The notes beneath the pieces were generated by a model. That model was not told the origin of the DNA, ran no database searches, and saw only the letters and a program-made list of their open reading frames with translations. A stretch of DNA of 64,000 nt from Tetraselmis striata (lineage: Eukaryota; Chlorophyta; Chlorodendrophyceae; Chlorodendrales; Chlorodendraceae): positions 58,017 to 122,016 of the forward strand of contig VCJN01003482.1 of the NCBI GenBank assembly GCA_006384855.1. The letters run 5' to 3'. Both the position numbers and the translations under genes were made by a program. Shown one piece after another: positions 1-64,000 of the stretch. Position 1 is the first letter of the stretch. Every line of letters begins with the position of its first letter.

Positions 1-521
1 CCGGCGCGCTCCGCCCGCCGGAATCGGCCGTGACATCACACTCTGACCGAAGCACCCCCTGGCGCGTTCGGCGCTATTCCGCGAGGTTTCGCGCTTGTGG
101 CTTGGATCCTGTGGAAACCCCCCAACGTCGCACTCTTTGTCCCGCGATGCAGCACACCCCAGTGTTTTGGTCACCATAAGTATTCCGATCGCGAGGGTCC
201 GTTAGTCTGGATGTAGGAGCGTTGAACAGTAGGGAGTCGGCGATTCCATGAAATTGCAAGTATTCCGCCCTGGGTTGGATGATGACTGTTATGCCTGTGG
301 TTCTTAATCCTGTGTCCGAGATGGGTGATGCGATATTTACTTGGGCAACCGCAGATTTGATGAGGGCATAAGGTGTCCGTTTCGTGTTTTAGACTTCAAA
401 ATCAGGGTGTCTGATATGATGATCACAGAGGTGCCTGGAGATGTATCATTTGGCCTTGAGGTGTCTTCTCGTAGCGACCTTTGCAGCGCGATAGCTCATC
501 ATGTGGCCCCCGCCGCCGCAG

Positions 522-1324
522 GTGTCCCGGGAGGTGAAGGACGCCAAGGCGGTCATGACGCAGAGCGAGAACGAGGCGCAGCACCTGGCGACCACGACGC
601 AACACCACCGCCGCCAGCATGCGGCTCTCGTGGAGCGCATCGCGCGCATCGAGGCGCAGGTGTGCCTCCCACCCATTGAGACGTGCTGGATGGCAGAAAC
701 ATGCCCGCACCGGCTGCCGGCAGCTTGGTGCTCAACAGCGCTGCCATTTTTCGTAAACATTGTATCCCCAGAGTGCCGGTGCCACTTCGACCTTAAGGTC
801 ATTTCCGGCACGCAGTTCCTTTACCCTAGAAGCCTTTCTACGTCGACCGCTCGCTATTATCGATGTGAACATGCGCTCTTGTTTGTGTTGCCTCCATCAC
901 TGAGCCCACTCACCCCTTGTGCCCCAGGCCAAGCTCAAGCACGAGGCAGCGGCGTGCAGCGTGGAGGAGCGAGTGCGGGACAAGGAGGCCCTGGAGGCGG
1001 AGCGCCTTGCGGCGGAGGCCAAGGTGTCGGAGAACGATGCCATGGTGCGCCCGCCCCTAGCCCCGCCAGGGTGGCTCTTCGCGCCGCTGCCTGCCTGCCC
1101 GCCCGCCTGCCTGCACCGGCTCCGACTGTGGCGTGGCTGAGATATCGGGCTGTTGGGGGCGCGGCCAGGTGCGCTCGCTCAAGCAGCAGACCGGCTCACT
1201 GCGGGCCACGCACGAGGGGCAGGTGGGCAGCGTGATGGAGCAGTACGGGCGGCTGCTGGCGGACGTGACCAACTACAACCAGCAGCTTGTGGACGCCATG
1301 CAGGGGCAGGCGGGCGAGCGATGA
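522..1324 (+). CDS. 3' end of a coiled-coil protein gene (three exons, 5' part not identified)
   Basis: Three exons can be joined: 522-659, 928-1044 and 1169-1324 with TGA at 1322-1324. All three begin after an AG acceptor in phase 0, and the first two end before GT. Together they encode about 136 residues of charged, heptad-like sequence (REVKDAKAVMTQ, EAERLAAEAKVSEN, MEQYGRLLADVTNYNQQL), typical of a long coiled coil. The constant intron phase supports a real gene rather than chance ORFs. The 5' exons are not recognisable in bases 1-521 and may lie outside the window. I do not recognise the family; a structural, ciliary or cytoskeletal rod is possible but not shown. A TGTAA signal follows about 160 bp after the stop. 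Confidence 0.6.
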
Positions 1325-1483
1325 AACCGCTCCCGTACCCGGGGCACTGCTGCGCAGACCTGGCGTATGTGGGCTGGTCTGTGCATATGCGTAGCTCGGG
1401 CGCGCTCAAATGGCGCGGGGCCCCGCCCACCCGTGCGCGCCGTGGGTGTGCAGCCCTGAGCGCCCCGCTGGCAAGCCGAGCAT

Positions 1484-1488
1484 TGTAA
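1484..1488 (+). other. TGTAA polyadenylation signal of the coiled-coil gene
   Basis: TGTAA lies 160 bp after the stop codon. UGUAA is the known poly(A) signal of green algae; similar placement at three other genes in this window supports the reading. Confidence 0.4.
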
Positions 1489-4032
1489 GCGCGCATAGAG
1501 CGGCTACCGCCAAGGAGTTCTCCGTCATTGCCAAGACTCGACATCCCCATGCACGGTGTGCCCGACTTGAAGGCGGCTCCCAGGGCAATCCAGCCTCGGC
1601 CTAGCACGGCGCTGCATGGCTGTTTTCCGAACATCATGAAGGTATTGACTGGGAACATTCCGTTTTCCATATGATGTCAACAATTGCGGTGCTGTGTATC
1701 ATCTGGAATGGGCCATGAACACAGCAACTTGTATCAGACCCTTCTTGCAGTTTCGTCTATCAGATATGTGCATCTACATATAAGGGCAATCAGGCATGTC
1801 CTTCCCCAATGCGGTACATGTGACCCTACTCCTCTTACTCATGTCTCCAAAGGCTACGGGCTTTAGTGCCCCAACTCCAAAGGCCCTGATAAGCAGGACC
1901 GTCAAGTGGTTATGGTCTGTAGAACCACCATTAACAGGCAGTATGTCGGGGATATCTTGTCGAAATCAACATTTTCCTCTGAGTTCATCAGGACATATAA
2001 GATGTACTTGTGCTGAAACTACCGGTAGGTTGAACTTGCCTGCAGGCGCAGCAGTAGGAGGCATTAGACTTTATTCGGTATGAATTTCGAATCACCTCTT
2101 GCAGCTAGCTAGCTCATATAAAAATACCTAGCTAAACCGCATGAGTTCGTCTGCCAAAAGTAGTGTGGCATTTAGGAGCAAGGTGCTCATGCCTCTGCTG
2201 CGCATCGCGAATATGCGCCTAGGTATATGAAACCATCTGAGTAGGCGTGTAGGTGGCATGGACCCTTGGTCCACACCCATTTGCACCCCGTGGTCCACAA
2301 TAATTGATTGATCAGATACAATGAGAGTGGGCCCTGCAGCTGCGGGGTGTGAGGGTGATGACAGACCCGTGCACGCTGCTGTTTCGATGTAATGGATATG
2401 GTTTCAGGGCAAGACGTCCTCGTTGACCACACCCCGATGTGCTCTTCTTCTCACCAGAAACACCAAACGCTCAAGCCCCTTTTGCTGCTTTGGGCTGACA
2501 TTGCGACCGAGGACGGCGGTGTGGTGGACGTTGACTTGATATTTGAGGCTTCGGGGTTGCCTGATTTGAGTCCGGCTGATTCCAAGCATCTTGCCAATGT
2601 GTTGCTGAAACATTGGAGTAGGCTGAATGAGTAGCACTACATGATCCGCGCATCAGCGGCTCAGCGCCCGCGCCAACATACGTGGTAACGTGGGCCAACG
2701 ACGATGCTCATTGGGATGAGCCCGGTTTATCTGTCGTCAGCATGTGGCTCGGATGCGCTAAATTTTTCTGCAACCTGTCTCCACCGGAGCACTTACCGCT
2801 GCTATCTAGGGTACTATGGGTGAAGTTCTGGCGGATGGGATCCAGTGACCCAGTCTTCGATGGCTTCCATGTGCTATGGGGAGGGCACTGTCTCCTGAGT
2901 GGCTGGATAAGCTGGACTGATGAGTGGTAGGATTCTCCTGTTACAATAGGTTCTTGTTGGCTGTTTGTGCAGTTCTTCTGGCCTGCTATCCATACATAAT
3001 AGTCATTCATAATGTTTCATATTATGCCGCTGCATATTTCATTGCTTATTTTTCATCATATGTAGTAATAATATTGTCATTCTTACGTTTTTGTCTCAGA
3101 CAGCTTTATGTGTCTAGCACAGCATCCAATCAGTGATTCAGTACTGCAGATCAGTGCATATAAATTCAGTCACGACTACCAAGGTCTCCCTTTCCTGCTG
3201 CGAATCAGCGACACCTCTTTATTATTCGGTACGGTAGAGCCAGGCTACTCCCCTTACATATGATTTATACGAGTTGTATAGTAAATTTGTACAGCTCGTA
3301 TATTGATCGTATATGAATACATGCTGAATACACATGTAGCACTGGATTTTATGTGTGCTGAGGGATGACCGGCGGCGGTATATATTACCGCGCGAGAGTA
3401 TTGTAAGTAGGCGCACGACCGCATATGCATTTTCTTCGTTATTCCCGTCTTTATTACTCTACTACTGCTCGTACATATATGATATTCTGCCTGTCGTCCC
3501 TAGCGGATCGTAGAGTGTTAGTGGTGAGTAATAATATAGAATAACCGAATGGAAAATTTTTCATTTCTGGGTACGATATAATTATGCAAATGTGGGTACG
3601 TTGCCACAATTTCATATGTGGGGTACCTGGTACATCGCAGTTGGCACCCAGTAGATGCTGCCACGCCGCGCGCTCACACTCCGCAGTCGCTTGCCCAGAT
3701 GCCTCGCTTGCCGTCGCACCATCAGAGAGCGTGGGTAGACCCTAGAAGACCGTCTGAAGACCCGGCAAGTCCCTGTGGTGTGGCACTAGCGGGTGCGTTG
3801 ACTTTATGTTTGTTGGTATTAGCACTACCGACATTGTCATTTTATTATTATCATTATATCCTTTAATCCTTTATCCTTTTATCATTTTATTCGCATTTAT
3901 GCTCCGCAAAATATAATATTGCTGTGCAATTTGGCCCTGCATAATATATTTTGTCCCTTTCAAACTGCGGTAATGCCAATGCGAAAACGCGAATTTAAAA
4001 ACAAAGCGCAATATAAGCTGTTGATAGTCGCT
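1489..4032. other. Intergenic stretch with no supported gene
   Basis: Only short open frames occur here, for example 2392-2634 (+, 80 residues) with no recognisable motif. From about 2.9 to 4.1 kb the sequence is clearly AT-richer than the flanks. I see no RNA gene or transposon coding sequence. Confidence 0.4.
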
Positions 4033-4046
4033 AGTTTCATTTAATA

Positions 4047-4799
4047 TATAATTACATGAGCTAGCAGCAGAAGGCGATATCGGAAATCACCAAAATAAAA
4101 GGCAATCAGAAAGGTCCTCTACAACGACTGCGGGGTGGAAGCAGTAACATGAGAAGACGCAGAGTGGGTACGAGCACACGCATCAGACTTGGCCATCTGC
4201 ACACCGGCAGAGAGAATGCCGCCCAGGGTACCATGCACGCAAGCCGAGACCCGCTGCAACAGCCCCCGCCGTGTGCGCGACAGGTGACGGCGGAACTCAG
4301 CAGGTTGGCCGGCGACAAAGTTTCGAAGTGCCTGAACGGATTGACCACGAAGAAAGCAAGAGGTCGGGGCGGAAGGACCGCCAGGGAAGTTGCGCACAGC
4401 CAACAGCACCGCGAAGGTGTAGACCACAGTCAAAGCGGACTTCCCGAGTCGGCCGCGGTCCTCAACCACAAAAGGGTAGTACCGGTGAACACCCTGCACT
4501 GGGGCGGAAGACGCCCGGTCCGCTGCCAACTTAGCATGCTCCGCCTCGGTCGCCGCGATTCCCGGGATGCACCAGCGGGGATCGTTGCTCCAAGTGGGGG
4601 TCGTGGAGGACACGCACGCGAAGTCGATCATGTAATCGCACGCTGCCCCTCCCCACCCCGCCAGCGTCAGGTCTGACGGCCGCGAGCGGTCCGTTGGGCG
4701 CAGCCCACTCGTCTCAAGGGTCAAGTCGCCGGCTCCCGAGCGGTCCCGGTCAAGCACCGCCCCCGCATCAATTGCCACAGATGCCCACAGATTCTTCAA
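4047..4799 (-). mobile_element. 5'-truncated LINE remnant with endonuclease-like C-terminus and 14-bp TSD
   Basis: The 753-bp insert is flanked by the direct repeat AGTTTCATTTAATA (4033-4046 and 4800-4813), the mark of target-primed insertion. A minus-strand frame is open from the 5' edge to a stop at 4119. It carries RPSD, then a hydrophobic segment with D (DYMIDF), then AEHAKL and YYPFVVEDRGRLG. This order resembles the restriction-endonuclease-like (PD-(D/E)XK) domain at the C-terminus of REL-type non-LTR retrotransposons. The reverse transcriptase is absent, as expected for 5' truncation. The 3' end reads ATGTAATTATA, also found at the end of the stub at 54235-54308. The TSD is seen directly; the domain call is family inference. 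Confidence 0.65.
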
Positions 4800-4813
4800 A
4801 GTTTCATTTAATA

Positions 4814-5430
4814 ATATGCAGACTTGGTATCAAGTTTTAAATACATCTACTACTGCATGGAATTCATCTGCATTTTGCGCTTAATATCAAATCTAGTCTA
4901 GTCCCTATTTATTTTATATATCCGTGAACTACGTTCGGCTGCTACAGCAGTCCTACCGGTAACAAACTGCTCGTTTCCATATTGCGGGTGGCGGCGCGGC
5001 CCGCTTAAGCTTGAGGGATGCCCAAAACGCGACATGCCGGTACGCGCACTGGTACCGGTGCCGATCGCCAGACAACGACTGCGGACTCCCGAGAGGAACG
5101 GATGCTGCGCCGCACTGCACGGATGGAGAGAATGGACGGCACCGCTGATCGACGATCCACTTCCCGTCGGCCGGGCAGTGCCGGTCAGGTTTAGTCCACG
5201 CTGCCCCGCAAAGGCAGAAACTATCCGGCTTCTGAATTTCGTACCCACTCATGCGAACTATACCCACAAATATCGCCGCAATTATGGCGGATTGTACGCA
5301 CGGCAATAAATCCCGGTAGGGTGCAAACATGCATTTATCGCCATTCATCACCCACTTCTATATTCCTAGTCCGCGCGCTCCTTTGAGCTGCTTTTAGTTC
5401 TGTTTGTAGTGTGCATATGTTCAAGCCCTG
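4814..5430. other. Intergenic, no supported gene
   Basis: Short overlapping frames only; none has a recognisable domain or a splice-compatible neighbour. Confidence 0.4.
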
Positions 5431-5672
5431 ACGTAAAAATTCCTTTGAGCGGTGGTCTCGTATGCAAGATCCCGGGTTCGGTTCCTGGTCGACGTATTTC
5501 GGCAATATATCGGCCCGGCGTGATCCCGGGTTTACCCGGTTGATGGCCTTCGGGCCTTCGGGGTTCCAATGAGGCAATGGCTATCTATGCCAGACCTACG
5601 CGACGACTGCGCCTGTCGCATGAGGTCACAATGTTGGGGCGGCTTCGGCCGATGTCCCAGGGCGAGCTTTTA
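5431..5672 (+). mobile_element. tRNA-derived SINE, diverged copy
   Basis: This copy shares the family body seen at 27410-27656: a tRNA-like head with the B-box form GGTTCGGTTCC at 5475-5485, then the conserved pieces ATTTCGGCAATAT, CCTTCGGGGTT, GAGGCAATGG and GGGGCGGCTTCGGCCGATGT. Its 5' end has diverged and I see no clear TSD, so the limits are approximate. It is an older copy than those at 27.4 and 40.7 kb. Confidence 0.65.
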
Positions 5673-5909
5673 TCACCAATAAAATGCTGAATAAGGATTA
5701 ATAATAGCGACCGATTATTGTAAAATATGTAAAATATATTGTTATCCCCGAGTAGATATCGTATTCGTACTGGTACTGCGGGTTTGGTACGGGTACGAGT
5801 ACTGGTACCGGCAGTTGGCGGCGGCGCGCGCGCGCTCGATATATTATAAAATATCGATCCCCGAGCGACTATGTCCGTCGGCGCTACAGAGAAGCAACAG
5901 GAGAGGAGA

Positions 5910-5938
5910 CCCCCCCCCCCCCCCCCCCCCCCCCCCCC
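5910..5938. repeat. Poly-C tract (29 nt)
   Basis: Uninterrupted C run 110 bp upstream of the SRP14 start codon, probably in its leader or promoter. Confidence 0.9.
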
Positions 5939-6047
5939 ACACCTCCTCCTTCCCATCCTCTCGCCATCCCCCAGACACTCGTGGCCTCGCGGGCTTGATC
6001 AAGCTCCAGGCGGCGGGGCTGGCCGGCACCCAGCGGCGGCGGGCGCG

Positions 6048-6356
6048 ATGGTGCTGCTCAGCAACGACGAGTTCCTGAACGAGCTGCACAAGCTGTACGC
6101 GCGCAACAAGGAGACGGGCAGCGTGTATGTCACCATGAAGCGCAGCGCTCTGAAGCCCCACACCAAGCGGTTCGCCAACCAGGCGGAGGAGGACCACTGC
6201 TGCCTGGTGCGCGCCACGGACGGCAAGCGGAAGTTCAGCACCACCCTGGGCCCGGGCGACAACTCCAAGTTCCAGGCCTCGTACCACACCATCCTCAAGG
6301 CGAACATGGACGCGCTGAAGAAGAAGGACAAGAAGGGCAAGGCCGCGAAGAAGTGA
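6048..6356 (+). CDS. SRP14: Signal recognition particle 14 kDa subunit (SRP14), intronless
   Basis: The 102-residue protein matches SRP14 end to end: N-terminal MVLLSNDEFLNEL, then the beta-strand segment TGSVYVTMKR, then CCLVRATDGKRKFSTTL, FQASYHTILKANMDALKK and a short lysine-rich tail. SRP14 pairs with SRP9 and binds the Alu domain of SRP RNA in the cytosol, pausing translation while a signal-peptide-bearing ribosome finds the ER. The start at 6048 is chosen because family members begin with MVLL; the longer upstream frame passes through the poly-C tract and is not conserved-looking. The length is close to plant SRP14, without the alanine-rich extension of primates. A TGTAA signal lies at 6520. 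Confidence 0.93.
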   Translation: MVLLSNDEFLNELHKLYARNKETGSVYVTMKRSALKPHTKRFANQAEEDHCCLVRATDGKRKFSTTLGPGDNSKFQASYHTILKANMDALKKKDKKGKAAKK

Positions 6357-6519
6357 GCGCCGCGTGGGTGAAGGGACTGTGCGCCCCGACAGCAGGCCAG
6401 TGGCCGCCCGGCACCCACGGCAGGGCTGGCGAGGGCGGCGGCGCAGCGGGGTGCGCCGCTCGGGCAGCGTGGCTGCGGCTCTCCTGGGGGCCATGGGACG
6501 CGGGGGCCTCGTGTGAACT

Positions 6520-6524
6520 TGTAA
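6520..6524 (+). other. TGTAA polyadenylation signal of SRP14
   Basis: TGTAA 164 bp after the SRP14 stop codon, as expected for a green-algal transcript end. Confidence 0.5.
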
Positions 6525-7170
6525 CTGCGGGCCAGTGGCTGGCATGATAAGCATGGATTTCGTTGACAGCACCGCACAATGCCCGCACCTCTGGCGGTTG
6601 GTGGGGGCCACACATACCTTATACCCCCCCCCCCCCCCGGCTCCCGCCTCTTTCACCCTATCCATCCTGCGAACCATGCCATGAAACACTAGGCCTGCAT
6701 GGCCCTCATCCTGCACCACATAGAAACCAGTAGCACCCCACACATGCCTGCACTCACCTGCGGGGGTTGCATATGAGGCATGCTCCTCGCAAGTCCCGCC
6801 CCTGCCACCCGCACCCATTGAGCCCCGCGCATCATGCAGCGCAGCAACTCGGCCATGTCGTGAAGCACTCGACCTGTTTTTTTATCAGTCTACATCACAG
6901 AGGTAGCCCCTCCGACCCGCCTGCAACGGCTTGCAGAGGATGCCTCCAGCCCTCCATGGCATGCACCTGCCGGACACCATTCCTCCCCCGGCGCCTCTGC
7001 TGTCGATGGGTTATTTCACAGCAGGGTTATTTCAGCTCGCACCATGGAGCAACGGTTGCAGGATGAGGGAGCCCCGACATGCAGGTACCCACAGCGTCTG
7101 CTGGCCGCATGGAGGCGTTCTCCTGCGATACAAGTAGAGCAACATGAATAGTTGTACCGGAAGGGGGAGG

Positions 7171-7202
<32 letters not shown>

Positions 7203-9788
7203 GCGAGGGGGTAATGCATCACTCACCACAAAATGAATGAATAGCCGTTCGCGGATGATGTTTTGGCAATAATATTTACAATCCGCTGGTATCTTTCCGA
7301 CATGCCACACCACATTTCAAAGTCGCGCAAACGAACGCGCTTTCTATCTTTCTGTCACTCTCTCACGTCTGCTGTCTACATGTGAGCATGAAACTTTGAC
7401 GTAGCCACCAGTACCTCACACAGGTGATGTTTCTTCAGAGTATGTATTCACAACTATAGTTGCGGTCTACGTTGACATGCATGACGATGATTACACTCAC
7501 ACTTCTTTACTATTAGAATTGGCCAACTTCAGCATTTGCAAATGCGCTGATACTGGGATTGTCATTTGTGCGGGGAATGAAAGCTAGTAAAACACAGAAA
7601 CGCTTAGCAAAGTGTAAGAGAGCGAGCACGCCCAATGTAGTACCATCATGAATTGCTCACTCAGCCAGTACTACACACAGTGTGTCAAGGAATTCATCAG
7701 AACGATGAGCCATGTCAATAAGCACGGATAGGGTAGTGGGATGGAATCCTGTACATGTGATGGGGCTACAATACATGGAAACCATGAACCTTCATCAGGG
7801 TTGCGTATGGTCTTCTTCGGCTTGCAGTTGAACTTGTCATGCTTTAGCGCTTGACGCCATGCGATGCGATTGGTCACTATTCACTGCCATGTCGTATCGA
7901 TGCCAAACATGTTGAGGGCCTTCCGCATCGCGCAGCCGTAGGTCATGTTGCTGGGGCTGCGAGGGGTTGACGCTCAAAGTCCATCCAGCTAACATGCCCA
8001 AGCCAGCCGAGCTGCCGCCGGTCTATGTGTAGTCAATGAAGTAGACGCCTTGCACAGCCTCTGGGTGGAGATGTGGCATCTCCAGGTGTCCTTGCATGTG
8101 ACCCGTGCCATGACCCGAATGCAATGAGCATGGAAAAGGCGAAGCCGGGAGTATAGAGCCTAAGTCAGCGACCAGCACTCACGGCCGCGGTATCTATCGT
8201 CATGTTCATGCGCATGGGCTTGCTTGGAACTTGTCGCTCGTTGGCTGTAAGATTGTCATGTCCTTCCAGCTGACCCTGTGGCGCATGTGGACATGTTTGG
8301 GGACATCGCCCTCCTGAGCTTGCCGGCGCCTGCGGATGCCCGGCACACCCGGCAGGCCCAGTGCGATACGATGCAATTGCGGATGCCTTTGCTAATTATT
8401 GCCACGAGGCTGCTCTTGGATCTCGAGTGCGCCGGAAGGTGGATGACATGTTGAATGGATGGTGGATGAGAGGCGGTGCCGGCGGAAAGAATTGTGTCTC
8501 GGAATAAGCTCAATGATCTGATTCCATGTAGCGATAGCGACTAGCGAGGAAGCAACTCGCCGTCTTGATGTGCTTGCGGTTGGGCCTGACAGTGTGCTTG
8601 ATGCCCGCAACCTGCAACCCCTTTCGACTGACTGAGGTCAAAATGAGGTTTGTGCGCGAAGTCGCGATACCCTGCGTTCCGTTTACAAAGGCTTTCGACC
8701 GGTATGAGGTCTGATCGCCAGGGGAGTTCTGCGCTGGCTCGGCTGTGTGCGCAATTAGCTATAGCATGGCACTGTCCCAAGAGCCGTCGGGCCCATGCGC
8801 ACCATTCCCGACTGGCGCACCGACACCGGCATGGTATTTGAATATGTTGTTGACATGAGCAAGCCAGCAACGGTTTGCGGAATACCGTCCAGGTAGTGCC
8901 GCACTTTTTTCGCTCCCGGGACAGGAATGGTAACAGTTCTGGCGCACTTATTGGCGGCTTCTCACGACACGTTGTCGATCAGGGGTGCCCGTTGCAACAC
9001 CATGTCAGAGTGACCGGGAGGCGCTCTTTCGTGGGGATCTCACCCTACACTGAGCCTCTTGGGACCCCGTTGCGTTTTGCCCGCTGACTTCTCGGCTGCT
9101 CCGCCGGCATCGGTCTGCACGTTGTTGGTCCCGCGGGGTGCGGCATGGAGCCCGTGTCCGAATTCGGCGGTGCAGACCACATGCCCGCCGGTTTGACTCA
9201 CCTGCGCGAATGGCTCTTACCCTCTGCCGTGGGGCGCACACGTCTTCTTCGTCCCGCTATGCCGACCGGCGGCGTTTCCCGTCGTCAGCCAAAAGGCGGT
9301 GATTTAGCATTTTATTGTCATTCTATACCGGTAGTATGAATGAGATATTACGCACCTACCGGTTTTGCTGCTGTCGAGCAGGTAGAGTATTTTTGTATGG
9401 TGATGCAGACGACTGCCGTCCGTCGATATATTTCTAAAAAAATTAATGTATCCAACGACGCTTCGTACTGTACATGTAACCGAAAGCGTACAAAGGATAC
9501 CGTACGTACTCTGACTGCAGGTAGTCCGGTGCTTTTGCTCGACCCACATGCCGATGCCGCTGCGGAACAAGCTGCTGGGTGCCGAACCGCCCGCAAGGGC
9601 AGTCGGTCGGAGCGACTGGCGCACCCACTAGAATCGCCCAGTTACTGGCTCGTCTCACCCGGAGCCTCGTACCCAAGCCAGAACTCGACGAGTCCCTTGT
9701 CCCGCGCCCTGGTCCAGGCTTGCCAGGGTCGGCAGGCTCGCGCGGCTCTCGGAACGCTCGCGCGCGGCCTCAGTGGTCGGGGCCCGGG
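6525..9788. other. No supported gene; one long poly-G tract
   Basis: The frames are short and interrupted on both strands. Pieces around 7.7-8.1 kb (-) and 8.3 kb (+) look like decayed coding sequence, but I cannot assign a family. A G run sits at 7174-7203. Confidence 0.35.
7174..7203. repeat. Poly-G tract (30 nt)
   Basis: Uninterrupted G run, preceded by G-rich sequence from 7162. Confidence 0.9.
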
Positions 9789-10734
9789 ATGAGCCACCCC
9801 AAGTTCGCGGAGCGGACGGCCTTCCATGCGCGCTCCTCGCAGGAGCTGGAAACCGGGCAGCGGACCGCTGGTGCGCAGCGCACCATTGCAGCGCGCCACT
9901 ACAGTGGGTGCGTACGGCCCTTATATTGGAGCCCGGTTGCGGTGGTTCGCTATTTCCGGGGGGGGGGGGGAGGAGGGGGGAGGGGGTTAGTACCCCGCCG
10001 AGGTGGCAGTCGCCGCCGAAGGCTGCCCTGCCGCACGGTGTCTGGCGTCGCGACGAGCCCATCCGATGTACACTGGCGATTTATTAACGATCAATGCCTC
10101 TGCTACCGCCACAGCCTGGACAGCGGGCCGCTGCCGCCCGAGTATCAGGACATGGATGGCGGGTACGGCGTCAAGCAGAGTCGCTTCAACCAACGCCCCG
10201 GTGGCTACGGCTGGAAGGTAGGGCGGCGTGCATGATGCGCGGGTACCCGCTTGTGCCACGCAGAGTGCAGCTGGTGCGGGTGGGAATCGCGCCTCCCTGA
10301 CCCTCGGCGGGTACTGGCTGGGCTGGATTATTCTGAGCAGGCAGCGGAGCAGGAGGTGTTGCACGCAGTGGTCGGCGCGCCGCCCGGCAGATTCAGCGGG
10401 TACCGGCAGCCGCAGAGCCTCATTGTCAGCCCGGCCACCCTGACCCCTCCTACGGGGGTGCGAGCTCGAACCCTACTGCGCTACCCATGACCATCCGACA
10501 TTCCCTCTCCTCTGACCCCCTTCTCCACCCAGTTGATCCCCTCCCCTTCTCTTGCCCGCATAGGCGTTGGACTGCTTCCAGGCACTACCCGGCAGCAAAC
10601 TCAACGCGCGCAACACAATGCAGCCACCCTTCACCACCAACCGGTCGCTATGGGGCATTAAGGACGGCGACATCCCCGCAGCGTCCCCGGAATGGAGGGG
10701 CATGGACACCCTGACGCTGCACGACCACACGTGA
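9789..10734 (+). CDS. Putative multi-exon gene of unknown function
   Basis: Three pieces look exonic. Piece one begins MSHPKFAERTAFHARSS at 9789 and can end before GTGCGT near 9909. Piece two, ending before GTAGGG at about 10219, encodes WRFINDQCLCYRHSL and QDMDGGYGVKQSRFNQRPGG. Piece three follows an AG near 10562 and encodes LDCFQALPGSKLNARNTMQ and SLWGIKDGDIPAASPEWRG, up to 10734. Phases of pieces one and two can be matched. The link between pieces two and three, through 10262-10490, is not resolved. The proline/glycine/tyrosine-rich style recalls small ciliary proteins, but that is only an impression. A poly-G run sits in the first intron. Confidence 0.3.
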
Positions 10735-11806
10735 GAGCATGAGGGCGTGCGACTGGGCAAGCCGGCACATCCTGGAATGGCGGGCGTGTGTGGGCATAGC
10801 GACACAAGGGCATGATTCCACAATGCATGCGAGTGGGGCCGTCCCTGTGCACTACGGGGTAGCAGCGGAGGGCACACATTAAGCCAACACAGGGCTAACT
10901 CACGACAGCGTCATTCTGAAAAAGGAATTACTTTTTGCGTCAACCCCCCCCCCCCCCCCCCCCCCTTGCGCGACACACACAGCCAAAGCTCGAAGGGCCG
11001 TATTTGGAGGACCGCTGGTTGCTGATTGTGACGCTGAGTCCGCGCTCTCCGCGAGATGGGGCTTGCTCCACCCCGCATCACTCGAATGAGCCGTCGGTGA
11101 TCCAACAGCATTGGAAAATCCGTCACTGGCCTCCAATTAGTCTTGCGGAATGCTTCGGCAATTTGCTTGATAGCTATAACGGAGCGTCGCCTACCCAGTT
11201 GGTAGGGCTTCCGTAACTGGTTCGCTGCCTAAACGATTCGTCGATGAGAGGCCGCTGTGGAGGCGCCGCAAAGGTTTCACCAAAGGTGCCAGTCCTGGCC
11301 GCGGGGGCGGGAAAAACACATGACACTGAGGTGCGGCACCCAATGAAGACACACGTTCCTCCCGGCTGCGCTTGCCTTGTTACATACGGGCGGGGCGAGG
11401 GCACCGAAACAATGGGCTGCGCATGGCAGCATGGCGGAAAGGCATGGCAGTGTTGGAGTGGAATGTGTCGGCACATTTATCTGGGGCTGAGCCGGCTCGA
11501 GATCATGTGGGTGCCAATGCACCTCTAGGAGCCCTCAATATCACAAGTCTTAAATCGGGCCAGCATGCAGACTATAAGAACAGCCCCCTTAGTTCCGCTG
11601 TAGTTTCTGGGCTACGTTTTACCTCTAGCAGAGCAGAGTCCTATCCGCAGTGCACTCATTACCGCGCCGGGACCCTTGATCGCGCTGAATGGCCGACAGC
11701 TCTAGCAGCGCGGTGGCCGGTCTAGCGGACTACGTAAGGGCTAGCGGCAATCTGGCCGCAAGCTATCCAAGTGCAGCTGCTGTCCGGGTAGGTAAGGGAG
11801 GGGGAG
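10735..11806. other. Intergenic between the putative gene and SPAG1; poly-C tract
   Basis: A plus frame 10935-11216 is open for 93 residues but begins beside the C run and has no recognised motif. Nothing else is supported. Confidence 0.35.
10944..10965. repeat. Poly-C tract (22 nt)
   Basis: Uninterrupted C run in intergenic DNA. Confidence 0.9.
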
Positions 11807-14800
11807 CTAGACGCGGTACGCCTTGCGCAGCGCCGCAACGTCGCAGCCGGCGGCCTGGATGCCATCCACCGCCTCCTTGAGCGTCGCCTTGGCTGACTTG
11901 CCCATCAGCATGACGGTCATGCCGAAGCGGTCGCACGTGGCGAGCCCCTCCAGCAGCTGCGCGCCCAGGGCCGCCTCGCCGGGCAGCATGCCGCCGAGCG
12001 AGATGGCGGTGGCCACGCTGCCGACGACGTCCGCGGTGAGGCTGGCCTTGAGCAGTGCCGGCAGCTGGCCGGGGCTCAGCCGCCGCATGTACGCCGCCAG
12101 CTGCTCCGGCTCCTTGGCCAGCTGCTTGGTGGCGCGCTCCACGTCCACCGCCGACCGCGGCGGCGGCGGCAGCGCCCCCGCAGCCGCGGCGTTGTGGAGC
12201 GCGATGGCGGCCGCAGCCTTGGCGGCCGCCGCCTCGTGAAGCTTCGCGGTGGCCGGCGGCTTGGGGGCAGCGGGGGCCGGCGGGGCGGGCGCCGCGGAGG
12301 CACTGACCGTGCGTTCCTCGGCCTCCTCCTCCTCAGAGTCCTCCGACGTCTCCACCACTGGGATCTTACGCCGGGAGGCCCTCACCGCCTCCGCCGCCTC
12401 CTCCTCGCGCGCCCTGGCTAGCTCCGCCGCGCACGCGGCCATCTCCCCGCGCAGCGCGCGGTTGTTCGGGAGCGCCGCCGCCACCGCCTCAAAGTCCTCC
12501 ATGGCCGCGGAGAGCCGCCCCAGCGCGCGCCGCGCCGCCGCCCGCCGGTGGCGCGCCTTGACGTAGCCCGAGTCCGCCGCCAGCGCCGCGTCGCAATCCG
12601 CCTCCGCGGCGCCGTACGACCCCGCGCGCAGGTGCGCCATCGCGCGGTTGGCGAGCAGCACCGCGGCGCCGTCCGCAGCCCCCGGCGCCGCCAGCGCGGC
12701 GGTGTACGCGTCGACCGCCTCCTTGAGCCGGCCGGCCTTGAACGCCGCGTTGCCGCGCTCCTTCAGCGCCGCAGCGCTCAGGGTCGGCGTCGGGTTGACA
12801 TTCTCCTCCTCGCGGGTGGGCGCCGTTACCTCCGCCGTGGCAGCAGCCGGCGCCGCCGCCGTCTCCTCCTCATCCTCCTCCTCGCTCTCCTCCACCACAA
12901 TCTTCTTTCTAGTGACAGCCGCCGCAGCCTCGGCCGCAGGCTGCGGCGCCTCCTCCGCCTCCTCCTCATCCCTCTCCTCCACTACAATCTTCTTACGGGT
13001 GGTAGGCGGCTCGGGCACAGCTGCGGCAGCCGGCGCCGCCTGGCTCCCCACCCCGTCCTCCTCCTCCTCCTCGCTCTCCTCCACCACAATCCTCCTCCGT
13101 GTGGCAGCCGCTTCTGGTTCAGCGGTGGTCGTAGCGATTGGCGCCGCAGCCGCTGTCTTTTCCTCCTCCGGCCCCTCCTCATCGCTCTCCTCCACCACAA
13201 TCTTCTTCCGCGTGGCAGCCCCCTCTGGTTCGGCGGTGGTCGTAGCGGGTGGCGCTGCAGCCGCTGTCTTGTGAGCTTCCTCCTCCTCCTCCTCCTCCTC
13301 TTCGCTCTCCTCCACCACAATCTTCTTGCGGGTGGTAGGCGGCTCAGGCTCAGCCGCGGCAGCCGGCATTGCCTGGCTCCTCATCCCCACCCCGGCCTTC
13401 TCCTCCTCCTCCTCGTCATTCTCCTCGACGGCAATCTTCTTGCGGGTGACAGGCGGCTCAGGCGCAGCCGCGGCAGCCGGCGCCGCCTGGCTCCCCGCCC
13501 CCACCCCGGCCTCGTCCTCCTCCTCCTCCTCGCTCTCCTCCACCAACACCTTGCGGCGCTGCAGGGGCTGGGCAGCCGCAGGCGCTGCCGCCGCGCCCAC
13601 CTCCTCCTCCTCCTCCTCCTCCTCCTCCTCCTCCTCCGACGAGTCGCTCTCGTCCACGACCGCGACGTGCCAGCGTGTCGGCGCCGCCTCTGGGGGCGGC
13701 GTCGGCGGCGGCGTGTCTGGTCCCTCCGGCGTGCCCTCCGCCACATCGTCGGCCGCCTTGTCGCCGCCACCGCTGGCCGCTGTCCCCGTGCCCACGTCCA
13801 CGGAGACCACCACCGGCGGCGCGACCGACTTGAGGTGCGCCAGCAGCGCCGCGTACTCCGCGGCCGCCTGCTTGTTGTCCGGCAGCAGGCTCAGCAGCGC
13901 GCGGTAGTCGGCGCAGGCGGCCTGCAGCTGGCCCAGCTGGCGCCGCGCGAGCGCGCGGCGGTGCAGCGCCTTGGCGTGCTTGGGGTCCTGCGCCAGCACG
14001 GCCTCGCAGTCCTCCAGACACGCTGCGCAACAGGGGCGGCGCAGGCCGGGGGGCACCACGTGGTCAGGGCAACCCAGCGGCCGGGCAAACAGACATACGT
14101 ACAGAGATGCATGCATGCATGCATGCATGCATGCACTACGTATATAGCACAGTGCTCCATGTGCATGCGGGTGTCAACGCCATAATAAGATGCCTGCCGG
14201 CAGAGGTTGAACGTAGACGAAACCGTAGTGGAACTACAGCGAATGTTCTTATAGTTTGGATGCAAGCCCGATGTGGGGCTTGTTACAAGGGGTCTTATAA
14301 GCGCATCGGCACACGTAGACCTTTGTATGCAAGGCCGCAGCAGCACGAGTACATCCATCATACATGCATCGCGACGGACAATACTGCGAACAAATACGGC
14401 ACGGCGCATGATGATACAACTCGCGCCAGACACGAGAATGAAGCGCTGTTTAAATGCTTGTGGAAACTTAAGTACGTACGGGTGCCGGCAAATAAGAGCA
14501 CTGCGAATAGGAGCCTGCGCCGCCTGCCAGAGGTCAAATGGTAGACGAAACTACAGCGGATCGATGGCGAATGTTCTGATGGGTTGCATGCAAGCCCAAT
14601 TTGAGGCTTGTAGGAAAGGGTTCGTATGGATGCCTCGGCACCTGCAGACCTCCGTACGCAAGCCGTGCAGCAATTCAAACATCAAATGTTGCGATGGAGA
14701 ATACTGCAAGCAAATAAGTACGAGAAGGTACATACCGCGCCGTAGTTAATGAGTGAAACGCTTATGTAAAGTAAACTATGTACGGGTGCCGGCGCATTAA

Positions 14801-17800
14801 TAATAAGAGCACTGCGGATAAGAGCCCGCCCCGCCCGCCAGAGGGCAAATGCAGACAAAACCATAGCGGAGCTATAGTGAATGTTCTTATCATAGATTGG
14901 ATGCCAGACCAATATGAGGCTTACATAGGAAGGTTCTAATAAGCGCGTCGGCACCCGTAGTATATTACGAAAGTAATAGCGTGGATGCAGATTGTTTGGG
15001 GGCGGGAGGGGTGGCACCCACCCTGGTAGTCCTTGTTCTTGAGGTGCAGCATGGCGCGGTTGGACAGCACCAGCACGTTGCCCGGCTGCTGCACAAGCAC
15101 CAGCTGCCACAGCTCTGCGGCGCGCCCGAGGTCGCCCTGCTTGAAGGCCTCGTTGCCGGCGACGCGAAGCTCGTTCAGTGCGTCGTCGCCCGCCAACGGA
15201 GCGGACGCGGCCGAGGCAGCCGGCGCTGCTGCCGCCTTCTCCGCTGCGGGGGGAGCGGAGGGCTGCTTCGCCTCGGACTTTTCCGCTGCAGGGGGCGCCG
15301 CTGGCTGGCCTGCAGCAGGCTCCCTGGCAGGGGTCGGCTCGGCCTGCGCCACCGATGGAGGCTGCTTGCCAGGCGTCTGTTGCTTGGGCTGCTTGGTCTT
15401 CTTGTTCGCCGCCGCGCTGGCAATAGCCTATGAGGGAAAAGGGCGGTCGGTGTCAGCTGCGGGAGGGGAGGCGGAAGATGTGCTCGGCTTTTGCTCAGAC
15501 GTGCAAGACCCTGTGGCTCTTGCGCTGCAGTCGGGCGGGACATCAGGCGGCGTTGTCCAACAGGGGACTCGTAGCAGCGGTGCCACTGGTCAACATGGCG
15601 GTGAGCCTGAAGAGGTGTGTGGAAGGGGGGAGGGGACAGACGTGGAGGGGGGGGGGGGGGGGGGGGGAGCACTGGTGTGAATCCTCAGTAGGGCGCACCT
15701 GCTGCCTGGAAGCCTGCGCATCCGCAAGGCGCTTGGCCCGCTCCGCCCGGCGGGCCTCCCACTCCGCCTGCGCCACGGCCGCCTTGTGGCGCCGGCTCTC
15801 CGCCGCCTCGGCGAACGTGGCCAGCGCGTCCTCCCCCTCCTGCTCCTCCTCGCTCTCGTCGTCGCTGTCCAGCTCCTCGATCACGACCGCGCCCTTCTTG
15901 TACTCCGTCGACCCGTTGCCAAAGGCGGCGCCGGCCTTGGCGCGCCGCGCTGTCCGCGCCTTGATGGCGGCGCGCACCTCTGCCAGCTCCCGCTCCACCG
16001 CCTTCCGGGCGCCGGCCGGCACGCGCTCCGCCGCGGCAGAAAATGCAGCGGCCGCGCCCTCCAGCACGCCCAGCGCCCGGCGGCACCCGCCCAGCCGGTT
16101 CCACGCCTTGCCGTAGCCGGGGTCCAGCGCAACCGCAGCGCCGGCGTCGGCCTCCGCCGCCGCCGCCTCGCCCAGTTTGAGCCGGCACGCGGCGCGGTTG
16201 TTCAGGAGCACCGCGCACGCGGGCGTCAGGCGCAGCGCCCGGCTGAACGTGTCCGCCGCCGCGAGGTAGTCCCCCCTGGCAAAGGCCTCGTTGCCGCTCG
16301 CGCGCAGCGCGTCTGCCTGCACCTGCAGGCTTGGCTCCTCCGGCTCCGTCGCCACCTCCGGCAATGCGACCTCCTCCACTTCCATCTCCTCCTCTTCCTC
16401 CTCCTCCTCAACCACAATGCGCTTCTTCGCCACCGCCACCGCCGCGCTGGCCGGCGCCTCCCCAGGGCAACTAGCAGAGGTGGGCTTGGCGGCACTGTCC
16501 GCCGCCGCCGGCTTGGGCACGGCGGGGTCGGGGTAGTAGCCGGTGCCCTGGCCGCCGGTGCCGAAAAAGTAGCCAGGCAGCGGGCCACCCCACTTGGGGC
16601 AGGGCACGAAGTCCCCGGTGGCCTCCGGCTGCGCGGGTGGCGCCTCCATCTCCACCTCCTCAACGCCCCCGTCTTTCTCCTCCTCCTCTTCTTCGCTCTC
16701 CTCCCCATCGCTCACCTCCTCGATGGCCACACGCTTCATCGACTTCTTCTCCTGCCGGCCCGGGACAGCACAGAGGTCAGTGCCTGCCCTGGCGCTGGAG
16801 CCCAAATGATACATGCTGCTGCATACAGGCCGCCGGGCTGGTAAACGTGGCGGCCGTTGTCACCCAGGTAACAATGATCCACCCCCCTATCCAGGAGACC
16901 CACTGCCCGATGATTGCGGCGGGTTGAGGCTCCTCACCAGCGCCTTCTCCGCGGCGTCGCGCACGCGCAGCAGCTCCTTGATGGACGGGTCGGCCGCCAG
17001 CCCCTGCTGCGCGTCCGCCAGCGCGCCCTCCATGTCCTTCAGCTCCAGCCGGGCGGCGGCGCGCCGCAGCAGCGCCTGCGCGGACGGGAAACGCACAGCA
17101 CCATGTTACGCACTTTGACGCGATTTGGGTGCATCGGGTCTAGCGCATGAGAGAGGGTGCGGACCAGGATTGTGCGGAAGTCCGTTTCGAGCCGACTTTG
17201 CTTTATTCTGTTATATAAGCAATTAAGGTCAAGATTTGCAGGTTGTCCGGTCACAACATCTGCATGTGGTGAGTTACGTTGTGTTTATGTGCCCAACTTC
17301 ACCTAATTCGTGTTCTTAAGATTAATTATGAAGCTAAGGGGGAATCCCCTGAACTTGGCGTAATCATGTGACCCCCAATGACTTTCCATTAATTTTGAGG
17401 GTCCCCCCATTAATTAATCATGCTTGCTTAGTGACATGATTAACAAAAAAATCATGTGTAATTACTCTTAACACTTAAGAGTACTTATGCACAACCGTGC
17501 AGACAGACGTGTGAGATGCCTTCAGACATATGGAAGGGGAAGGGGCAAGATGGAGTGAGAGGGTGACAGAAAAGCGGGAGGCATGGGAGGTAGGACGGCG
17601 AGGTGGAGGTGCAAATGGGAGGCGAGGCGGAGGTAGGAGCGCAGGTTAAGATGGTGGCGGAGAAGCGTTCAATACATGCAGAGTCAGCGCGATGCTCTGA
17701 CTGCCTGGATGAGGAAGGCCGACAGCAGGGCAGGGGAGTGGTGCGGGGCAGGGGGTGGCGGCGCACCTTCATGTAGCCCGGCTCCACATCCAGCGCCGCG

Positions 17801-20108
17801 CTGCAGTCCGCCTCCGCCTTCTCCCAGTGCTTGAGCTTCATGTGCACCGCGGCGCGGTTCGCAAGCACCACCGCGCTGGCGGGCCACAGCTCCAGCGACA
17901 GCGTGTACGCCGCCACGGCCGACGCGTACTCGCGCGCGCGGAACAGGTCGTTGCCCTTCTCCTTCTCGCGGATGGCCAGCACCTCGCGCTCCGCGGAGCT
18001 CAGCCCGCGGTTAGCGGCGGACAGCTTGTCCACGGAGCCCACGATGGCGGGGGTCTCCAACTCCGTCTTGCCCTGCGACACGGACGACGCGTACGTGCGG
18101 GCAACACCGGTCAAGGGAAGAAAGGGGCGGGCAAGAGCGGGTCGCCAACCACTTGGCTTGATGTCATTGCTATGCTGTAAAAGTTACACAGATTCCGCCA
18201 CATGCATAGCTATGATCTACTGCAAATGATATATATTGCTGTTATGACTCCAAGAGGGAGGGTCGCATTTTAAACTCAAGTATGCACCATTTTTCTGCAC
18301 GGGAACCCTTGCTTGGTGCTGCAAAACCGATCAGCGACTATGGATCCCCCACATGCCATGCCATGCCAGGCCATGCCATGGTACAATCCATGCGCGGGTG
18401 CCGGTGATGTAAGCATAACAACACTTTGACTGCGAACCATACACCCGCCTGCCAGGGGTCAAACATGGAAAGGCAGAAGCGATGCCCTAGCAAATGTTCC
18501 TGCAAGTCAGATCCGACTCAAACTTCAGGCATGTATCCAGGGCTCCTATATGAGAAAGCACACTGGCACCTGATGTACATGCCGTTTTACCTCGGAGGTG
18601 TACATAGTCGCTACATCGATGCCTAAAACAGTTCGGTCTCACGTCTCTCTCGCCATCGCTGTGAATATGGGCAATGGACAATCAATGCCAACTCTCAGGG
18701 CTTTTTGGTTATGTATAAGTACCCCCATTATTGTGAGAGGATATGCAAACGCGGGCACATGTGAATGCGGGTGCCGACGCACCCATAACAAGCCTTCTAA
18801 ATATAAGCCGCAAGCCAGACATGCATGCAACATATAAGAACATTTGCTATAGTTTTGTCTACTTTTGAGCTCTGGCAGGCAGGGCAGGCTTTTTTTTCAC
18901 AGTGTTCTTATTACCGCGCCGGCACCCGTACATGCAAGCGCTTGCGGGTGGCTGTAGTAGCCACGTAGGTGCTTCCCATCACCACACCCGCAGGGTCAGA
19001 CAGGCAGCCAGCAGGCAGCATGCACGCCCGGCGCACCTCCTCCGGCTCGTCGCCCTCCTCCGCGAGCGCGGCATCGGCGACCTGGTCCCATTTGCGGTAG
19101 TAATCCTGCCCGCTGCGCACCTTGCCGCCCACGCTGGCGTCGCCCTTGGCCACCGCGGGCGTTGCGGGGACCATCTCGCCCGCGTCCGTGGGCGGGGCTG
19201 GCCGCCTTGGGGGCGCAGTGCAGTGGGTGTTGGGGGCACTGCCCGGGGTGAGGGCACAGGAATTTAGCGGCAGCCGTGTGCAGGCCAGGAAGGGGAAGGG
19301 GGGCCAGGCAGGCGGGCAGCGGCACTCACCCCGGGCGGCTTGCACTGGCGGCGGCCAGCGCCTCGTCGCGCGCCTTGACCTGCGTCAGGAAGGAGGCGAT
19401 GTCCTGCTTGGCGGCGCGCGCGGCCTCCTCCTCCGCGCGGCGCACCTCCGGGTCGCCTGGCAGCAGCAACGGGTTGCCCAGCGCCTGTGTGCGGGTGATG
19501 GGTGCCCTCAGCTGCAGCAGCACAGCCCCCTCCCCCCCCCCCCCCCCAACAATTCTCGCCCAATTCCCGCCCCTGCTTCTCCAACCCCCCCGGAACTCCC
19601 GCGTGCGCGATGCAGTCCAGCTGTGCTGGGGCAGGGCATGGCCAGGCAAGAGGGGACTGGTAGGAGCGAAGGGGGGACAAAACACGCCTTGAGCCGCTCG
19701 CGCACGCAGCCCGCGGTGGACTCAAAGCCCTCGCGGCGAAGGTACCCCTCGAGCTTGCGCAGCTTGTTCAGGTCCGTAGCTCCCTGAATCTGGTCGTACC
19801 TGCAGACAAGCCCAACCGGATTCAGCCCCTTAGCTTCCTGGATACCCCCAGAAATCAACGGGCGCGCGAAGGGAGGAGGACGAGCGGAGGTGTGGGGGGG
19901 CGCGAGGGGGGGGGGGGGGGGGGGGGGGCGACAACGGAAGGCCGCGCTTTGCGCCATTCGCCGTGTCCTCCTCCCTTCGCGGAGAGTTATCGTGGGCGAG
20001 GCCCCGCTGTGCCCAGGACGGGTTGGGATATGCAACTCACGTGATGTTGTCGAACTCGCGCCTCTCGGCCTCCGTGACCTGCACCTCCTCCGCGCGGCTG
20101 GCGTTCAT
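11807..20108 (-). CDS. SPAG1: SPAG1/DNAAF13-like dynein assembly factor with TPR clusters and RPAP3-type C-terminus
   Basis: Nine exons fit in phase: 20041-20108, 19688-19799, 19330-19484, 19037-19205, 17767-18072, 16938-17075, 15699-16751, 15022-15427 and 11807-14022, giving about 1540 residues. The N-terminal part (KLRKLEGYLRREGF, then DYYRKWDQV) follows the SPAG1 layout. TPR clusters lie near residues 200-300, 455-560, 755-860 and 1216-1340, and a Monad-binding RPAP3_C domain near 1410-1540 ends KAYRV. Animal SPAG1 has three TPR clusters and about 930 residues. SPAG1 is a cytoplasmic HSP90/HSP70 co-chaperone scaffold (R2SP complex) that assembles axonemal dynein arms. Acidic motifs of type RKKIVVEESEEE recur about 12 times. 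Exon 2 seems to use a GC donor. The start at 20108 is the first in-frame ATG of the conserved region; an upstream exon is possible. Confidence 0.85.
12860..13660 (-). repeat. SPAG1: Tandem coding repeat of basic-acidic motif in SPAG1
   Basis: About nine units spaced some 30-45 codons apart, each with a core like TRKKIVVEESEEEEE separated by alanine/proline-rich linker. Cores vary: RRKVLVEE, KKIAVEENDEE, RRRIVVEESEE, KKIVVEERDEE. Further single copies lie in exon 7 and after the fourth TPR cluster. On the plus strand the array gives long artefactual serine/leucine frames. Confidence 0.85.
14164..14317 (+). mobile_element. MITE-like element, copy a (diverged), in SPAG1 intron 8
   Basis: Starts near GCATGCGGGTG and ends near ATCGGCACACGTA, with the family core GCGAATGTTCTTATAG and GATGCAAGCC. 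The terminal inverted repeats are decayed relative to copy c. Confidence 0.5.
14477..14650 (+). mobile_element. MITE-like element, copy b, in SPAG1 intron 8
   Basis: Begins TACGGGTGCCGGC and ends CTCGGCACCTGCAGA, containing the same core (GCGAATGTTCTGAT, GCATGCAAGCC, GAGGCTTGTAGGAA). Confidence 0.6.
14781..14959 (+). mobile_element. MITE-like element, copy c, in SPAG1 intron 8
   Basis: Best-preserved copy, 179 bp. The 5' end TACGGGTGCCGGCGC is matched, with one mismatch, by the inverted 3' end GCGTCGGCACCCGTA. It has no coding capacity. I could not fix a TSD. Confidence 0.7.
15647..15667. repeat. Poly-G tract (21 nt) in SPAG1 intron 7
   Basis: Uninterrupted G run just downstream, on the gene strand, of the exon 7 donor. 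Confidence 0.9.
18390..18582 (+). mobile_element. MITE-like element, copy d, between SPAG1 exons 4 and 5
   Basis: Begins CATGCGCGGGTGCCGG and retains GCCTGCCAGGGGTCAAA and AGCAAATGTTCCTGC. It is more diverged than copy c. Confidence 0.45.
18766..18930 (-). mobile_element. MITE-like element, copy e, between SPAG1 exons 4 and 5
   Basis: Runs from TGCGGGTGCCGACGC to GCGCCGGCACCCGTA with the inverted core ATAAGAACATTTGCTATAG, so it is oriented opposite to copies a-d. Confidence 0.6.
19906..19928. repeat. Poly-G tract (23 nt) in SPAG1 intron 1
   Basis: Uninterrupted G run between exons 1 and 2. Confidence 0.9.
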
Positions 20109-20288
20109 AGTGGCGTCCTTCTCGGCCTATTCGGGCGGGAGCCGCTCAGGAGGTGCGCGCGGAGACTCGCGGGTGTTCCGAAGCCTGGCAACGCCTGCGA
20201 CAGCCACGAGATGTCAGCCTACACGAAGTTCCCGTGTGCGGGCGCGTATGTGCCGTGTATTTTTCTACATCTCGGAAAGGGGGTTGTG

Positions 20289-20320
<32 letters not shown>

Positions 20321-21180
20321 GCGGGCGGAGATCCTGTCTGCTCCCATCGCGAGCCGCGACGGTGTTCTCCGCGCGACATGCGCGGCGGGGCATCTAGACA
20401 GGGGCCGCCGCAGCCCGCGCTGCCTTTCCGACACGCGGCTACCTCGAGGCGGGGACGCGGGGCCGCACTAGATTCCAATAATTGATGATATAACCTAGGG
20501 AGGGGGGTGTCGAGCCGAGGGGAGCGGCATCCAGCAGCTTGCCGTGGAAGGGGAAACGGCGCGTGCATGCGGCGGGGCGCCCCCCCGAGGGGGGACGCGG
20601 CTCGCTACGAGCTGCGCTGCCAGACGAGGGCACACGGGTCGTGGTACCTGATAGATACCCCTGACACAGGGGGAAGGCAGATGAGCGCTGGGTGCCTTGA
20701 AGTGTGGCTGCACGGAAACAGTGCAGCGGGGCGAGATGTTGGGAGGTAGCGGCAGTAATGGCCGAGGTGGTTGTGCCCGCGTTGTCGTTGCCGTCGTTGT
20801 CGCGAGCCGAGGCGAGCCGCGGCGCGCCATCATGCGCCGATGCTGTCGCCGATGAGGATGGTTTGGCCTCAGCCTGGTTTGGCCTGGCCTCGGCCTGGCG
20901 TGGCCTGCCTCGCCTGGCCGTATTTATTCTACATAGTCGCTAGATATATTATGTCTAGGGATATTTCTATAACTATAGCGATTATTCAGTTTTCTAGAGT
21001 ACACCCAGGATATACAAACGCGGATGAATCTTGTCCTACGGCTCAAATTTCTGACCCGTAGACTAATTGACGGATGATTGACCCGGTGAATATCTACCTT
21101 TCAGCCAGCTTTTCACCGCATAAACTACACTGCCTCGCGCGCGCAAATAACCCCGAGCAAATAATAGCTGAGACTTGAGC
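20109..21180. other. Probable SPAG1 5' flank, no other gene seen
   Basis: GC-rich to about 20.9 kb and then AT-rich. It holds a 30-nt poly-G run and no convincing ORF. The SPAG1 promoter and leader, and perhaps a first non-coding exon, should lie here. Confidence 0.4.
20292..20321. repeat. Poly-G tract (30 nt)
   Basis: Uninterrupted G run about 185 bp upstream of the SPAG1 start codon. Confidence 0.9.
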
Positions 21181-21492
21181 AGGTGCTACAGGTACCCTTG
21201 ATTTGCTACATTTATTTTCCCCCTGCGTGGGCCACTCTGTGTGCTAACTCGGTGGCTATACCCTAATGCTGTAGTATTCCCTGCTTATGGAAGCCTGTAG
21301 GCTGTAGTACTGTTAGCGGTAATGCTATCCATTCCAGTAGTTCGATAGCATTACCGCTAACAGTACTACAGCCTACAGGCTTCCATAAGCAGGTAATACT
21401 ACAGCATTAGGGTATAGCCACCGAGTTGGCACACAGAGTGGCCCACGCAGGGGGAAAATAAATGTAGCAAATCAAGGGTACCTGTAGCACCT
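21181..21492. repeat. Near-perfect hairpin: 149-bp inverted arms, 14-nt loop
   Basis: Arm 21181-21329 is the reverse complement of 21344-21492, with only two mismatches noticed by eye (at about 21250 and 21288). Loop 21330-21343. The outer ends are AGGTGCTACAGG and CCTGTAGCACCT. There is no ORF. It could be a foldback transposon or, if transcribed, a long double-stranded precursor of small RNAs. I see no clear TSD. Confidence 0.9.
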
Positions 21493-21568
21493 TACTCATC
21501 CATCCCGCGTTATGCGGGATGCGGGCCGCTTCTGGGCGCCTTGCTGTGTTGATTTTCTAATTACGGGG

Positions 21569-21635
21569 AACTGCCTTTTTTTGTAATTCACACCAGCAGC
21601 TCTCGGGAACTGCCCTTTTTGTAATTCACACCAGT
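21569..21635 (+). repeat. Short tandem duplication, also present inverted at 27718-27743
   Basis: Two copies of a roughly 40-bp unit containing CTGCC, a T run and GTAATTCACACCAG. A 26-bp stretch of the second copy (21610-21635) recurs exactly as the reverse complement at 27718-27743. Confidence 0.7.
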
Positions 21636-21816
21636 AGTTCGGGTCTCCTCTTCTCTTGTCTACTACTTAGCAGGCGCGGTACGGCACCAGTAGTACGGTG
21701 CTAGTATGTTTACGGCCGCATCGACCCAGCAGCCCCTCGGCAATTTCATCGTCCGGCGGAAGTTGCCGTACGCCCGTACGGCACCACCCCGCGCGCGGTT
21801 CCAGACGCAGCCATCC

Positions 21817-21871
21817 CGGGTGCTGCTTCGCCGTGTGCTTAATAGCACCGGAGGGCTTGTCTGTCCCCATC
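21817..21871 (+). repeat. Dispersed repeat, pair of 23929-23985
   Basis: Shares CTTCG(C/T)CGTGTGCTTAA and GGCTTGTCTG with 23929-23985. The pair brackets the minisatellite/LINE block, so both may belong to one larger duplicated unit. Confidence 0.55.
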
Positions 21872-22269
21872 TACTTTTGTCGTGGCGCACCCATCATGGG
21901 GTCGAGCCGCAACAAAGCTCGTGTCTTCGCGTAACATGCAAGGTCTTTGGTGTGCAAGCCACTTAGAAGTGATACTCCGCGCCCACCTCGAGGACATGTC
22001 TCGTTGGCCGGGAATCGGTCGACGATCGTCCAGAGGCCACCGTGCGCCGGCTCCTCGAGCCAACAACGAGTGTCCCACACGGACAACCGATTGATTGATT
22101 CGGGGGAACGCTCTTCAAACACGCCTCGCAAAACAACAGCCCCCTATGCCGCCGGCCGTGAGCTCGCCGGTGAAGAAGAATGCCATTTCCGGGCAAGAAC
22201 AATCCATGCGCCGATGGGACTTGCAGCCTCAACGCGCTACTCCGCGCAGCAACCGTGCTGCCCCTCTAA

Positions 22270-22862
22270 GCCCCATGCGCGCAACTGGTCGGCGCCATCC
22301 GACCACCACTGCATGCCGCCTCCGGGCCACCACGCAGTCGGATGGCGCCATCGGGCCGCCACTGCGCGCAGCTGGTCGGCACCATAAAGCCGTCGCGGCA
22401 CCTTGTGCTTCGATCGCTTCCGTGGTCTTTGCATGGAGTTGGTCGGCGTCAGCAACGGGCCGCCACTGTTGCACCTTGTGATCCCGTCGCTTCCGCGCCC
22501 CGGGCACGCAGTTGGTCGACGACATCATCGGGCCGCTGCTCTGCAGCCATGTGCCCTTGGTCGCTTCCGCCGCGGCCGGGCACGCAGTTGGTCGGCGCCA
22601 TCGGGCCGCCGCTGTACCATGTGCTACGGTTGCTTTCGCAGCCCGGGAACGCATTTGGTGGGCGCCATCGGGCCGCCACTGCTGCGCCCTGTGCCCCCGG
22701 TCGCTTCCGCAGCCCGGGCACGCCGCTAGTCGGCGCCAACGGGCCGCCGTTGCACATTCTGCCCCGGTTGCTGTCGCAGACCGGGCACGCAGTTAGTCGG
22801 CGCCATAAAGCCACCACTACACATCGTGCCCCGGTCGCTTCCGCGGCCCGCAGTGGGTCGGC
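22270..22862 (+). repeat. Minisatellite of about 67-76 bp units
   Basis: About eight imperfect units built on CGGGCACGCAGTTGGTCGG, then GCCATCGGGCCGCCACTG, then TCGCTTCCGCAGCC. Unit starts at 22501, 22577, 22644, 22715 and 22782 give spacings of 76, 67, 71 and 67 bp. One more unit appears after the LINE insertion, at 23821-23905, so the array was split. Confidence 0.8.
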
Positions 22863-23083
22863 AGTCGCTGGCACGTACTATCCACGGACGTGGGCAACAA
22901 AACTGTGGCTGACTTCTCCTCCCCCAGCAGACACCCTGATCTCCGACCTAACCGATAGAATCACACACACGGTCCCGTGCATCAACATCCCCGATCGCCT
23001 AGCGGACACCCAAGAAGGGGCAGCCGAAGGTCCCAGCGCGGACCAAGCACCCACCATGCTTCCCACGACCATGCTACCCCCTC

Positions 23084-23581
23084 ACCTCCGCCCTAAACAA
23101 GCCGGACGCAGTACGCATCGTCGGATTCGACCGGGACCCGGTCACCGAAACCGTATCTCCCAGCACCGATCCTAGAGCAGTCCAAAGAATACAGGTAATC
23201 GAATTCAAATATTGTGCTGATCTCAACCATGCCACCGTACACGCTCTCATCCGCGAAAAATACCAACACATGGTGAGCGCCTTACGCCAAGGCTGAAAGT
23301 GTTCGATTGAAATCCTCCCCGTCACCCTCAGTCGCAGCGACACCACGCACAAACTCACACTAGAAGCCATCCATAGCCTCGCGGTCCTCCTACCCAAGAA
23401 ACAACCCCCGGACAAACCCGCTCCGCCTCCCAGCGCCCCTGCAATCCGCCTCTATAGGAAACTACAGATACATTCAATCGGATGGCTACATACTCTCCTC
23501 CGCATATCCCGAAAGTCCCTCAAACATGCAATGTCCAACGCGAGTACCTCCCTCAAACCCCGCATGCACACCCACCGTTGA
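23084..23581 (+). pseudogene. Remnant of LINE endonuclease-like domain
   Basis: Reading frame from 23084 to TGA at 23579-23581, interrupted by TGA at 23294-23296. PD at about 23102 and EFK at about 23210 are the likely metal-binding and catalytic positions. Upstream sequence of the same protein (INIPDRLADTQEGAAEG) continues in another frame. Confidence 0.65.
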
Positions 23582-23612
23582 CATACACGCTTCCGTAGAC
23601 CACCGTCACGGC

Positions 23613-23638
23613 GGGGGGGGGGGGGGGGGGGGGGGGGG
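23613..23638. repeat. Poly-G tract (26 nt) in LINE 3' UTR
   Basis: Uninterrupted G run 32 bp after the domain stop; the relative at 59.4-62.3 kb lacks it at the matching place. Confidence 0.85.
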
Positions 23639-23820
23639 CAATATCAAGCGGCATGGAAGGAGGATGGGCTCGGGCGAAAAGGAGGAAGGCCGGAAGCGGC
23701 ATCCGTATTCCCTAGGGTTCCCACAACGGTCGGAAGCAGGCCCCAAAAGCAACTCGGCTTGGGCAGTGGAGAGCAGCAAGTCAGCATGTTGTAAATCAAT
23801 TTCAATTTCAATTTCAATTT

Positions 23821-23985
23821 GGGTCGGCGCCATCGGGTCGCCGCTGCACATTGTGCCCCGCTTGCTTTCGCAGCCCGGGCACACAGTTGGTCGGCGCCGT
23901 TCGGCACAATTCCAGGTATCATTACTCCCGCATGTTGCTTCGTCGTGTGCTTAAAAACATAAGGTGGCTTGTCTGCCCCCATCAG
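23821..23985 (+). repeat. Displaced minisatellite unit plus dispersed repeat
   Basis: 23821-23905 is a minisatellite unit. 23929-23985 pairs with 21817-21871. Together they show the locus before the LINE insertion was continuous repeat. Confidence 0.55.
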
Positions 23986-24098
23986 CCACAGCCACCCTCC
24001 CCTCACTATTCATTTTCGCGGGGTTACCTCTTGGGCTTTCTAGCCCCTCCCAAAAACTTTTAACGAAGCCAAAGCACATTTTCGGTAAAGTGCATGCA

Positions 24099-24100
<2 letters not shown>

Positions 24101-24133
<33 letters not shown>

Positions 24134-24153
24134 CCGCCCCCCCCCCCCCCCCC
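24101..24153. repeat. Poly-C tract (32 + 17 nt, broken by GCCG)
   Basis: C run 24101-24132, then GCCG, then C run 24137-24153. It is the longest homopolymer zone in the window. Confidence 0.9.
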
Positions 24154-24248
24154 TTTCGCGTAAATCTTGACATTCGCGGTATTAACGGTACGGTACCGTA
24201 TCATGAAGCCCGTGACGGTATATGTAGTACATCCTCGTTTATATGTAT

Positions 24249-24464
24249 TGATTCAAACATGTTTATGGCCCAACCATGTTGGCTGTCCTAGTGTAACCCT
24301 GACGGTCTGCTAGTGGTTTCAACCGGTTCTTGAGTTTCCGATACTACCAGGTTTCAGTATGGGATGCCTCATCGCTCGTGAGCCCTGCGTTCCCGGCCGG
24401 GGAGCTACTGAGGATAGCCACCACCAGATCTCCTGCTATCTTCCAGCTCGTTGCCTTGGGCAGC
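24249..24464 (+). repeat. Left member of an old direct-repeat pair
   Basis: About 216 bp, similar to 26405-26904 once the solo LTR in the latter is removed. Shared blocks include ACGGTCTG, AACCGGTT, AGGTTTCAGTA, GTGAGCC and CTCGTTGCCTTGGGCAGC. It begins TG and can end CA, so the pair may be decayed LTRs of a 2.4-kb element, but no retroviral genes are visible between them. Confidence 0.55.
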
Positions 24465-26404
24465 GGCTTTGCGTACTTGTGCGCGTGAGGGTCGCAGAGG
24501 CTAATAAGTCCGCACCGAGGTTCCTTTCCGGGTAGTCAGTCGTCGGGCCACGCACATGCGTTACATTATCGGCAGCGATAGACAGCCCCTCGGTAGTGTG
24601 TACTATCTAGTTTTCCCGACTCGTGCGCCCGAAGTTGTTCTCCGCTCTTGCCATGGCTTCGCAGCTAGGACGTTTTCTGGTGGCGATGCGCATGGTATGG
24701 AATTTGAGCTGGGGGTCCCCATTTCCGGGGTTTAAACCTCAACACCCGAAGCCAAGTGAGTCGCCGTACGGGCTTTTGTTGGCTTCCGCAATGGAGAATG
24801 AACCTTCTCGCAATAGTCAACTCTTGAGATTAGGTGGGGCGGACGCGCTAGGTACCATTGGCCGCTGCTCGTCACGGTTGTCAACGACGACAATTACGCC
24901 TGCCGCAACAAATCGGCGCGGACGGAGGAGGGCGTCTGAGTCGTCCGGATGGCCGTTTGCCGTCGTGCAAGGCACTTCAACTCGGTCCTCGGATCCTCGC
25001 AGCATAGCATCGAGGCATCGACGGTCGTTGCGCGATGTAGTTCTTTCCGAACCACCCACGTAATTGATCCGTTTAGGGGATGGCGCCGCTCATGCGCTTG
25101 TATTGTGAGAGGGCTCGTTGCCGTCGCCCTAACCGTGCCCCAGCAACGTTTACCGTGGATGCAGTGGGAAGCGTCTTCGCGGTTCAGTCCGTCGCATTTC
25201 CGACGCTACCGCCTACTGCAACGTTGTCATCACAAGGACGATGGCAACCTACTGGAACTGCCCGTTGGGGGGGCAGTTTTACAACTGGACGTGCTCGACG
25301 TCTCGTGGTGCCCATAGCCACCCTTTATTTTCGGCTCCCGGTCTGTAACCTCGGCGGCCGTCGCTAGTGCGGCAGCGGCGGCTGCGTCGTCATTACTTTC
25401 GTCCCATCAACACTGGCATCGATGCGGGACGGCGTAGGCTGTCAGATCCTCTACGCCGGCCAACCCGTTCCCGACTTCACCACATTCTACCTTTGACATC
25501 ACGAGCTGATCCCCGCCGGGGGGCAGCTCGGCCACTTCGCGCGACCTATGCGTTTCGTGGCATCGTCGCAGGTCTTCGACTTGTGAGGCGGTTGGCCGCC
25601 GTCGCTGGTGCAGCAGCGGCGGCCTCCTTGCCACACCCCGCGAAGCGAGACCTGCGACGACGACCCACTTACCGAGTCGGCGGGTCTTCTGCGACATCGC
25701 CGGCAACCGACCCCGACACACATCAAAACCGGTTCGGCACGACCACAATGGGCCCCATGTGCCCGCGCCCCGATGCGTTATTCGTTTCAGGTGCCGCCTC
25801 CCTTGCATAGCGGCGAAACGACCGCCGCTGGTGATGGCAGCGGCCGTACACCACCGTCGTCGCGCGGCGTCACGTGTTCACCCCTCGTAATGGACACCGC
25901 CGGTACATAAGCAGGGTCACCGTCGCGTCCCGTACATCGTACCGTACTCCACCTGGCTGAACGTAGTGACGCTATTTTGGTGAACTCGTGCGCTATTTTA
26001 GCATGCGCGGCCCGTACTCATCGTACATGTGTCGCTCTGTTGGCTTGGGCACTTGCCAACCTGCCCGGTCATGATAACCCGTATTTCCGGTTCCAGTCGC
26101 GCGCGGCAATTGCCGCACGGCGCCATTGGGAGACGGCGCCTCCGTACCTTTGCAGCGCGTCCGGCCTACCTTATGTCGCTCCGACATTCGCCGGCGCCAA
26201 CGTCTCCCATCCGCGTATGCTCTACGCATCATGCGCCTCGATCGAGGTCCCTGCACGTCTTGGCTCTCGGCGCGAGACCCCCTACAAACCAAAACGTTTT
26301 CCGCCTTCGTCGTGTCGACACGCTTGCCGACTGCCCACGCTCGCAGTCGTAAATGAATCGCGTGTAACTGGCAAAACCATAACTCCATTCATGCAAGTTT
26401 GAAA
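24465..26404. other. Segment between the direct repeats; no recognised gene
   Basis: Several frames of 75-150 residues overlap on both strands (for example 25367-25810 and 25977-26402, +), with arginine/proline-rich, unfamiliar sequence. They may be decayed internal sequence of a transposable element. Confidence 0.35.
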
Positions 26405-26904
26405 TGATTCGAACCTTTTATGGGGTTTCCCAACGATGTGGGCTCTCTTAGTGCAACCAGTACGGTCTGTTGGTGGTTTTAACCGGTTGAGTTACTGGTA
26501 CTGTTGTGCGCGGCGTCGTCCCTTTCAATCCGCCATGTGTGGGTCATGACGCGAGCCGGGCACTGTGGGAGGGAGCGTGAAGCACGGAGAGTGGCTGGTT
26601 ACATAGAAGTGACCAGGCCCGCATGGGCGCTACACGCATCTAGACAGACGTTACGGTGCCAGGTGCGCGCTCACAGTGCTAGTGCGGACAATCAATGAGT
26701 ATTTGTACTAAAGTACTAAGGTATACCCTAGCTACATGGTACATAAGCAATAGTGTACCAACACTTATGTCAACAAGTACCCTAGGTTTCAGTACGGGCT
26801 GCCCATCGCCCGTGAGCCATGCGTTCCCGACCAGGGAGCTTCTTCACACGACAGCCACCACCAGCTACTCGCCTGCCATCTTCCAGCTCGTTGCCTTGGG
26901 CAGC
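26405..26904 (+). repeat. Right member of the direct-repeat pair, interrupted by a solo LTR
   Basis: Homologous to 24249-24464 up to about 26501 and again from about 26776. The intervening 274 bp are a solo LTR. Confidence 0.6.
26502..26775 (-). mobile_element. Solo LTR (274 bp)
   Basis: Ends TGTTG...CAACA with a GTAC target duplication on both sides (26498-26501 and 26777-26780). The minus strand matches both LTRs of the element at 52628-54170, for example TTGACAT, TTGGTACAC, CATTGAT, GTCCGCACTAGCACTG and TTCACGCTCCCTCCCACA. It arose by LTR-LTR recombination after an insertion into the older direct repeat. Confidence 0.8.
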
Positions 26905-27409
26905 GCCGTCCCGTTTGCCGTTCCCGTTTCGTCCTTTCATTTATTCGTCGCTACCAGTAAACATTATTGCGACCATTAATTATCTTTAGCAGTAGTCGCT
27001 AAGTAGCAGCATTGCCAGAGTATCTAGCGACAACTACCTTTTAGAACTAGTTTTAGCAGGAGGTGGATTTGTTTCTGCCCCTTCTGTATTTCACGCCGCC
27101 GCGGTATACGACACTACCGTCGTACTGATGTAGTGATGTGGGGGTCGCTGATGGATGTTTTTGGCGCTCCTGATGGCTCCAGGCGCTGACACGATGGCTT
27201 TAGCATCACGGGCCTCCACCTTGGCGGGCTGCCATTTACGGGCTACCGTACCTGTATCCCGGTATACCGACGGGGGAGAGCTCATCGGGCGGAGGGGCGA
27301 GAATAATGCCGAGCTGTCGTAGCAGATTGTATCTTGTTGGTTACAGGGAGAGCGTCAAGAGAAGCAGAGGCTGCAATAAGGGTTTCACTGTTTAACGTTA
27401 CAGTCATGT

Positions 27410-27656
27410 ACATCCCTTGTCCGCTCCGTAGAGCGGTCGTCTCGTGTGCGAGAGGTACCGGGTTCGATTCCTGGCCGTTGTATTTCGGCAATATCGGCCC
27501 GCCGGCGTGTCCCGGGTTTACTCGGTTGATGCATTAGCCCTTCGGGGTTCGAATGAGGCAATGGTCTATGGGCTATGCCAGACCTACGACTGCAGTTGGC
27601 GCACGAGGTCAAGTGCTGGGGCGGCTTCGGCCGATGTCTCGGGGCGAACTTTACTT
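27410..27656 (+). mobile_element. tRNA-derived SINE with 12-bp TSD
   Basis: Flanked by TTACAGTCATGT (27398-27409 and 27657-27668). The head has an A-box-like TAGAGCGGTCG and a perfect B box GGTTCGATTCC at 27461-27471, so it should be transcribed by RNA polymerase III. The body carries ATTTCGGCAATAT, GAGGCAATGG, GACTGCAGTTGGCG and GGCTTCGGCCGATGT, shared by all family copies. At 247 bp it is the reference copy here. Confidence 0.85.
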
Positions 27657-28005
27657 TTACAGTCATGTCCCGGGGGCGAAAAACAATGCAAAGCAGTCGC
27701 ACGGCGACTACACAGGAACTGGTGTGAATTACAAAAAGGGCAGTGACAATCCACCTCTATACTACTGCTAAAAGGAACTGGAAATGGTACGAGTACGAGT
27801 ACCGTAGCGGCAAGAATGCCAGCAGCAGCATCAGCAGCAGCAGCAGGCGGGCGGTGTTGTCAAGAGCAGTGCCTGGGCCAGCACGAGGCCGACGGTCGGC
27901 AGCCAGTAAACACTTTCCGGCCATTCCTGTCGCCTGGAGGTGTGAAGCAGCATTGCAGCGGCGCGCCGACTGCCTGCAACCAAGGAGGATTGACAGCGGG
28001 GCGGC

Positions 28006-29925
28006 ATGCCGGCTGTCGGCGGCGGCATGCTGGCGCCAGAGCCGGAGCCGCAGCCGGAGCTGGAGTGCGATGGGATGCCGGGCTTGGACGGCGGACTGCT
28101 GCAGCTTGTTGCTTCCCGCTGCACGCCGGCATGGCGAGGCATCCTTCGTTGCGTTTGCACCGACATGCGCGACGGCGTGCGCGCGGCGGAGGCTGCCAGC
28201 GGAGCGGCGACCCCCTTGCGGCTGGTAGAACTTGCGGCGGCTGGCGGGGCGGCGTTGATGGCATGGGCACACCCGCTCGGCGGTTGCCCGGCCGGCGTGT
28301 GGAACCGGGCCTGCGAGGCGGCTGCCCTAGCGGGCTGCAGCGAGGCGCTGGAGGAGGCACGCCAGCGTGGCAGCACCGTGGGTCCCGCCACCTGTGCCGC
28401 AGCGGCCAAGGGCGGCCACCTGCCACTGCTGCAGAGCCTGCGCGCGTCGGGCTGCAAGTGGGACGCGGACACCACTCGCCAGGCCGCGCAAGGTGCCAAC
28501 CTGGGCATCTCGCCCTAATAACTGCTTATATCCTACGGGTTTCGACGCACCTGCAAGCCTCCAATTCGGCTTGCATGCAACCAATAAGAACATTTGCTAC
28601 AGTCTCATCTAGATTTGGCCTCTGATAGGCAGGGCAGGTTATTATTCGCAGTGTTCTGACTGCCCCATAGGCACCAGAACACAAAATCATAAAAATCAAT
28701 GTGCCATCATGAAAATATGCTTGCCAGCGGGCACAGCTCGCTAACGGCTCCATGCGCGTGTGTACCTGCCTTGTGTGCCCAGGCGGGCATCTCGCTCTCC
28801 TGCAATGGGCGCTCTTGCACGGATGCGCCTGGGGGTGGAGCACGATCGAGGGCGCGGCGGGCGGCGGCCAGCTCGCCGTCGCGCAGTGGCTGCACGCCGC
28901 GGGATGTAACTGGGACGCACGCGCCTGCGCCGCGGCAGCGGGTGGAGGCCACCTCTCGATGCTTGCGTGGTTGCGGCAGCATGGGTGCCCATGGAGCGCC
29001 GAGACTGTCAACATGGCTGCACGGTGGGTGCCCACCCTGCTCAGCTGCTCTTAAGCTGTGTGTGCGAGAGGGGTCCGGATTGCTGCTGGTACCTCTCCAT
29101 GGTCAAAGTCAATATGGCATTGTCATCGAATCGCACATGGCCAGTAGCGCTGCTCCCCTTGCTTGCATGCTGCTCTGCGGGTAGGGGACAGCTCTTGGGC
29201 AATGTTACTAGGCGCACAAGTTCGATTTTAACCAGAGGTATACGGAACGTTCATCAATCACACAGAAAATGCACGTGATTCTCACCCCCCAACCCCCCCC
29301 CCCCACCCCCCCCACCCACCCACCCCACCCCCGCGCCCGCGCAACCTTTCTTTCTGCACTCCTCCATTGGAGCCATAGGCATGGCCATCTGCAGCTGTTG
29401 CAGTGGGCACTAGAAAATGGCGCAGTGGCAAGCCGCGAGGTTGCCAGTCTGGCAGCAGCTGGTGGGCACCGGCACGTGCTGGCCTGGATGCAGGCAAACG
29501 GATTCACACTTTGCAAGGGCGCGTGCCCAGCGGCGGCGCGGAGTGGGCACCTCCACCTCCTCCGGTGGCTGGCGGAGCAGTTGCTGCCGCTGGACGAGGA
29601 CACAATGGCGGCTGCTGCGGGTGGGGGCCACCTGCCGGTGCTTGCCTGGCTACATGAGGCGGATTGCCCGTGGGACGAGTGGGCTTGCGCGGAGGCGGCG
29701 GGGGAGGGGCAGCTGGCCGCGCTCATGTGGCTGCGGGAGCGCGGCTGCCCGTGGAGCACAGACACGCCGGCCGAGGCCGCGGAGGGCGGGCATTTGGAGG
29801 TCCTCCAGTGGGTGGTCAAAGCGGGGTGCCCGATGCACCTGCAGCAATGCGTGTACAATGCGGCAGGCAAGCATCCCAAGGTGGCGGCTTGGCTCCGCGG
29901 CATCAAGCGCAGCGGGCGGCGGTAG
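28006..29925 (+). CDS. F-box-like, ankyrin-repeat protein
   Basis: Three exons fit in phase: 28006-28492, 28783-29023 and 29379-29925, giving 424 residues. Residues near 25-60 (LDGGLLQLVASR...ILRCVCTDMRDGV) resemble a degenerate F-box. The remainder holds about eleven repeats of the type AAAGGGHLPVLAWLHEADCP, the tryptophan- and cysteine-containing ankyrin variety common in algae, stramenopiles and large DNA viruses. Such proteins bind partner proteins and, with an F-box, may select targets for ubiquitination; neither role is shown here. Intron 1 contains MITE copy f, and intron 2 ends after a C-rich stretch. TGTAA follows the stop by two bases. A start at 28024 is also possible. Confidence 0.8.
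28530..28678 (-). mobile_element. MITE-like element, copy f, in the ankyrin gene intron 1
   Basis: Begins CTACGGGTTTCGACGC and carries the inverted core ATAAGAACATTTGCTACAG and GGCAGGGCAGGTT, as in copy e. The far end is decayed. Confidence 0.55.
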
Positions 29926-29927
29926 CG

Positions 29928-29932
29928 TGTAA
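29928..29932 (+). other. TGTAA polyadenylation signal of the ankyrin gene
   Basis: TGTAA two bases after the stop codon; it implies a very short 3' UTR. Confidence 0.45.
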
Positions 29933-32900
29933 TTTGAATTTATTGCATTGGCATGGCACAGACGTGGTGTCCCTACACGAAGCCCTCGCTTAACATCTAC
30001 CATGTAATAGTCATAAGCGGAATTGTCTGCTTGGCGTAACAGTGACTGCGAGCAGATGCGCCGTGGGCAAGCTCTGCAACGTCCGAGTCTCACTGACTGC
30101 CGCTGCAACACACCGGTATCCCACGCTCAGCCGACGGACGGCATTTGGCAAGTCTGCAATGGGAATTAATTGCGCTGTCGTGCAAGGATGCACCAACCAT
30201 GGCAACGGGTATTCCCCACCATATGCCGCATGCACTTTCATGCAGTGCGGCAACCCTGCTGGCGTGCTGCATGCTTGGGCCTAACAGAAGAAAGGTTGCC
30301 TGAAGGGTGCTCAAGTGTTAAAGGTGCTTAATGTATCAGCTGGTCATTAAATCATAAGGGGCTACAAAAAGTATGAATGGAGGCGGGATGGCATGTATTC
30401 GTTCGAAAGCTGGCTATGCCCGTGTCAGGTGTAAGTGTTGTCATAAGTGTACGCCAGATAGCAACTATACCGTTGACTATTCTCCCAATACTTAAGGCTA
30501 CTCTGATAGAGTAGAGTGGTTTAGGTCACGACAACTCCTCGGGAATCGGAGGGGGGTCTCAATATTCACGGGTCAAATTTTCTATGTGGTACTTAATAAA
30601 CTCGATTCTGGTCACCACGTAGCGCCAATAATATATGTTGCGACCGGCTTCCACAACTGCCGCCGTCACACTCGATGACTAGTCGCGCGCATTCGACTCA
30701 CGTCCGACACCTGTCGTAGTGCGCGATGACATTATACTCGTTTTACTCGCGTACTCTTATCGTCCTTACAGGTAGCGGCTGGACGACGTAAATATTTCAT
30801 AATTTTGTCACTACGAGCGCTAATAAGATTTTAATTTCGTCACTAACAGCGCTAATAAGATTTATGGTTGGACTGTGTCGCGGGCACCGAAACGGGCATA
30901 CTGTAGTACACCGAACATTCTGTGGTTGCTCGGTGTAGCACGCTGACGATATGACATCACGTCCTACGTTTGTGGTCCGATATGTAATAATATCGCCAAG
31001 ATATATAATGATTAAATGAATGTAATAAACGTATTCGAAACGAATAATAATAATCGTCGAAACGAATTATAAAGTGCAAACGTTTTGTGGTTCAGTGGAA
31101 AAGGACGACGGATTACATGTTATGTTCGACTTTAGAGATTATATATACGACGACGACGCCGATGAGTATAATAGTAGTCTCACTTGCGTCCGAGGAGTCA
31201 CAACCGCCACATAAGTATAGGGTTTGCGAATTCAATCGACATGCCCATGCGCGGCTACATTGCTGAGACCGGCGTGTGCGCGTCCATGCATGTTATCAGG
31301 GGCTGTACGGCTTGGGAAAAATACTGCGATAGCGCGGTACACCCGATATTGCCAAGCGGTAGCCGGTGCCGTTATCACTACTTGTATTTAGGTAGAAGTC
31401 TCAGAGCTTCTGGCGCTATAGCGCTACAAAAACACAGATTGCGCCATCCATGAGCATACATGTCGCCGCTACTGCCCCGTACTCATCATACCATATCGCC
31501 CTTGGTATGATAATATATCCACTATGCGCGTAGGGCATTAATAATATGTTATTCAGCATGTCATGGGGCAAACCCTCTGTATATCGATTCCGCTGCAGCT
31601 TGGTTTACGGGCAAAATTATTGACAATTGTTGCTGTGATTGCTGCACGTGCAAGCGGGGAGGCTTCCCGCGGCCTCCGTGCCGTAGGGCGAAGTCTTTCA
31701 TATTAGTGCATGGCCGCATGCCCATAGCGCACCATTGTGAGCCGAGTGTCACGGGAATGGCGTGCGGCAGTGCACTTTAATTAGTGTGTCGATGCCGGTG
31801 CCTGAAAATAATCAAGTAATGTTACTGATGTGAATCCGCGGTATGGTTGGCACTTGGCATGGCGCCGTGGGCATCGCTCCATGCGCCAAGTATGAGTGGT
31901 CCTTGCACGAGTACCCTCAACCTCTCAACGTTTACACTGTCACGCCACCGTGTATCATGTATTGAGATCCAGTTGGTGTAAAGCTCCATGCCGTCAGCAG
32001 CAGTATAAGGTGACCATCACACGCCGTCACATACGTCAGATTGTTCGACCTATTATTTCAAATACTTTGAAATTCTATTTCAAAAAGAGTATGTAAACAA
32101 CCTCGACCGTGCTGCTAGCCCCAGTTGTTGTGGGCGTAGTGGAAATGCTTGTTATTCAAATAATGTGGCGCAAGTGCTACGACTCATGTAGGGCACTTCT
32201 TGGGGTGATACGGCTTGCTCGTATCCTATGCGCTATAGTGATGAAATAAGCCTGAACCTAAACGTGCAATATTCTAGGTTTCAGGTCATGAACCCTATAT
32301 TCAGCTGCCCTGCTTTTCTTTTCGCCCCCGGGACAGGATTGGCAACCATGCTATTCGTAAACGACTCAGCAGATTTGTCGGCGAAAAAGGGGACTGGAAC
32401 TCTTGTGGAAAGATGTATGCAGGGTAGTCGCTATAGGGTCCAGCACCATTAGCATCGCGCCCGCGAGGCTGCGGGCGTCGCGTTGCGGACAACGACTACG
32501 ATCGTCGCTACATACGGATATGTATCGCGTCAGCGAAGGACGACGACGACGCAACGAGGACGAGCAGGACGATCCACGACGATGCGAGCAGTGCCCCCCC
32601 CCCCCCCCCCCCCCGGCCAACAGAGGGAGTGCTGCGCAGGCCCCTCGCATCCGTCGGTGGAACTTTGCAGTATGTTATCCAGGCACGAGTCGAGGCTGCC
32701 GAGGAGCAGGAGCAGCCGACTAGCCGAGCGCGAACTGGGGAGCGCTGTGACGCGACGGGCGGTTCTTGACGGCCGACACGGCGGGAACAACAGGACAACG
32801 GGAACTACCGGGAGCCAGCCACTGCAGCTTTTGCACGACAAGATGACGCCTTTCAGTAGGTAGCAGGGCGTTGGTATTTGCGCTTTAAAGCGGGCGCGAT

Positions 32901-34887
32901 TGTAACCTTTTACCGACTTGAGTTGCCCAGACGCGAGCCGGGTAGTACATCGGTCGTCGCGTTTGCGTGACGCGCATATCGGTCAGGGAGCAATCATTAC
33001 ATCCACATCCGGTCACGCATGCTGCCACATCAGCCGGAAACTTTGGCGGTAGCATGATGTATAGATGCACAATTGGTACGGGTGGTGGGCAAGAGGACGG
33101 CACGCTGCGGCATCGGGTTCTGACAGGTAAAATGTACGAATCGATGAGCGTCGCGACGATTATTGCGTGGCGCGCAACCGCGCTGCGCGTCGGGTAGTTA
33201 GCAAGAATTTTACAGCCACGCAGCCGGCCACGGATGCTGCCATAGCCGGCATTCCCGGCGCTATAACGAGGCAAGAATGCACTACAGGTGGGCAGGAAGG
33301 TGGCGAACATCTGCGCCGTGCGGCAGGCGCAACAATGAGACGTGCGAACCGCCGAGCGTCACGGCTTCGTCACGCTGTGCGTCGGGTACGCCCGTATGCA
33401 TCAACGCTTACGAGCCGAGCCGAGCGGAAGCAGCACGGCGGCGTGACGCTGAACGTTAGGCGCAAGGCTTTAAAGCACGCCAGCCAGAAACTGCGGCTGT
33501 TGCACGAGTCGTATCGGAAGCGGCACGGTGCAAAAAATGCGCAGAGTTTGACAGCACAACAGTTGAACAGTGGGGTGCGGCCTCCTGTGTCAGCATTACT
33601 GCTCGGCCAACGAACAGATGCCGGCGAGGACAAGCAGACATGAGACGAGAAAGATGGGGAATATAAGCACGAGAGCAAGCACGATGACTAGCGCGACCGC
33701 GACAACGATGACGCGAGCATGAGCAGGACGAGCACGGTACCCGTAGTGCTGGCGTGACAAATCAACGGATGGTAGTGACATGGTGTTATACATGGTTTCG
33801 GAGCATTCGGGTTTGTCAGCCAGAATCTTGACTTGCTACAACGACAGTAGGGCACATTCACAGGCGGTAGCGGTACGGTACGCGTCTCGCGTGATACATA
33901 CATCAACGACGACTCTATAAGCAGGAGCGATCACTACTTGAAACCAGTACAATAATGGGTTGGCAATGTATGTATGTATATATGTATATATCTGTATTGC
34001 AGCATGCCGGTGTCGCGTACGGGCAGGTTAGCATCCCAACATCTCGCATTCTCGCGCAAGGCGTCGTCACATTATACTATTTCTGCATGTTGTCACATGA
34101 TACTGTTTTTTGCATGTTTTATTATGCAACATCCACATTGAAGCGGTAAATGACACAGACAATGTGCAGAAAATAATATAACAAACCAAATTCGCGCATT
34201 TCAGCTGAGACTAGTCATATAATCCTTTACATAACAATATATGTACAAACAGCATGCTGGCATTATAATTTCGGCAGGTTAGCATCCCATGACATGCTGA
34301 AATCCATCATTGCGTTTTGGCATGAATTTCCCCATTCACACATTATTGATAGCATTGCCAATTGTCATGCTATTGGTACTCGCGCCGGCCACGCATTGTT
34401 TCATGCACAGAAATGTCCACATGTCTACTGCAGAATGGATGGTCCATGCATGGGGCTCGGCAAACTGACAGACCGGGAAACAGCCCTTTCTTTACAACAT
34501 TTTCCTTTCTATACATTTCCTCCAACCCCCTCCCGGACCGCATGTTAAGGGCTTGGCACACCGACATCGGGGCGCCCAACCCTATGAACACTGGAGGCGG
34601 TGTCCGTGTGCGCTAACAAGGGGCCACGAAGAGATGTAAGACCAACGTATTGGGAGGGACATATATATATATATGCTTGTCGACTGGGGGGGCTGGGTGG
34701 AAGGGGAGGGGGCGGGTAACTTTTGGCCCGCTTTTCACGGAGATTCACAGCATGAACTGCTGCCAGCCCAGTGCCAGCTGAAGCCTGAAGGAACTCGCTA
34801 TTTTCCCCAGGAACCTGGCTGGGGTGCAACTCAAAGAAGCATGCCCAACGCCGTCAATGGGTATGTCAAAACTTGCGGAGGCTCGGA
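29933..34887. other. About 5 kb with no supported gene
   Basis: AT-richer than the gene regions, with frequent stops. A plus frame 33167-33643 (158 residues, basic) has no recognised domain. Local direct repeats occur at about 30800-30860 (TCACTA, GCGCTAATAAGATTT). Confidence 0.4.
32594..32614. repeat. Poly-C tract (21 nt)
   Basis: Uninterrupted C run in intergenic DNA. Confidence 0.9.
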
Positions 34888-34892
34888 TTACA
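34888..34892 (-). other. TGTAA polyadenylation signal of HST
   Basis: Plus-strand TTACA, 43 bp downstream of the HST stop on the minus strand. Confidence 0.5.
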
Positions 34893-34934
34893 TTGCAGAG
34901 CAGCCAGCGTCGCAGCGGCGCCACCAGCGGCTGC

Positions 34935-36840
34935 CTAGATGAATGGCAGCAGCGCGTACTCGGAGTAAAAGAGGTTCCATATCCAGCGGTAGAAGTTCAA
35001 AATGGCAGGCTGGTCATACCCGGCGACGTGCAGACGCCACGCACGCACAACCAATACCAGTGCCAGCACGGCATGCGCGCCTGCCATGACAGGGACGTTG
35101 AAGGCGCCGGTCATGGTGAACGCGGCATAGATGGCGCCGCCATAGGATGCCAGCAGCATGCCGACAGCTACAAAGGGAAACACATAGGGGGAAAGGATCA
35201 GCAGACAATATGCAGGCAATATAACATGGGCAAGGCCACGAGCGAGGGAAGTTTTCTACTGCATCAAGCGCATGGGGCAAGGGTGCAGGATATTCGTGGG
35301 AGCTATGGCAATGGGCGTGATGGCGTAGCTGGGGCATACCTGCAAGCGACAGATTCTTCACGCCTAGCTGCGTCGCAAAGGTCTCGATGCCAAACTTCTT
35401 GTCTCCCGCCACGTCGGGCAGATCCTTGGTGATGGCAATGACCACCGCAAACATGGTGGCGAACGCTGTGATGAACATGATGGCGGGGCTCCAGTGGAAG
35501 GGCAGCCCGATGGCGGCTCGCGTGGCATGGTACACGCCAAAGTTGAGCAGGAATCCGCGGACGGTGGCAATGATCATGAAGGCAGGCACAGCAAACCGCT
35601 TGAGCCGCAGTGGCGGCACGCTGATCATCGGGGGAGCATGGGCGGACGGGGGCAGGCAGGGACGTCAGGCACGGGTCATCTCCTTGCGCAATGCTGCGCG
35701 TAAGCGTACGTATGATCACCGCCCATGCTCTGCATATCCCATCAGTATGCCCCAGAACTGATGCACCTGCCTTTTTCCCTGGGGATGTGCAAAAGCGGAA
35801 AGCGACCCACCTGTAGATGGTGCCCAGGACTAGGCCGAACGTGTAGAGGGCGGTGATGAGCTGCCCAAAGTTTGTGGCGACAATGCCGACACCAAGGCCC
35901 GCCAGCCCCGCAACTACCATCCAGGCCACGCCGGCCGACATCTCGCCGGACGCCATGGGCAGAAAGGGCTTGTTCACGGCGTCGATGTCAACGTCGTAGA
36001 TCTGGTTGATGCCGACAATGAAGCCGTTGCCGCAGAGCAGCGCCACCAGGCCGAGCAGCGCGCGTGGCAGCAGCGACCAGTTGATGGCCTGGGGTCATGC
36101 GGATTAGGTGGGAGAAGGGGGAGGGCAGATAAGGGAGGGCTCCGCCGCTGAGCGTGCCTTAGGACAAGGATTATCTAGTCAATGATGCTGAATGGTGTCA
36201 AGCAGGGGTGAATGCCGGCACCAGCACAGCAATGCGGCAAACAGCAGCGCGACCCAGCGTGGTAGAGCACCGCTCCTAGTGGTGTTTCTACCTGCACCGC
36301 CTGCCTCTGGCGGCGAGCCTCATCACAGGTGTGGTGATTACATTTGTGGGAGGGGACCGGATGGAGGGGGGGTAGTAAGGGGCACTGGCCCACCTCGGGG
36401 TTGGCCATCAGGGCGCGGGTGACGACCATTGTGGTGGCCAGGATGGTGCCGCGGATGGTGTGGGGCCGCAAGAACTTCCAGAACGCCGCCAGCAACGCGC
36501 CTGGGGAGGTGGCAGTCTATTGGAGCAGGGCAGAGCTGTGAGGATGTCAGGCGGCGAAGCTGTGCGCCCCAGCAGTGTCGAACGAGTGGCCAAGGGGGGG
36601 CGGGACAGGTCAAAGTCTGTTCGGCCAGCGTGGCTGAGCTGTAGTGTTGGCCACACAGGCCCATACTCAGTCAAGGGGAGGAGGGAGTTTGGGGGGAGGG
36701 GGGGCACTTGCCCCGCTTCCATCCCCTGGCGTCGGCGCTGAGGCCGCCCCAGCGGCAGCCGAGGCTGAGCACCGCGGCCCTGCGGCCCGGCGGGGCCTGC
36801 CGCTGCTCCGGCCATGAGCGCTTCTCAACGGCGGCTGCTG
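34935..36840 (-). CDS. HST: Homogentisate solanesyltransferase (HST), plastid UbiA prenyltransferase
   Basis: Exons 36708-36840, 36394-36500, 35811-36088, 35340-35620 and 34935-35167 join in phase to 343 residues, with a short 5' exon still missing. The first listed exon reads as a chloroplast transit peptide ([16 protein letters not shown]). The mature part begins [14 protein letters not shown] and carries the two UbiA Asp-rich motifs, NQIYDVDID and [11 protein letters not shown]. The NQIYD form, the segment [19 protein letters not shown] and the ending [14 protein letters not shown] point to the solanesyl-type enzyme rather than tocopherol phytyltransferase. It prenylates and decarboxylates homogentisate at the plastid envelope, the committed step to plastoquinone-9. 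A TGTAA signal lies just downstream. Confidence 0.9.
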
Positions 36841-37159
36841 CTGCGAGGGCAGGTGGCAACAGTGCAGGTCAGTGGTTGTGCCCGACTACAACAGGCCAAT
36901 GTCGTGCAGAAGCATTCCTCGCCCTGCCACCCACCCCTGATCCCCCAATCTACTCGCCTGCTGAAGCTGGCAATTGTGGCACCTAGGGCAGACTTCCTCC
37001 CTTCGACCGCAACAAGGCTTGCACGGCGGCGCAACTACACGTGACGGCACAGTGACCAGAGCTAGTGCCCTCATCACAGACGCCAACCCAGCATGAGTAG
37101 GATCTCGCCTGGAGCCATCATCACCAAACTGGTGAGCTGGTGGTGATAGTGTGGGGCGC

Positions 37160-37192
<33 letters not shown>

Positions 37193-38518
37193 CAGCTGGC
37201 TCCGCTTGACCTGTGGTGCGATCGCCAAGCGAGTGGCAGGCGCCCTGGGGGCAGCAGGTCCACAGGTGCTAATCCTGCACACAGAAGGCCGCGCTGGCAT
37301 TTCAGGACAGGCCAGCCAGGTACGCGCCCACTGCTAGCAATATGAAGATTTCAGCATACAGGCTGGGAACTCTGCATCCTTTCACGGACGCACTTCAGCG
37401 TGTCTAGCTTGATAACCTGGGCCAGAGGGGGGGAGGGGGGGCAGGAGTACGCAGTACTCCTGGAATCATATACACGAGTATAAAGTAATAAACAAAAATC
37501 CTGCACCTGCTGAAGCTTACATAGCTGCCGGATAATAGAGAAGGTACAGATATGGTCGTGCCACTCACATCTCGGTTTTCCCTAGGCTGAACTGTACCCG
37601 TACGAGTCCTGTTGACGTCGTAGCAAAGCTGCCAGTGTCAGCGAGAGCATACGCTCCTAGTCTCGTTATAAACAAAGCGACATCCGGTCGAGGGAGGGGT
37701 GCCCACCGTGCGCTGGGCGCGCGCATCGCCATCGCTGCGGCCATCGTCATAGCGGCGTTCCCCTGCAGCGTGGGCCACATTCAGTCGAGGGCCGCCATTC
37801 AGTGTGGCCCACTCCGAGCGCACGTCGCGAGATATATAGTCGCAGGATGGCGGCGCGGGCGGGGCAGAGAAAAGGTGCTTGACAGAACCGTCGGAAACGA
37901 TGGGGCGATGGGTCCAAGAGTCTGTCGGGGAGGATCGGGGGCAGCGCGTGTGGGCAAGGTGACGACATACGGGCGAGAGGGAGTAGGACACCGGGTGCTT
38001 TTTCATCCGGGCGGCAGCGCCAAGCGCTCCAGTCGCCGTACCTGTCGCGTCGGACGAAGGCTGCGGCTAAAGGGATAGGCCGTCCAGGGGAGAGGAGAAG
38101 GGGCTTTGCGCTTTGTCGTGTCCGTCCACGTAAACGACACGCACCTGAGCCGGAGCGCGGTAGCTCGGGTTCCGATGGGGAATGTGGGGTCGGTTTTGTG
38201 GTGCGGGGGTTGTGTACTCGTCTGCTGTCGCGTGGTGGATGCGAGGACTGGTGCTACCCTGTGCGGTGCCATCCTGCCGCCAGGTGAGTCCAGCTGCCAC
38301 GCTGTTTGCTCGGCGTAGAGACGTGGCAAACCACAGATCCGATACAACTGCCAGGCTGTAGCTGCGGTGTGTGCTAAACTACAGACGGGACTCATCAGGT
38401 GCTGGTACTGTAGTATGTGATGATGCTGACGTGAGTCGTATGTAATCCAATATTGTCGAGATGACATACGCCGCTTGTTTTAATACATGCCCCCCTTCGC
38501 CCTTTCCACCATGCAGAG
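36841..38518. other. HST 5' flank and intergenic DNA
   Basis: The missing first HST exon and promoter should be in 36850-37400, around a 29-nt poly-G run. No other gene is seen. Confidence 0.4.
37161..37189. repeat. Poly-G tract (29 nt)
   Basis: Uninterrupted G run upstream of HST. Confidence 0.9.
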
Positions 38519-38533
38519 GTGGGTTCACTAGAT

Positions 38534-40493
38534 TTTCTCACTACATAAGGGCTTTCACAAAAGCGCACTACAAACAGAACTAACATCAACTATGAAAGGT
38601 TGCCAGCAAAAGAGAGACATAAGCCTGAAACCAAGGTCGAGCAGGAGGACAGGCAGCCAAGAACCAAGAAGGAGCCAAGGGAACCACGAAGTCACTTAGC
38701 TGCCAGGAACCAAAGGGACCCCCGCCCCGGGGTAGGCTATCAGCCGCGGCGAGGACGCTTGCAGCCAATGACCCGGGTCATAGCAACACATGCCGACGAG
38801 CGACGCGACGCAGGCGCAGGAGTACCATCACGTGCCGCACGCGCGGACGCGACCCCGCCAAGAACGTTGTCTGCATGTGCCATGTTGATGAGCAAGGAGA
38901 AACGGCGGCGCCACGCAGACAAGAGCTGGCCGATTTTTTGGCCAGTGTGTGTGTGGCTAGCTTTCGCGAGCTCCACCAAGAAAGCCTCGGCGTGCGGGGC
39001 CAGCGAGCCAAACTCGGAAACGGCGAAAGGAACAAAGCGAAGCATACCGGCGGCGTTTCGGACACCCTCGTCATACTTCTGGATTTTGTGGCGCTCTGCA
39101 GCCCTCAAAGCAGACGTTGGATCCGAGCTTGACACGCCGAGGATGGGGGCAATGGTGGTATCGATAGCAACCGTGTTTCCGCGGATACCGCCATACCCGA
39201 AAAGCCCAACATCGGCCGGCCGGCCGTCGCTGCCCTTCGGGAGAGAAACAAGCACCGACGGGTCCGTGAGGATCTGGACACCCACGCCCAGCGCGGACTT
39301 CACGTCGTGGCAAATGTCGGAAAGGCCATGTGCCGCCCACTCGTGTGCGGCGTGATTGGAGTCGCCCCAGAGCAACGTGCCACGTGATCAGCGTATGCGA
39401 CCGCCCAAGTTGAAGGAGTGAACTCCACGCCAGCATCCTCAAAACGGGCCAGCATACCTTGTACCGAGAAGGAGCAAGAAGCACAAGGGCATGGCTCGGC
39501 AAGGGAGAGGACAGGAGCCGCCGGAAGGCCAAATGGGCGGCAAGCGGCAACACGGAACATGGAATCGCAGTACTGAGGGGAACCCTCATGGACGTCACCA
39601 AGGCGACCCTCACTTGGAGGATCAGTTACCAGGAACGCTGTCGCAGCGCGGAAGAGGCGGCCTCGGAAGCGGTTGCTGTCAGGGCCACTTGTAGACATAT
39701 TCGCAGCGAGCTTTGCGAAACGGACCGTGTGAATGCGGTGGCTCAGGGTTTCCTGTACTTTCCGCATGGAGTGCAAGGGGAAGTCCGAGTATTGCGGGAT
39801 AGCTTGGAGGTCGGCCGCCGAGCGCATTGCAGACGCCGGTTCAGCCCCAGCGGCCGAGCAGCCGGCACGGGCAACGTGGGAGCGCTTGGAGGGGAGCGGC
39901 TTTAGGGCATAGGCCAACGGCCCCGCTAGATCTTCGAGCACCGCGTCTCCACACTCGTCAACGACACGGGTATGAGCGGCGCGAAGCTCGACAGCCCACA
40001 TCGGCGCCGACGCGTTGGCGCCGGCATCGAGCTCCAACGTTGGGGTGGCCAAAGCCTGGTGGATCGAGGACGCCCCAACAAGGTAGAGGCTATGAGGGCT
40101 GGATACGCCGGACGGGTCGGAAAAGAACGCCCCGGCGTCGCTCAGGGTGGGATGTTGAGCACGGAGGAAAGTCACAGCTTGGCCAACCGCGAGGGCGGCA
40201 GCGCCGATGTGCGAGGCATCTGCTATAACCACATTATCGCCGATGCCGAGGCCCCCAAATTGGACCGGGAGGTACAGCTGCGTGCGCATGGAGGGCGTAT
40301 CCAAGAGGTCGGGGCTAACACCCCATATGCCGGCAAGCGTTGAAAATGCGGCGGCGTCTGCATCTTCAAGGAAAGACGTAATAGTGTCGCCATACCCCTC
40401 GGATCGACCCAAGCCCCGAGGCGTGGAGCGGAGATGGTGGCCAAAACGACGGCCGCAAACTTGCAGCAAACGAGTAGTAGTGTGGGAGTGGAA
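38534..40493 (-). mobile_element. 5'-truncated REL-type LINE with 15-bp TSD
   Basis: The 1960-bp insert is flanked by GTGGGTTCACTAGAT at 38519-38533 and 40494-40508. The minus strand encodes the region after the reverse transcriptase thumb (YLPVQFGGLGIGDN), a Cys/His cluster (CPCASC, then H near DHVARC) and an endonuclease-like domain (RPADVGL, VAIDTTIAP, KIQKYDEGV, FVPFAVSEFG). One frameshift near 39385-39400 separates 40469-39300 from 39375-38740. The 3' UTR (38534-38739) matches the stub at 54235-54308. The reverse transcriptase is absent through 5' truncation. Confidence 0.8.
38740..40469 (-). pseudogene. LINE ORF2 C-terminal half, frameshifted
   Basis: Two overlapping minus-strand frames, 40469-39300 (389 residues) and 39375-38740 (211 residues), are continuous in sense if one base is gained or lost in the GGGG run near 39388. 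The first ends with a spurious tail after GATPITP; the true continuation is GDSNHAAHEWAAHGL. Little other damage is present, so the copy is fairly young. Confidence 0.75.
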
Positions 40494-40554
40494 GTGGGTT
40501 CACTAGATATTTGGGGATAGGGGATTTTATTGCTAAACATTACAGAGGTCGTAG

Positions 40555-41000
40555 TGTCGCTGCATAAAGCTCGACAAAAAGTTGCCTGTCATACTTGGAT
40601 GTCAGCATTCGATACTGTCGATCTTGTAGTCGCTCTGCACAGCAATACCGGTATGAACCGGGCAGAGGACCACACCAGAAGACTGTACACGAGGTAACAG
40701 TAAAGTGAAGTTCGCCGCGGGACATCGGCCGAAGCCGTCCCAGCACTTGACCTCTTGCGCCAACTGCAGTCGAAGGTCTGGCATAGCCCGTAGACCATTG
40801 CCTCATTCGAACCCCGAAGGGCCAATGCATCGACCGGGTAAGCCCAGGACACGCCGGGACGATATTGCCGAAAATACATCGGACAGGAATCGATACAGGG
40901 ACCTCTCGCGTACGAGACGACCGCTCAACCGGGCGGACAAGGGATGTACACGAGGTATTGTCCCAACACCCCTTATGGTCCCGATGAGAGAGAGGACCGG
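40555..41000. repeat. Locus duplicated at 41255-41385, here carrying a SINE
   Basis: Flanks around the SINE (AAGCTCGA, CATACTTG, GAACCGGGC, GAGGACCACACCA, then CAACACC) recur in the same order at 41255-41385 without the SINE. The two are diverged tandem copies, and the second preserves the empty site. Confidence 0.65.
40697..40947 (-). mobile_element. tRNA-derived SINE with TSD
   Basis: Flanked by ACACGAGGTA, extendable to TGTACACGAGGTA (40684-40696 and 40945-40957). The minus strand starts ACATCCCTTGTCCGC like the 27.4-kb copy and carries B box GTATCGATTCC and the full family body. Confidence 0.85.
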
Positions 41001-41254
41001 AAAGTATGGGTAGATCGTCCGAGACCTGCGCCATAGGAGCCGGAATCACCCGCGCTTGAGCATGGATGAAGGATACTTGGTCTTGGGAACTGATGATTGC
41101 ACCGGAAGCTACGAATCGGACTTACCCCGGATAAAGCGCGGAAGAAGGAGAACCCTTGATGTCTTAAGTTTGTGATACGGGTGGGAGTCGAACCTTATTT
41201 GGTCTCTTGATTGACAGCTCGCCACCATGTAGCTCCGAAACCAGCATGTTGAGA

Positions 41255-41385
41255 TATCAAGCTCGAAAAAGGCTCCGATCATACTTGCATGTCATCATCC
41301 GATATTGAGCTTGTATATCGGTGTGAACCGGGCCGAGGACCACACCACCAGAATGTACGAGGTCCTAACACCTTATATAGTCGAT
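41255..41385. repeat. Paralogue of 40555-41000 with empty SINE site
   Basis: Corresponding sequence reads GAGGACCACACCACCAGAAT followed directly by GTACGAGGTCCTAACACC, with no SINE. Confidence 0.6.
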
Positions 41386-42229
41386 ACAAGCAACCTAAAC
41401 TACTGGATTACCGAGGAGGGCCATGGGACGAGGGGTGCCGCCCGGTATGGTAGCCCACCCCTCCTCTATCTATTAAATCTTATTTATACGCCGTCACGCG
41501 CAAAAACGAACTGTCGCTACGTAAGAATTATAGAATGCGAGTCCGTGATAATGTTCCTGGGAGCTATGTATGCCCGTATGTACTTTAAAAATTTCCGGGT
41601 TTTTTAGCGGCTGGTAGCGGGGATTCCCCGGTGCGTGGGTTATGCCCCGACCGCCGGCCAGCTCCGAGTCTGCTCGAGGAAGCTGCCGACATTGACGACT
41701 GGCCGCCAGGGGCTATGCAGACCCGTCGCGTGACTACTCCAGCGACGGTGAAACTCAAGATGCCGCGCGAGGACGCACGCCGGGTGCCCCTACGGCAAAC
41801 ATACGAGGAGATAGCTCTATCGGAGCTGCTCCTCGACCATAAGGGATTGTTTGTTTGTGATCGACCATAACCAGCTACCGATTCATACCCGGGTGGACTC
41901 GGAAGACCCCATGGATGACATCGAACGCATGCCCCACATCATGTGGATCGACAGCCAGCAGCTTCCGGGCCTCACGGGGGAAGAGATCACTCACCACTTG
42001 GCCGATACCCGTATGGACCCGTACGAGGCGGCGGGGCTAGGGGGCATCAAACCACTAGAGTTGGAGGCAACACTGCGCGATGCGGCGAGCGCGGCGTGGG
42101 AATGCTACGACAACGTCGATAACCGAGCCCCGGACGCGAATGTCCGCCTGCCCCCGGCAACCGTTTTTGAAAAGCTATTGGAGATCGAGTTTATCTCCAA
42201 GACTCGACCATGTGCTACGTTTGCCCGCG

Positions 42230-42700
42230 TGGAGCTAGCCTCCGCACATGCGGCGGCCCCCGCCGCCAGGCAACGGCCCACCAAGAGCGGAGGATCATCG
42301 GTACGGCAGGCCCGGCGGCACCACGGCCCCCACCTCCACGTGGTGGGCGATGGTAACCCCTAAGACCCGTGCCCGGCTGGGTGCGGCAGGGGGCTGAGCG
42401 GGTTGGCCGGCTGTGACGGGTCCTTGGACTCTGCGACGACCAGGGTGACCCAAGGGGGGGGTTCAAAATAATACTCATAGTCCCGGTAGCGCCTACTGCT
42501 GGCACCGCCGGGCAGCAGCCATGTACGGGGGGCAGAATAATTCTTGTACGACCTCGGCCTTGCGTCGGCCTCCCCGAGACCCGCCTACGGGTGGAAAGGG
42601 GGCGTGTACGACTCGGACGTGGGCAGCCTACGCGCGAGAGATGTTCGAAATAACGTGTTCTCGTATCTCGGTACGACCCGCGACTGACTTGCAAAAAATC
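42230..42700 (+). repeat. Dispersed repeat, paired with 58430-58900
   Basis: About 470 bp clearly homologous to 58430-58900 in the same orientation; shared blocks include GTGGGCGATGGTA, AGTCCCGGTA, TACGACCTCGGCCTTGCGTC and GTGTACGACTCGGACG. It lies inside the DIRS-like remnant. Confidence 0.7.
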
Positions 42701-42707
42701 TGGAGTA

Positions 42708-42730
42708 CCCCCCCCCCCCCCCCCCCCCCC
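42708..42730. repeat. Poly-C tract (23 nt)
   Basis: Uninterrupted C run inside the DIRS-like remnant. Confidence 0.9.
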
Positions 42731-44373
42731 ACTTGTATGTGTATCCCATGTGAATCACTCGAATCCCGGCCTAGTACAGCGGAGTATTCCGCGGCGCCAT
42801 GCGGCCGACCCGTTCGAAAACCCGGGAAACCCTCAGCCGCCCCGTGAGAACGGGCGAGGGCGGTGAGGGCGAGGAGACGGGAGCCCGGCGCGAGTCCCCA
42901 CGACTCGCCTCTCCAAAGCCCCCGCCTCTCCCCCGCGGAGGCCAACAACGCGTTAGGTCAGACCAACACCGCAGCGACCCCGACCGCCGCTACAACGCGG
43001 CGTGGCTGCTCGCCCCTACAACGCGGCGTGCCTGGACCCTTCGTGCGAGGCGGTGGACTCGCTGCATTTACCGGAATGATGCGGACTGGCGCCGAGAGAA
43101 CAACTAGTACAACGCACCATGCCCCATGCTACCCGACCTTGTGCAGAAACTGCAACAGAGTGGCGCGGCGGCTATTCATGTTGATCGCGCCTCGGTGGGA
43201 AGGCAAGGCGTGGTACCAGCCACTCACCGAGATGGCGGCGGAGGAGTTGGCGGTGGAGCCGCGCCGCGGCTAGTTTTGTCCATGGCGGCGAGGGGGGCAA
43301 GGTATGATCAGCATGCCTCACTGGCCCGTGACGAGATTCCGCGTACCCTTCCGGTCTGGGTCTATCTCCGACGCGGGGCCGTGAGTGATACGTTAATTTT
43401 TTTTCGGGTAGCGGCCACCCACTGCCGGTGGTACGTGTAGCACCGGTATACGAGCCACGGCAGTGAAGTACGGCGTAGAGGTCGCGGGCTATACGACGCC
43501 GTGGCCCGATTCGATGCGGCCGTACATGTTACAGTTGCTAGGGTGTGGCACCTTGAGCGCCCAAACCATGGAGCTCTTGTTAGCCGCGTGGGCGCCTATC
43601 ACGGCGGCATCGTACGCCCGTTGCATGAAGCAATACATCCGCTTCTGCAAGTAAGGAGCAGCAGCGGCCACCTCTATCCGCGGACCTAGTTACTACGGCG
43701 TGATTCGTCGCGTGATTGAGTAACCTTGGAACGATCAAGGCATCGTGTTTGCAACCGTACATGTCGGCCGTCAACATTCCAACTTCTTCAAGGACTGCGG
43801 CCGGGAGCCGATAGTTGTAGGTGATCTTGTGGGCTGGGTCCGCACGGGCCTTGCGGCGTCACGTGTGACGCTGCACCCCAAGTTGATGCGGGCTCCGATA
43901 CCCGCGCGCGTGGTGTTGAAAGCCATGACCCTAGCAACAGCCCTACGCTTGGAGTTTGGCCTTACCTTGGGCACTGGCCCGGGTACCGTGATGCGCGTGG
44001 AGCTATAGTTCCGCGCCAGTCAGGCAGTCGTCGTACTGTGTCTGTTTTTCTCCCGCGGTGTAGCGGCGGCAGTTGAGTAATGCACGGGAGACCTTGCGGA
44101 CTTGCGGTCAACCCGGACGGCGGAATCCTCCTATACCATCGAAACCGGAAGGGCCAGCGGGGCGCTGATGCAAGCAAAAAGTTGATAAGTTAGCTCCTAG
44201 CGTAAGAGCATGCGGACATCGCGGAGCTGCTGCGATACTTCGATGCCGCAGGTCGGGTGTTTGCCAGCGGGCGCGTGCCATAGGCCCAATGGGCAATCGC
44301 ATCGGCCACTGCGGGGGGCATACCAAGTAAGTGGACGGCATATACCCTGCTCACCGGTTGGCTGAGCCGTACA

Positions 44374-44375
<2 letters not shown>

Positions 44376-44405
<30 letters not shown>
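44376..44405. repeat. Poly-C tract (30 nt)
   Basis: Uninterrupted C run immediately before the recombinase HCLRKG region. Confidence 0.9.
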
Positions 44406-44406
<1 letters not shown>

Positions 44407-44540
44407 CGGGGTTCGCGTTGACGTCCCACTGCCTCCGGAAAGGGGCCACTACAACCGCATACGTGATCGGCGTCATGATGCAGACGATCAAGTACTTCGG
44501 CGGCAGGGCAATGGAGTCCCGCGTGGTGCTCGACTAATCG

Positions 44541-47500
44541 ATCGACCATACGGCGCTGCCGTGTCCGGCAGCATGTATATGTCACCTCTTTGGCTAGATG
44601 ACGCGCCTGGGGCGGTCAGCAAGCCGTGTTGCCACACCAAGTGGCGAAATGATGGTAAATTGCGAGCCCCTTGCTTTACTATATTTGGTCATATTGAAAT
44701 TATAGAGGTTCAAATTACACGAGGCCAAGTACGACGGGTGTTATTACTCGACGTTACATGTTCTGACGTATGCGGCTAGTACGCTAACACCGTGTGTCGG
44801 CGTCGGTCCCGAACCCCTTTTCTTGCGTCACTGTAATGGGGCTTGAGCCCATGTGCCAAACATTTTAAGAGATCTGAAACTTTTTGGTACATTGCACCCC
44901 CCTTGCTTTGCTCATAACAATTTTAACTCGTAGTTTATACTGGCGGTGCCGTAGTACCGCGCCAGTTATCTATGTACACTAGCTATAGGGGACGCATACA
45001 GCTGGACACATAAGTCTATGCATGTTTTGATGGGTGTGACTTCGCTTGGGGCGCTTCTAGTCGATAAACGCAGGCAAAACCTATGCCGTTGCGGTCATTG
45101 CATGAAAACTCGTGAAAGGGTGTGCACATGGTGTGCTAGGGTCAATCTGACGGTGTGCGGTGCGCCGCGCGCGGCACATATCATTTGGTAGCATCAGCCT
45201 AACGTTTGAAGAAGGGGTTGGTGGCCGTTTTGAGGCATGGCACACCGGCATTTGAACATACAGAACCGCGTTTTTCTCAAGAAGAACCGCGTTGTTCTCC
45301 CATGGTCGTTAAGATACATGTCTGAGCCACCTACCCCGTGCTGCTCGGCGCATCGTTTGCCGTCTATGGTCAGCTAGCGGGCTGCATGCGACATTCGCAA
45401 ACTGGATGTTCGCTCTGCAAAGAGCGGCAATCTTGCAATCACGCGGAAATTCACATCAATTCGCCGTTTTATTAGTAGAATTTAGATTTGAATAGCGGGC
45501 TAGAGAGCCCTTGGGCAGTCCGCTCAATAGCTTATCGTTCCGACAGAACGGTGAAATTACATGGCATGTTAAAGACACCCGCTACTCTGGAACGCCAGCC
45601 AGCCAACTCATTGTGGGTGGGGGGCATGATAAGGGCATGTAATGTCATAATGTGTCGCTCCTCGCAAGCTCCCAGGCGTGAGGACCTCTTGGATGCGTCT
45701 TCTTGCCGCGTAGACCCCGTCGTCATTTCGGCTCCTCCCCTTTGGTCATGGGTGATATGTTCTACAACATGAGCGCGGACATATGCGCTAGTCGTGACAT
45801 TGGTGTTGATGGGGGCGAGCCCGCGCTTAGCCCACGGTGCGGGAGGTATAAATAAATATGCCCATGTGAAATCGAAAACACTTTCTGTGTACTACTTTAA
45901 CCCAGCGAGGCGTAGCCAGTAGCGCTTATCTTGCAGCTTGGAAAATGGTGGGATTGAACATTTTGGAGAATTTTCTGCATTATTGGCACATTGTCATGGA
46001 AGTGCCCATGCATTGCAACGGCAGCATGCATGGATTGGTCTCAAACTTGCGCGACATACATGTCATGCATATGTCCACGACCAAGCACCGGGAGCGCGCG
46101 TGCAAATGCGATGGACGGTAGCTATACCGCCAACATGTTGATCCCATGTGTGTTGACCGTGTTTCGAGGGTTCCAAAGTTGTGCCACAACGCCATTGCCG
46201 GAAAATATTCTTACGAGTGTGATAGCTTGACGAAGCGGCTGCCTCTTTGGCGTAGGAGGCTTGCACGCACTTCAGGACGAGGCTTCATGGCCCCGTAGCC
46301 CCATGTCTTTGGCACCAAGGCGGGGATACGCAGATTTCTGTGTTCAAAGACTTATGTGGAGTGCTGCTTGTATTGTATGCTTGTATATAATAACATATCG
46401 AGCATATACATCTGCCCACAAAAGTCTTGCCCCCCAAAGTCATACAACACACGGGGATTCAATGTTGTGATGGTATATGGCAATGTTACTATATGCCACT
46501 CGACCAACCGCAAGTATGCTCAATCGTAGCTGGGTGTATCGTCGCTAATCGGGAAATATCGCTTACTTTGGCGCAGAGAAGTCGCAGACAAGGTGGCAGA
46601 CGCGCTGCAACAGTGCCCCAATTTCAGCACTGTAAGCGGTTTCGGAGCATATAAATAACGTTTTTTGCCAAGTATAGGTACATTTTTCTTCGAAATTGTG
46701 GTGTCATGCGACCACTCCGTTCGTTGACATAGTGGTGTCATGCGACCACTCCCTGCTTTTCACTGAGTAAAAACGAGTCTCTATGCGAGAGGGTAGACGA
46801 ATCCGAGCTCTTTCAATTTCGGCAATATTGTGCTGCAATCGCAGTTTTGGGAGGCGTGCCAAGGGGCATATCATTGCGAAACGGCGAAGGATTGAGGCAT
46901 ACGAGGTCGCGTTGGAGAAGCCATAGCGAAAGCGCTCTGCCAAGGGACTTCTGTTGCCCGGATTTTGGCGCTCAGATTTGCGATTTGCTGACGTTTAAGG
47001 GGTCTACGGGCCCCAAAACGAGTTTTCAGACAAAGGGGCCCAGTGTTAGGCCACGTCACGGGCACCTATATGCAACCCATTGTGCCTCAGACTCGAGTCT
47101 ATAAATGCTCTAAGGTTAACCAACAACGTTGCATTATGGCGTTTCCCCATGTTTCTAGACATTTTTTTTGCTGGTGATGCCTGCAAGTTTGTGCGACTTG
47201 GCAATACTAAGTCTTTTGGCACAATGCCCATCTTTCATGCACACCTCCCGCGCTGCGTCATGGCAGTGGCGCATCAAAAGTTTTGATATGGGCTACTCGC
47301 ATGGTGAAGCTTGGGCCATATAGCGCGTTGCGTGCTATGCTACCAACGGATCGCATTTCCAGTCCCTTTCGAACGCTGAGGAAAACGTAGGAATAGCGGC
47401 ATATGCAAGAGTGTCAGTGATCATGCCACACCATCATGCAACTGGCACAATACTTACACAATTTATTCATCATCTATTGTACTTTCCGTGCGCGAAAGCT

Positions 47501-48507
47501 TGGGAGCATGCGCAGCCCCAAAAAGCTGGAACGCATGCAACCGTATTATGCCATTTTCTGGTCAAAAACAACATTTACTCACTGTGAGCATAAAAAGCGC
47601 ATCATTCGCGTAAAACGATGCTTTAGCGCGACATTTTGGAGGCTGCGCTGCAACCAAGGCCATTCAAGCTAACCTTCAGTGTAGTTAGTGGAGTGTGTGT
47701 GGTTTTTATTGCATGCTGGCACGCAGCGATGCGCTCGCATGCGGATTCCTCCAGGGCTAAACTGTTGTGGGGGGGGGGTGTAGATCGGAAACATCATCCC
47801 ATCCATAATTATACTAAAGTACTGGTTTGCGTACTAAAGTCTATAATAATAGAATTACGAACCATCGAGCACACCCGCCTATATACCAGGCGCGCCGTCC
47901 CAACCCAATGCAAAAGCAGGCATATCGGCCCGGGCCCAGGTCGATCCGCCAGGCGCCGCGCACCCATCACCCACACAAGAAGTTCGCGGACGGAGCGCAC
48001 GCCTTCCGCTCACGACTCGGCTCACCAGCAACTTCCGACGCCAGGTGCAAGTACAGCCCTAATCGCGCTGTGGCCTACACCGATTGGCAGGTACGATAAG
48101 CCAGCGGCAGATGAATACGCAGCGCGCGCCGTGCTGGTAGTGCGCGCTCCGCTCGGTAGGAGCAGCACCGGCATGCGAGTTCCGGGCGGCTGCTTACGCT
48201 TGCTGTTCCGGCAGGTCAGCGGAGCGTAGGCGAGAGCAGCGTCTTGTGCGAAGAAACCCGTCGCGACTATCTATCTTGGTGACCTGTGGCTGAGCTGCCT
48301 TGCACATCCCCGTGGCCAGCGACACGCTAGCAGCGCGCTGGCAAGGCTGGGGGGGGCAGCTGTGTGTGGTTGAGCCGGAGGCTCCTTACACTGCGCGGGC
48401 CTCACAGGCAGGAGCACTCACCCATCACGCGGACTTGCCCCTCTGGGCAGTGGACTGCAGAAGCACGCACTGCAACCGGAGCGCTTCGGACCTGCGGCTT
48501 GCGCACG
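44541..48507. other. About 4 kb without a supported gene
   Basis: Moderate GC with frequent stops on both strands. The 18-bp sequence TGGTGTCATGCGACCACT occurs twice near 46700-46752. The LMBR1 promoter is expected upstream of 48508. Confidence 0.4.
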
Positions 48508-51500
48508 ATGGCAGCCTCGACGCTGCACGCGAAAGCGTCCTTCGTGTTCGTCGTCGTCGTGTTCGCGTTCACAATCGTCATCTCCATCGCGGCGTGCGTC
48601 TTCTTCGTTCGACACTTCGCGAACGCCAGGAGTAAACTGCACAGCCGCATGGGGTCAATATCCCTTGTCATTGTCTACTGGGTGGTGACCTACCCCCAGG
48701 TATCTTCCCCATTCTTCACGGATTCTTTTCCTTCGCACATATACCCGCACATGAGCAGCGGCACACAACCACTTGCCCCCACTCACACACAACTCACACG
48801 ATTCCCGGCTGACGACACTCGCGCATACCCCCTGTCCATGCTCCTCCACATGTGTCTCCAGGTCTTTGTGGGGATGGACATGATGGACGTCAGCCTGTGC
48901 CCCCTGAATAATATGATATACAGCGAGACTGGCAACTCCTGCTTCCTTCCTATCGATACGATATGGCGCGTTCTGAAGGGCGCCAACCTGCTATACATTG
49001 GATTGATCGCCCCCTTTGCGGTCACCTGGCTCTACAGCCATGGCAGGTAATGTACTGGGACGGGCATGCCACCCCATCAGTGCTCGGCGGTTCCGCATGC
49101 CATCCCACTTGGCCAATACTATAACAAGCTCGCCATACATCCCTGCCGCCCAGATCATGGGGCAAGAGACTGCTGCTGTCCATGGCTATGGCGATGCTCA
49201 TGATGGGTGTCCTGGCGGCGGTGATCGTTATCCCATACGGTGCGCGCCCCCTCCCCCAACACCCACCCAACCACTCACCCCCTCATTACCGACGCGCCGC
49301 TTCATCCAAACCCTTCAGCCCCCCTCCTCGGGCTCCCGCGTGCAGTGCCTAGCCTGCGTGCGCAACGTGGCTTGAATTGCAACACGTCGGCCTCTCCAGC
49401 GTGACAGCTGCCCCCCTCCCCCCTTCCCGCTGCAGTCGCGAATGGAAGCGGAAATGGAAGCTCCTCTGGCATATTGCTGATCTCTGATTCGACGCCATGG
49501 CAGACTGAGAACGCCACCGACTCCGAATGCTTGGATGACACAACCCCTCTTCCCGAGCCAGTTCCTCAAGGTGCCAAACCAGCTGATGTGAATTTCCTGC
49601 ACTATGAGCGCTTTGAGGTATGTCAGGCACCGGTGCCACTATCCTGATGTCGACACCCACATCCATTACTGTGCTTTCGGCTGCCCAGTCTCCAGCTCAT
49701 AGCGCTGTCCTGCTTCTGGCGTGTGCGCACCCTCCAGGACTCCGTATTGAACATAAGTACAAGCTGCACCTGGGAAGGAAACCACATCGAGCTCGTGTCC
49801 AATAGCTTCACAGCCATCAACGACTTTGCGGGACACGCCATGGCGATGTTTTCTTTCCTGGGTGCGCGGGCGCTTGCTCTTGCCCCATGGTAGCAGCTCT
49901 CTATCCGAATGTGATGCCCTGACCATGCTCGTCTGCCCCCACCCCCGGCCCTCGCCCTGCTCCCCCCCCCCCCCCCCCCTGTGCGCTCGCCCCTTGACAG
50001 GCTACCCTTTGTTTTGCACATTGGCCGGTGTCGGCTTTGTGGTTCAACCATGGAAACTCATCACCAGCTTTGTGACACGGCCACGCTCGCCTATAAGCAA
50101 GTCTGACTTTATCAGGCGGGGCAAGAAGGTCATGGAGGAGGCGCAGGACATCCAGGCACCCCCCCCCTCCCCTCTTTCTGCCCCCAATGATCCATCACCA
50201 CCACAGTAAAGGAACTTGTGCTTTTCTGGACCGCAACTCCCCCCCTTGAAAGTGTCAGGAGTGCAGCCCTTGGCCTCCTTGCTGATCAACCCACACGCTC
50301 TATGCCCGCAGTTGAAAGATGCGCAGGCACAGAAGGACATCAGGGAGTCGGTAAAGCGCGTTAACATACGACTTTGGATCCGGCGACACAATCTGAATAG
50401 GTCGGGACTGCAGTTTCACCCTCCTTTGCCACGAGGCTATTGCAGCGAACGCTGCAACTTCAATGTGTTTCGTATCCTTAGCAGCAACTTTTTGGGGGGG
50501 GGGCTGTGCAGCGTGTGGGCCGTTAAGGTTGCCGGGGGGGGGGTGGGGTGGGGGGGGGTGGGGGGATTGGGGAGGGGGGGGGGGGGGGGCAGTAGCCACA
50601 TCTGCAAGACTATGTGCCCAGCCAAAGCCTCGACTCATATGTACATGGACAGCTAAAAGTCTCCATATGGCACCCTTTCCTGTGCAGGCAGCTGGCGCTT
50701 CTGGAATCCGCTGAGGAGCGCCTTTCTCAATTCTACCCCCAGGCGCGCAGTGGCAGTTGTCGCGCGCCCCGCTCAATGGCATGCGTTTGCATGCCGGGAA
50801 ATCTTTCTCTGCCTACACGACGCTTGACTGCGTATATTGCCTCACAGGGGGAGGAGCGCGACCTGGTGTGGACGCTCCAGGTGCTGAAGAACTATGCCAC
50901 ACTGGTTCACGGGATTGGCGGAGTGATCTTCTCGGTGCTGTGGATTCTCAACGTGGCGCTCTTTATCCTGCCTGCGAGGCCTATCAGCCCCTGGCTCAAC
51001 GCCGTGCTTGTGTATAACCGAGACGACAGCGTAAAGGCATATTTTCGCAACATGGCAGTGTTTTGCTTCATGGCAATGCTCCTGTCGCACCTGTTCCTGT
51101 GCACTTTCACGGGGCTGCGGACGCTACAGAACTCTCTTCGGTTCATGACGGTGAGAGAGCCAGGCTACTGTGTGCTTGCCTCTTGACAGCACCTGCACGT
51201 CCGTCCCGTCTGACAACCGAGTATACTGTCCCTCTTGCGTGCACAGGTGCACGCGATCAGGCCGCAAAGCACGGAGATGACCACCCTCTTCATTAACGCC
51301 TGGTGGCTGTCTGCAGTCAGCAGCTCGCAGATGCACATGATCGTGTACAATCTGAGCGCTGCACTGTTTGGGACTGCCGTTTTGGATCTGACCATGGAAG
51401 AGGTGAGGTTGCGGGCCGCGTTCAAGCGCGCATGTTGAACATGCTTGCAACAGCGAGAGTCGTGGGCATCCGACTGACGGCTGCTTTGTTGGTGTTACGT

Positions 51501-51697
51501 GTGCACAGACTAGCATCGTGTACAGGGAGTTTCCAGTGATGACTGTCTTTGCGAGAGTCTTTCCCATCCAGTTTGTTATCATCACAGGCATCACATTAGT
51601 CGTGAAAATTGTGTTCAGCAGCTGCAACCCTGCCAGTCACTTCATGACAAGGGTGCAGAAGTACATTGAACTCGGACTGCCAGACTGTAGATTCTGA
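48508..51697 (+). CDS. LMBR1/LIMR-family multi-pass membrane protein
   Basis: Exons 48508-48699, 48862-49046, 49154-49239, 49436-49617, 49696-49861, 50001-50155, 50312-50350, 50692-50742, 50848-51150, 51247-51402 and 51509-51697 stay in phase and give about 567 residues. About nine hydrophobic helices occur, the first being FVFVVVVFAFTIVISIAACV. The luminal loop after helix 3 is rich in NGS/NAT glycosylation sites. VGFVVQPWKLITSF followed by basic and coiled-coil sequence (RRGKKVMEEAQDIQ, LLESAEERL) matches the cytosolic mid-segment of LMBR1 proteins. Relatives are lipocalin-receptor or lysosomal cobalamin-pathway proteins; substrate and compartment are unknown here. The intervals after 50155 and 50742 lack GT donors; the 105 nt after 50742 are open in frame and may be exonic. 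Confidence 0.8.
49962..49979. repeat. Poly-C tract (18 nt) in LMBR1-family intron
   Basis: C run serving as, or lying next to, the polypyrimidine tract before the exon at 50001. Confidence 0.8.
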
Positions 51698-52477
51698 GCC
51701 AGACACCTCGGTAACTTTTAACTATCCGTGCAGCAACTCGCCTACGCAGCGATACCTCAAAGGTACAATGCGTCCCTCAGGGCGATAAATAAATGAGTCT
51801 GTCCTGCGATTTGCACTGATGACATCATCTTGAAATGTAAAAAGTTTGCCATTAGTAGCTTGTGAATCTCTGCACCATCATGGCTCGTTACAGCATCTCG
51901 TTTTACACATATCAGCAGGCGTCGCCATGGTTGAGCGTTGAGTGAGTTCAAATATACATCGCCCCGTGAAGGTATTCCTTGTTTGCCGAATGATGCAAGA
52001 GCGTTTGCCTCGTTACGTGTTCGGGGTAGGCGCAACTCTGTAGGCGCAACTCTGTAGGAAGCGAACGTATTCTAGCTGTTCAGGCATATTGCGCAGGTAG
52101 GACTGATAGAGGTATTGTATGGGCTACATGTTCTTGACCCACCAGTCTGTGCGCCAGGTTTTGGGCAACACCCTATGGTGCTTTTTTGTGAAATGCATGC
52201 AGTTTCCTCTGCATGTGTGAGTGTTAGACGTCCTATGTCCTCCCTACCACATTTCGCCACCCACTTTGCGATGCTGGCAGTAGACCGGGATTACCTCTCA
52301 TTGAGAGGCGCCTAGTTATTCATGCAACCCTTCAGCTCACTAAGAGGCCTCGCTCGCGCGGAGAGTGCATTGGAGTGCTCACCTTTGCTGCGGCTTGTCA
52401 TGGGCACATATCCACATTCGACGCCACAGATTGTCGGTCATCCAATCATGCAACCGTAGTGGTGTAGCACACCCGCC
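51698..52477. other. 3' flank of the LMBR1-family gene, no gene seen
   Basis: TGTAA near 51836 may be its poly(A) signal. No other feature is recognised. Confidence 0.4.
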
Positions 52478-52627
52478 ATCCAACATGCCTCGTTGCCTGC
52501 CCTCTCGGTAGCGCGGTGGGTCTCTTTCGGGAGAGGTCCCCGGTTCGATTAAGACCGGGTATGTCCAGGGTTTATTTGATTGATGCATTAGTCCTTCGGC
52601 GGGGATCGAATGAGGCAACGGTCTAAT
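52478..52627 (+). mobile_element. SINE, left part, split by an LTR element
   Basis: tRNA-like head (TAGCGCGGTGGG, then GGTTCGATTAAG) and body up to GAGGCAACGGTCTAAT. The body continues at 54171 with CTAATGGCTATGCCAGGCCT, so the SINE was interrupted at CTAAT. Confidence 0.8.
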
Positions 52628-52911
52628 TGTTGACATCAGTGCTGGTACACTACCCGTACTGCACATGTACAACGTAGCTAGGGTGTTCCTTAGTACGTTA
52701 GTACATATTCTCATTGATGGTCCGCACTAGCACTGCGCGCGCACATCAAGCACGGACCGCCACGCTTGCCTATTACATGCGTGCGGCGCCCCAGCGGGCG
52801 CGGTAGCTTCACTGTAACAAACCACTCTCCGCGCTTCACGCTCCCTCCCACATACCCCGGCTCGCGCCGGGACCCGCACAGGGCGGGTTGGTAGGGACGC
52901 TGCGCACAGCG
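52628..52911 (+). repeat. 5' LTR
   Basis: 284 bp, homologous to 53896-54170 and to the solo LTR at 26502-26775 (inverted). The 3' edge has diverged (GCGCACAGCG where the 3' LTR has GCGCAAAACA). Confidence 0.8.
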
Positions 52912-53876
52912 GGTTATGGGCCCTCTAATAGGGAGGATGGCCTGACGAGGACACAGCAAGTCCGTCTGGGCGGGAAGCTTGGACGTAAAACTGAGACCAC
53001 TGCAACTAGCTAGAAGCTAGGGGTCTCGACACTCAAGCAACGACTGCTTGCACGTCGCACTCGCGGCGCAATGTCGCCTCAAGTAGGATCGCGCACCTTC
53101 AGCGAAATAAGCGCACACCCGCGGAAGCTCGCTATTATGGCGCCAGCGACCGCCATATACGGGCTCGCTAGCTACCCAGACGCCAGCGACCGCTGCACAT
53201 TGCAGCTCTTGCCCGAACTCACAGTTTCTCGGCTCGGCCGATCGAAACTTAGGGCAACGCCCGTCGATCAGTCAGAAATCCGTATATATACTCTCGGACC
53301 CTAGGAGCCCCTGCACTACCACGTACGACGGCAACATGGGCAGCAACATGGGCGTCGGCTACCATGTCACGCCAGCTACCGCGCCGCTGCGCGCTGCCAT
53401 GCACACTGTTCTCAGTGTTGTGCCCGCTCGGCTCTCAACGGGAAATTAGTATGCGAAGCTCCGAGCGCAAACCAGCGCCGAGGAGAAGCGGTGAGCCGAG
53501 ACTTTAGTCCGGTCATCGACAGCCCGCGCAGTCAAACTCCATCAGAGAGGGCAAGCCTCGACCCACGCAAAGGTCAGGGCATGGCGGGCTGCCTCTCAAG
53601 GCTAGCGACTGACGCCAACAACTCTTCTACTGATTAAGCTCGGCAAACCAGCCCACCAGAGGCAGGCGGGAGCTCAACAGTTCCGGATAAGTGTCACACG
53701 ACGCAAGTCGCCTGCTTCGCTCGGCACCGTATGGGTAAAACCCACGCGGTTAGACTTCCTTGAGGGCCATCCCCGATCCACGCAGATGTCAGGACATGGC
53801 AGGCTGCCTATATCTAGGCTAGCGACTCGCGACGGCAACCGCACCCCGTGCTTGGTGCATCCCCTAGCGAGATTAA

Positions 53877-53900
53877 GGGGGGGGGGGGGGGGGGGGGGGG
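53877..53900 (+). repeat. Poly-G run at the polypurine-tract position
   Basis: 24 G after GATTAA, directly before the 3' LTR, where plus-strand DNA synthesis is primed in LTR elements. Confidence 0.75.
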
Positions 53901-54170
53901 ACATTAGTGTTGGTACACTACTGCATATGTACAATGTAGCTAGGGCATTCCTTAGCACTTTAGTACATATTATCATTGATGGTCCGCACTAGCACTGTGC
54001 GCGCGCACCAGGCCCCGCAACGCTTGCCTACATACATGCGTGCGGCGCCCCATCGGGCCTGGTCAATTCTCTATATCCAGCCACTCCCCGCGCTTCACGC
54101 TCCCTCCCACAGTCTGCGGCTCGCGCCGGGACCCGCACAAGGCGGGTTGGTTGGGACGCTGCGCAAAACA
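53896..54170 (+). repeat. 3' LTR
   Basis: 275 bp. Its first bases (expected TGTTG) appear overwritten by the adjacent G run before ACATTAGTG. Confidence 0.8.
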
Positions 54171-54218
54171 CTAATGGCTATGCCAGGCCTAGGACTGCAG
54201 TTGGCGACAACTACGACA
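54171..54218 (+). mobile_element. SINE, right part
   Basis: Continues the SINE of 52478-52627: GGCTATGCCAGGCCTAGGAC and GACTGCAGTTGGCG match the 27.4-kb copy, then homology fades before the LINE stub. Confidence 0.7.
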
Positions 54219-54234
54219 TGACTTGGGTCGTCAT

Positions 54235-54308
54235 ATTTTATATAATTACATCAGGGCTTTCACAAAAGCGCACTACAAAGAGAACTAACAGCAACTATGA
54301 AAGGTTGC
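54235..54308 (-). mobile_element. 74-bp LINE stub with 16-bp TSD
   Basis: Flanked by TGACTTGGGTCGTCAT (54219-54234 and 54309-54324). The interior shares GGGCTTTCACAAAAGCGCAC and AACTATGAAAGGTTGC with the 3' end of the LINE at 38534-40493, so it is an extremely 5'-truncated copy of that family. Confidence 0.85.
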
Positions 54309-54635
54309 TGACTTGGGTCGTCATCCTCTCGATCATCTCGTCCTTCTAGACGATGGAGTTCTGGAAATGTCTGGACAAGTCTGGCCTATGCTTAATATTC
54401 GACTTTCTCGCCAGCTCCGACTTCAGTTGTTCACCTTCAGTTTTCTCGGCCCGTAGATCTGCCCATAGAGTGGGGACGTCGCTGGGTAGGTTGATTGGCG
54501 TCGGACCTAGGACTCCTGCGTGCCGGACCCGGTGATTGTCTAGAGTGTGTCAACGTGATGCGGGGCAGCTTCCGGAGCGGGGCGGCTGAGGGAGGCTAAG
54601 TGTAAGGATGGCGGAGGGAAACAAAGTCAGGGGGG

Positions 54636-54820
54636 CGCTGCGTGTAACGCAGCGAAATTCAAAGATGCCATGCTCGGCTGTTACGGCTGCTTTTATGGCT
54701 ACTCGTGTTGTACCCAAAAGGGCGCAACAACGGGTGAACTAGTAACCCGTACCACTTAGCAGCAACGGTAGCCGGAAAGCGGGTAGGGAAGGAGGCAACC
54801 CTATAAATTAGTTGAGATCA
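54636..54820. repeat. Direct terminal repeat (3' side) of the tyrosine-recombinase element
   Basis: About 185 bp matching 57625-57817: AACGCAGCGAAA, ACGGCTGCTTTTATG, CCCAAAAGGGCGCAACAACG, TAGCAGCAACGGTAGCCGGA. Confidence 0.8.
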
Positions 54821-56133
54821 TTTCAAAATTGAGTCTGGTTTACCAGTGATGAGCGAATAACGGAGGGAGCGGTAGATTGACGAAGAAGGGGTAGTTTTAG
54901 GCCACGAAGGGGGGATCGGGAAGGGCACCGCTGCGGAGTCTTGTTGAACTTGGAAGTGACGATAGAAGGGGCGCGATGTGACCAAAGAAGAACCACGCGC
55001 CAGGTGAAGAAAGGACGTTAAGGTCGATGTATAGTCCAAAACGACGTCGGAGTTCCTGGCCCAACCGCCTTGGTGGCAAATGTGGGACGTCGGAACTCCG
55101 ATGGTGTTAGCATCGTACGCATCACCCTTGTGAAGATTGTACGAACTCCAGTAATTGCCGGAGGGAGGGGCATCCCCCCGACGACAACACCGACGAGGCC
55201 GTAGAGAGTCAATCCGACATCGTAGCGCGAGTCCAAGATTTGGACAGCTCGCTCGGGTTGACCGCCCGGAAGTAAGTCGCGGCCAAGGCAGCATGAGCCA
55301 TGGGGGCAGACTGTACGTGGTCGATGAAGTGGTGCACGAGACACGCGATGCGGGGATGCTCCGACACTGGAAGGAGTAGCACGCGTAGGTCGTCGGGGCC
55401 GCGCCTCCGGGCGCGCGGCCCTTCTCTATGTACACATGCAAGGTGACGCTGAAGGCGTCGACATGCACGTCCCGCACTCGGCAGGACACGCCAATAAGTC
55501 CCATGGCAACGAACATTAAGTTGACAGCCGAGGCCATGAGGGCTCGGAAGTCGTACCGGTACTCGGGAAGGAGAGCAAAACAATCAACTCGGTCCGCTCA
55601 ACGAACATGTAATCGACATGAGCAGGCAGCAGGACTCGCAAAGGGGTCGCCTTCATGCGGCGTTGCCTTATTATTAGCCGGCCACGACGCGCAACAGTGG
55701 GGTGCAAGTTGTCCTTAGCGATGAGGTCGATATTGTGGAGTTCGAAGAACATGTTGATTGTTGACATGTAGGGTTGTAACGACTTAGCCCCAATGTGGCC
55801 CCGCTCACCAATCGAAGCGACGTACCGGACGACAGTGGCAATAGTGGCTTTCCATCGGGCTGATGTTCTCGGAGTCGTGGCAGAACGCTTGCCGGCGTAG
55901 CTCTTGCCGGCGTAGCTCATGCTCTTGCCGGCGAAGTCGGAACGGCTCGCCGGCGTAGCTCTTGAGCGTCTCGGCGGTGAGGGAGCTGGAGAGTATGTCA
56001 GGGGCCGTTGTCCCAACTCGTCGGAGGCGAACGTTTGTTGTACACGGGATCGAAGTGAATCAGTCCATGGGGCGACAGCTTTGGGCTCGTTAATTACGTA
56101 AAGACGACGCTTGCTTGGCCGACGGAGCAACAT
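54818..56133 (-). pseudogene. Tyrosine recombinase, frameshifted
   Basis: The core-binding half is in 56133-55516 (TSARWKATIATVVRYV, LQPYMSTINMFFELH, then an arginine-rich linker and LLPAHVDYMFVE). The catalytic half is mainly in 55537-54818 (GVSCRVRDVHVD with the first Arg, LHKGDAYDANTIGVP as the HxxR-type box, GGWARNSDVVLDY with the likely nucleophile Tyr). The middle part shifts frame at least twice (HFIDHVQSAPMAHAALA is in a third frame). Confidence 0.65.
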
Positions 56134-56646
56134 GCGGCCGGTTCATTTCAGCAAAGTACTCGGCCGCGGCAGGTAGGTTGCCGGCGGTTTGTCGGTAATT
56201 GTTGAAAGGGTTTGTCAGGCATCAATACGGGTTTGCGTGGGAAAAGTCAGGTAGGAGGGCCGCCCCGCGCGCCCGTCGCGCTCGTAGCGACTGTCACGCG
56301 TGTAACGTACACACGCGAAAGATGGTCGTGGGGAACCACTTGTAACACGTAGTGTAACAACCGACGGACGCATTCGATTAGATGGTACGGGAGGCGGATT
56401 ATTGAGCCGCCATGTGCAGGTGTGCGGATGATTGAGCCGCACTCGGCTGTCGCCGTAAGAAGCACCGCACCGAGGAAGGACTAAATGAAGTCTGTAAAGG
56501 GGGGGGGGGGGGTCCGGACACAGGGCGCTCATATCCCGCCGTTGAGTTGCCAGGGATCGTTGTGCGGCGGTCACCGAAAGGTGACCTCGCAAAGCCTTAG
56601 CACCTCCGACGAAAGGCGCCCCACGCCGTCACTCGTGCTCACCTTC

Positions 56647-57621
56647 TCAACCACGCCTGCGACCGCCCCCACGTCCACGTCCACGCCCGCGTTTAGCGAG
56701 CGCCACCGCCATCCGAGCAATAGTGGTGGCTTTCGAGCTGCTGGCGACCGTTGCGTTTAAGATGCGACGCTCGTATTCCTTCATCGGGTCCCAGAAAATC
56801 GCAGAGCCCAAATGCTCAGCGGCATGCATGATGCCTAAAAGTGTTGGGCCCGCATTACGTCCAGCACACCTTGGTCACCGTGCACGCGCTTGATCTCGTT
56901 AAGCTTCCGCAGAAATGCTAGACGAAAGCGAAACGCCTTGTCAATGGCCTCGGCGTGATTCCGGGCGCGCGCGAGGTAGGGGGTGAAGTTTTGATTAGCA
57001 ACATCAGGGACGTAAGGTAGCAACTCGACGAGGGCCACGAAAGAGAAGCTATGTGGACCCCAAAGCACGTCATCCAAAGGTATTCCTCCTGAGCCGGCAG
57101 ACGCCGGTCATCTGCTTGAGGTAGTCGTTCACCATGTCACTCCGCAAGGGACATAGGCCATGCACTCGGCTGTCTGACCACTCGAACGCCCTCGTAACCA
57201 GACTCTACTCGTAGCAGTAGTTATGGCACCGCGAGGTGGTCGTCCTCGTCACTCGCGGATTTTACTCCGACACGGCCGCTGTAGGTTAGCTCTAGCAAGT
57301 CGGGACCCACTGCGGCTCCCCTATTGTCTGTCGGTTGTCCGGTGACGCGCTGCCCGGAATCAAAGCTATGTGCTTCATCTCCATTAATAACACGATCACG
57401 AGCCGTCGATTTGGCCAACGTCGATGTGAGCTTGCGTAGCAATGTAGAGTGGTCATGCATGCTTGCTTGTAGCGATTCGAGCGTCGGCTCGGCGACGGGT
57501 TTTTCTCCATCTGGAATGTTAACGCACGGGCGCACAAATGAGAATTTGACACACTACGGATATTGAGCCGGGTGTGGTCTTGAAACAACCCGTGACCTGC
57601 TTGTAACGGGTTACAAGACAA
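56647..57621 (-). pseudogene. Gag-like protein of the tyrosine-recombinase element
   Basis: Fragments in order: LESLQASMHDHSTLLRKLTS (coiled coil), VLWGPHSFSFVALVELLPYV, ARNHAEAIDKAFRFRLAFLR, HAAEHLGSAIFWDP and the basic tail KRGRGRGRGGGRRRG. Frame changes separate them. The order of coiled coil, helical core and RG-rich tail suits a nucleic-acid-binding gag; the function is inferred. Confidence 0.45.
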
Positions 57622-57624
57622 TTA

Positions 57625-57817
57625 ATCGCTACGTGAAACGCAGCGAAACCGGAAGATGGCAGGCTTAGCTATTACGGCTGCTTTTATGTCTACTCGTGTT
57701 GCACCCAAAAGGGCGCAACAACGGGTTAACTAGTAACCCGTATGTACCACTTAGCAGCAACGGTAGCCGGAAAAGCGGTTAGGAAAGGAGGAAACTCAGA
57801 TAAACTAGTTTAGATCA
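57625..57817. repeat. Direct terminal repeat (5' side) of the tyrosine-recombinase element
   Basis: Pair of 54636-54820, about 193 bp, same orientation. Confidence 0.8.
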
Positions 57818-58429
57818 ACACGAGGACGCGGGCGGCGGCGGGCGGACGAGGACGCTCGTACCATGACGTGGTGGCACGAACGGCGGCGGATCACGCGCAT
57901 CGGTTACGAGCGCGGAAGTTCAGACATAGTACCTAGGTGCCGACGATGGAATGTCTCTATACTATGCTACAAAAAAAAATCATAGTATGTCGCTGCTCTG
58001 CTCGATATTGCTATGCAATACGATGCGAAGGGGTGGGGGGGGGGGGGGGGTGGCTTTCCCTCCGCGCTGAGCGGTTTGAGGGGCGGTGCCCCTCACAACT
58101 TCCCGGTGTTGATAAGATTGTATACCCGTGAAACATTTATATATAACCATATGACTTATACCTAGCCTTCAGAGGGCTGCGCCCTATGCGCTTTGACTAG
58201 CGGACCATGTGCGTTTCAGCCGCGCCGTAAAGCAGACGGCTGGCATGTTTAGCAAAGCAGAAGCGGGTACACAGTTGTAACAAATTTCAAATTCTGTCAA
58301 ACAACGTATTATTTGAAGTCCCTCTCGTGTGTCAATTGTCAAGGGGAAAGGGAAATTCAAAACGGCAAAACTCTAGCACTGCGATGGGCATAAGGGATAG
58401 CGACTAGCAAGTAGAATATGCCAAATCGG
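57818..58429. other. Spacer, no gene; G run near 58036
   Basis: A G-rich run of about 15 nt at 58036-58050. No coding sequence recognised. Confidence 0.4.
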
Positions 58430-58900
58430 CGTCCGCCATCGGGCAGCGGCACACCATGAGCGGAGGATCCCCAGTGCGGCATGCATGGCGGCATCACCCT
58501 CCGCCTCCACGCGGTGGGCGATGGTACTCCCTAAGACCTGTCCCCGGAAGGGTGCGGTTGGATGCTGAGCGGAGTGGCCGGTTGCCGCTGATCCTCGGAT
58601 CCTGGGACGACCGGGGAGCCCCACGGGGGGCTTCTGAAATAACAATACTCGTAGTCCCGGTAACGCATGTTGGCCACGCCGGGCAGCAACCCTGTACCGG
58701 GGGCTGCTAAGAATAATTAATGTACGACCTCGGCCTTGCGTCGGCCTCTCCGAGATCCGCCTGCGGGTGGGGAGGGGGTGTGTACGACTCGGACGGGGAA
58801 GCCTACTCGCAAGGGTTGTTCGAAATAAAATCGTGTTTCCGTACTTCGGTGCAACCCACCCGGTACGGGGGGTTACAATACTCGGCACAACCTTGCACGG
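58430..58900 (+). repeat. Dispersed repeat, paired with 42230-42700
   Basis: Same-orientation homologue of the segment within the DIRS-like remnant. Here it stands outside the recombinase element. Confidence 0.7.
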
Positions 58901-59036
58901 TTACGGGCCAACAGTGCACATGGCCCATGAAGCCGCCCTCGGGCGGTGACCTCGACCGAGAGAGTGGCACGTGTCTGTCGCGCGTCGGGCGATGCAACAC
59001 TAGTGAGCGCACAAGATCGGAGAGCATACGGCCAAG

Positions 59037-59353
59037 GTGCTAGGCGGTGTATTCCCCGCCTTCACCTCCAACCCTCGAGGCGTCCAAGGACACCGTTGGC
59101 AACAGCTCAAATCGGGGGGCGATCTCGGCAGCGAGACGACCATGCGGCCTAGTCGACCCTCCAACACATTGATGACCCGGCCCCCACCCCACATCAGGGA
59201 GTGCTGCCCCCCGGCACTATCCAAACAGTTCTTCCGATGCGCAATGACGGCCCGAGCGAGCGATTTGCGTCGGCCCCCTAGCCAACCTCGAGTTGCCGAC
59301 GGTCGAGCAACTAGCAGAGGCCATCGCGGCCACCGTCAGCCAGCGTATAAACA
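59037..59353 (+). mobile_element. Older copy of the 59.4-62.3 kb element family, left part
   Basis: Encodes in pieces LSKQFFRCAMTARA, then (other frame) LANLELPTVEQLAEAI, matching the minus-strand protein of copy 1. It breaks at GCGTATAAACA and resumes at 62322 beyond the inserted copy. Confidence 0.6.
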
Positions 59354-62321
59354 AGAAATTGAAATTGAAATTGAAATTGATTACAACTGCTAATATGCTG
59401 CTTCCACTGGCCCTGACCGAGTTGCTCTTAGGGCATGCTATCTCTAACCATGGTAGGGAACACTAGGTGTTATTACAGCTCAAGCTACCGGCCTTCCTCT
59501 TGTGTGTCCAAGCCCCTCCTCCCTCCAGCGGGCTGTAGCTAGGACAGTAGCGCCCCCCTGCTGTCCCTACCTATGTTTGGCCTATCCCATTCAGAGCTCA
59601 GCAGGTAAGCTTAGGCAGCCGGAGCGTCCCGCCTACAACTACTAAGGTGTGATGAGGGAAAGGGGCTGACCGGAATAGGTAAGTGTTGCTCAGTATTTAT
59701 TATCCACCGCTGAGCCGGCTAGTAGGATATATGTGGGGGCTGCGATGCCCTCCTTCACCGGAGTAAGTATTTGTTATATGTGGGGGTTGTGATAATCTGC
59801 GATGGGGTGTCCTGTGTTTTGGGCGGTGTTGTCATTAGTGTGTGATGTCTGAGTAGCTGCGCCGGGCACATGGGTTAGTAGTGGCCGGTGTTCTCGAGGC
59901 AACTTGTCTGTTCGTTGCAGCCGTGGGTCGCGCGGCAGTCACTGATGCGAGCTGCGAGATGGCTGGGCTGTTTCTCCGTCCGTTTCCCATTCGCTGTCGG
60001 AGGCGTGAGTGTCAGAGAGGCGCGGTTTGCTCCTGCCGCGGTTGCGCGTGGTGCCGCATGAGTGGCTACGACCCCTAGGCTGCTTCTTCTTGTGCTTGGC
60101 AAATGTGGCTGCCTTGCCCTTGCCGGTTGGAAGGGGCTGGTGAGGGTGGTGTTCGAGCTGGATCGAGTGGCGCTGTGGGTTGCGCAATTGGACTCCGCTG
60201 CGAGTCTGGTCAGTTCGGCCGCGAGTGCAGGCAGGCTGGCTGGGGAGGTCGGGGCGAGCAGCTCGCGGGTCTAAGGTTCGCCCTGGGCTGTTGCTTGGGT
60301 TCGCTAGTGGTGTCAGTTGGGCTAGGTTTGCTGGTGGTGGTGTCGGCGTTACCTCAGTTGGCGCGGCCCTGATCGTCCCGCACGCTGTCGAGACTGTCTT
60401 ACGCCACTGCTTTGTTCTGGCAATCCCGCGGGTGCCGCCGATGATGCTGTGGTGGTGGGCGGTCAGCTGCAGGGTGAGAGTGTAGACTGGGCGCTGTTCG
60501 GCCCGAAGGGCGAGGGATGCTTGAGGGGTCTTCCGAGCCTTCTTGGGCAGGCCCATCGCTGTGAGTCGGAGCTGGTTGTGGCCGGTCTTGCCGCCGAGTT
60601 CTCCCGCTTCCGTGACCGTCTAGCTGAAGGGGTGCACGAGGAGTTCCGAGGGATCGAACTCTGACTCCGTGAGGTAGATGACGATGGTTCTGAGGCGGAC
60701 CGCCCGCAGTAGTGCGATAGGAGAGGTAAGGGCCACTGCCATGCGCAGGATGTCCACGAACTCCTCGTCCTCTTTGCCGAGGGAGATGGCGCAGAGATTG
60801 TCGTCCTCTACTCGCATCAACGTCGGCTCGGTGTGGTGTTGCTGCATCTCGACGCTAGCAGCCATCATGGTGTCCGTCAGCCATTGGGCGTGCTACAGCT
60901 CCGGGGGTGTGTTGATACGTTGGTTGATGATGGCCTCTGCTAGCTGCTCGACCGTCGGCAGCTCGAGGTTGGCTAGGGGGGCGGTGCAGATCGCTTTGGC
61001 CGTCAGCGCGCATCGGAAGAACTGCTTGGACAGGTCTGGAGGCATCACTCCCTGGTGTGGGTTGGCTGGCGGGTCCTCGCGTTCTTCGCTGTGTTCGACG
61101 GTGATCTGGACCACCGCTCTGCCCTGCGTCTGGTCGCCAGTACGGCATCGCCGCACACGTCCTGTAGTAGGCGCGCCGCATCGGGATCAAGGTGTTCAAG
61201 TCGCACCGAGTCGGCCGAGCGGCGGGCCTTCCACACCTCGCGGACCTCCAGGAGGGCCAATAGGGTGCGGGTCGGGGGGCAGATGACGGCGTCGTCTGCT
61301 TATGTGTCGGTCTCGTACTCGGCCCAGGCTCTCACGCCGGCGGTTGCCAAAGTGTCTGCTGGCGTTTCCGCCGTTTGGTCTACCGCCACTTCGCCAGGTT
61401 GGGGTTGGTCGTAAGCCCGGAGGAGGCCCTCCGCCTGGTGCTGCCACATGTCGGCCTCTGTGAGGCATGTGTTCGAGGGGTAGCGGAGCCACACCTGGTG
61501 TACTGGGCGCTCGATGTCGTCGAGGTGCGGCGCTCCGAGCAGGCGGGTGGAACAGCGGCGTCCCTGGCGGTCGAGGATCGCTGCGCCCTCTCCTGTCCAT
61601 TGGGTCTGCAGTACGGTAGCGGCCGTTTCTCGGCGGGCCAGTCGCAGGATGACGGACCCGGTGGTAGTGGGAAGCCTGGTGCCACTCGATACGGTTGGGT
61701 CAGCGGCGGTGGGTTTGGGAGGGCGGCGAGTCACCACCCGGACGTCTGCGGGTAGGATTTGGACACCGATTTTGAGGCTGAGGGTGCGGATCAGGGTTGT
61801 CACAGTCTAGCCGCGTGACTCGTCGTCCATCTATCGCTTGATTTTGGACCACCAGATCGCCGAACAGAAGGGCCACATGGGGGGAATCTTCCGTGCCGGC
61901 AAGGAGGCCGGTGAGGAGCAGGGGGGATGGGCGTTGCAGTACGCGTATGTGGCGGCGAATTGCTGGTGGGAGTTGGGTGCCTGCGAATTTGTTTGCGGTT
62001 GCGACCGTGCGGATCGCTGGCTGTTGTACTCTGCCGCCGCTCAACGCGACCAGAAAAGTGCCGGCTCCGGCGTCCTGTTGCTCCTCAAATCTGTCGATAT
62101 CCATGGTGGCTGTGGTGGTGTCCTCCTGGAGGGCCTGCTCTTCACGCCAATGTGGGCTCATGCCGGCAGGTGGCCTTGTGGTGGGTCGTCCGGTCGTCGG
62201 ACGGTCCACCGTTTCGCAAGAGGGACACGCTACCAATACCAGTAGGCGCGCCGGCTCGCCCGGATTTAGTACATATGCAGTACTCCGCCCGGTGTTAAGG
62301 GCCGGCTGGAAAGTGAGAAGT
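59354..62321 (-). mobile_element. LINE-related element with ORF1-like protein, no RT, (CAATTT)n tail; inserted in a relative
   Basis: 2968 bp between near-identical 11-bp direct repeats (GCGTATAAACA 59343-59353; GCGTATCAACA 62322-62332). The 3' end on the minus strand is TTGTAATCAATTTC with about four CAATTT units, homologous over about 150 bp to the LINE at 22863-23820. The coding part, in broken frames from 62236 to 59939, includes MVACPSCETVDRP, LSKQFFRCALTAKAI, SLGKEDEEFVDILRMAVALT and a basic tail (KHKKKQPRGRS). I find no reverse transcriptase or endonuclease motifs. It is best read as an ORF1-only derivative moved by the LINE machinery. Confidence 0.6.
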
Positions 62322-63920
62322 GCGTATCAACACACCCCCGGAGCTGCAGCACGCCCAGTGGCTGACGGATACCATGATGGCTGCCGGTGTCGAGATGCTG
62401 CAATACCCCACCGAGCCGAAACTGTTGCGCGTGGGAGACGACAATCAGTGCACCATCTCCCTCGGCAAAGAGGACGAGGAGCTCGTGGACACCCTACGCA
62501 TGGCAGTGGCCCTCACCTCTCCCGTCGCACTACTGCGGGCGGTACGCCTCCGCACCATCATCATCTACCTCACGGAGTCCGAGTTCGATCCCTCGGAACT
62601 ACTCATACACCCCTTCGGCCAGACGGTCCGAGAGGCGGGAGAACTCGGCGGCAACCCTGGCCACAACCAGCTCCGACGCACAGCAATGGGCATGCGTAAG
62701 AAGGCTCGGAAGACCCCTCAAGCATCCCTCGCCCTCCGGGCCGAACAACGCCCAGTCTACATTCTTACCCTGCAGCTGACCGCCCACCACCACAACATCA
62801 TCGGTGGCACCCGCGGGATTGACAGAATAGAGCAGTGGCGTAAGACAGTCTCGACGGCAAGCGGGAAGATCAAGGCCGCGCCAGCTTAGGCACCGGCGGC
62901 TGAGGTGCGACCTGCGGGGACAACACCAGCACCAGCACTAGCCGGCCCAGCCCAACTGATACTACCAACAACCATAACAGCCCAGGCCGAACTTCAGGTC
63001 AACGACACTCCCCCCCTGGGTTCGAGCACATGATACTGAGGCGAGGGGCGGTCGCTAATGCAGTTGCATCCATCGACCGACGCCGAACAACACCGGAGCC
63101 CGCCCCTAGAGCAGGCCGCCCAGCCAACCCCTGCGCCTACTGCCACAGCTCCGACGGCGAGCGCAGTGACGGGAGCACATGCAGACGACGAGGCCGAACT
63201 CGAACTGAACTACGAGGAGAACGACAACACCATGGATGTGGATACCGCCCATCACGGAGCAGCGGAGATACCAGATCTGGCTGCCGTTTCCCTAGACTCC
63301 CCCCAACGCTCTCTAGCGCAGCGCACATTCCGCGAGGGCACACGTGACAACACCACAGAAAGACTTGTCGAGCTTCAGCACCACCGCCGAGACCGCCGAG
63401 ATGCTTGCCATGTCCTCCCCAACCCAATCAGCCCGCACTCGCGGCCGAACTCGCCCGATTCACAGCGGAGTCACATCGCCTGCAAAACCCCCAACGCCAC
63501 TCGTTCAAGCTCGATCAACGCCCACGCCAACCCCTCCCGGCAGGCAAGGGCAAGGGAGCAGCACCTGGCAGGCGCAAGAAGAAGCAGCCTTGGGGCCGTA
63601 GCCGCGCAGGCGGCACCACCCGCAACCGCAGCAGGAGCAAGCCACGCCTCTCGGGCACTCGCGAATCCGATAACGAGTGGGAGACTGACGACGTAACAAC
63701 CCACCAATCCGGCAGCTTACACCAATAACGGCCGCTCGATCCGCCGCTGCGACAAGCCAACCAACAGACCCAAGAACACCGGCCGCTACTAAGCCTTGCA
63801 ACTAGTGCTGCCACTGGGCTATACTTTCACGCAATTAGGACAGTACCGCCAGACACACGGGACATCCCATCGCTGATTATTACCGCAGTAGTCCCCCCAC
63901 CCCCCAAGACATTGAAATAT
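62322..63920 (+). mobile_element. Older copy of the same family, right part
   Basis: Continues the copy begun at 59037-59353. It encodes LRMAVALTSPVALLRAVRLR (62320-62889) and, after stops and shifts, the basic tail GRRKKKQPWGRSRAGGTTRN ending at 63728. The 3' UTR matches copy 1 (AACACCGGCC, GGACA, CCCATCGC, GATTAT) and runs into an AT microsatellite. Confidence 0.65.
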
Positions 63921-64000
63921 ATATATATATATATATATACATTATGTATTATATTATACATATATATATACATATAAACAGATATATACATACATACATA
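63917..64000. repeat. AT-rich microsatellite at the window edge
   Basis: (AT)n runs at 63917-63938 and 63959-63970 followed by ATAC repeats, directly after the element 3' UTR. It may run beyond the window. Confidence 0.85.

Follow-up and report, generated by a model that had tools for sequence, protein, structure and literature searches.

The locus raises the question of what a protein may do with a short motif repeated some twelve times, against only two copies in human SPAG1. Proteins of the SPAG1 kind are chaperone helpers (co-chaperones) for building the motors of cilia. Within the window, a 64,000-nucleotide stretch of Tetraselmis striata DNA, a minus-strand gene at 20108-11807 was spliced by hand into nine exons, giving one open frame of 1540 residues, the length that the initial annotation had put at about 1540 (Table 1). 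Seven of the eight introns are GT-AG and intron 2 is GC-AG. Over aa 872-1206 the coding frame has a log-odds of +0.74 per codon and the remaining five frames all score below zero, and a search of this stretch for donor-like patterns found none present. The motif array looks coding.

Table 1. Positions in the window of the exons, domains and motif copies (M1-M12) of the SPAG1/RPAP3-type gene.
Feature	Position	Strand	Basis or remark
Exons 1-5	20108-20041, 19799-19688, 19484-19330, 19205-19037, 18072-17767	-	hand splicing
Exons 6-9	17075-16938, 16751-15699, 15427-15022, 14022-11807	-	hand splicing
TPR cluster 1 (aa about 200-316, exons 5 and 6)	16938..17979	-	top PDB match human SPAG1 9hb4_G, E 3e-43
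M1, KRVAIEEVSDGEESEEEEEE (aa 322-341), right after TPR cluster 1	16677..16736	-	aligned with KRMVIQEIENSEDEEG of human SPAG1; coordinates checked
M2, KKRIVVEEEEEEEE (aa 425-438)	16386..16427	-	matches pattern; coordinates checked
TPR cluster 2 (aa about 465-580)	15960..16307	-	Pfam TPR_17 E 1e-5 and weaker TPR models
M3, KKGAVVIEELDSDDESEEE (aa 601-619), includes ELDSDDE	15843..15899	-	ELDSDDE = Tel2 peptide residues; coordinates checked
TPR cluster 3 (aa about 750-868), split by intron 15021-14023	13826..15181	-	Pfam TPR_2 E 1.4e-14
M4, degenerate, TRWHVAVVDESDSS and a run of 12 Glu (aa 918-943)	13601..13678	-	M12 register by eye; coordinates checked
M5-M11, tandem array of seven clear copies (aa 958-1190)	12860..13558	-	sequence repeats, core N/S analysis
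M5-M11 starts	13558, 13444, 13330, 13210, 13099, 12997, 12910	-	aa 958, 996, 1034, 1074, 1111, 1145, 1174
TPR cluster 4 (aa about 1217-1340)	12410..12781	-	PDB: human RPAP3 6fo1_G E 6.7e-42, SPAG1 9hb4_G second, E 5.8e-36
M12, RRKIPVVETSEDSEEEE (aa 1353-1369), gap from TPR cluster 4 to RPAP3_C	12323..12373	-	aligned with RRKIEIQEVNEGKEE of human SPAG1; coordinates checked
RPAP3_C domain PF13877 (aa 1423-1514)	11888..12163	-	Pfam E 1.1e-14, profile 1-92 of 92

The predicted domain content, four TPR clusters and an RPAP3_C domain, supports a protein of the SPAG1/RPAP3 type. All four clusters conserve the Hsp70/Hsp90 carboxylate clamp at the six RPAP3 columns (K/R,N,N,K/R,K,R), reading K,N,N,K,K,R in cluster 1, R,N,N,K,K,R in clusters 2 and 3, and K,N,N,R,K,R in cluster 4. 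Three or more TPR clusters would separate SPAG1 from RPAP3, and here there are four, with the first nearest to SPAG1 TPR1; for the stretch holding cluster 1 and M1 the score is 70.5 bits to SPAG1 versus 56.7 to RPAP3. The N-terminal region gave mixed signals: it may be alignable with that of human SPAG1 (4 of 1000 shuffles reach the local score), whereas no similarity to human RPAP3 was found there (707 of 1000), yet the seven hits that a phmmer search of residues 1-186 against the PDB returned within an E limit of 10 do not include SPAG1. At the other end the likeness is reversed: cluster 4 reaches 75.8 bits with TPR2 of RPAP3 but no more than 50.2 with SPAG1, and RPAP3_C scores 101 to RPAP3 versus 61 to SPAG1. 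In the PDB the RPAP3_C domain matched RPAP3 6ez4 (E 2.3e-8), and the three hits of that search were two RPAP3 chains and Arabidopsis At1g56440, with SPAG1 absent. A SPAG1/RPAP3-type identity with PF13877, clamped TPR clusters and a SPAG1-like first cluster is supported; a last cluster and RPAP3_C nearest to SPAG1 are not. Genes named SPAG1 and RPAP3 are both listed for Chlamydomonas in Table 3 of PMC9455862. An R2TP-family adaptor of the SPAG1 (DNAAF13) type is the best explanation of the gene product.

The basic-aliphatic-acidic motif was found in 12 copies, as the initial annotation had estimated: three in exon 7, eight between TPR clusters 3 and 4 (seven clear and one degenerate) and one past cluster 4. 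The three exon-7 copies are all present, at aa 322 (KRVAIEEVSDGEES), 425 (KKRIVVEEEEE) and 601 (KKGAVVIEELDSDDESEEE), and the degenerate copy at aa 918 reads TRWHVAVVDESDSSEEE. The interval assigned to the motifs, 12860-16751, is bounded by the exon 7 start and the point where the final array copy ends, and misses the C-terminal copy at aa 1353. M1, M3, M4 and M12 come first behind their TPR clusters, and the other eight copies do not. For counting we used the strict pattern [KR][KR][IVLM]x[IV]xE, outside which M3 and M4 fall. It occurs 10 times in this protein, whereas 2000 composition shuffles average 0.036 occurrences and never exceed 2; the three occurrences outside the array are likewise reached by none of the 2000. 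Human RPAP3 has one strict match and human SPAG1, whose sequence was checked against PDB 9hb4_G, exactly two (0.033 expected, P 0.0004), so that the "couple" ascribed to animal SPAG1 is right for the human protein.

Human SPAG1 thus shares with this protein the clamped TPR clusters, the RPAP3_C domain and a motif behind both the first and the last TPR cluster, and because of this last feature the motif is presumably ancient. It differs in length (926 versus 1540 residues), in TPR clusters (three versus four), in strict motifs (2 versus 10, or 12 in all here) and in a C-terminal domain less similar to this one than that of RPAP3. Human RPAP3 (PDB 6fo1_G), the nearest match for cluster 4 and RPAP3_C, carries the motif KKVIIEET past its last TPR cluster but has two TPR clusters, one strict motif and one loose one.

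At the DNA level the array is a tandem repeat with a unit of about 111-114 bp, lying beside a (CCT)n tract. Copies are spaced 29-40 residues apart, their Glu runs differ in length, and the linkers are of type A in copies 1, 2 and 5 and type B in copies 3 and 4, suggesting block duplication or conversion. This structure is what would be expected if the motif were functional and its multiplication neutral, a tandem repeat of high GC content within a disordered linker having grown by unequal exchange while one or two copies suffice. Amino-acid change in linker A is not reduced (N/S 1.30, p 0.75), and two of the seven clear array copies are missing the CK2-type serine, both in keeping with that account. 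The cores behave differently: across the seven copies there are 9 synonymous versus 11 nonsynonymous changes (N/S per site 0.30; small counts, copies not independent), a constraint with p 0.009 in the coding frame versus 0.14-0.92 in the other five. The seven cores thereby appear to show purifying selection, although on small counts, and the motif grammar is also kept by the copies elsewhere in the protein. We regard neutral multiplication as a serious alternative, though on balance unlikely.

The tail of yeast Tah1 extends beta-sheets of the Pih1 CS domain. In the structure described in PMC4058522, the side chains of Tah1 Val94, Ile96, Val98 and Val101 pack on that domain and Glu100 meets His333. 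When the copies were set by hand against this tail, the Ile96 position was aliphatic in all 12, the Val98 position I/V in all 12, and the Glu100 position E in 11 and D in one. At the sequence level this protein therefore has the Tah1-type trait of an aliphatic residue, I/V and Glu downstream of a TPR, and M12 has IPVVE in common with the tail (PDB 4cgu). Unlike the motif here, the Tah1 tail is single and has neither a basic pair before it nor an acidic run after it. Searching the PDB with a profile of the 12 copies gave 12 hits within an E limit of 10, led by ORC6 (E 0.16), with no SPAG1, RPAP3 or Tah1 chain among them, and a single-sequence fold was poor (mean pLDDT 57.7).

In human RPAP3 the motif KKVIIEET occupies residues 433-440, inside 409-443, and we take residues 231-315 of PIH1D2 to be its CS domain. 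In the crystal reported in PMC6494491, RPAP3 409-443 wraps around the CS domain of PIH1D1. For human SPAG1, a two-hybrid screen in PMC5974087 implicates a short region downstream of TPR3 in PIH1D2 binding, and the methods of PMC11045720 describe SPAG1 622-926 purified in complex with PIH1D2 231-315. Other RPAP3 data place binding upstream of the motif: residues 400-420 were reported as necessary and sufficient for CS binding, a construct lacking them having failed to bind (PMC5902453); isoform 2 lacks 397-429, and its complex (R2T) is described as lacking PIH1D1 (PMC13153604; PMC5974087), while by position it retains the motif; and a review sets the intermolecular strands at 416-429. In RPAP3 the motif is therefore not sufficient for CS binding.

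The acidic half is a candidate contact for the PIH domain. CK2-type sites are present in 9 of the 12 copies (M2, M6 and M10 have no such serine) and the acidic-Ser/Thr-acidic-acidic form in 8. As DSDD-core PIH-domain ligands the copies in general did not qualify, the core occurring in M3 alone. There, ELDSDDE exactly matches part of ELDpSDDEF, the Tel2 peptide in a co-crystal with a PIH domain (PDB 4CKT/4CSE), although the Phe of Tel2 at +4 is Ser in M3 and only this one copy matches. As given in PMC4058522, the phosphorylated Tel2 core binds with a KD of 0.39 uM, and a Tel2 site flanked by acids at -1 and +1 alone with about 15 uM. These counts would also fit a reading in which only the CK2-phosphorylated acidic tails matter, as a multisite PIH-domain ligand, and the basic-aliphatic part serves to dock the kinase or as a spacer. 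We consider it improbable: the columns common to the human copies are the basic-aliphatic ones, three copies here are without the serine, and the acidic half is mostly missing in human, where one of four copies (SPAG1 337) has a CK2-type site and none the acidic-Ser-acidic-acidic form.

The motif might instead dock the RUVBL1/RUVBL2 ring, with the array recruiting or bridging several rings. RPAP3 Lys495, the first residue of the second RPAP3 motif copy, cross-links to RUVBL2 Lys417 in PMC5902453, and SPAG1 TPR3 and RPAP3_C cross-link to RUVBL1/2 in PMC11045720. According to PMC5974087, RUVBL1/2 are bound by full-length SPAG1 and not by its isolated C-terminal domain, and other regions therefore contribute. 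However, a cross-link from a flexible linker can be mere proximity, and RPAP3 541-665 is reported as necessary and sufficient for RUVBL2 binding (PMC5902453), which makes ring docking by the motif seem quite improbable. We give almost no credence to mimicry of the Hsp70/Hsp90 EEVD tail, by which the motif would fill the protein's own TPR clamps. By eye IEEV and VEES resemble EEVD, and the clamp columns are kept in every cluster, but clamp binding uses a free C-terminal carboxylate (PMC4058522), and an internal motif has none.

Docking of PIH proteins is favoured because the copies match the Tah1 tail register and one copy has the ELDSDDE of a PIH-binding phosphopeptide. The array may be a low-affinity, multivalent, CK2-tunable dock for PIH proteins, a tentative reading of sequence and analogy to which we assign a probability of about 0.38. 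A multivalent PIH dock, as first suggested, thus gained concrete though indirect backing from the Tah1 register, the RPAP3 segment at the CS domain and the Tel2 core in M3, set against the sufficiency of RPAP3 400-420. By homology, the TPR clusters would hold Hsp70/Hsp90 tails and the C-terminal part would engage the RUVBL ring. The repeated element would be a linear motif placed after TPR clusters in the SPAG1/RPAP3 family, a basic-flanked beta-strand ([KR][KR]-[IVLM]-x-[IV]-x-E) followed here by an acidic CK2-type tail. Its strand half would add an edge strand to a CS domain, like the Tah1 tail on Pih1, and its acidic half, once phosphorylated by CK2, would contact a PIH domain, best at M3 and weakly elsewhere. 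Multiplication would convert an adaptor for one partner into a multivalent dock of low affinity, which would concentrate PIH proteins locally around a single Hsp90/RUVBL assembly and whose occupancy phosphorylation would tune. It is distinctly unlikely, though conceivable, that this is a 12-valent, phosphorylation-tunable SPAG1 scaffold whose CS/PIH-docking stickers condense several PIH proteins around Hsp90, together with the dynein clients and RUVBL rings that these bring along, as a built-in nucleator of cytoplasmic dynein-assembly particles. Pyrenoid linkers, described as disordered proteins with repeated sticker motifs, are similar in repeating a short motif in a linker protein and differ in partner and compartment, and the comparison is one of kind only.

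A natural protein with a docking-type motif some 12 times makes that motif visible, and here its register connects it with a CS-binding tail already known and its sequence with an established PIH phosphopeptide. The finding bears on the choice among PIH proteins by R2TP-like complexes and on the cohesion of dynein-assembly particles. With its multiplied copies, a single molecule may be able to bind numerous partner proteins simultaneously.

The gene, assembled by hand from nine exons on the minus strand, has one uninterrupted reading frame that encodes 1540 residues. Seven of its eight introns are GT-AG and the remaining one is GC-AG; the GC donor (GCGTGT) belongs to intron 2 and is required for the frame to stay open. 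Pfam models for TPR repeats matched, as did the RPAP3_C model over its whole length (E 1.1e-14). The TPR repeats form four clusters, and the clamp residues K/R, N, N, K/R, K and R are present in all of them, at six columns equivalent to the Hsp90-contacting residues of RPAP3 as listed in a review (PMC13153604). Since these columns are kept in every cluster, all four are in principle able to bind the tail of Hsp70 or Hsp90. The AlphaFold2 model of residues 1206-1540 was of low quality (mean pLDDT 57.7).

Features of the window and their coordinates
Feature	Window position	Strand	Evidence or remark
SRP14-domain open frame, signal recognition particle subunit	5850-6356	+	Pfam E 1.7e-22
SPAG1/RPAP3-type gene	20108-11807	-	nine exons
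TPR cluster 4 and RPAP3_C domain	11888-12781	-	nearer to human RPAP3 than to human SPAG1
Motif array	12860-13558	-	seven clear copies between TPR clusters 3 and 4
Intron 2	19687-19485	-	GC donor
Inverted repeat upstream of the gene	21181-21492		two 149-nt arms with 99% complementarity and a 14-nt spacer; possibly a small transposable element
Two open frames with ankyrin-type repeats	28713-29922	+	best Pfam Ank_4 E 2e-9

The nine exons rule out a bacterial or viral gene. Three scans of viral contigs found no relatives, and two scans of prokaryote genome contigs returned one match, from a Bacteroidales MAG, with 29% identity across query residues 1-85. It was taken for an unrelated bacterial TPR and set aside, so that none of the viral and prokaryote contigs scanned gave a convincing relative. 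Among the human proteins, TPR cluster 1 was nearest to SPAG1 in sequence searches. The affinities are split between the SPAG1-like cluster 1 and the RPAP3-like C-terminal part (cluster 4 with RPAP3_C), which bears on the timing of the family split. The alignment score of the N-terminal 175 residues with human SPAG1 was reached by 4 of 1000 shuffles, compared with 707 of 1000 for human RPAP3; phmmer alone did not detect the N-terminal likeness to human SPAG1. From these sequence comparisons we call the protein SPAG1-type, a term that does not imply strict orthology.

The initial annotation had reported about twelve copies of a short basic-acidic motif in this protein, and the multiplicity was borne out. 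Twelve copies of a basic-aliphatic-acidic motif (M1-M12 in N-to-C order) were found: exon 7 encodes three, the stretch between TPR clusters 3 and 4 has eight (seven clear and one degenerate), and the last follows cluster 4. There are 10 matches to the strict pattern [KR][KR][IVLM]x[IV]xE, whereas 2000 shuffles averaged 0.036 and never exceeded 2, a test that rules out chance as the source of the copies; the multiplicity is well beyond chance. Human SPAG1 has exactly two strict motifs (residues 337-343 and 754-760) and human RPAP3 has one plus a looser one at 495, both human sequences having been checked; the comparison of copy number covers these two proteins and one yeast tail. HMMER alignments pair M1, which follows TPR cluster 1, with human KRMVIQEIENSEDEEG, and M12, which follows the final TPR cluster, with human RRKIEIQEVNEGKEE. 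The motif and these two positions are thus common to human SPAG1, and the multiplication is the difference. In the literature, none of the matches listed described a multiplied motif in SPAG1, most subscription papers lying outside the scope of the search.

We considered whether the array might be spliced out of the transcript. Across residues 872-1206 the coding frame had codon log-odds, trained on the remainder of the gene, of +0.74 per codon, the other five frames had negative values, and none of a short list of donor-like patterns occurs there; splicing out was rejected on codon use and this short list only. Among the codon sets of the seven nine-residue cores (RKKIVVEES), 9 changes are synonymous and 11 are nonsynonymous in the coding frame, giving N/S per site of 0.30 with a rough p value of 0.009, as the copies were treated as independent and the changes are few; the same test gave p values from 0.14 to 0.92 in the other five frames. 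In the linkers between the cores, which fall by eye into type A (copies 1, 2 and 5) and type B (copies 3 and 4) with copies 6 and 7 belonging to neither, and thus are not in simple order, amino-acid change was unreduced in type A (N/S 1.30) and the ratio of 0.32 in type B was not significant (p 0.13). To judge from these patterns, the array looks like the product of block duplication or conversion with the core retained. An oddity that fits no simple account is that, for the four same-type pairs, the synonymous difference was lower in the linkers (0.144) than in the cores (0.482); the counts are small, and conversion may be the reason. Because the copies are non-identical, the array is not a simple assembly artefact; the true copy number may differ from the assembled one.

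The basic-aliphatic half of the motif can be compared with the yeast Tah1 tail (SVQIPVVEVDELPEGYDRS), which shares IPVVE with M12. According to PMC4058522, it is by this tail that Tah1 binds Pih1: Val94, Ile96, Val98 and Val101 pack on the CS domain of Pih1, Glu100 meets Pih1 His333, and the sheets are extended through main-chain contacts. In a register that we set ourselves, the Ile96 and Val98 positions are conserved in all 12 window copies and the Glu100 position in 11 of them. The three positions are also kept in the four human copies, in two of which the first is Met or Leu. The stretch 409-443 of human RPAP3, which wraps around the CS domain of PIH1D1 in the crystal (PMC6494491), includes the motif KKVIIEET (residues 433-440). 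Human RPAP3 (PDB 6fo1_G) has the motif twice, the strict copy in this CS-wrapping stretch and a loose copy at 495-503. The loose copy starts at Lys495, a residue that cross-links to RUVBL2 (PMC5902453). For human SPAG1, two-hybrid results implicate a short region after TPR3 in PIH1D2 binding (PMC5974087), and SPAG1 622-926 was purified in complex with PIH1D2 231-315, presumably the CS domain (PMC11045720). A result against the proposed docking is that a profile built from the motif copies had no R2TP protein among its 12 matches in the PDB.

As for the acidic half, phosphorylated sites of CK2 type are ligands of the PIH domain, with affinities of 0.39 uM for the Tel2 core DpSDD and of about 15 uM for a Tel2 site flanked by acids at -1 and +1 only (PMC4058522). 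ELDSDDE of M3, the last copy in exon 7, matches Tel2 at all seven residues; the expected number of DSDD in shuffles of the window protein is 0.006, and neither human SPAG1 nor human RPAP3 has it. The acidic-Ser/Thr-acidic-acidic form occurs in 8 of the 12 window copies, and the CK2-type acidic tail is far stronger in the window protein, with a site after 9 of 12 copies versus 1 of 4 human copies.

Because of the Tel2 match at M3, the acidic form in 8 of 12 copies and the CK2-type sites after 9 of 12, the array and its outlying copies may constitute a bipartite, weak, repeated dock for PIH proteins, with binding, phosphorylation and valency all inferred and M3 acting as its putative strong site. 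The multivalent docking platform for PIH or RUVBL partners proposed in the initial annotation fared less evenly than the motif count: the Tah1 register, the shared positions and the Tel2 match favour it, but RPAP3 400-420, a segment without the motif, suffices for binding. CS binding both requires RPAP3 residues 400-420 and needs no more than them (PMC5902453), and these deletion data led us to drop the view of the human RPAP3 motif as being by itself the CS-binding site. The intermolecular strands are assigned to RPAP3 416-429 in a review, which also describes an isoform 2 without residues 397-429 (PMC13153604), a missing part that does not include the motif; the complex formed by isoform 2 lacks PIH1D1 (PMC5974087). 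Of the human PIH proteins, PIH1D2 (DNAAF15) is the strongest partner of SPAG1, and Chlamydomonas is without it (PMC5974087, PMC9455862), so that if the source organism is a chlorophyte, some other PIH protein would have to serve as the partner.

The docking idea has gained a definite structural form and is plausible, but it rests on register and position. We hold the PIH-docking reading tentatively, at a probability of about 0.38; that most human copies lack the acidic half counts against it. A neutral expansion of the array is a serious rival to selected multivalency. The protein is an R2TP-family adaptor that carries multiplied copies of its own docking-type motif.
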